From positions 1 to 32,577 of the IMG/VR virus record IMGVR_UViG_3300005613_000255: DNA of 32,577 nucleotides, one strand, 5' to 3'. A model generated the notes under the pieces. That model did not search any database. It was not told where the DNA came from and saw only the letters and a list, made by a program, of their open reading frames with translations. Within the stretch, counting starts at the first letter, position 1. The number at the start of each line of letters is the position of its first letter. Below are positions 1 through 32,577 of the stretch, piece after piece. A program made the translations under genes and the position numbers. This stretch comes from a virus.

Positions 1-2829
1 AGCTTGATTCCCAGTCAGTAGAAATTCGCTTGAACTTACGGCTCCTGCGGATACGCCAACACCAATATTCCCACTCGCATCAACAAACAACCTCCCAGTC
101 CCATTAGTTGCTACCGCTACTTGATCTGCGCCGGGGCTGTAGATGCCGGTGTTGAGATCACCAGTGAACGTAAGTGACGGATCTGCAGCAGTACCTGTAT
201 CAAGAATAACATCATTGCCATTAGCATCGAGATCACCACCAAGTTGGGGTGTAGTATCAGTTACGATAGCAAAATTATCAACGTAATTCTTAGTTGCAGC
301 GTCTTGTGCAGAAGTAGGGTCAGTAACGCTGGTGATGCGGCTAGTGCTTACATCAACTGTACCAGTTCCATCTGGATTAAGAACAATGTTACCGTTACTT
401 GTACTGACAATTTGATAACTGTTAACATCAAGATCACCACCAAGTTGAGGAGTAGTATCTTCTACAAGCTCATCAATACCAGAAATCTGTGTATCAACAT
501 AAGATTTAGGTGCAGCTTCATCATTAGCAACAGGTGTACCAAGACCAGTAATCTTCTTACCGTTTACATCCAAGTCACCACCAAGTTGAGGAGTAAGATC
601 CGACAACAAATTAAATGCAATAGAACCTTCAGGGATGGTAACGAAACCAAGCTGTTGATCTACTTCAAAGATCGGGTCATCAGTCTGATTACCGCCAATA
701 GTAAACTTACCGTTGTGGTCAGTTGTAGCAGTCCAGATCTTACCGTTATTAAGCTCTGTCTTCTGCTTACTGTCATCAGGTACACCACCATTTTCAGGCA
801 GTGCTCGATAATCAGTACCACTACCAACGTATTCCATTGTATGACCGCTAGAAGCAATCATGGAGCGCAGATAGAACGATACAGCAGCATCATCACTGAT
901 TGCACCATTAAGACCTAAGTTAGTGCTACGGTTGTTAGGATCAGGTCGGCTAATCGTAACAGTCCAACCATTACCACCTTCGCTATCAGTGTTAGGTGTA
1001 GCAGAAAGAATAGGATAAATAACACTGTTTACCTCAACCAACATGTTAGTTGCAGGACGTTGAGTATCACCAAACCATCCAGCACCAGCAGTAGGTTGGT
1101 TAATGTTAAAGGTAATTGATGCATCAGCAGCAGCACCGTCAACATTAGATGTAAAGATAGCTGCAGTTGATTTACCATCAGCAACAAGTGCTTTCTCACC
1201 AAAGTCAGTTGTGGATGCAGCAAGGTTTGCCTGACCACCATTCAAAGTTTTAATGTGATACTTATTAAAGAAGGCATAGCTACTGGTGGCTTGGCAATAA
1301 CCGTTGTTAGTAACAAGAATACCAGGACCATTCAAGCCAACATGGGTGTAGCTATCACATACCATAGAACGTAGTGGTGAAGCACTATTAACAACACTAC
1401 CATCAACAAGAAGACCACCCCCTGTTGGTGCGGAATCTGTATCACCAGCGGCACCACCAGCAGGAGTGTTAGCATTTAGGTTGCTGTTATCAATCTCAGA
1501 ATCTGAGAAGTTAGTGCAGTTCTGAATGTACGGAGATTTGGTAATTGTTGCACCGCTATAAAATGCAAAGTTCCAACCCTGATTAGCAGGTAGTTCAGAA
1601 TCAACAGAGTTACCAGTACCTGAACCAGCCTTCATACCAGTCAATGTCAGGTTTTGAATAAATGAACCACTGTTCAATTCAAACAAAGCATGATTACCTG
1701 AACTTTGATCACCTTGAGTTGCAACAGTAGGGTGTACAATACAACTACGTAGTGCTTGACCAATAATAGATACGTTCTTTTTTTGAATTTGAATAGGAGC
1801 TGCTTCTTGATACACACCAGCAGCAACAACTACAACACTACCGTCACCATAAAGTGAATCACCATTAATTTGGGTTACAGCAGCTTTAATGGACTTTTTA
1901 GGACGACTAATACGGTGTCCATCATTTGCATCATCACCAGAGCTAGCGTCTACATAAACAACCTTAGGTTGGTTGGTAAACGTACCACCAGAAGTAATAC
2001 CAACCCAGTTAGAACCAGTCCAAACAGAAAGGGTCAAGTCATCATCAACATCAACCCAAGTCTTGCCTGTCTCCCAATCACTTCCAACTGGTGTACTATT
2101 TTGAACAAGTGTATCAAAACGCTTTGCAGCAGCAACAGCAGTAAAGATGTTATTCTCCGTAACAGTAGTACTAGCATCCTGCTCTGCTTCAGTAATAATA
2201 TCTTCGTTTTTAATCTTACTGAAATCAATAGCGTTATCAGCAAGACCAAGGGTAATCGTACCGTCGCCATCATCAGTTACAGTAATACCAGTACCATCAG
2301 TACCAATATCATTAGTAATGACACCATCAATACGTTCATCAATAGCTTGAGTAGTAGCAATGTGATCATTATCACTGACCCAAGTCTCAGTGCTTTCAAT
2401 GGTTTCAGTTAGTTCATCTTGAAACCGTGCATCAATAGCAGCAGTAGTAGCAACCTGACTGTCATTACTAACCCAGGTTTCATTGGATTTAATTGTTTCA
2501 GTATCTACGTCCCAAGTATTATTTTTAATCTCTTGGACAGAGTAGTTATTTTGAGTGTAATTACTATTTAAGTCTTCTGCTTTAATAGCAGAACCAGGAA
2601 AGAATGTAGCGCTAAGTGTATCAATATTCGTATCACGATAAATACGAATATCTACACCGTTAGCTGGGGCGGTATTAAATTGAACAGTTGTAGCGTTGGC
2701 AAGTGTATATGCAGTTGTAGAAGTGCCGTCAAGAGTAATCTTGATGTCGGACTCTTCGATATATGGGAATGTAAAAGAAAAGAGGACGGTTGACCCGTCC
2801 CCAGTGTATGTGTTTTGTGTAATTGCCAT
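1..2829 (-). CDS. Tail fibre protein (T7 gp17-like N-terminus), 3' end cut by window edge
   Basis: A frame open from ATG at 2829 to base 1 encodes 943 residues with no stop, so the C-terminus is outside the window. It begins MAITQNTYTGDGSTVLFSF, the opening of the T7 tail-fibre N-terminal domain that attaches the fibre to the tail (about residues 1-110). Two repeats of the form ETWVS...ATT.AID.R (about 117-166) look like a trimeric stalk. Around residue 292 YVDASSGDDANDG starts a Gly/Asn/Ser/Thr-rich stretch likely to form a beta-helix. Three TPQLGGDLD repeats follow near residues 745, 790 and 857. It starts 3 bases after the internal virion protein stop, as T7 gene 17 follows gene 16. The role is host receptor binding. 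Which surface structure it recognises cannot be read from the sequence. Confidence 0.93.
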   Translation of the reverse strand, partial: MAITQNTYTGDGSTVLFSFTFPYIEESDIKITLDGTSTTAYTLANATTVQFNTAPANGVDIRIYRDTNIDTLSATFFPGSAIKAEDLNSNYTQNNYSVQEIKNNTWDVDTETIKSNETWVSNDSQVATTAAIDARFQDELTETIESTETWVSDNDHIATTQAIDERIDGVITNDIGTDGTGITVTDDGDGTITLGLADNAIDFSKIKNEDIITEAEQDASTTVTENNIFTAVAAAKRFDTLVQNSTPVGSDWETGKTWVDVDDDLTLSVWTGSNWVGITSGGTFTNQPKVVYVDASSGDDANDGHRISRPKKSIKAAVTQINGDSLYGDGSVVVVAAGVYQEAAPIQIQKKNVSIIGQALRSCIVHPTVATQGDQSSGNHALFELNSGSFIQNLTLTGMKAGSGTGNSVDSELPANQGWNFAFYSGATITKSPYIQNCTNFSDSEIDNSNLNANTPAGGAAGDTDSAPTGGGLLVDGSVVNSASPLRSMVCDSYTHVGLNGPGILVTNNGYCQATSSYAFFNKYHIKTLNGGQANLAASTTDFGEKALVADGKSTAAIFTSNVDGAAADASITFNINQPTAGAGWFGDTQRPATNMLVEVNSVIYPILSATPNTDSEGGNGWTVTISRPDPNNRSTNLGLNGAISDDAAVSFYLRSMIASSGHTMEYVGSGTDYRALPENGGVPDDSKQKTELNNGKIWTATTDHNGKFTIGGNQTDDPIFEVDQQLGFVTIPEGSIAFNLLSDLTPQLGGDLDVNGKKITGLGTPVANDEAAPKSYVDTQISGIDELVEDTTPQLGGDLDVNSYQIVSTSNGNIVLNPDGTGTVDVSTSRITSVTDPTSAQDAATKNYVDNFAIVTDTTPQLGGDLDANGNDVILDTGTAADPSLTFTGDLNTGIYSPGADQVAVATNGTGRLFVDASGNIGVGVSAGAVSSSEFLLTGNQA
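231..600 (-). repeat. Three TPQLGGDLD(V/A)N repeats in the tail fibre
   Basis: Near-identical 28-base units lie at 573-600, 432-459 and 231-258, encoding (D/T)TPQLGGDLDVNG-type segments. The first two are each followed after 20-45 residues by a Y-V-D segment (KSYVDTQI, KNYVDNF). This repeat type is common in phage fibre shafts. The spacing differs between copies (about 47 and 65 residues), so these are protein repeats and not a simple tandem DNA duplication. Confidence 0.85.
2772..2802 (-). terminator. Terminator-like hairpin inside the tail fibre start
   Basis: On the minus strand GGGGACGG and CCGTCCTC can pair (8 bp, one G-U) around a 5-base GTCAA loop, followed at once by TTTTCTTTT. This is the shape of an intrinsic terminator, but it lies within about codons 10-20 of the fibre gene. 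The protein motif coded here (GDGSTVLFSF) is itself conserved, so the structure may be a by-product of coding. If it works, it would reduce fibre transcripts relative to the core proteins. Confidence 0.4.
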
Positions 2830-2832
2830 TGT

Positions 2833-5800
2833 TTATTTAGAGAATTTCTCCATATGGTCAAGGAACCGTTCAGCAGCAGCTTGATCACCACCCCTGAGAT
2901 AACTACCAGTGACTTCTTGAATGTACATTTTACGATTAATCGAATCTCGACTAGGTGATGTAGCAGAAGCCATTCTCATAGCTTGACGTAACTCACGATC
3001 CAACAGGATGTGGACGCTTTCAAATTCACTTAGATCTGGTTCACGCCCAGCATTAACAGCTTTCATGTAGTTCTTACGGAATTGTTTAGCTTCCGTTGTT
3101 TGCATGACACGTTTAATGCCTTCTTTGAACAAACCATCACGACCCATAATATCAGTAATTTCAGATCGTTCTTCAGTCGTCAACTCAACACCCTTACCAT
3201 TGGTACGGAGAGTAGGACGTGCATCATATTCAATATCAATAAGGAATTGTTTTTCTGGGCTAATCTCACCATTTACTTTCCAAGGCATATAAGTGTTCCA
3301 CACCCTTGCCAAGAAATTATCAGGGATTCCAACAGGACCACCATCAATCCAATCATATTTAACTGGAAGTTCTCCTTTAACACCAGGCAGACGATTTTGA
3401 ACCATAGTAAATAGATCCATCTCTACTTCTTTTAGACCAGGATCCATAAGACGAGAGATCTCAGCAAGCTGACTAGAACCAGGAATAGTAGCACTTGTTA
3501 GGAAACTAGAAGACCATTTGTTAATAGCTCCAACATCACCCCTAACTACATCAAGGAATGGCTGAATACCAGCAAGCATAGTCTTTTCTGTAACAGAAGA
3601 TGCAAAGATAAAAGATAACTTTTTAAATTGTTCACCAATATCATTTGCTGATAATGAATCAAAGTTATCTGCTACATCAGCAGTTAATGCTAACCAATTG
3701 GTAATAGGACCAAGGTTATCATAACTAACCCACTTACCACCAGGCAAACGAATAGACCGTGGTTTCCAATTAGCATCACGCCTTAGTGCTTGTTTCTGTC
3801 TGTTGTAATGACCATTACCAGTAATTCGGTCTGACATAAACAAACTAACAGCACCAGTAACAGCAAGAGCACCTAGAGCTTTACGTCCTTTAATATCAGC
3901 ACGAATCTCATTGTACTTTGCTCTTGCATTGTAAGGTGTAACTTCAATACCTCTTGAAGTGAGCAATTGCTCAACCTCATCAATTGGCATATCTTCAAAA
4001 GGTCTTCTAAATGAATTAAAATCTTTTACAAAGACACCAAGAGGAGTATAAGAAGCCATCAATGAAAGTTCATTAAGAGGAGTTTTAGTGAACAACAAAA
4101 ATGGTTTTAAAATAGGTGCTCTACGAATCATGGCAGACAATGCATCATTAGCTTTATTGTCAAGATTCAATGCGATCTCACCTGCTGTAGCCTTCACAGC
4201 TTTATCAGTAATAAGATCATTTTCATCAAACATTTCCTTACGTACTTTACGGTATAAAGCATCAGCACGTTTAGCATCAAATTCTAGCTTACCACCTTGA
4301 GTAATTTCATCAAATGCTCTACCTTTTGCTTCGGCTGTAGCAATCATGGATTGGGTAAATCCATCAAAGGCTTGCATTGCACGATTACCAAACCTAAGCC
4401 AAGGATGATTAGCAAGATCATTCATATTATTGACGATCTCCATCATAGTTTGAGGACCGTACTCACCTTGTGCTGCTTTAGCATCAGCAAATGTCTGAAG
4501 AATTTCAAGTTGCTTTTCATTCTTCAGACCCATATCATCACGTAATTCAATAAGATTAGGATCAGCTCCTGACCTTTTGAATACTTGATTCATGTACTCA
4601 AATGAATCTTGCAGTGTTTCAATGACACTATTATACTGATACCATCCCCTTCTAAGGGTTTCCTTATCACCATGCAATAAAGCACCAACAGAAGCCCTGA
4701 ATGGTTTTTCAATGAGTTGTGCGGTGTTAGCAATACCAGCTTTAATTGGTGTGGCAAAAGCACTCAATGCACTATTGTACACATTAGAATAAAAACCCTT
4801 CATCACAACAGAAGGAATCTCAGGTTGATTATCAATCAATGCTTTACTTAGTACACCAGTAGATTGCTTAACATAGTTATTAAGACGTGTAATGCTATTT
4901 ACATTACCATCAGTAAACTCATAAGCCATCATCAATGGTGCTAGAAGTTCAGGATTATTGTCTTTAATCTCACGTAAATTGTCAACTGTTACCTTAGCAT
5001 CTTGTTTAATACGTTCAATAGCAGCAAGGGTTTGGTTCTTTTCATTTTTAATAAGGTTCTGCATTCTTGTGGCTTCAGCCATATTAAATGCTTCAGAACC
5101 TTTCTTTGTCATACGATTCCAAAGGTTCAGCATATTCAATGCTCTACCACGAGAATAGGAAGTCATACCCTTTTGTGCCATAAGGAACTCAACCCTATCA
5201 AGGATTTGTTCTTGAGCACGTTCAATAGCAGGTGTTCCTTCAGTAAGACGCATACCTTGTGCCATATCAGAAATCTGACCACCCATAGAAGTACCTACAT
5301 ACGCTTGAGAACGCATGTAATCCATGTTCATGTAATCATCCATGTACTTCTTAATAGCACCCATGACACCAGCATAAGCTTCTGACTTAAGTACAGGAGC
5401 ACCAGTATCAACATCCAAACCTTGATAGTTTTTGATGACACGTTTCAGTTCAGAAACATCCATCTTATAGAAATCAGCAGCAAGCTTTTCTCCAGTTTCT
5501 ACAACTTCAGCATGACTAATGTATTTACCAGATGCTGTTTTGTAACCATATTCACCAGCATCTTTTAGCTGTTCAGCAAGACCACGAATAATCATTTCTT
5601 GATTACCAGAAGCTTCCAAACCATACTTCAGTGCACCTTCAGAGATTACGCTACCAACACGTCCGTAGATACTATCAATGTTTTCCATAACACGAACAGC
5701 ATCAACAGAAGCACCTACGATACCAAGGTCATCAACAGAACGAATACCTTGCTCTTGATAACCATAAAGATCATGATAACCAAAGATAGGTTCAGATTCA

Positions 5801-6945
5801 TCAAGAGTTTGTTGTACTACCGTCCTAGGGTTTTCTGCAGCTATATTCTCCCAACCTTGACGATTAACATCATCCATGTTTTCCCAGGACTCAGTATAAA
5901 TACGATTGGCTTCTTCAGGAGAAAGATTAGTTGCCCGAGAAGACATTGATTCAATGTAATACTCTCTACCAGTCATAGGTGTTTCAGTTGTGACCGTTCG
6001 ACCATCAACGTTATACTCACCAATCTCATCCAATGCTTCAGATCTCCTAGCAGCAGAAGTTTCAACTACTTCCTCAGGAGTACCTTCAATTGTAATGTTT
6101 TCTTTAAACCAGTTCTTAGCCTTTTCAGACTCAGGTACCCATTGTGTAGCTCTATCAATACCTCTTGCTGCTTTAAACAGTCTACTAAAACCAAGCAGCA
6201 CATCAGTACCAACACCAAGATATGTACCTTCTGTTACGTTCTTAGCACGTTTAGTATCAGGACTATCAACATCAAGTGTTGCTACATCATCAGGAATCCA
6301 ACCAAACCACCGAGGCCAAGTCTTACGAAGTGTACCAGCAAGGTTATCATCCTCTTGGTTAAGTTCTACTGTATAGTCTACAAAGGCCCCTGCACCGGCT
6401 CCAAAGGCTGCTTCACCAATCTTACGTACAGCAGGGTCAGAGAGAAACTTAGAGCCCTTTGCAGCACCTCTCAGGGCTGGTATACCCGCACCAGAAAGTA
6501 GAAGTGTAGGAATAACAATAGAAGAAATTTCCCTTACACTTTGCATAACATCACTTTCAAACTTAGGTACTTTGGGAATGTTTACATTAGGAATTAAATT
6601 CAGTAAATCAGCAGCAAAGTCCAACATACTTGTAGGGGCTGCTAATGCTGCTTCAAATGACCCCCTAGGATCAGTGGCAAACGTCCCTAGTTCACCACCA
6701 ATCTGTACATCACGAATACTAGGTCTCTTTTGTTTAGAGTCGGTCGTCTGACCGACGACCTCAGTGGGTTCTTTCATAACCGGTACCGTAGCAGCCGGTT
6801 TGGGAACCTTAGGTTGTTCAACTTGTTGGGTTTCTAACTGCTCTAGTTGAGATTGAACTTGTTGTTGTTCAAGAAGAATCTTTTGACGTTGTTCTTCAGT
6901 TAGCTCAGGCATACCTGCCAACAGTTGCTCTTCATAATCGTTCAT
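2833..6945 (-). CDS. Internal virion protein, T7 gp16-like core/ejection protein
   Basis: 1370 residues, close to the 1318 of T7 gp16, and in the same place: directly after the gp15-like gene and before the tail fibre. The N-terminal 70 residues are Gln-rich and charged (EEQRQKILLEQQQVQSQ), followed by a Pro-rich linker. Hydrophobic Gly/Ala-rich segments near residues 140-190 (TLLLSGAGIPALRGAAKG, GEAAFGAGAGAFVDY) could insert in a membrane. The rest is long, helical and charged. I see no lytic transglycosylase motif at the N-terminus, where T7 gp16 carries one; a lytic-type domain lies instead in the neighbouring gp15-like protein. The expected role is to leave the capsid and form the DNA conduit through the cell envelope. 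The call rests on size, order and composition more than on motifs. Confidence 0.8.
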   Translation of the reverse strand: MNDYEEQLLAGMPELTEEQRQKILLEQQQVQSQLEQLETQQVEQPKVPKPAATVPVMKEPTEVVGQTTDSKQKRPSIRDVQIGGELGTFATDPRGSFEAALAAPTSMLDFAADLLNLIPNVNIPKVPKFESDVMQSVREISSIVIPTLLLSGAGIPALRGAAKGSKFLSDPAVRKIGEAAFGAGAGAFVDYTVELNQEDDNLAGTLRKTWPRWFGWIPDDVATLDVDSPDTKRAKNVTEGTYLGVGTDVLLGFSRLFKAARGIDRATQWVPESEKAKNWFKENITIEGTPEEVVETSAARRSEALDEIGEYNVDGRTVTTETPMTGREYYIESMSSRATNLSPEEANRIYTESWENMDDVNRQGWENIAAENPRTVVQQTLDESEPIFGYHDLYGYQEQGIRSVDDLGIVGASVDAVRVMENIDSIYGRVGSVISEGALKYGLEASGNQEMIIRGLAEQLKDAGEYGYKTASGKYISHAEVVETGEKLAADFYKMDVSELKRVIKNYQGLDVDTGAPVLKSEAYAGVMGAIKKYMDDYMNMDYMRSQAYVGTSMGGQISDMAQGMRLTEGTPAIERAQEQILDRVEFLMAQKGMTSYSRGRALNMLNLWNRMTKKGSEAFNMAEATRMQNLIKNEKNQTLAAIERIKQDAKVTVDNLREIKDNNPELLAPLMMAYEFTDGNVNSITRLNNYVKQSTGVLSKALIDNQPEIPSVVMKGFYSNVYNSALSAFATPIKAGIANTAQLIEKPFRASVGALLHGDKETLRRGWYQYNSVIETLQDSFEYMNQVFKRSGADPNLIELRDDMGLKNEKQLEILQTFADAKAAQGEYGPQTMMEIVNNMNDLANHPWLRFGNRAMQAFDGFTQSMIATAEAKGRAFDEITQGGKLEFDAKRADALYRKVRKEMFDENDLITDKAVKATAGEIALNLDNKANDALSAMIRRAPILKPFLLFTKTPLNELSLMASYTPLGVFVKDFNSFRRPFEDMPIDEVEQLLTSRGIEVTPYNARAKYNEIRADIKGRKALGALAVTGAVSLFMSDRITGNGHYNRQKQALRRDANWKPRSIRLPGGKWVSYDNLGPITNWLALTADVADNFDSLSANDIGEQFKKLSFIFASSVTEKTMLAGIQPFLDVVRGDVGAINKWSSSFLTSATIPGSSQLAEISRLMDPGLKEVEMDLFTMVQNRLPGVKGELPVKYDWIDGGPVGIPDNFLARVWNTYMPWKVNGEISPEKQFLIDIEYDARPTLRTNGKGVELTTEERSEITDIMGRDGLFKEGIKRVMQTTEAKQFRKNYMKAVNAGREPDLSEFESVHILLDRELRQAMRMASATSPSRDSINRKMYIQEVTGSYLRGGDQAAAERFLDHMEKFSK
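6742..6800 (-). repeat. Two perfect inverted repeats in the 5' linker of the gp16-like gene
   Basis: GGTCGTC/GACGACC (6742-6748 and 6754-6760, 5-base loop) and AACCGG/CCGGTT (6778-6783 and 6795-6800, 11-base loop) lie 17 bases apart in the part coding the Pro-rich linker, about residues 48-68. Neither is followed by a T-run, so they do not look like terminators. They may be chance or an RNA processing or pausing site. Confidence 0.35.
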
Positions 6946-6948
6946 AGT

Positions 6949-9594
6949 TTACCTAACAGCATTAATCATTGCACGTTCTTGTGCTGTAGCGTTGAGATCA
7001 GCACCAACCCATTGACCGATTCCATTAGCTGAATTACGTAGCAACCAAAGTGCCATCTTATCTTGGATATCAGGTGTAAATTTAGTATTAGGATTAATAC
7101 CCATTTGACTTACAACACTAGCCAAAGTAAGACCAATAAATTGATACCTCCCGACAGCGTGGAGTTTACCTTGATTGAACCATTGTTGCATACTCATACT
7201 AGGCCCAGGATCAGCTTGAAGAGTCATAATCTCTGCAATCGTTAGGCTAGTAAGAGGTCGATTGCCGTGTTGCGGCATCAAACTAAACGGACCACGATAA
7301 CCGAGGACTTCTGTTCCTCCTTTTGCTCCACCTTGATTCACTGCATCATACCCACCAGAACTTTCGGATTCATATGCAGCAATAGCATCTAAAGCAGCAC
7401 GTTCATTAGAGCTGACATTACCCCTAATTGGAGCAGTAGCAACCCCTCCAAATGTCGTAGCATTAGCCCTGTTGACACGATCATTAGTCCTATACGTATC
7501 ATATAACCTACGAATAACAGGAGGTACACTTGCTTTAATATCTTTCAATAGAGTATCTTTGGGTTCGATTGGATCAACATCAATTCCACTAGCAAGATAA
7601 TTAATAAATGTCAAAGGATCAACACCCATTAATGCCGCTCCAGCTTTAATCATAGGTGGGGCTTCTTTCCCGGCATACATTGCATTATAGGCTTCATGGA
7701 AGTTAGCGTGACCAACAGCATTAAAGGCATACTTTGGATCATTTCTAAATTTAGGTTTTATAATTTCACCCAGAAGTTTGTTATAATTGTTTAATGATTG
7801 ACCAGCTTCTTGGGCATCTTCTTTAATTTGATTTTCAATCTCACTGTACCTACCTTCAGTGGTAATAGCACCAGGAGTTTCTTGAAGTGTTTTAATTTGC
7901 TGTAAAGTTAAAGATAATGCTTCTTCAGGCGATTCAAGACGAGCAAGATTCTGTTTGTATTGACGCTTATACTTATCTTGCATCAAAATAACAGAGTAGT
8001 TAGAAGCACCTGTAATTGGTGCAGCCTTAATCCTTGGGTCCTGACTGACAGCAGCTTCAATTGATTTTATGTGTGACTTAACCACAGGGGTGTCATACAT
8101 CTTCATCATATTTTGCACAGTCGGTAAAAACTGATTTTTAATCTTCTGTGACACCTGTGTGGTGCTAAGAATATCCATAGCTTCCTTATACCTACCATCA
8201 TCCAACAACTTAGTTAGTTGGACTTCTTGCTGCCTACGGATGAACTCAGGGGCAGAGTTCTCAACGACAAAATCAACAACAGGACTATCCGAAACACCTA
8301 ATTGAATAGCCCTATTTTTAATTTCATTGACTTCAGCTTCATCAAAGATCCCATCTTCATCTACACCGAATGAATCAGCAAGTTGTGCAAGTTGAGCATT
8401 AGCCTCCATCTCACGTTGAGTTTGACTGAGGTTATAATCAGAAACACTTTGACGTTTAGATGTCCTGATAGCTGAAGCTAGCTGTGCAGCAATATCAGGG
8501 TACTGTTTAGCAATAGTAGTTGTTTGATTACCAATAGTCAAAGGATAATCAAGAACCTGCTGTGCTTCCTCGGGTGAAACCATACCACTCTTCAAACCAT
8601 TCTCCGTCCAATCAGCTAGCGCTTCACGCTTCCACCGAGCTGGATCGGTTTGAATCTGTTGCATTACAGCATCAATACCACCACTCTTCACAAACTCAGT
8701 TTGAAGGTTTTCTTGGTACTGAAGAGGGATTTCTTTTTTCCTTTTAGCTGCTGCTTCACGGCTAATACCAGACACAATTTGAGTACCGTATGATCTAATC
8801 TGTCTAAGTAGACCAGATTTTTCCAGCATCTCTGGCCTTGCATTAGGTAGGTTCTCAGTTATGTATTCAGACGTGAACGACCTAAGCCGTGCTTGAACTT
8901 GCTCTGGAGTAGCGTCAGGACCAAGTTCTTGAATTATTTTATCAGTAGCAACAGTATACTTAAGATACTCTTGTTGATAAGCTGCTTGGGTGTTTAAATA
9001 ACGCTGGGGTGGGTTATTACGAGATAGATTATAAAGGCTACGAACTTGATCCTCAGAAGCTCCAGAGTCAATGAAGTTCTTGACAACCTCAGTCTGCCTA
9101 AATGCAGAACTAGATAGGTTACGGTCAAGTTTAGAAACTTCATACAATGTCTTATAATCAACACCAGCTTCAATTACATTCTGAATAGCAAGTGTTTGAA
9201 GTTTTTTTTGACGGTTTTCTTCAAACTGACCGGCAAGTTCAAATGCAGTATTAGAAAAAGAACTGAGATCTTTATAAAATTGTTGAGTTTGAGCAGCTTG
9301 AATCTGATCATTCCTCAACGCGATCTCAGTGTCCCGCCTCAATGTATCTTGAAATGCTTTACGGTTCTGTGTTTCAAATTGAAAGTTATTTTCTCTAGTT
9401 TGTTGCTCAACTTCATTGGCTTGTTGTTGAGCACGGAGGTAAATCTCTTGATTCTTTTGCAGGAACGCCTGTGCCGTGTTCATACCACGGACAATACGTT
9501 GTGTCTGCTCTTTAATTTTACCTGTTTCGTCAGGGACTTTCAACTGGTTCTCAGCAAAACTCCCCTGTTTAGCAAATTGTTTGTATTTAGCCAT
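6949..9594 (-). CDS. Internal virion protein (gp15-like) with C-terminal lytic transglycosylase-like domain
   Basis: 881 residues between the gp14-like and gp16-like genes, where T7 has gp15 (747 residues). Residues 1-700 are Gln/Glu-rich, mostly helical and coiled-coil-like, as expected for a core protein. The last 142 residues (about 740-881) differ. AAYESESSGGYDAVNQGG followed by LHAVGRYQFIGLTL is the pattern of phage muramidase/transglycosylase domains; E752 or E754 is the likely catalytic acid and GRYQFI the substrate-groove motif. In T7 the transglycosylase sits at the N-terminus of gp16, so here the activity appears to have moved to the other core protein. The likely role is local opening of the cell wall during DNA ejection. 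The gene starts 5 bases after the gp14-like stop. Confidence 0.82.
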   Translation of the reverse strand: MAKYKQFAKQGSFAENQLKVPDETGKIKEQTQRIVRGMNTAQAFLQKNQEIYLRAQQQANEVEQQTRENNFQFETQNRKAFQDTLRRDTEIALRNDQIQAAQTQQFYKDLSSFSNTAFELAGQFEENRQKKLQTLAIQNVIEAGVDYKTLYEVSKLDRNLSSSAFRQTEVVKNFIDSGASEDQVRSLYNLSRNNPPQRYLNTQAAYQQEYLKYTVATDKIIQELGPDATPEQVQARLRSFTSEYITENLPNARPEMLEKSGLLRQIRSYGTQIVSGISREAAAKRKKEIPLQYQENLQTEFVKSGGIDAVMQQIQTDPARWKREALADWTENGLKSGMVSPEEAQQVLDYPLTIGNQTTTIAKQYPDIAAQLASAIRTSKRQSVSDYNLSQTQREMEANAQLAQLADSFGVDEDGIFDEAEVNEIKNRAIQLGVSDSPVVDFVVENSAPEFIRRQQEVQLTKLLDDGRYKEAMDILSTTQVSQKIKNQFLPTVQNMMKMYDTPVVKSHIKSIEAAVSQDPRIKAAPITGASNYSVILMQDKYKRQYKQNLARLESPEEALSLTLQQIKTLQETPGAITTEGRYSEIENQIKEDAQEAGQSLNNYNKLLGEIIKPKFRNDPKYAFNAVGHANFHEAYNAMYAGKEAPPMIKAGAALMGVDPLTFINYLASGIDVDPIEPKDTLLKDIKASVPPVIRRLYDTYRTNDRVNRANATTFGGVATAPIRGNVSSNERAALDAIAAYESESSGGYDAVNQGGAKGGTEVLGYRGPFSLMPQHGNRPLTSLTIAEIMTLQADPGPSMSMQQWFNQGKLHAVGRYQFIGLTLASVVSQMGINPNTKFTPDIQDKMALWLLRNSANGIGQWVGADLNATAQERAMINAVR

Positions 9595-9599
9595 AGTTA

Positions 9600-10718
9600 T
9601 TAGGGTTTACTCTTGAAAAGACCAGTGTCATACCCAAGACTAGCAAAGCTAGTAATACCTTGCATCACACCTTGAGCCAACGGAGAGAACGTGCTTTGCT
9701 GAGCAGCAACAGCTTCCTGTGGTTTAGGTAAAGGTTTAGGTTTATAGATTGGAGTCCACTCAGGACGTGGTAGTGCAAACGGTACAGGGATTGGAGGTGC
9801 AATCTCAGGTAACAATTCAATACTGTTGATTGCCGCTGTATCAGCTTGCAATCGTTGCAGTTGGAACTGCTTACGAATAACAGCATCAGATGCACCAAGA
9901 TTATCTCTAGCAGCAGCAAACTGTGCTTGATCCATAAGCAACTGACCGTTGATCTTTTCGTAGTCAAGGTCAATGGCTCCCTCAGCAAACATCAACTGTT
10001 GAACAATTGAATCTTGGTTATTAATTAATTGCTGCACTGCTCCTGCTCTCTGTGCTCCAGCCTCAGCACTAATACCTTGCTGTAGTTTACGAGCACTACG
10101 ACCAGCTTGACCGACAGCTCTAGCACTACCTTGAGCCTTGAGTTGTTCTAAACGATTTTGTTGAAGAGATAGTTTAGTTTCTGTTTGAGCAGTACGTAGT
10201 GCTAATCCAGCCTCCCCTTTAACTTGACGACGCTTTAGATTAAGACCAGATACAGCAATACCATAATCAAACATGGTCTGCTGTTCATCAAAAGCAAACC
10301 CAAGCATCTGTTCCTGCATGTAACGATCTTGCTGCAGGTTAGCCATCTGCTGAGCCATATCGTTGTAGCTTACTTGTTGAGTAGCTTGAGCAACGGATTG
10401 GTTATAAACACGATTAGCTTGGTTAAACTCATAATCACGAATACCCATAAGGTATCCATACTCTTGAGCTAGGTTTGCTTCACGGTATTGTAGATCAGCT
10501 GCATAGTTGCGTTTTGCAATCTCTTGAGATTCTACTTGAAACTCATATTGACGTTTCTGTTCTCGGTTCTGATACTCCCAAACACTCTCGTTATACTTAT
10601 TCTGAGCCTTAGCTGCTTTACGAGCATCTTTATTAGATTTAGATGCAGCAGAAGAACCAAAGATACCAGAAGCAATACCTGTTGCTGCTCCAATAGCAGG
10701 TAATATCCAAGCTGCCAT
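9600..10718 (-). CDS. Internal virion protein, T7 gp14-like
   Basis: 372 residues, placed after tail tube B and before the gp15-like gene, as T7 gene 14 is. The N-terminus (AAWILPAIGAATGIASGIFG) is a hydrophobic Gly/Ala-rich segment, as expected for the protein that makes the outer-membrane part of the ejection channel. Residues 30-290 are Gln/Glu/Arg/Ala-rich with heptad-like character and no Cys. The C-terminal 80 residues are Pro-rich (IAPPIPVPFALPRPEW, KPKPLPKPQ). It begins 2 bases after the tail tube B stop. The family call is by position, size and composition. T7 gp14 is 196 residues, so this form is much longer. Confidence 0.78.
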   Translation of the reverse strand: MAAWILPAIGAATGIASGIFGSSAASKSNKDARKAAKAQNKYNESVWEYQNREQKRQYEFQVESQEIAKRNYAADLQYREANLAQEYGYLMGIRDYEFNQANRVYNQSVAQATQQVSYNDMAQQMANLQQDRYMQEQMLGFAFDEQQTMFDYGIAVSGLNLKRRQVKGEAGLALRTAQTETKLSLQQNRLEQLKAQGSARAVGQAGRSARKLQQGISAEAGAQRAGAVQQLINNQDSIVQQLMFAEGAIDLDYEKINGQLLMDQAQFAAARDNLGASDAVIRKQFQLQRLQADTAAINSIELLPEIAPPIPVPFALPRPEWTPIYKPKPLPKPQEAVAAQQSTFSPLAQGVMQGITSFASLGYDTGLFKSKP

Positions 10719-10720
10719 TC

Positions 10721-13156
10721 TCAGACCCTCCTATAGAATCGTGGTGTGTACTTTCCTTCCCACATCATTGCATTAATAGCAACGGGAAACGGTGAATCAT
10801 TAAACATTCTTACTAAAAAATTTTCTGTACGTTGATGGATGGGTAAGGTGAATACATTTTCATTATCTAGTGGTACATCATTAGCAAGATAATAATTAGC
10901 TTCAATAACTGGTTGAATGTCATACCACTCACTACGACCCTTAGCCTGTAACTTAAAGCTCATCATACCAGACAAACCAACAGCAAACTTCATACGTGAG
11001 ATGGTGAGGTTAGCTGTAAAGTCAGTATCAGTTTGACCAGGACGGAAGTAAATACGTGGTAGTTTTACGTCAAAGTCATACCTAAAACCAACAACCACAT
11101 CAGATGCAACACTTGTCAGATCCTTACCAGTGATACTGAAATAGTCACCAGTACCATCTGTACCACGATCAGGTGTTACGTTAAATCCAGACTCAACAAA
11201 TGAACCGCCAGACGTGTCACCTTTAATAACAATAATCGGATTCAATGTTGATACATCGTTAAAAGGTAGATAGCATTTAGTTGTCTTCGTAGCACTGTCA
11301 TAAGTCACACTAGAAGCAACAGCATACAAGTCAACACACGGGTTAACTTTTTCACCTTGGTTATTAACAATAATGCCTTGTTCTGGTGCTTGACTGAGGA
11401 CAGCTTTGCTGATGGTAAACTGGTCAGCTTGTTTAGTGACAGCATACATATTATCAGAACTTGTCACTAGAAACTGAACAGTGCCAGGCATCAACCAACT
11501 GAACCAAGCCTGCATCAAGTTATCCTTACCGTTGTTGTAATAAGCAAATAGGAATACTTCATTTAAGCTCTGACCACTCAATGCAATCAAGGAGTTCTGT
11601 GGACTAGCAATAATAGAATCCACATCAGGACTAATCCACTCCTTCACCACACGACTGATATCAAGAACTTGGGGGTTCTCTTGTTGACCCCTTGTTACCA
11701 TACCAAACACACGGGAATACCCAGGAGTCTTACTGATGAAGTTAATGTTAGTACCAACATCAACAGGTTCAATAGTTTTATCCATCTCATAATTAGAGAT
11801 AGTTCTGATAGTTGTCAATGCTGGGGTTAACACACCAGTATCAGAAAACATAATAAATTGCTGATCTTCCGAAAACAACACAACACCTTGAGCTGTAGGA
11901 ATTACAGCATGTAGTGCAGTTGGTCGGATGGAAGAACAACTAATGTCGATAGGATCAGAATCAATAATAGTTTGAGCAGAAGCGTGGTAGAAGTTATAAA
12001 AATCACCAGCTTGACTCATCGATACATTATCCTGTGACAAAAAACCAAGACGGTTGTTATGAAAGAATCCAGCAGTAATCTTTTGCCCAACAAAGCTAGG
12101 GTGTTCATTGGTTTCATCATCACCAACCAACCTATCTTCATAACTAATTTGCCTAAAGACAAATGTATCAGTAGCAGTATTAATTAACTCATGTGGCATC
12201 GTCGAAGCAGTCAACCCAGGAGATACATCAGGAGCAATAGTTTCCTCCCAATACCCCCTACCTGATACACCATCATCAGCAACAAATTTAACGTAGTAAT
12301 CATCAAGGCTGGAAGAAGTATTAATAATCTTGACAACACGACCGTGGTTAGATTGATCAGGAAGTTTACCTACGTTATTGACTTGATCTTGAAATACATA
12401 CAACCCTTGTGTATCAATACCACCTTGAGCAGAGATCGTAAAGGAAGCAGGAACACCACCATTGACACGAGTAATCAATAAGCTGTATCCATAGACAGTA
12501 AGAGTCCACGTACCAGCAAAGTCAGGATTAGATGCAGCTTGTTGAGCAGCAATGAGAGCATCTAACGCATCACGGAGGTGGTGGTTTGTATTAACAGAAC
12601 CACTGTTATCCAACATATCTTCATATGTCGTCCCGGATTGAGGTGTTACAGTAGCATCTAATCCTTGCAGAGTTATTGTATACTCAAAGTCCGCAATTAA
12701 CGAATTCAATACAACAATAGCTTGTGTATTAGGATAGGAAGTAGGAGCAGCTTGAGTAGTTACTGTGACACTATCATTAATGATAATGCTGGTATCTTGA
12801 ATAGTAATGAGCTTATAGTTATCTTTAGTACCACTAAGATACCCCGTACCGTCTGGATAGGTTACAGTGCAGGTGTTACCAGTTTCAGCATTCCAAATAT
12901 TAATGGAAGTACCTTTGATAACACCAATGTATTCTTCATCGTCATCACGGTTAATATAAAACCACTTACCATCATCATAAGTAGTACCAGTACCGATGTT
13001 TACAATGTGTTCAAACCCAGGTCGTTTAGTTAATCCAAAAGTAGGATCAGGGTATCCGTTATAGCACTCACGGACCTGACCGGGTAGTTTCTTATCATCT
13101 GATTGTTTGGATACCCCACCGAGGTAACTTGTAATCCGTTGAGTAACTGCTGCCAT
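10721..13156 (-). CDS. Tail tubular protein B (T7 gp12-like nozzle)
   Basis: 811 residues, close to T7 gp12 (794). The N-terminus AVTQRITSYLGGVSKQSDD...PGQVRECYNGYPD...GLTKRPGFEHI is the typical start of this family. The rest is beta-rich with many Asp/Thr/Asn, and the C-terminus ends GKYTPRFYRRV. Six copies form the tail nozzle below the gp11 ring. The start ATG overlaps the tail tube A stop by one base (TAATG), so translation of the two tail proteins is probably coupled. Confidence 0.93.
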   Translation of the reverse strand: MAAVTQRITSYLGGVSKQSDDKKLPGQVRECYNGYPDPTFGLTKRPGFEHIVNIGTGTTYDDGKWFYINRDDDEEYIGVIKGTSINIWNAETGNTCTVTYPDGTGYLSGTKDNYKLITIQDTSIIINDSVTVTTQAAPTSYPNTQAIVVLNSLIADFEYTITLQGLDATVTPQSGTTYEDMLDNSGSVNTNHHLRDALDALIAAQQAASNPDFAGTWTLTVYGYSLLITRVNGGVPASFTISAQGGIDTQGLYVFQDQVNNVGKLPDQSNHGRVVKIINTSSSLDDYYVKFVADDGVSGRGYWEETIAPDVSPGLTASTMPHELINTATDTFVFRQISYEDRLVGDDETNEHPSFVGQKITAGFFHNNRLGFLSQDNVSMSQAGDFYNFYHASAQTIIDSDPIDISCSSIRPTALHAVIPTAQGVVLFSEDQQFIMFSDTGVLTPALTTIRTISNYEMDKTIEPVDVGTNINFISKTPGYSRVFGMVTRGQQENPQVLDISRVVKEWISPDVDSIIASPQNSLIALSGQSLNEVFLFAYYNNGKDNLMQAWFSWLMPGTVQFLVTSSDNMYAVTKQADQFTISKAVLSQAPEQGIIVNNQGEKVNPCVDLYAVASSVTYDSATKTTKCYLPFNDVSTLNPIIVIKGDTSGGSFVESGFNVTPDRGTDGTGDYFSITGKDLTSVASDVVVGFRYDFDVKLPRIYFRPGQTDTDFTANLTISRMKFAVGLSGMMSFKLQAKGRSEWYDIQPVIEANYYLANDVPLDNENVFTLPIHQRTENFLVRMFNDSPFPVAINAMMWEGKYTPRFYRRV

Positions 13157-13779
13157 TATCTATAAAGAGCTTGGAATGGTTTGTAAGAACGATAGTTATT
13201 AGTCTCTGAACCATGACCGAAGTACGTGTAATCACCTTGATTGCATTCATACTCCATTGCCATAGCGCGAGTAAAAGCTTCCTTTTGTTGAAGGATTTGG
13301 TATTGATTAGGGTCACCAACAATACGACTAGATACAATAGCTGCTGATCTAGCAGTAATAAAATCTTGAATAGGTCGGGGGAGATCTACCCAATCAAAGA
13401 GCCAAATAATGTCACACTCAACATTTTCTTTGCCCTCAGCCCAAGTGTAAGAGTGACTAATTTTGTCGTATAATTTACCACTACGACGTACAACATCATA
13501 CCCCATATTATTTGGATTATCAGATAAGTCAATCTGAAGCATATTATTGGGGATTAAAATTTCATTATTATTATCAGGAACCATTTCATAATTTAGTTCC
13601 TTGTTGAACGACCATCCCTCAGCCTGTACTTCCCTGGAGACTTCAAGAAGAGTCTGGTAAGCAATCGCAACGTCCGGGTTGGTTTGATCTAGGGTAGTCA
13701 CAGGCGCTTGACCACATGACTGCAGAATTTGATTTACAGCAGGTAGTTCCTGTGCTGAGTTAGTGGTAGGAAAAGCCAT
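13156..13779 (-). CDS. Tail tubular protein A (T7 gp11-like adaptor)
   Basis: 207 residues, near the 196 of T7 gp11. Recognisable family parts are the N-terminal NSAQELPAVNQILQSCGQAPV, the central EGWSFNKE and a C-terminal segment with DLPRPIQDFITARSAA. The protein forms the ring between portal and nozzle. It is the first gene after the capsid terminator, with only about 7 bases between its ATG and the terminator T-run, so its mRNA must come from read-through or from a start within or very near the terminator region. Confidence 0.93.
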   Translation of the reverse strand: MAFPTTNSAQELPAVNQILQSCGQAPVTTLDQTNPDVAIAYQTLLEVSREVQAEGWSFNKELNYEMVPDNNNEILIPNNMLQIDLSDNPNNMGYDVVRRSGKLYDKISHSYTWAEGKENVECDIIWLFDWVDLPRPIQDFITARSAAIVSSRIVGDPNQYQILQQKEAFTRAMAMEYECNQGDYTYFGHGSETNNYRSYKPFQALYR

Positions 13780-13785
13780 ATAGAT

Positions 13786-13813
13786 AAAAAAAAGGGGACC
13801 CCGAAGGATCCCC
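13786..13813 (-). terminator. Intrinsic terminator after the capsid gene (T-phi equivalent)
   Basis: On the minus strand GGGGATCC, loop TTCG, GGGTCCCC make an 8-bp stem (one G-U) with a UUCG tetraloop, followed by eight T. It begins 14 bases after the capsid stop codon. T7 has its main phage terminator at the same place after gene 10, which makes capsid mRNA the most abundant transcript. Confidence 0.93.
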
Positions 13814-13827
13814 CATAAAGAACAAAA

Positions 13828-14964
13828 TCAGAATGCAGAAGGAGCAGAAGCACCAACATACAGTTCAACAGAAGCAGCAGGGTTGAGGTAGTCAGCACCA
13901 CAAGCCATGCGACCCAGCATCACGTCACCCTGATAAATCACGGAAACGTCACCGCTAGTCACTTGGACTTGGGGACCAATTGCTTCAACCATACCAGCAG
14001 CCTCTTTCTGGAAGATAAGGCCGCAGGACTTAGCACCAACTTCAGCAGCAGTACCATAGTCATTGTTGACACCAGTGGTTGCACCGGAAGCATTCTCCAG
14101 AGCAGGTCCAACGAAGTCACCAGTATTGGTAGGAGAGGTCACACCAGTGGTGCCCCCATAAGCAGTACCATACTTACCCAGGAACGGGATGTTCATGGAC
14201 TTGTAGATACGGATACCAGCGATCTCAATGATGCCGTTACCGGACTGCAGAGCAGTACCTTGTTCGTCACGGTTGATCAGGTAAGCACCGGATCCAGAAC
14301 CACCAACACCTTGGATCAGTTCATAGTACTGACGGGGGTTGAGGACAGCCACACGACCTTCACCACTCACACCCTTCTCATCAAGGGCAGCAGCAGCGTC
14401 ATAGAAAGCAGCAACAAGGTTGCTTGCCACATAAGCATCAGAATCGTTAGCGGTAGCACCAACACGAATCTGAGTACCACCTGGCTCTACATAGTTAGTA
14501 GCAGACACAGGAGAAGCAGCACGAGCACCACGAGTGATAGCACGGAATGCCAGACGGTCATATTTTTCTGCCAGAGCATAGCCGATCTTACGGCTGATCT
14601 CAGAGCGCAGATCATAATGAGAAAGAACTTCATCAAGCTCATACACGAAAGCAGAGCTGATCAGCAGGTCATCACAGGTGATGGTCTTCTCGGCCACCGG
14701 GGGTGCACCGTTGCTGTCACCAAGAATGCTGTTTCCAGGAGTATGGAACTCAGAGCTGGTACGACCCGTGAAGATGAACTGCAAAGATTTGCCGTTCTTC
14801 AGGGTACGCTTCATGATCAGATCCCGAGCAATAGTGTTGTGCTGGAATCCTTTGAACATCTCACCGCTAAAAAGCTTGAGATACAGGGCGCGGCGATCCG
14901 CACCGAAATTAGATGAACCCGGTACAGTAAGCTGTGCGGGGTTCACAGAAGATTGAAATGCCAT
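13828..14964 (-). CDS. Major capsid protein (T7 gp10-like)
   Basis: 378 residues with the T7-type HK97-fold capsid pattern: a start rich in Ser/Asn/Pro, then ADRRALYLKLFSGEMFKGFQ, IARDLIMKRTLKNGKSLQF, a loop with GRTSSEFHTPGN, and ITCDDLLISSAFVYELDE. The C-terminal half has the conserved DVMLGRMACGADYLNP segment. The closest neighbours are the LAGLIDADG gene, whose stop is 11 bases upstream, and a strong terminator 14 bases downstream. The start has only a weak purine-rich stretch (AAGAAAA) ahead of it. I see no frameshift signal for a longer minor form such as T7 10B. Confidence 0.96.
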   Translation of the reverse strand: MAFQSSVNPAQLTVPGSSNFGADRRALYLKLFSGEMFKGFQHNTIARDLIMKRTLKNGKSLQFIFTGRTSSEFHTPGNSILGDSNGAPPVAEKTITCDDLLISSAFVYELDEVLSHYDLRSEISRKIGYALAEKYDRLAFRAITRGARAASPVSATNYVEPGGTQIRVGATANDSDAYVASNLVAAFYDAAAALDEKGVSGEGRVAVLNPRQYYELIQGVGGSGSGAYLINRDEQGTALQSGNGIIEIAGIRIYKSMNIPFLGKYGTAYGGTTGVTSPTNTGDFVGPALENASGATTGVNNDYGTAAEVGAKSCGLIFQKEAAGMVEAIGPQVQVTSGDVSVIYQGDVMLGRMACGADYLNPAASVELYVGASAPSAF

Positions 14965-14975
14965 TTTTCTTAAAA

Positions 14976-15278
14976 TTAGAGTTCAGTATCGTCTAAAACA
15001 TTTAATGTTTTGTAGGCACGACGTTCTCCAAGATAAGGTAGAAGTTGTTCTAGAATTACCTTACACTGTTTACCAACAATTTGCCACTCATATTGGGTTT
15101 TGTGGGGATGACGCTCGCGAGTGCGTACATTTCCCAGCCCAAATAAAGCTACAAATTTATTGACAACATCTTTATCAGTCATAGTAAGACCGATTTTAGG
15201 ATATTTCCCATTGCGTGTAATGTAACCTTCTCCTTCAAAGAGCCCGGCAGCCCAGGCAATTTGCAAATTTGTTACCAT
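14976..15278 (-). CDS. LAGLIDADG homing endonuclease, single-motif, free-standing
   Basis: 100 residues. WAAGLFEGEGYI at about residues 9-20 is the LAGLIDADG helix with its catalytic acidic residue. It is followed by KIGLTMTDKDVV and, later, LLPYLGERRAYKTLNVLDD, the usual beta-sheet and C-terminal helix of the family. One motif means it should act as a homodimer that cuts a long, near-palindromic DNA site. It sits 11 bases before the capsid gene, outside any recognisable intron; the endolysin and capsid frames on either side are intact. This is the layout of a free-standing homing endonuclease, which usually cuts homologous DNA of relatives that lack it. It must be co-transcribed with the capsid gene. 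Confidence 0.88.
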   Translation of the reverse strand: MVTNLQIAWAAGLFEGEGYITRNGKYPKIGLTMTDKDVVNKFVALFGLGNVRTRERHPHKTQYEWQIVGKQCKVILEQLLPYLGERRAYKTLNVLDDTEL

Positions 15279-15283
15279 GGTTT

Positions 15284-15407
15284 TTAAAGTTTTGAGATCT
15301 TAGGGCGTCTCAGTGCCACAGCTGCGGCAAAGGGTATCGGACGTATCCGGCCAATGCCAATAGGAATCAGGTCCGACTCTGAGGTGCCTGATTCCCGTTC
15401 GGGAGTA
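15284..15407 (-). other. Structured non-coding leader between endolysin and LAGLIDADG/capsid genes
   Basis: This is the longest stretch without a convincing gene and is visibly richer in G+C than its surroundings. Read on the minus strand it can form a series of hairpins: TCCC-GAAC-GGGA; GGAATCAGG/CCTGATTCC with a 15-base loop (15363-15395); CGGA-TACG-TCCG (15338-15349); TGCCGC-AGCT-GTGGCA (15314-15329); and TGAGA/TCTCA (15292-15311). The first two share GGGA and exclude each other. A 64-codon frame crosses the region but looks like chance. Possible roles are a promoter or processing leader for the capsid message, or part of the mobile element carrying the homing endonuclease. Confidence 0.55.
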
Positions 15408-16076
15408 TTAGATAACTCTCTGGCAAATAGCGTAGTAATGTTTCCTATCATCAAGCCCGTTATACCCACCATTAACACGGAGAGTAACTTGCTCTACTGT
15501 AGGATTAGTATCACACAATTCGTTCATTCCATTTGACTGCCACCAATAACCAGCAGAGGAGAATGGATAATGTTCAGCAACATAATCCACTCCTTCCATT
15601 ACTCTAGGATCACCAATGTAATCAGAGAACTTCTGGTAGTTGTAACGTCCAGAGAGTTGGATATATCCAGCCCCCTTGTACAAAGGACCATCTCCAGGTT
15701 CTGTATTACCGATGTCAGTTCTACCCTCTAGATACCATCCATCACTGATCTCTTTTTTCCAACGTCCTCCACCAGACTCATGAGCAGTCTGACTAAGGAA
15801 ATGTCTAATACGAGAAGGGGTAGTAATTTGAAATCTTTCAAGACATTTGTTCAGTTCAGCAACTTCATGGTTTTTAATTACTGTAACAGAACATTGCCAA
15901 ACTTCAGCTAGTTGTCGTTTTGTTACATAAACATAACTAGCTCGTTTGTTCCTATACTGTTTAGCAAACTCTTCTAGTTGATCATTAGTGAGTTGGGATT
16001 GCAACCACTTAAAAGCTTGTTTTTGATGTACCTCTTCTTTGTAGTAAAGAGCAGCATCAGTGAGGTTGATAGTCAT
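15408..16076 (-). CDS. Endolysin, GH19 chitinase/lysozyme-type
   Basis: 222 residues. Residues 1-65 are a helical, charged N-terminal extension. From about 85 a GH19 domain follows: [18 protein letters not shown] with the likely catalytic Glu at 100, then [17 protein letters not shown] (about 131-147) and [17 protein letters not shown] near the end. GH19 enzymes hydrolyse beta-1,4 links in peptidoglycan or chitin; in a phage this is the lysis enzyme. It replaces the amidase lysozyme (gp3.5) of T7 and lies among the structural genes. I see no signal peptide, so a holin outside this window is probably needed. Its ATG overlaps the preceding stop (ATGA). Confidence 0.9.
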
Positions 16077-16222
16077 TTTTTCTTAGCAGTTTTAGCAGCT
16101 CTTTTAAAGTTAGCAGCAGTAGGAGCACCTTTGCTCCCAGGCTTACGCATCTTCTCGCCAGAGCCCGCAGCGATTCTTTTACGCTTTGCGTGAATGTTCG
16201 AATAAAGACCTTGTTTAGCCAT
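16073..16222 (-). CDS. Small basic phage protein, KGLYxNI...[16 protein letters not shown] type
   Basis: 49 residues starting [18 protein letters not shown] and ending in a Lys/Ala-rich tail ([10 protein letters not shown]). The block around [16 protein letters not shown] recurs in many marine and environmental phage genomes as a conserved protein of unknown function (from memory). It has about 15 Lys/Arg and no Cys, which suggests nucleic-acid or virion contact. It overlaps the upstream stop by 8 bases (ATGGCTAA) and the endolysin start by 4 bases, which supports it as a real gene despite its size. Confidence 0.82.
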
Positions 16223-16436
16223 AAGATGTCTTCCCTTTTCTTTTTACTAGAGGAAGTTGTGGGCCAGTACGTTTCATAAACGTATCTTTCTCATTAGGGT
16301 TAGTTGTTCCCTTACCCTTATCATAAATCTTCTTACCTTTCATTGCTCCCCTATGTCCGGGGCCAATTTCATAGGAAGGAGCAGATGAAACAAAGTTACT
16401 ATCGAAAGCTTTTTGATCTACTTTTTTGTTTTTCAT
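16215..16436 (-). CDS. Small basic protein of unknown function
   Basis: 73 residues from the ATG at 16436, which overlaps the previous stop by one base (TAATG). An in-frame ATG four codons upstream lies inside the previous gene and is less likely. The protein is Lys/Gly-rich with blocks such as GPGHRGAMKGKKIYDKGKG and ends GKTSYG. I recognise no catalytic motif. Its neighbours on both sides are equally small and basic, so the four probably share a structural or nucleic-acid-binding role in virion assembly. That is inference from composition and place only. Confidence 0.75.
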   Translation of the reverse strand: MKNKKVDQKAFDSNFVSSAPSYEIGPGHRGAMKGKKIYDKGKGTTNPNEKDTFMKRTGPQLPLVKRKGKTSYG

Positions 16437-16711
16437 TAGCATTTCCATTTACGTAGAGCAAGAGCCTTTCGTGTTGGACGACCCTTCTCATCTTTCATTG
16501 GTCCCTTAACACCAGACATTCTAGCACAGAAGGAACGCTTACGGGGTCCACCTTTAGGCTGTGGTGCCTTCAGGTTGGATCCCGTTTCTCTATTGTATTT
16601 TTCCCGCCCTGCTTTTGTCAAGCCACCAGAGCGGGATTTATGTTTACCAATTTTTAGGCTAACACTAGGCTTACTTTTTGTAGCCACCTTTGCCACCTTT
16701 CTTCTTACCAC
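16436..16711 (-). CDS. Small basic protein (DUF6321-like), probable GTG start
   Basis: The frame encodes 91 residues. The core SGGLTKAGREKYNRETGSN...GGPRKRSFCARMSGVKGPM...RKALALRKWKC matches a family of small phage proteins I know as DUF6321 (name from memory). No ATG precedes the conserved core, so it must start at GTG (16711, 16696 or 16687), at another rare codon, or through a +1 frame change from the 15-codon gene at 16671-16718 that covers its first codons. It is strongly basic, with two Cys in conserved positions. The function is unknown. The exact start is the least certain part of this entry. Confidence 0.78.
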   Translation of the reverse strand: MVRRKVAKVATKSKPSVSLKIGKHKSRSGGLTKAGREKYNRETGSNLKAPQPKGGPRKRSFCARMSGVKGPMKDEKGRPTRKALALRKWKC

Positions 16712-16718
16712 ATGCCAT
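16671..16718 (-). CDS. 15-residue Lys/Gly mini-protein MACGKKKGGKGGYKK
   Basis: An ATG at 16718 overlaps the hli stop by one base (TGATG), and GGAG lies about 7 bases before it in the hli end, a good ribosome site. It reads MACGKKKGGKGGYKK then TAA. The frame is nested in the 5' end of the next gene, in a different frame. The stop is preceded by AAA AAG, so ribosomes might slip +1 here and continue into the next frame to give a joined protein starting MACGKKK. Either way, strong initiation at this ATG would drive translation of the DUF6321-like gene, which lacks its own ATG. Confidence 0.5.
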   Translation of the reverse strand: MACGKKKGGKGGYKK

Positions 16719-16849
16719 CACCATACTCCGGGGATAATTTGTCCAGTCAATGAATACGCACCAAGCGCAGCAATAACGCCCAGCATAGCCAGGCGTCCAT
16801 TCAGCATCTCTGCTCGTTCGTTATAAGTCACAGTGTATTCTTTATTCAT
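16718..16849 (-). CDS. hli: High-light-inducible protein (Hli, single-helix LHC-like)
   Basis: 43 residues from the ATG at 16849. Residues 11-41 carry the complete Hli signature: ERAEMLNGRLAMLGVIAALG then AYSLTGQIIPG, i.e. the E..N.R.AM.G chlorophyll-binding helix and the TGQ.IPG end. Hli proteins sit in the thylakoid membrane, bind chlorophyll and carotenoid, and protect photosystems under light stress. Cyanophages carry them to keep the host photosynthetically active during infection. It lies 13 bases after the scaffold gene, so it would be made late with virion proteins. The longer upstream frame overlaps the scaffold end and is not needed. No clear Shine-Dalgarno is present. Confidence 0.93.
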   Translation of the reverse strand: MNKEYTVTYNERAEMLNGRLAMLGVIAALGAYSLTGQIIPGVW

Positions 16850-16862
16850 TGGGTGTTGTTTA

Positions 16863-17618
16863 TTAAAAATTAATGTTGGAGCGTTCAAGTTTTTGAATAA
16901 CATCCTGACGGTATGCAGGATCTTTGTCATACCTAGGATCACTCATTGCTTGAACGAGTTCTGCCTGGCTACGGAATGAACCATTGGGATTAGTGGGAGC
17001 CTTACCTTTAACAAGGTTACCCTCCACACCATTAGCATCTTGAAAACGATAAGTCAAAGCTTGTACAGCGAAAAAAGCAGCAGCAGGATCTCCTCGATCC
17101 ATAATGGAATCATACATATCAATCTCTTGTTGGGAAAGATTTTCTCCTGCCCATCCAAGCATTTGATTGTATTGTTCTTCTCCTCCAGCAAAACCCTTCA
17201 ACTGCTTGACATCCTCACCAGACAATACTTGCTTGGTTTGGTTTTCAGACTGTGAACGGTAATCCAAGTACATCTTTGCAAGTTCACTTGGATCAGTGCT
17301 AGAGAGTTCTTTCAAGGTTTCTTCACTAACATTTTCGTTGCTAGCTTCTTCCCATAGTTTATCAAGAATAGAAGGACCCTCTTCTGGTTGCTCTTCTTCT
17401 TGCTGTTCCTCTGGTGATGTCTCATTAGGAGATTCACCAAGTTTCTTTTGAAGCTCAATATAAGCAGCTTCTAACTCTTCTGCATTTTTATATTTACCAG
17501 CAAGCATTGTTTCTTGCTGTTGAGCCATCTCTTCCCCAACCTGTAGGGACTCTTGCTCATCTGCATTGAGTTCTCCCGGGGCTGTCTCCTCCGAGATCAT
17601 GGACATTACTTCAGCCAT
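16863..17618 (-). CDS. Capsid assembly scaffolding protein (T7 gp9-like)
   Basis: 251 residues, very acidic in the first 100 (runs such as EEQQEEEQPEEGP), Gln/Glu-rich and low in Cys, ending in a short basic segment (YRQDVIQKLERSNINF), the usual layout of podovirus scaffolds whose C-terminus contacts the capsid protein. The AGKYKNAEELEAAYIELQKKLGE motif near residues 40-62 is typical of cyanopodovirus scaffolds. It starts one base after the portal stop. It should be present in the procapsid and leave before maturation. Confidence 0.9.
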   Translation of the reverse strand: MAEVMSMISEETAPGELNADEQESLQVGEEMAQQQETMLAGKYKNAEELEAAYIELQKKLGESPNETSPEEQQEEEQPEEGPSILDKLWEEASNENVSEETLKELSSTDPSELAKMYLDYRSQSENQTKQVLSGEDVKQLKGFAGGEEQYNQMLGWAGENLSQQEIDMYDSIMDRGDPAAAFFAVQALTYRFQDANGVEGNLVKGKAPTNPNGSFRSQAELVQAMSDPRYDKDPAYRQDVIQKLERSNINF

Positions 17619-17619
17619 A

Positions 17620-19188
17620 TTAGCTAGGTGGTTGTTGTTGTAGTTGTGGATTTAATTCAGGGTTCTTAGATGGGTCATTGATTGGTGCCTTCATAGCATC
17701 AACTTCCATCTGTTGTTGTTGCATTGCCATCTGTTGTTCCATAGCAGCTTGACGTTCACCCTGTACTTCTTGCATAGAACGTACAAGATTAAGAACATCA
17801 ATACCCTGTGCTGCAGCCAGACGTTTAATAACTTCATCAGTGTTAATAAACTGTGCAATGGAATCTGGACCAACAGTTTGAGCAAGAACAGTAAGAAACT
17901 GAGCTAGGCTTTCACGATCTTGTCCTCTACCAAGTGCATTAATACCAGCAACAATAGTTGGCTTGACAATATTCTTTGGAATACGTGGGATCTCTCCCTT
18001 CTTCTGAGCATCACTCAGTTTACGATTAAGATATGGCACAAGGAAGTCAACAGTCAATAGAGAGAATAGCCCTCCAAGTTGCTGTTCCAATTCCATTTGT
18101 GTCATGCGTACCTCTTCTGCAGTTGTACGCTCACTGTTCCTTACATTAAGAATAAGGAATGCTTCACTCAACCTACGTTCAAATGTTTGTGTCATCTCAT
18201 AGGCAGTCCTGAAGTCAGCAGTCTTGCCCACTTGCACAACCCCCACATCGTCAGGTCGGCCTTGAATGATAGCACCGTTCCCAGCACCGGCTAGAGTGGA
18301 TGGTTTAGTGGTGCTTGAGGGGCTAACTAGGAAGACGACTTTAGCGGCTGCTGCAGAGCCTTCTACAAGGGCCTGAGTAAGTGCTTCGAGGGATTTAAGG
18401 TCACCGATAAACTGACCTGCTCTTCCTCGTCCGTAGCTCTCACCATCAACAGTGTTAAATCTAAGTGGAATCCAAGGGTTCACATCAACTGGTGACTTAC
18501 CTTGTGATCCTTTGATGACGTAATCATATACTTCCTGATGCCACACAAAACGATTGTTATCTCGCTTCACATGGGTGTATACATCACAGTCGTCATCAGA
18601 ATCATCTTCATCTGATGTAACAAGTTTACCATTAAAGTAATCTTTAGGTAAACGATCTTCAATTAATTTTTTTGAAATGCGTTCTTTAGTGACTATTTCA
18701 ATCACATTACCGTTGCCATCACGGTCTACAACGTAGCGATTCAAAGGATAAAGCTTAAGGCCATCCTTACCCATAAAAACTAAAGCATTACCCCCAACTA
18801 CAAGATGGAGAAGTGCTTGGTGTACAACCACTCTGTCATCTGATGCTGCAATTGATTCAAGAATAATACGTTCAATTTTTGCAAAGGATAGGTCAAGTTC
18901 AGATTTAATTTCAGGTCCAAACTCTTCACCTAATTGACTCTCATCAACTTGTAGTTTAAAGAAACTGGTTTGAACGGGGAGTAGAGCTAACATCAATTTA
19001 GATGCTAGAGTAACTACCCCCTTCGCTCCAACACTTTGAAACGGTGTAATGAGACTCTTCATCCCCATGTGGTATTCTTCAGGACCACGGATAAGGTATG
19101 GAAGTGTAAGCTCTGATGCCTGTTCAGCTTCGTCTAAGAACTGAGCACGATCTTTAGATAAATAGTCGTATCTAGTTTTAGCTGACAT
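17620..19188 (-). CDS. Portal / head-tail connector protein (T7 gp8-like)
   Basis: 522 residues, near T7 gp8 (536). Family features are an N-terminal RAQFLDEAEQASELTLPYL, then FQSVGAKGVVTLASKLMLALLP, HQALLHLVVGGNALVF and NSERTTAEEVRMTQMELEQQLG in the helical stem. The C-terminal 60 residues are Gln/Met-rich and low-complexity (EQQMAMQQQQMEVDAM). Twelve copies form the DNA-entry vertex. The gene starts 7 bases after the Gln-rich protein gene. Confidence 0.96.
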   Translation of the reverse strand: MSAKTRYDYLSKDRAQFLDEAEQASELTLPYLIRGPEEYHMGMKSLITPFQSVGAKGVVTLASKLMLALLPVQTSFFKLQVDESQLGEEFGPEIKSELDLSFAKIERIILESIAASDDRVVVHQALLHLVVGGNALVFMGKDGLKLYPLNRYVVDRDGNGNVIEIVTKERISKKLIEDRLPKDYFNGKLVTSDEDDSDDDCDVYTHVKRDNNRFVWHQEVYDYVIKGSQGKSPVDVNPWIPLRFNTVDGESYGRGRAGQFIGDLKSLEALTQALVEGSAAAAKVVFLVSPSSTTKPSTLAGAGNGAIIQGRPDDVGVVQVGKTADFRTAYEMTQTFERRLSEAFLILNVRNSERTTAEEVRMTQMELEQQLGGLFSLLTVDFLVPYLNRKLSDAQKKGEIPRIPKNIVKPTIVAGINALGRGQDRESLAQFLTVLAQTVGPDSIAQFINTDEVIKRLAAAQGIDVLNLVRSMQEVQGERQAAMEQQMAMQQQQMEVDAMKAPINDPSKNPELNPQLQQQPPS

Positions 19189-19195
19189 TTGTTAA

Positions 19196-19915
19196 TTACA
19201 TAAATGATCCAGAGGCAGCACGTCCAGCAGCATCTGTAGAAATTGTTAGACCACTTGAAGGTACATTCAAGGATCCAATACGCATACCCTGACGGCCAAA
19301 GTAACCAGTTGTACCACGACGAGTGAGACCCTGTTGGGTAGTACCAGATTTAGCCATCTTCACCTCAGCAGGAGCACGATCACGTTGAGCCAATCCAATC
19401 ATCATCTGACGTTGAGACTCCTCAGCTTGTTGTTGAGCAGCAGCAAGTTGTGCTTGTGATTGTTGTTGAAAAGTTTGGAACTGTTGTTGTTGTTGTTGGT
19501 ACTGTTTCTGTGCTTGAGATTGGTAAGCACTGAGTTGTTGTTGTGCTTGAGATTGGTAAGCAGCAAATTGGTTTTGATAGGATTGAGTTTGCTGCCCCAT
19601 CTGAGACTGGAAGCTAGCTTGTGCATCAGCTAATGCCTTTTGCAATGCTGCTACCTGATTAGCACTTTGGTTTGTACTGACCGTGGGAGTAGTTGGTGCC
19701 TGAACCTGTAGCCTTGTTAGAGGGGCAGGGGCAGGTTTAGGGGGAGGAGCAGGGGCAGGGGGAGGAGCAGGTTTAGGTTGCTTTTTGGATTTCGGTGGAG
19801 AATAGCCGACAAGTCTATAGAAGACGCCGCCCTCATCATTCATTGGTTCATACTGGAAACCAGCTGCTCTAGCAGCCTTATATTCCAGACTATCGTCATC
19901 AGCAAAGTATTTCAT
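19196..19915 (-). CDS. Pro/Ala- and Gln-rich virion-type protein in the T7 7.3 position
   Basis: 239 residues. Residues 1-40 are globular and acidic (MKYFADDDSLEYKAARAAGF). Then come a Pro/Ala/Lys linker (about 41-66), a long Gln/Ala/Ser coiled-coil region with AYQSQAQ repeats (about 85-170), and a Gly/Ser/Arg tail (GMRIGSLNVPSSGLTIS). T7 gp7.3, a tail assembly protein placed just before the portal gene, is also low-complexity and ends in a SLSVARSSGGGI-like tail, so this may be its counterpart. The strong GGAGGAG before the ATG and the ATGA overlap with the previous stop support the start. The assignment is by position and tail resemblance. Confidence 0.6.
   Translation of the reverse strand: MKYFADDDSLEYKAARAAGFQYEPMNDEGGVFYRLVGYSPPKSKKQPKPAPPPAPAPPPKPAPAPLTRLQVQAPTTPTVSTNQSANQVAALQKALADAQASFQSQMGQQTQSYQNQFAAYQSQAQQQLSAYQSQAQKQYQQQQQQFQTFQQQSQAQLAAAQQQAEESQRQMMIGLAQRDRAPAEVKMAKSGTTQQGLTRRGTTGYFGRQGMRIGSLNVPSSGLTISTDAAGRAASGSFM
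19509..19562 (-). repeat. 21-bp direct repeat in the Gln-rich gene
   Basis: Identical 21-base units at 19509-19529 and 19542-19562, offset by 33 bases (11 codons), encode the AYQSQAQ repeat. Identity at DNA level suggests a recent duplication; copy number may vary between relatives by slippage. Confidence 0.8.
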
Positions 19916-20106
19916 CCGTTCTCCTCCATATAATTAATGACCCACTCAACGACACTACGCTGACCAGATCGGTACATAATCTTTTCCATTGTATCTTCAG
20001 GTGTAGGGTTGGTGGGTGGAAATGTTTCTTCTAGTTTTGCTAACATCGCATTAGCTGTCATGCCACGAACATCTAATAGACTAAGCGTATTGGGGGAGGT
20101 TGACAT
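19912..20106 (-). CDS. Small protein of unknown function after ribonucleotide reductase
   Basis: 64 residues from the ATG at 20106, overlapping the end of the small-subunit gene by 26 bases and the next ATG by 4 (ATGA). The upstream part of the same frame is inside the reductase gene and is unlikely to be used. The protein is acidic, Met-rich, with a Pro/Thr turn (FPPTNPTPEDTMEK), and ends VVEWVINYMEENG. I do not recognise a family. Position suggests a link with nucleotide metabolism or with the start of the virion module, but nothing in the sequence decides this. Confidence 0.7.
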   Translation of the reverse strand: MSTSPNTLSLLDVRGMTANAMLAKLEETFPPTNPTPEDTMEKIMYRSGQRSVVEWVINYMEENG

Positions 20107-20797
20107 TACTATGTTCAAAGAATGCTGGCATCCTAGCAGACCGTGTAGCGGAAAGCTCAGGAGCCTTACCTTCATACATCAGCCGATCACTAGAATCCAA
20201 CCAAAATTTTTTGCTCAAATATTTATCAGGCGATACATCTTTCAACGGTTGCATAACCCAATTGATAGTAGCCTTCCTCAGTTTATCCAAGGAATTAGAC
20301 GGTCGGAGTCCCAACTCGCTGCAGACGAGCGAGTTACAGGCAACGTGGATCTGTTCATCCCGAGAGATGTCGGCACTGACTGTTCGCATACCAGCGTCAC
20401 CATTAAAGCGAAAGAAAGGGAGAAGAACGAAGAAAATTGCACGTTCGGCAACCATTGCTTTGCAGACCGTGTGATCTGGATGCGTAACCCACGCCTTGCG
20501 GAGAGCCATCGCTTCCTTTTCAGCTTGAGGATCAACGCCGTAAGCATTGGCGATGTAACCAAGAGCCAAGTCGTGATTCTCTTCATCCCTGACATTCGAC
20601 ACAAGTAGATCCCTTGCCAGATCCGGGATGTCAGTGGCCAAAGCATCATTGATAAAATCTCCCACAGGTAGTTCCATATGTCTCAATGCAAGAGCACGGT
20701 AGATTGCCTCCTCCGCACCTTCTTTGCAAGTACCAGCACTTGTCTGCACTGGTGTCCATTTGCGTTTGCGTTCTTGTAGCTTTTGATAAGGATTCAT
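20081..20797 (-). CDS. nrdB: Ribonucleotide reductase class I small subunit (ferritin-like beta)
   Basis: 238 residues from the ATG at 20797, which overlaps the large-subunit stop (ATGA). Two four-helix-bundle metal motifs are visible: EEAIYRAL (E30) with DEENHDLAL (E72..H75), and MVAERAIFF (E118) with RDEQIHVAC (E148..H151). This E, ExxH, E, ExxH pattern is that of the dimetal subunit that generates the oxidant for the large subunit. In E. coli the radical tyrosine lies four residues after the first ExxH histidine; here that place is Leu79. The metal centre may therefore act without a tyrosyl radical, as in Mn- or Fe/Mn-type class I enzymes. It is shorter than bacterial NrdB (about 375). Confidence 0.87.
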   Translation of the reverse strand: MNPYQKLQERKRKWTPVQTSAGTCKEGAEEAIYRALALRHMELPVGDFINDALATDIPDLARDLLVSNVRDEENHDLALGYIANAYGVDPQAEKEAMALRKAWVTHPDHTVCKAMVAERAIFFVLLPFFRFNGDAGMRTVSADISRDEQIHVACNSLVCSELGLRPSNSLDKLRKATINWVMQPLKDVSPDKYLSKKFWLDSSDRLMYEGKAPELSATRSARMPAFFEHSNVNLPQYA

Positions 20798-22164
20798 TCT
20801 TGACAATTACAACTAAGGTCGTTTTCATTGAATAAATTGTTCAGGTAATCATCAACTTCAGCCTCATCAAGAGCAGCATACGCATCAGATTTATCCTGAA
20901 CATTTCCCATTACTTGTAGGGAATAATAAAGAGAAGTCTGGGGCGAGTCTAGCCACTGCTCAATGAATCCTTCATTATAGGTTACAATATCACTCCAAGA
21001 ATTGAAGCTGTAACCATGAGCAAGTCCAGTTCTTGAAAGAAGGGTCATGATGCCATCAGCAACACGCTTGTAGTCATCCCACCCAACTTCCGAGGCGATT
21101 TCAACATCACCATATTCATATGTTTGGACACCAAATGTGTCACTATCTCGATCAACAGTACGAGCAATTGGTGGAGCAATCTCAGGAGTACATGTGTAAC
21201 CTTCAAGATCCACTGAGCGGTAGCTACAAGACGCTGTAGGAGCGATTGCAAAGGCTCTAACCATATTGTTAGCCGTTGCTACTTTAGCTGCATCACGGAT
21301 CCCCTGAGCAAGAGCTTGGACGATTAGGTATGCTTTAGAATACCCGTGTCCACCATTGATGTAATCTTCTAGTGTAAGACCGAAATCTTTATAGGTTACT
21401 TTATATCTACGTAGGAGGTTTGCAAGTCCAAGCATTCCGAGTCCCACCTGTCGATCAGTTTTAGACGGGAGGTATTCTCCAGTGTCTCCGACACCTGTTC
21501 TACCATGCAATTTGCACAACTCGGACATACCTTTATAGAATGCAGCTGGGATGTCTTCAAGCTCACAGGCACCAAGATTGACATGCTGTAAGAGGCATGT
21601 TCCTCGTGATGGCAGGTATACTTCAAGACAGACGTTACCGTAGATTCGATTTCCATAGGGATCATAACGAATTTTATTCAACCAGATGTCACCTCGCTTG
21701 ATTCCTTCAAGCAACTCTTCCTTGTACGTCGAATCCTCCCACATTTCGTGGGTAAGGTTGACGCATCGTTTAACCCAAGGAAGTTCGTGACGAGGGGTGT
21801 TGATAAATTCAAGGACATCAGGATGATTGAGGTCCATATGCAAAACAACGGCACCATTTTTGTAAATACCACCACGCCTAAGTGTTTCATTAAGAGTAGA
21901 GTAAATTTTACCAAAAGAAATAGGTCCTGAAGCAGTCAACCCCTTTCCATTCTCGTGACCACGACCACGAATCTTAGATAGGTGTACAGCACAGCCTGCT
22001 CCATAACGTAGAGCATGGCTGACAAACCTCCAACTAGCTTCAATACCTTCAGGACCCTCCATTGAGTCCTCAACAACAAATACGGTGCATGATACAGGGA
22101 GCCGGGAAGTAGGATCATCGATCCAACTCTGCACACGTCCGGTCCTAGCAATAACTTCAGGCAT
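20794..22164 (-). CDS. nrdA: Ribonucleotide reductase class I large subunit (catalytic alpha), compact viral form
   Basis: 456 residues from the ATG at 22164 (8-base overlap with the previous stop). It converts ribonucleotides to deoxyribonucleotides. Active-site features are the first redox Cys (SCTVF, C26), the N-x-C-x-E triad in GNVCLEVY (N177, C179, E181), the second redox Cys (NLGACELED, C200), the PTASCSYRS loop and a C-terminal CNC thiol pair (C452, C454). The adjacent tyrosines in SLYYSLQ (413-414) match the radical-relay pair of class I enzymes (E. coli Y730-Y731). Together with the beta gene next door, this argues for class I and against the B12-dependent class II call often given to such proteins. 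There is no N-terminal ATP-cone, so no overall allosteric off-switch is expected. Confidence 0.92.
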   Translation of the reverse strand: MPEVIARTGRVQSWIDDPTSRLPVSCTVFVVEDSMEGPEGIEASWRFVSHALRYGAGCAVHLSKIRGRGHENGKGLTASGPISFGKIYSTLNETLRRGGIYKNGAVVLHMDLNHPDVLEFINTPRHELPWVKRCVNLTHEMWEDSTYKEELLEGIKRGDIWLNKIRYDPYGNRIYGNVCLEVYLPSRGTCLLQHVNLGACELEDIPAAFYKGMSELCKLHGRTGVGDTGEYLPSKTDRQVGLGMLGLANLLRRYKVTYKDFGLTLEDYINGGHGYSKAYLIVQALAQGIRDAAKVATANNMVRAFAIAPTASCSYRSVDLEGYTCTPEIAPPIARTVDRDSDTFGVQTYEYGDVEIASEVGWDDYKRVADGIMTLLSRTGLAHGYSFNSWSDIVTYNEGFIEQWLDSPQTSLYYSLQVMGNVQDKSDAYAALDEAEVDDYLNNLFNENDLSCNCQE

Positions 22165-22522
22165 TTTCAATGAGATCTTTCAAATTTGGTGGTTGGTAGT
22201 TAGGTCCTTTTAGAACCTTTCCGTCAGCTCGGTAAAGGGGTTTGCCATCTTCAAGAAGCTTTGACATATTTGATTTGTGAACACGATCCATGGCTTCATC
22301 TAGATCCCATCCAAGGTTTGCTGCATATTGATAGCAGACATATACAAGATCACATAGTTCCTTTAATTCCTCCTCATCTGTACCCATGTGGTATGACTCA
22401 TGAAACTCTGACCATTCCTCATCGATCAAAGCTTTCTGCATCTCCACTTGTGTCTCCGAGGACTTGACGCCAAACGACTTCCGAAACTCCCTTGCTTGTG
22501 TTAATAGTGTGCTGTAACTCAT
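22157..22522 (-). CDS. MazG-like nucleotide pyrophosphohydrolase
   Basis: 121 residues, all-helical. The metal-binding pattern of the MazG/dUTPase-like all-alpha NTP pyrophosphatases is present: EEWSE (E35, E36, E39) and ELCD (E55, D58), followed by YQYAANLGWDLDEAMDRVHKSN and GKPLYRADGKVLKGPNYQPP, an end typical of the phage members. It probably hydrolyses non-canonical or signalling nucleotides. Its neighbours are ribonucleotide reductase and a DUF3310 gene, so it fits a nucleotide-supply group. The first 35 codons overlap the end of the DUF3310 frame by 104 bases. The start is kept because the N-terminal segment AREFRKSFGV belongs to the fold. Confidence 0.88.
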   Translation of the reverse strand: MSYSTLLTQAREFRKSFGVKSSETQVEMQKALIDEEWSEFHESYHMGTDEEELKELCDLVYVCYQYAANLGWDLDEAMDRVHKSNMSKLLEDGKPLYRADGKVLKGPNYQPPNLKDLIENA

Positions 22523-22688
22523 TTTCTAAATAGTGAATAGCTTTCTTAAGGTCTTCTGCCTTACTGCTTTTATGTCCAGCACGGCAAATATATTTAATTG
22601 CATTACCGAGGTGATAATTTAATTCTTGGTCCCTAATAAAGTCCCATACCTCTATTGATCCTCGGTTGTAGTAGGAGGGTGATTCCAT
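22419..22688 (-). CDS. DUF3310 protein (T7 gp1.7-related)
   Basis: 89 residues. YYNRGSIEVWDFIRDQELNYHLGNAIKYICRAGHK then EDLKKAIHYLENEL (about residues 6-57) is the DUF3310 signature. The T7 protein carrying it, gp1.7, is a nucleotide kinase acting on dTMP and dGMP. Only the DUF3310 part is present here, so kinase activity is not assured. The last 32 residues lie in the overlap with the MazG-like gene and look less constrained. The start overlaps the NblA-candidate end by 37 bases. Confidence 0.85.
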   Translation of the reverse strand: MESPSYYNRGSIEVWDFIRDQELNYHLGNAIKYICRAGHKSSKAEDLKKAIHYLENELQHTINTSKGVSEVVWRQVLGDTSGDAESFDR

Positions 22689-22882
22689 AACTTAAGTAGA
22701 TTTGTCATGTTGTTACCTAAAACAAAACACTGTGCCTGCAATGCTAAGAAAAGAGTAACAATATCTTCTTTTCTTGTATCAGGTCTCTCTAATGCGTCTT
22801 TAATTTGACGCATCTTCAGATCCTGCTCCATCGTCAATTTTGTAATCGGCGGAGGGGGTCCAAAGAATTGGTTCTTTGTCAT
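22652..22882 (-). CDS. nblA: Candidate NblA (phycobilisome degradation adaptor)
   Basis: 76 residues if it starts at the ATG at 22882 (MTKNQFFGPPPP), or 59 from the ATG at 22831. The helical part LTMEQDLKMRQIKDALE, then TRKEDIVTLFLALQAQ, then NMTNLLKLW lines up by eye with cyanobacterial NblA: L-(S/T)-(V/L)-E-Q-x-(F/L)-x-L at the start, (R/K)-E-D-(L/I)-x-x-L-F in the middle, and a Leu/Lys-containing amphipathic end. Size also fits (55-65 residues). NblA recruits Clp protease to phycobilisomes so that the antenna is degraded; several cyanophages carry it. The upstream start is preferred because LTMEQ belongs to the conserved part and because GAAG precedes it. It overlaps the exonuclease gene by 83 bases. 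It could instead be an unrelated small helical phage protein. Confidence 0.5.
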   Translation of the reverse strand: MTKNQFFGPPPPITKLTMEQDLKMRQIKDALERPDTRKEDIVTLFLALQAQCFVLGNNMTNLLKLWNHPPTTTEDQ

Positions 22883-23576
22883 AGTCTTCTGCTGTAAGGA
22901 TTTTTGCGAGCCTTGCATTTTGAAGTGCAACTTCTTCCGAAAGATCCTTTGTAGCAAAAGTTTCCACCACGGTTTTCCAAGAGTAGCCTTCTTTTTCAAA
23001 TAGTCCGATGGCACGTTTAACACCAATACCAGGGACTCCTGAGTATCCATCTGTTTGATCTCCAGCTAAAGTCTGAACAAGATGCCACTTCTGGCCCTGT
23101 TCTTTACTAATGATATGCTGTTCATTTAAATCATATAACCTGCCTGGAATTTGACGCATGTCTTTATCAGGACTGCAGATAATACAATCATCATGTGATG
23201 TAGCATAAATACCCATCGCATCATCAGCTTCTAATTCAGGAAGCCTGATAACTGCACACTCATCAGACAGTGCTGAGATAACGCGCCTGTATCCACAAGG
23301 TTTCTTTCTGTTTCGATGACCCTTGTAATCAGGGTAAATTTTTTTTCTAAAATTCTTAGAGTCACTGAAGAATAGCACCATTTCTGGTGTATCCCACAGA
23401 AACTCATTTTCTATTTTATTTAACTCACGCTTCACTGCATCGTATGCTTCAGAGAATTTAGATACAACCATGATGACATCATCACCCCAGTCTACCTCAT
23501 CCTCAGTAAAAGCACAACATTTGTATACAATGTAATCAGCGTCTATCAGTAGTTTTGTCAATGGGTGTCTTTCCAA
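22800..23576 (-). CDS. 5'-3' exonuclease (T7 gp6-like, FEN family)
   Basis: 258 residues. Acidic metal-site motifs of the FEN/PIN fold appear in order: LLIDADYIVYK (D12, D14), LPELEADDAMGI, IICSPDKDM, and AGDQTDGYSGVPGIGVKRA, which is the last Asp cluster plus the helix-hairpin-helix DNA-binding turn. T7 gp6 removes RNA primers and degrades host DNA for recycling into phage DNA. It follows the polymerase gene with a 19-base overlap, the same relation as T7 genes 5 and 6. T7 gp6 is slightly longer (300). Confidence 0.94.
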   Translation of the reverse strand: MERHPLTKLLIDADYIVYKCCAFTEDEVDWGDDVIMVVSKFSEAYDAVKRELNKIENEFLWDTPEMVLFFSDSKNFRKKIYPDYKGHRNRKKPCGYRRVISALSDECAVIRLPELEADDAMGIYATSHDDCIICSPDKDMRQIPGRLYDLNEQHIISKEQGQKWHLVQTLAGDQTDGYSGVPGIGVKRAIGLFEKEGYSWKTVVETFATKDLSEEVALQNARLAKILTAEDYDKEPILWTPSADYKIDDGAGSEDASN

Positions 23577-24829
23577 GTTTGTCCTTGGCTTGCTTCGGCT
23601 GCGATTGGGATTCTGAGGTTGTAAAATTCTCCAGCCGCTGCAGCGCTGTATACCAAGGATGTTTGTAAGTCTTTTGCATGTTCTGGTGCAACTTCAAACT
23701 GTAGTTCGTCATGTACAAAGGCAAGTTGACTACAGCAAAGCTGTGTTTGTTTAATAGTGTCTTGATTGATGACCATCCAGCGTTTAGCTAGGACAGCAGA
23801 GGATCCCTGAAGTAAGTAGTTGAGTGCTTTGTGCGAGCTATCAACTTTGATCTGACGTTTGTCAATCGCCTTGATATAGCCCTTCTTCGAGACACTTTTG
23901 ACTGCTGTAAGAAGCTGATCCAAGCCATCAATAGCCTCAACGTATGCTGTACGAATCTCCTTACCCTTCCTCTTTGCCTTGTCCGAGGAAAGCTGTTTGT
24001 CGTAGCTGTGCCCGATCTTCTCATCACCTGCCCCATATAAAAAGGCATAGGTGACTGTCTTGACCAGTTTCCTGGATATTCCAATTTTGTCTGCATTTAC
24101 TTGGTGAATGTCTCCATTAAGTAGGATGTCCGCGTATCTGCCTCCGTCATATCGGGCGAGGTAATGTGCCAACATACGAAGCTCAATACCACTAAGGTCA
24201 GCACCGACCATACATAACCCTGGACTTGCAGTGAAAAGTTCTCTAAATCTGTCGTCACTTGGCACTTGGGCAAGGTTTGGGTGTCTGTGCGCACATCGTC
24301 CTGTGGATGTTGCAATTGAACAGTGATGATGTATTCTCCTATGTTTCGTAACAAGTTTCAGCCAAGCGTTCGCACCTTCGCTGATCATTCCAAGCATCTT
24401 CGTTATCGTCAAAATCCGCAGGAATTGTGTCGCTGGCTCCGTCCCAATATCTTTCAGGGTCGGCTCGTCGATAATAGGCTTCCCGGTAGCTGTCAAATTC
24501 GTCAGCGTTAATCCATGGTATGTACTTAGTATCCATGCAATGTGATCTCGTGATGAAGGATTGAGTTCTTTTAGTTTAGTAAATGGGGCATCTTTTACAT
24601 ACCCAGTTGTTTTGTTATTTCGTTTTGGAGTAAACTCTGCTCCTGGGACGAAAGGGTACCTCCTGCGTAATACTTCAGTAATTTCTTGAAGCTCTTTTCT
24701 GAGAGCAGATTCAAGTGCCCATGCAGCAGGTTCATCAAAATACCATCCATGTAGTTCTTGTTCGGTGAGGATTCGTGCTGCTTCATGTTCTAACTGTAGG
24801 AATTGAGCAAGGGGAGGAAATGATCGCAT
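23558..24829 (-). CDS. DNA polymerase, family A polymerase domain (T7 gp5 C-terminal part)
   Basis: 423 residues with the full polymerase domain: HPNLAQVP, motif A VGADLSGIELRMLAHY (D211), motif B RKLVKTVTYAFLYGAGDEKIG (K257, Y261, Y265) and motif C AFVHDELQFEV (H373, D374). The residue equivalent to E. coli Pol I 762 is Tyr261, as in T7. The exonuclease domain is in a separate upstream frame that overlaps this one by 40 bases. The ATG at 24829 comes two codons after an in-frame TAA and has no Shine-Dalgarno. The natural enzyme may therefore be made by a frame change, or the break may be a base missing from the C4 run at 24811-24814. It replicates phage DNA with the helicase and single-strand-binding protein. 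Confidence 0.93.
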   Translation of the reverse strand: MRSFPPLAQFLQLEHEAARILTEQELHGWYFDEPAAWALESALRKELQEITEVLRRRYPFVPGAEFTPKRNNKTTGYVKDAPFTKLKELNPSSRDHIAWILSTYHGLTLTNLTATGKPIIDEPTLKDIGTEPATQFLRILTITKMLGMISEGANAWLKLVTKHRRIHHHCSIATSTGRCAHRHPNLAQVPSDDRFRELFTASPGLCMVGADLSGIELRMLAHYLARYDGGRYADILLNGDIHQVNADKIGISRKLVKTVTYAFLYGAGDEKIGHSYDKQLSSDKAKRKGKEIRTAYVEAIDGLDQLLTAVKSVSKKGYIKAIDKRQIKVDSSHKALNYLLQGSSAVLAKRWMVINQDTIKQTQLCCSQLAFVHDELQFEVAPEHAKDLQTSLVYSAAAAGEFYNLRIPIAAEASQGQTWKDTH

Positions 24830-25305
24830 AACTTAGTTGTAACTTTAACATCTTGAATACAATAATCTTCCATCTCTTGTGTCCACTCACTCCAATCAGC
24901 ATCATGGCAGAAATCACCTTTATTTAAACCTAACCTATAACCATAAGCTTCTAGGCTATGTCTACCATATAGTTTCTTTGGCATATCTTTGATTTGACGT
25001 TTCGTGTCAATATCAATTAAATCTGGATGAAGTGTGCGAGATAGAATAAGAGTATCGACACAACAACCAGGCCAATCAAACCATGGGTAGAGCTTACGAA
25101 TAACAGGGATGTCATACCCACAAACATTGTGACCAACAACCGAATCAGACTCTTCGAGAAGTTGAACACCTCTGATAATAGGATGTTTGCTGCCTTGATC
25201 ATTGAAGACGAGCATCTCTTCAGTTTCGGTATCAAAGATGCATAAACAGTGGATAAGGGTAACATCATTGAGAAGACCGTTTGTTTCTAGATCGAAGATC
25301 AGCAT
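24790..25305 (-). CDS. DNA polymerase 3'-5' exonuclease domain (T7 gp5 N-terminal part), separate frame
   Basis: 171 residues. LIFDLETNG (D5, E7), VVGHNVCGYDIPVI (D65) and DYCIQDVKVTTKL (D152) are the three DEDD proofreading motifs. RHSLEAYGYRLGLNKGD is the segment also seen in T7 gp5. The frame stops at 24790 just where the polymerase domain should begin; the residues coded on both sides of the break would join without loss if the frame moved by one base. GGAAACC before the ATG is a fair ribosome site. It provides proofreading either as part of a joined polymerase or as a separate subunit. Confidence 0.92.
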   Translation of the reverse strand: MLIFDLETNGLLNDVTLIHCLCIFDTETEEMLVFNDQGSKHPIIRGVQLLEESDSVVGHNVCGYDIPVIRKLYPWFDWPGCCVDTLILSRTLHPDLIDIDTKRQIKDMPKKLYGRHSLEAYGYRLGLNKGDFCHDADWSEWTQEMEDYCIQDVKVTTKLCDHFLPLLNSYS

Positions 25306-25447
25306 TTGGTTTCCATACGTAAGTCTTGTCTACAAACTTTGCCCGTTTTACCATTTCTGGTGAAGGGGGATTTGGTGGTGTCAACATTGCTTGTTGATGT
25401 GGTGTTTCAAAAATCTGTGGATGGGTTGAACTCTTGTTCCGGTTCAT
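25265..25447 (-). CDS. Possible small basic protein between helicase and polymerase
   Basis: A 60-codon frame (or 40 codons from the ATG at 25387) spans the roughly 100 bases between the primase-helicase stop and the exonuclease start, overlapping both by about 41 bases. The product is Pro-rich at first (TPPNPPSPEMVKRAKF) and basic at the end (LRSRNKRSSQ). Neither start has a strong ribosome site. In such a dense genome this is the only frame that fills the gap, which is the main argument for it. No family is recognised. Confidence 0.42.
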   Translation of the reverse strand: MNRNKSSTHPQIFETPHQQAMLTPPNPPSPEMVKRAKFVDKTYVWKPNADLRSRNKRSSQ

Positions 25448-27008
25448 GTTCTTTAAATTTACAGGTGTCTAAATCGTATTGCAACTTACAAGCTATACCA
25501 ACTTCCCCAGAATATCGATTCTTAAGGACTCGCACAGTCGTACTATTTCCATCAGTGTCGGCCTGTTGATTTCTTTCAAGTCCAATAACTGCGTCAGATA
25601 GCTGTGCAATTGCCGCGCTTCCTCTAAGTTGTCCCAGAGTAACTCTTGCTCCTTCTTCATGGTTTTGATCTGATGTTGTACGTCTTAGGTGGCTTACAAG
25701 AAATAATGAAATACCTGTACGCTCAACAAGGGAACGTAACTTAGTCATAGTAGTATCAATCATACGCCTTTCATCCCCATCTAATCCACTAAGTAGAATG
25801 GATAAGTGATCAAGAAATATGATCTTACAATCTAAACCTGAGGCTAGGTATTCAATACGGTTGTAAATAACATCTGGATCGAAACTACCAAACCCATCAA
25901 ACAGGTAAAGATTCCACTTACTAATACTATTATCAAAAGCTTCTATCAGTTCCTTATGAGTATGCTCTCCAATATGAAGTGACTTACCCACAGCAACTGA
26001 CATCAATCCGAGTGCAGTCCTTCTATTTGATTCTTCAAGAGCCAAATAACCGACCCTTGCTCCGTTTTGTAGAAGTGAAGTCGCAAGCTCCCTGCAGAAA
26101 GATGACTTGCCAATGCCTGATCCTGCAGTAATTGTGACAAGTTCTCCGTAGCGGATACCATGTAACAATTGCTGTAAACCTTGGTAGGGGTAGTCATGAT
26201 TAGATGGTGGTGTTGGTGTTGTAACTAATTCTAAAAGAGATTTACCTTCTACAATACCGTCTGGGCGGTAAGGTCTAGCGTCCCAAATAGCGCGACGAAT
26301 CGTTTCAGGGTCATTAGCAGATAGGGCATCCGACGCATCTTTATAATCGCCTTGTAGTAAAGCTATATGGACCTTACCCGGTGGTAAGACTTGACACGCT
26401 TCCTCCGTTGCCTTACGGCCAGGCTCGTCATTGTCGAAGAACAAGACAATCTCCTCATAACCCTGGAGCCACTGGAGATTCCGTTGAATCGATTTCCTGG
26501 CCGCTGCGGCACCGCTAGGTAAAGATACCATCGGCCACCCCGGCATAGCTTCATAACACGAAGCCGCATCGAGTTCGCCTTCTGTAATGACAACTCGTTT
26601 TCCAGAGGAAGGAAACAAGTTTTGTCCAAAGAATGATCCGTCATTGTTACCTTCAAACGAAAAAGATTTGTTTTTTGTTTTTACCTTAGCACCAAGTAGC
26701 ACACCATCATTACTAAAATAATGAAACCTAAGTACATTACCATCACGGTAAATTTTGTACTTCTCTAAGGTAGATTCAGATAGGTTCCTTTTCTGCAACC
26801 TTACGGCTGAGCCTTTTATTTGTGCATTAGATTTCATGGTGGATATGGTTTCAGTACCATCTGCAAATGTGTGGTGTTGACAAACAAAACAGTGAGTGTG
26901 ACCATCAGAGTATAAACTATTACCATCCGATGATCCACATTCAGGACACGCTAAGTGCCTCAGAAACTCGCTGTCTGAATGCTGCATACTTTCGTGCTGC
27001 ATTGTCAT
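25407..27008 (-). CDS. Primase-helicase (T7 gp4-like)
   Basis: 533 residues. The zinc-binding primase end CPECGSSDGNSLYSDGHTHC..C (C21, C24, C40, C43) is close to that of T7. The Toprim part has VVITEGELDAAS (E144) and LFFDNDEPGRKA (about 192-199). The RecA-like helicase has Walker A GSGIGKS (296-302), Walker B KIIFLDH (D400), the FLVSHLRR segment and KNRYSGE near the end. It ends NPSTDF; an aromatic residue after an acidic tail mediates contact with polymerase in T7. It unwinds DNA and lays primers for the lagging strand. The ATG at 27008 is taken; ATG at 26987 would still include the zinc site. Its start overlaps the previous small gene by 68 bases. Confidence 0.95.
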   Translation of the reverse strand: MTMQHESMQHSDSEFLRHLACPECGSSDGNSLYSDGHTHCFVCQHHTFADGTETISTMKSNAQIKGSAVRLQKRNLSESTLEKYKIYRDGNVLRFHYFSNDGVLLGAKVKTKNKSFSFEGNNDGSFFGQNLFPSSGKRVVITEGELDAASCYEAMPGWPMVSLPSGAAAARKSIQRNLQWLQGYEEIVLFFDNDEPGRKATEEACQVLPPGKVHIALLQGDYKDASDALSANDPETIRRAIWDARPYRPDGIVEGKSLLELVTTPTPPSNHDYPYQGLQQLLHGIRYGELVTITAGSGIGKSSFCRELATSLLQNGARVGYLALEESNRRTALGLMSVAVGKSLHIGEHTHKELIEAFDNSISKWNLYLFDGFGSFDPDVIYNRIEYLASGLDCKIIFLDHLSILLSGLDGDERRMIDTTMTKLRSLVERTGISLFLVSHLRRTTSDQNHEEGARVTLGQLRGSAAIAQLSDAVIGLERNQQADTDGNSTTVRVLKNRYSGEVGIACKLQYDLDTCKFKEHEPEQEFNPSTDF

Positions 27009-27138
27009 GATAGTTGAACCAGCTTTCTAATGAGTTAAGGAGTCCTTGATAAATGTTGTCTACATCTTCTTCACCAACATCTGCTAATATATCGCTGAAC
27101 ATTTCTTCGTAGAACTTTACTGTTCCGTAGTCAGTCAT
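26941..27138 (-). CDS. Small acidic protein between endonuclease I and primase-helicase
   Basis: 65 residues from the ATG at 27138, which overlaps the endonuclease I stop (ATGA). The frame continues upstream inside endonuclease I, but that part is not needed. The product is helical and acidic (EEMFSDILADVGEEDVDNIYQGLLNSLESWF), ending with a basic helix (AARKYAAFRQRV). No family is recognised. The last 22 codons overlap the start of primase-helicase in another frame, so that end may be dispensable. Confidence 0.72.
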   Translation of the reverse strand: MTDYGTVKFYEEMFSDILADVGEEDVDNIYQGLLNSLESWFNYHDNAARKYAAFRQRVSEALSVS

Positions 27139-27488
27139 AGTAACCAGTCGAGTGGAATGTTTGTAAATGAGGTCCAAAGGATGTTGTTTTTCTCACACCA
27201 TTTGGCATATGTTGTCTTTGATTTCTTGCTGATTGTATTAAAAGGAGCCTGAAATACCATACGAAGATCAATATCAGGATGAAGTGTTTTTACTGCCTTG
27301 ATCTTACGGCGGTCCTCTGGCTCCCAGTAACCCTTGCATTCTAGATAAATGCCATTGGGTAGAATGAAGTCTGGCGTATAAATATGTTCGATGACATACG
27401 GTACTTTAACAGTTTCGTACTCATACTTCACTCCAAGCTCAACAAGAAGATCAGCAACTTTCTCTTCTAGCTTGGAACGAAAGGCCAT
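27135..27488 (-). CDS. Endonuclease I, Holliday-junction resolvase (T7 gp3-like)
   Basis: 117 residues that align through T7 gp3: AFRSKLEEKVADLL, KYEYETVKVPYVI, YTPDFILPNGIYLECKGYWEPEDRRK and a C-terminal YAKWCEKNNI. The catalytic residues E8, D40, E50 and K52 match T7 E20, D55, E65 and K67. The enzyme resolves branched replication products and helps break down host DNA. The ATG overlaps the single-strand-binding protein stop by one base (TGATG), the same gene order as T7 2.5 and 3. The basic C-terminal tail of T7 gp3 is missing. Confidence 0.96.
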   Translation of the reverse strand: MAFRSKLEEKVADLLVELGVKYEYETVKVPYVIEHIYTPDFILPNGIYLECKGYWEPEDRRKIKAVKTLHPDIDLRMVFQAPFNTISKKSKTTYAKWCEKNNILWTSFTNIPLDWLL

Positions 27489-28069
27489 CAGAAGTCGTCA
27501 TCCTCCACGGTATCAGTCTCAACCTCGGGCTCAGAGACGCTCTCAGTGGACGCTACAAAGCCCTTGGTGGTGCCAAACATCTGTGCTACGTCATCTACAT
27601 CCATAGCAGCATCACCGCTTGTTCCAGCGGCTTCTGAGAGGGACACAACTTGAACACCAACAAGCTTGAGTGACGTGCCATAAGTGACACCATCCTTCAA
27701 GATGTAGGGTTTCTGGTAGCAAGCAAGTTTGACCTTAGATCCACTATACAGTGGGACGTTATTATTTGTAATCGGTGTGCCCTCACTATCTACAACAGGA
27801 GGACGTGCAGTATCGTTCCAAGAGAATTTAACCTTGTACTTACCTTCTGACACCTCTTCCCACGGTTCAGGCTTCAGTGTAGAACGCTTAGGGTTCTTCA
27901 ACTTAGACTTAGCCCACTCCAATGTAGTAGTGCGGTCAGATTCAAGTTGATCTACAAAATCTTGATCAACAATAGCAGACATGGAATATCCAAACTTGGA
28001 CGGTTTCAGTACAGCTTGGTACCCTTCAAGAATAACAGGCTGTTCAGTCTTAAAAATAGTTCGTGCCAT
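27488..28069 (-). CDS. Single-stranded-DNA-binding protein (T7 gp2.5-like)
   Basis: 193 residues in the T7 2.5 position. The central part (about 70-140) is beta-rich and OB-fold-like (GKYKVKFSWNDTARPPVVD, GSKVKLACYQKPYI, GVTYGTSLKLVGVQVVSL). The C-terminal 45 residues are acidic and end VETDTVEDDDF; an acidic tail with terminal Phe is the hallmark of T7 gp2.5 and contacts polymerase and helicase. It overlaps the HNH gene stop by one base (TAATG). The fold call rests on tail, order and composition. Confidence 0.88.
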   Translation of the reverse strand: MARTIFKTEQPVILEGYQAVLKPSKFGYSMSAIVDQDFVDQLESDRTTTLEWAKSKLKNPKRSTLKPEPWEEVSEGKYKVKFSWNDTARPPVVDSEGTPITNNNVPLYSGSKVKLACYQKPYILKDGVTYGTSLKLVGVQVVSLSEAAGTSGDAAMDVDDVAQMFGTTKGFVASTESVSEPEVETDTVEDDDF

Positions 28070-28485
28070 TAATTAGTGGTGGTGGATAGATAGTTAATTG
28101 CGTTTTGTAGAGTTGAGATGTTGTCTCCTAGCAAACCTATTGCAGCATTGCAAGGGTTGCATAAAAGACCACGCACTTCTCCAGTTACATGATCATGGTC
28201 AACCATCAAACGATGGTCACCACGTTTAGATTCTGCGGAACCACATATCTTACATACTCCGTTCTGCTGTTTAAGCATCTCGTCATACTGATTGGTTGTG
28301 ATCCCATATTTTGTTTTGTAAGAGTTAGCCCTTGCCCTTTCTTTCACTTCAGGATTTTTATTCCTTTTCTTGTGATAAACTGACACGCATGGTTTACATT
28401 TAGAACGATAACCATCTTTGTAGTTAATACCCTTATGAAAGAAAGAGAAAGGTTTAATTTCCTTACATGATGTACAGGTTTTCAT
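28069..28485 (-). CDS. HNH nuclease, recombination endonuclease VII family
   Basis: 138 residues with two zinc-binding halves: CTSC (C4, C7) with CKPC (C30, C33), then CKIC (C78, C81), VDHDHVTGEVRGLLCNPCN with the catalytic DHDH (96-99) and CNPC (C109, C112). The second half closely follows T4 endonuclease VII (LDHDH...GKVRGLLCNLCNAA). Such genes act either as Holliday-junction resolvases or as free-standing homing endonucleases. It sits between RNA polymerase and the single-strand-binding protein with no gap on the left and a 1-base overlap on the right. As the phage already has endonuclease I, a homing role is plausible. Confidence 0.9.
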   Translation of the reverse strand: MKTCTSCKEIKPFSFFHKGINYKDGYRSKCKPCVSVYHKKRNKNPEVKERARANSYKTKYGITTNQYDEMLKQQNGVCKICGSAESKRGDHRLMVDHDHVTGEVRGLLCNPCNAAIGLLGDNISTLQNAINYLSTTTN

Positions 28486-30825
28486 TTAGCAGAAGAAATA
28501 GGTACTCTCTATAACGGATTCCGGCTTTAGGTCCCCGATGATCGGTGGTGGGACAGGTGCCCCAATTTGTGATGCCCAATCAATTAGATAATCATGTTCA
28601 GCGAATAAGTGCATATATGTCTCTCTTACAAAAGTGGAGAGAGTAGACATATCAGTAGCACGACATAGTACTGAATCATGAATTAATGAGATGGGAGCGT
28701 TAAAACGTAACACGCTAAGATGCAAGAGACTAGCATCAAGGGAATGAATAAGGTTAGGTGCCGTAGCATTTTTATGGTGGTTCTTATCTACTTCATTGCT
28801 CTCATCAGTAGCAACTGTCATCTTACATCGACCAAGAAGTTGTAGATTAAGTGTTTCAATCTTCTTCTTCATCAGACGTTGATGTACAACAAAACCAGAT
28901 GGCGTAACCCACTCAAGTTCTGTCTTGCCTTCACTGATAGCAATGTCAACCTGTTGTTCAATCCATTTCATAACTGCCATAGGACCAGGGACAACAAGAT
29001 CCATAGCATCCCTAACAGCTTTTACTGTCTTTGTAAGATCTTCTTTACTGATCTCTACATTCTTCTCCTTCAATGCGTCCCTGATGTAACCTCGATTACT
29101 AAATGGTTTAGCATTATAAGGGACAGTCATAACAACACGTTTGACAACCTTTCTGTCCATGTAGGGTTGAATTGATTCAGGACAGTGTGGTGCAGCAGTC
29201 TCAGAGACTACTTTATATGCGTCTTGTGGCCTATCACTAGGTAGTACATTGACTAATCTTGCAGTGTTTGCATCCCGTGCAAGTCCTGCGAGGATTTGCA
29301 ACCCACTACAGGTGGCATCGGTGGCAACAGCCAAACCAGTATGCTGACGGTCACAAGCAATAACACAGTGATAGTATTCATCACAGGCTGCCAGGAATTG
29401 CCATGGTTCATCTGCCACTTCCCATTCAGGTAAATAATTAATTGGATCTGTTGCTACATTAGTTATGAGTGTGGTGTTATTTGCTACCCACTCTAACCTT
29501 TCTAACATTGGTGCTTTATCAAGACCATAAGTTGTAGCTACTTGAAAAGCTAACCATTGCTCTGCTTCAGGTGTCATAAATGACTCATCAGCAAACCTCA
29601 ATAGGCTTTTACCAAAGTCAGTATCTTGCGGTGTAAGAAATGCAGGGATGGGATAGGCTCTACCTCTATAGTCAAACGACCAAGGAATAAAGAATCGTTC
29701 CCGATTTTTGAACCTCTGCACTGCTTCCATCGTCATCCTTGTACGACAGGATTTTCTAAACTCCTGTGCGTTAAGGTTCATAACCTCTGCTGCCTCCCTC
29801 CTGTACGCCTTACGTGCGTCCTTGTTCTCCGCAATATCAAACGGTTTAGGAGGTAGTTCGTGATTATGAATAGGGAGAAACTTACCGACAGCTCTTTCCA
29901 ATCTATCTAGTTCTTCCGCTACACCCACAGTAAAAGGGTTTAATCGGTAAGCCACCTGTTGTATCTTATTGAGAAACTTAATTGGTGTTTCCCCCTGTAT
30001 ACGGGTGTCATGTACACGCCTCACCATTTTGTGACCGCGCATTACCTCATTCAATAGGTAACCACCCGCTGTGTCATTAGTCCAATCATTAGGTGGAATC
30101 AACATAGGCCACGCAAGTGGAGCAAATAACTCCGCATCACGCATTACCTTATCTTTGATTTTAAGAAACTCAGGAGTTGGAATAATGTATTGGACGGTCT
30201 TACGACCTTCCCTCCTGATGTCCTTATCGAACCACCCGCTACTCTGCATGATGCAATCAAGTAGCCACGTTCCAAGTTTAATGCGATTAGCTCTTCCCCA
30301 TGGTTCCCATTGCTTGACATCATAACGATTCATCAATGTACGAATAACAACAAGCTTTTGATGTGTACCAATAGACTTGTGCCAATAGTTCTTCTTCAGA
30401 ACATTCAACAATCCAGGTGCATTGGTTTCATAATGCCTCATCTGACATTCATCCTCAACACCCTTTCCAATTGCATCACATACACTTGCAACCATATTAC
30501 TCTTATCTTTGTAAGAGAATACTTTATCAAATGTAATCTTCAATGCAATCGCAGCAGATCCAAGCGGCTCTAATTGACTGACATACTGCTTGATAGTTTG
30601 AAACTGAAAACCTACACCACGCTTTAACCTATTGTGTGTAGTATCCTCAATATATCGTACCACAAGAGGCAATAAGGTATCAATAGAAGCAACTCCATAA
30701 ACACTAGCACTCGCATAATCCTTAGCCTCTAACTCACGTACATTCTTGTGAAGTTTATCGAGTCCCTGTTTAATTTGCTCTCTTTCAAGTTGAATCTGCT
30801 CTTCAATCTGAGAAGGTGTCGGCAT
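28486..30825 (-). CDS. DNA-directed RNA polymerase, single-subunit T7 type
   Basis: 779 residues (T7 883). Motif A VATDATCSGLQILAGLARD has catalytic D503 (T7 D537). Motif B KRVVMTVPYNAKPF has K562 and Y570 (T7 K631, Y639; the Tyr selects ribonucleotides). The motif C region NLIHSLDASLLHL has D697 (T7 D812), followed by SLIHDSV. IPWSFDYRGRAYPIP near 380 is the DxRGR element. It ends STYFFC, like the hydrophobic foot of T7 (SDFAFA). The N-terminal domain is shorter than in T7, so promoter contacts differ. It transcribes the replication and virion modules. Its start overlaps the 42-codon gene by 23 bases. Confidence 0.97.
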   Translation of the reverse strand: MPTPSQIEEQIQLEREQIKQGLDKLHKNVRELEAKDYASASVYGVASIDTLLPLVVRYIEDTTHNRLKRGVGFQFQTIKQYVSQLEPLGSAAIALKITFDKVFSYKDKSNMVASVCDAIGKGVEDECQMRHYETNAPGLLNVLKKNYWHKSIGTHQKLVVIRTLMNRYDVKQWEPWGRANRIKLGTWLLDCIMQSSGWFDKDIRREGRKTVQYIIPTPEFLKIKDKVMRDAELFAPLAWPMLIPPNDWTNDTAGGYLLNEVMRGHKMVRRVHDTRIQGETPIKFLNKIQQVAYRLNPFTVGVAEELDRLERAVGKFLPIHNHELPPKPFDIAENKDARKAYRREAAEVMNLNAQEFRKSCRTRMTMEAVQRFKNRERFFIPWSFDYRGRAYPIPAFLTPQDTDFGKSLLRFADESFMTPEAEQWLAFQVATTYGLDKAPMLERLEWVANNTTLITNVATDPINYLPEWEVADEPWQFLAACDEYYHCVIACDRQHTGLAVATDATCSGLQILAGLARDANTARLVNVLPSDRPQDAYKVVSETAAPHCPESIQPYMDRKVVKRVVMTVPYNAKPFSNRGYIRDALKEKNVEISKEDLTKTVKAVRDAMDLVVPGPMAVMKWIEQQVDIAISEGKTELEWVTPSGFVVHQRLMKKKIETLNLQLLGRCKMTVATDESNEVDKNHHKNATAPNLIHSLDASLLHLSVLRFNAPISLIHDSVLCRATDMSTLSTFVRETYMHLFAEHDYLIDWASQIGAPVPPPIIGDLKPESVIESTYFFC

Positions 30826-30931
30826 TCAGTTCTTCGTCGGTGTTTTCAATCAATGAGAAATCATAGCATGATGCAAGTTCAGGGTAATCCTCAACAAGTT
30901 CATACAGTTCTTCAATAGAAATCAGGCTCAT
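30803..30931 (-). CDS. Small acidic early protein of unknown function
   Basis: 42 residues from the ATG at 30931 (MSLISIEELYELVEDYPELA), strongly acidic, predicted helical. It fills the space between the 105-residue gene and the RNA polymerase, overlapping them by 20 and 23 bases. The ribosome site is weak. Small acidic proteins in this place often bind host enzymes, but nothing here shows a target. Confidence 0.6.
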   Translation of the reverse strand: MSLISIEELYELVEDYPELASCYDFSLIENTDEELNADTFSD

Positions 30932-31229
30932 CCAATTCATCTTTAAGGTTTGCTACAACACCAATGATCTCATCAGTGCAGATTGTAATGTCATGTGTGT
31001 CCTGCATTGATTCAATACGATTGACACACGCTTTCTCGCGTTGAAACGAGAACTCCTTGACCTTACCTGTGTCCTTGTTCTCACAACGAATGATGATGTT
31101 CTTATTAGGAACTAATGACCAGTTCTTATCTAGAACATCCTCATACTCTAATTGTGGAATAAATTCATCAGGAAGATCTTTGATCTTTCTCCAATTGTTA
31201 CTGAAGTACTTACGCCTCTTACCACTCAT
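30912..31229 (-). CDS. Early protein of unknown function, 105 residues
   Basis: The ATG at 31229 is chosen because GGAGG lies 4 bases before it; the in-frame TTG and ATG further upstream have no such site. The N-terminus is basic (MSGKRRKYFSNNWRKIKDL) and the C-terminus acidic (VVANLKDELDEPDFY). The middle has beta-like hydrophobic strands (NIIIRCENKDTGKVKEFSF). No family is recognised. The start overlaps the previous gene by 11 bases. Confidence 0.78.
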   Translation of the reverse strand: MSGKRRKYFSNNWRKIKDLPDEFIPQLEYEDVLDKNWSLVPNKNIIIRCENKDTGKVKEFSFQREKACVNRIESMQDTHDITICTDEIIGVVANLKDELDEPDFY

Positions 31230-31380
31230 CAGACCTCCGTACATCAATTAGTTCCTCTTCACGGTCAAGACTAAGTTCTAATGCAGACCATGCTGCCTGT
31301 TCTTTATCTTGAGCCAGGATGTTTACAACACCACTGGCTGAAAGGATAACATCATAAAGATCGTAGTGAGTGTGGAACAT
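31219..31380 (-). CDS. Small early protein of unknown function, 53 residues
   Basis: Starts at the ATG at 31380 with AAGGA 9 bases upstream. The product begins MFHTHYDLYDVILSASG and has a helical acidic second half (AWSALELSLDREEELIDVRR). It lies 5 bases after the Lys/Glu-rich 48-codon gene and overlaps the next gene by 11 bases. No family is recognised. Confidence 0.68.
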   Translation of the reverse strand: MFHTHYDLYDVILSASGVVNILAQDKEQAAWSALELSLDREEELIDVRRSDEW

Positions 31381-31385
31381 AAGAA

Positions 31386-31532
31386 TTAGTCCTTAATCAG
31401 TTTACGTTGAGTTTCTTCTTTAAGGCTTTTAACCTTTTCCGAGCGTTGCGTAAGCTCACGGGCTTTCTCCGCCCTTTCTCTTTCCTCTTTCCGTCGCTTG
31501 TTTTGAAAATATTTGAGGATTGCATTGTCCAT
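31386..31532 (-). CDS. Small Lys/Arg/Glu-rich helical early protein, 48 residues
   Basis: MDNAILKYFQNKRRKEERER continues as one long charged helix to KLIKD. GGAG five bases before the ATG is a good ribosome site, and the ATG overlaps the previous stop by one base (TAATG). Composition suggests a coiled-coil or nucleic-acid-binding peptide. No family is recognised. Confidence 0.72.
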   Translation of the reverse strand: MDNAILKYFQNKRRKEERERAEKARELTQRSEKVKSLKEETQRKLIKD

Positions 31533-31738
31533 TAAGACTCCGTTGTAGTGGGTTTGCTGCGTCCTTGTACTTTACGTCGAGCAGGACGTTTCTTAACTTC
31601 ATCTGTTACATACTTATCTCTCAATGATAACTCTTCATAAACAGGAGTCCATTTGTGATTAGGATAGTGATGTAACCAACAAAGAATAGCATTCTTGATG
31701 AAATAATCATCATTCATTGACTTTGATTTGGTTTCCAT
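31532..31738 (-). CDS. Early protein of unknown function, 68 residues
   Basis: From the ATG at 31738 (an ATG at 31717 is also possible). The N-terminal half is mixed and aromatic (IKNAILCWLHHYPNHKWTPVYEEL), and the last 25 residues are a basic tail (EVKKRPARRKVQGRSKPTT). The layout suggests a small domain plus a nucleic-acid-binding tail. No family is recognised. It is separated by 3 bases from the membrane-protein gene and linked by TAATG to the next. Confidence 0.7.
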   Translation of the reverse strand: METKSKSMNDDYFIKNAILCWLHHYPNHKWTPVYEELSLRDKYVTDEVKKRPARRKVQGRSKPTTTES

Positions 31739-31741
31739 TGA

Positions 31742-31906
31742 TTAGTTGAACTCGTTGTTGTTGAGTGTGATAAGGTCGCGGTTAATCTTGTTTGCTTTGT
31801 AGTAGCGATCAGTAATGCGATTAGCACGTTGCCAAATGGTAGCAGTAGCAAATAAACCAACCATACCAACAATAGCAAGAAGAATAGTGGATTCAGTGAA
31901 CATCAT
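31742..31906 (-). CDS. Small single-span membrane protein, 54 residues
   Basis: Two adjacent ATGs at 31906 and 31903 with AGG just before them. Residues 7-25 (TILLAIVGMVGLFATATIW) form one clear membrane helix, followed by a basic, polar C-terminal half (QRANRITDRYYKANKINRD) that would face the cytoplasm. It is the only clear membrane protein among the early genes. Size and shape would allow a role at the host membrane, such as exclusion of other phages, but the sequence gives no specific hint. A holin role is unlikely from its early position. Confidence 0.75.
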   Translation of the reverse strand: MMFTESTILLAIVGMVGLFATATIWQRANRITDRYYKANKINRDLITLNNNEFN

Positions 31907-31918
31907 TTACCTGGGTTC

Positions 31919-32146
31919 CTAATTGAAATAGTAAGGGCCTCTGCCTAAGAGATTGTAAGGGTCAACACCTTCGGGGATTGGTTTATCCCAGTCATCTATC
32001 TCACTGATAGAGTTGACAAGATCAATGATAGTGGAGTTCTTGTCAAGATACTCACCATCACGATCTACTGGTGCTGGATTACAACAAAATACTTCATCCC
32101 ACCAGTCGGCAACAATGTCATACAGTTCTTGTTGTTCTTCAGTCAT
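31919..32146 (-). CDS. Acidic early protein of unknown function, 75 residues
   Basis: The ATG at 32146 is chosen because GGAGG lies 6 bases upstream and it overlaps the previous stop by 8 bases; a frame extension to 32167 lacks a ribosome site. The product is acidic and Trp/Asp-rich (ELYDIVADWWDEVFCCNPAPVD) and ends LLGRGPYYFN. No family is recognised. High acidity is common in phage proteins that mimic DNA or block host enzymes, but this is only a possibility. Confidence 0.76.
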   Translation of the reverse strand: MTEEQQELYDIVADWWDEVFCCNPAPVDRDGEYLDKNSTIIDLVNSISEIDDWDKPIPEGVDPYNLLGRGPYYFN

Positions 32147-32513
32147 TCTTTGCCTCCAGTTCCACATCTTCTGTAAGATCCTCCAATCTATTCATTACAT
32201 CATCCATTGGAATGAGTTTCTCTTTACCAGTCTCAATATCCTCAACCATTTGTTGTAGATGCTCCAGAAACTCTTTTGGTAAAGTGTCATCCTCTCCCAG
32301 ATAAGACCAGAAGCAATCATTACACTCTTCGTATGGATCATCATAAAACATAAGGGCATAATCATCCCAGCGACCAGTCATCAAATCTGCCCAGTTTTGA
32401 AATGAGTGTTTGATACTCTGCCACCCTGTCATCCAGCAATGGCCAATCCAATAATCCCACCAATTCATCTTTGGTTTATTTGGTGATGTGCCTTTGACTT
32501 CTCTACTGAACAT
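32139..32513 (-). CDS. Acidic Trp-rich early protein of unknown function, 124 residues
   Basis: The ATG at 32513 overlaps the previous stop by one base (TGATG); an ATG two codons upstream is also in frame. The first half is unusually rich in Trp and aromatic residues (MNWWDYWIGHCWMTGWQ, NWADLMTGRWDDYALMFYDD), with a C-x2-C in EECNDCFW. The second half is an acidic helix (LPKEFLEHLQQMVEDIETGKE, RLEDLTEDVELEAKND). No family is recognised. It is co-transcribed with the next gene. Confidence 0.76.
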   Translation of the reverse strand: MFSREVKGTSPNKPKMNWWDYWIGHCWMTGWQSIKHSFQNWADLMTGRWDDYALMFYDDPYEECNDCFWSYLGEDDTLPKEFLEHLQQMVEDIETGKEKLIPMDDVMNRLEDLTEDVELEAKND

Positions 32514-32577
32514 CAGCATTCATCCGTTTTTAAAAATTCTTCAACTCTCTCATCAGTATATTCTTCAATAATATGAT
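32513..32577 (-). CDS. C-terminal end of an early gene, 5' part outside window
   Basis: An open frame enters from the right edge and reads HIIEEYTDERVEEFLKTDEC before TGA at 32513-32515. The stop overlaps the next ATG (TGATG), the same coupling used throughout this block, which supports a real coding end. It is acidic and helical. Too little remains to name it. Confidence 0.55.
   Translation of the reverse strand, partial: HIIEEYTDERVEEFLKTDEC

Follow-up and report, generated by a model that had tools for sequence, protein, structure and literature searches.

The structured capsid leader of a marine cyanopodovirus hosts a putative free-standing LAGLIDADG homing endonuclease gene

A small LAGLIDADG gene directly before the major capsid gene of a T7-like phage raises the question of whether it is a mobile element in its own right and, if so, what it carries along when it moves from one genome to another. 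The stretch of DNA analyzed here (the window, all 32,577 nucleotides of IMG/VR virus record IMGVR_UViG_3300005613_000255) is a fragment of a Qadamvirus-like marine cyanopodovirus. On its minus strand, the order is an endolysin gene (15408–16076), a leader element, a 100-amino acid ORF (14976–15278), a spacer of exactly 11 nt between the ORF stop codon and the capsid ATG (14965–14975), and the gene for the major capsid protein (Gp10A-like, 13828–14964), the product of which is the same as that of the relative S-B28. The upstream gene had been taken for a lysozyme; its identity is corrected here to an endolysin, as it matches PHROG endolysins (E = 2e-38) and, only weakly, chitinase class I. At the start of this gene (16069–16077) the window lacks psbA, which is present in S-B28, 7B11-B, WH11-B, and contig L002. 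The deletion is exact and runs from one 9-bp direct repeat (AATGACTAT) to another, which form the starts of psbA and the endolysin gene, and tandem repeats of about 57 nt that include the psbA 3′ end occur in S-B28 and 7B11-B (L083 ~4030–4160, L084 ~3860–4160).

The ORF begins with ATG, is intact, and contains a single LAGLIDADG motif, AWAAGLFEGEG, with Glu17 as the catalytic acid. As originally predicted, the gene is free-standing and lies outside any intron: neither a group I intron nor any other Rfam family was found at threshold in the window, and the endolysin and capsid ORFs around it are both uninterrupted, which rules out a group I intron-encoded homing endonuclease gene (HEG). A search of the window for a Syn5-type phage promoter, allowing up to three mismatches, likewise gave no match. 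The protein matches Pfam LAGLIDADG_3 over the cut-off (E = 1.1e-6) and PHROG 5046 (E = 8e-20); the label of the latter, ‘HNH endonuclease’, is rejected as an identity for this protein, as the motif, the Pfam match, and the fold are those of LAGLIDADG. An AlphaFold2 model built with 57 aligned homologues (pLDDT 94) has the element order alpha-beta-beta-alpha-beta-beta-alpha, a LAGLIDADG fold like that of I-CreI. With this model, Foldseek finds I-CvuI, I-MsoI, and I-CreI as the best matches (TM-score by query length mostly 0.7–0.8), and the top sequence-profile match in the PDB is the bI3 LAGLIDADG maturase, with I-HjeMI, I-AniI, and I-CvuI also matched. By analogy with its I-CreI relatives, the protein would be a homodimer.

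Homologues of the HEG were collected at 98 loci, representing 77 distinct proteins, and none of the 98 is broken. The original prediction would have been undermined by loss of the catalytic acidic residue in most copies; instead, the catalytic glutamate is retained in 77/77 distinct homologues and both acidic residues of AGLFEGEG are present throughout, a count to be read with the search patterns in mind, which partly favor catalytic-motif conservation among the homologues collected, the motif pattern itself having required the first acidic residue of AGLFEGEG and not the catalytic second glutamate. With a dN/dS of 0.10–0.22, the HEG is under purifying selection. The 98 intact loci, this dN/dS range, and the pLDDT of the model together argue that the ORF is not a chance reading frame.

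The region into which the gene is inserted is itself a structured element, extending overall from about 15296 to 15395 and found in the same place in L002–L217, where it is conserved and covarying. Its core is modeled as a structured capsid-leader RNA (R1, 15296–15360, minus strand) with P1 and P2 pairings, a UACG loop, and palindrome 1, and its center is a self-complementary stretch that takes 13 different sequence forms. Of the P1/P2 cells, 97.5% keep their pairs, and 71 double changes are seen, versus 78.5% and 21.8 in shuffles. Directly upstream of the core is a hairpin, GGAATCAGG...CCTGATTCC (15363–15395, minus strand), the place of which is taken elsewhere by a tRNA T-arm-like hairpin. 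Each of the eight whole or large records searched holds one copy of the element with a strong score, and it adjoins the capsid gene wherever its position was checked. Rfam offered no convincing match for this RNA, no paper matched all terms of a literature search on such leaders in cyanopodoviruses, and the RNA is apparently undescribed so far. A different RNA, a Glutamine-II riboswitch, precedes a small YRGVxY ORF that in turn comes ahead of the capsid leader in L001 (805–857), L003 (3593–3645), L019 (3445–3497), and L088 (4629–4682). In L019, at 170–2955, a 345-aa reverse transcriptase-like ORF (YRYCDDFV) also has a possible variable protein next to it, which hints at a podovirus diversity-generating retroelement.

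Leaders without the HEG carry a second palindrome about 30–70 nt upstream of the capsid ATG, the sequence of which varies while its palindromic nature is conserved; 59 of the 70 distinct leaders that lack the HEG have one of 10 bp or more before the capsid gene, versus 12% of shuffles. The HEG insertion falls in the leader and displaces this palindrome-bearing segment. In the window, the position of palindrome 2 is occupied by an 8-bp palindrome, ACCATGGT (15274–15281, minus strand), that spans the HEG start codon. Among HEG-bearing leaders, 12/14 have, at or beside the HEG start codon, a palindrome of 8 bp or more, which in 11 of the 12 overlaps this codon or follows it directly, compared with 1/14 for HEGs at other sites, although these loci are not independent and the chance expectation for a single locus is often 3–15%.

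Relatives may have or lack the gene at this site; it is optional, and not fixed among them. S-B28, 7B11-B, and WH11-B share about 98.4% DNA identity with the window over the aligned flanks on both sides and lack the HEG, and a whole-genome search found none elsewhere in these three phages. What they are missing is a tract of 352 bp (14973–15324, minus strand) made up of the 3′ part of the leader and the HEG, in place of which they have about 75–85 nt. More broadly, the HEG is absent at 78 of the 80 capsid loci examined. The insertion point could be mapped with the HEG-less leaders L204, L212, and L217, which were found in a scan for the CAGCTG leader variant of the window. Relative to these, the HEG comes after the pseudoknot-like 3′ part of the leader and before the capsid ATG, in place of about 45 nt that carry the palindrome CTCTGGATCCAGAG in empty leaders of this type. 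The same three leaders led us to reject the idea that the CAGCTG variant is an immune form of the RNA specific to the HEG, because they bear it without the HEG, and they weaken palindrome 1 (CCGTCTAGACGG) as the sole target, because they put the insertion downstream of it.

The leader stretch that travels with the HEG (15279–15324, minus strand, about 46 nt) comprises the CAGCTG variant of palindrome 1 and the pseudoknot-like part, and is counted in the transferred tract of the window because S-B28 bears another variant there. Exchange of flanking DNA is seen over about 46 bp on the leader side and not at all into the capsid gene, the start of which is also the end of the tract, with one difference from S-B28 across 14965–14618. 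This pattern suggests a short, one-sided co-conversion in the window, on the leader side. In L209, the HEG start and nine codons are followed by a stop and then by the capsid gene; this is a remnant of the HEG, and indicates that the gene can be lost again.

Movement between lineages is illustrated by contig L001, which belongs to a different lineage and yet carries nearly the same unit (~96% identical), next to a capsid gene with 82% amino acid identity. Per 50 bp, the identity of the window to L001 is 40–58% upstream, 88–98% in the unit, and 68–88% in the capsid gene. The dS between the two is 0.13 for the HEG versus 0.85 for the capsid gene, and therefore the unit has moved horizontally. 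In a second, independent pair, L099 and L100, the HEG proteins are 100% identical (one base differs), whereas the capsid proteins share 80% amino acid identity. Both cases argue that the HEG moves by itself, independent of its flanks. It had been proposed that cutting of competing phages would spread the surrounding capsid allele, and this is not borne out. Near-identical HEGs adjoin lineage-specific capsid genes in both pairs, the capsid protein of the window is 100% identical to that of HEG-less S-B28, 7B11-B, and WH11-B, and the tract stops at the capsid start. In the available comparisons, the capsid allele thus appears not to have been carried along with the HEG.

In cyanopodovirus-type contigs, members of the HEG family occupy several sites: ahead of the capsid gene or downstream of it, ahead of psbA, and between a DNA polymerase-like and an exonuclease-like gene, both named by synteny with NATL2A-133. 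In L076 (2316–2684) and L184 (4006–4374), where the HEG precedes psbA, its 3′ end runs over the psbA start in another reading frame. The expectation that LAGLIDADG enzymes are uncommon in T7-like phages is fairly well supported for cultured ones, as the annotated phage records matched include, by organism name, only two cyanophages and one Pelagibacter phage of the marine T7-like kind; this type of HEG is less rare in environmental cyanopodovirus contigs. Only three relatives, all distant, were found in bacterial genomes.

From sequence comparison, the genetics of a homing endonuclease gene are supported, namely a gene that is optional at its site, intact, under purifying selection, able to move from lineage to lineage independent of its neighbors, and able to be lost. 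The ORF at 14976–15278 is very probably a free-standing LAGLIDADG HEG, for the product of which we infer DNA cleavage. It is hardly conceivable that the arrangement is an assembly artefact of a metagenomic contig: the exact junction of the window is found in no other contig, but the same gene is in the same place in many other contigs from other samples (L001, L097–L101, L104–L107, L124–L129, and L202–L215), and cultured phages match the window on either flank. All relatives show a modular build of the leader region, and a short stretch of homology on either side would be enough for exchange, so that the HEG could in principle be passive cargo of ordinary homologous recombination at a leader-capsid hot spot, with no endonuclease-driven homing. 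This is unlikely, as the same small LAGLIDADG gene is found every time at four kinds of site, under purifying selection and with its catalytic residue kept.

A further possibility is that the protein is not mainly a DNA endonuclease but works on the leader RNA or on expression of the capsid gene, as an RNA-binding maturase-like or regulatory factor. A conserved structured RNA lies immediately 5′ of the HEG, a leader palindrome extends over the HEG start codon, and the top PDB sequence-profile match of the protein is a maturase, that of bI3. However, the HEG is missing from most leaders (78/80 capsid loci), homologues are found away from the leader (before psbA, and between the polymerase-like and exonuclease-like genes), and the catalytic acid, which maturases often lose, is invariant; we therefore consider such a role quite improbable.

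As a homing endonuclease, the 100-amino acid protein would act in co-infection, where the homodimer would cut the leader before the capsid gene of a HEG-less phage. The break would then be repaired from the HEG-bearing genome by recombination between the two flanks, namely the conserved leader and the capsid start. Copying would bring in about 46 bp of leader and remove the palindrome-bearing leader segment of the recipient, which would protect the new genome from cutting. Our guess at the likeliest candidate target is the palindromic stretch of the leader, CTCTGGATCCAGAG in the empty relatives of the window. In a more elaborate and rather doubtful version, the HEG would home on the leader palindrome, swap in a version that includes its own start codon, and supply a substitute 3′ part of the leader. 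With the palindrome replaced and the 3′ part substituted, the structured RNA of an essential gene would be parasitized without being destroyed.

In phages, free-standing nuclease genes are known to flank conserved genes, and among these nucleases LAGLIDADG members are few, several of them inteins (PMC10448857). Like the free-standing homing endonucleases of phages (PMC6083498, PMC10448857), the HEG of the window is optional and intron-less, lies between conserved genes with empty sites in close relatives, is mobile between lineages, and adjoins an essential gene, which in the known systems may also be the capsid gene. Those enzymes, however, are of the T5orf172, HNH, or Endo VII type, whereas this one is LAGLIDADG, sits in a structured leader RNA, and shows no tract into the capsid gene. 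The homodimeric I-CreI, I-MsoI, and I-CvuI share with the modeled protein the single motif, the fold, and the acidic catalytic position, but they come from group I introns and exceed its ~100 amino acids by about 50, a length difference that counts against homing. Mycobacteriophage LittleE gp14 (PMC3706429) is a homologous LAGLIDADG protein that is also located at the capsid gene; it differs in being 177 amino acids long and encoded antisense inside a spliced intron of the major capsid gene, while the HEG of the window is intronless. F-CphI of cyanophage S-PM2 (PMC6083498) is likewise free-standing, from a marine cyanophage, and adjacent to a conserved gene (psbA), but has an Endo VII catalytic motif, takes part in collaborative homing with an intron, and belongs to a myovirus.

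The window provides a case from a marine T7-like phage where the capsid locus has an optional homing-type gene, which can be set beside near-identical empty sites, copies that moved horizontally, and a remnant left by decay. The case also corrects the idea of hitch-hiking, in that the capsid allele is not carried along here. In addition, work on the HEG brought out a conserved structured RNA before the capsid gene of cyanopodoviruses.
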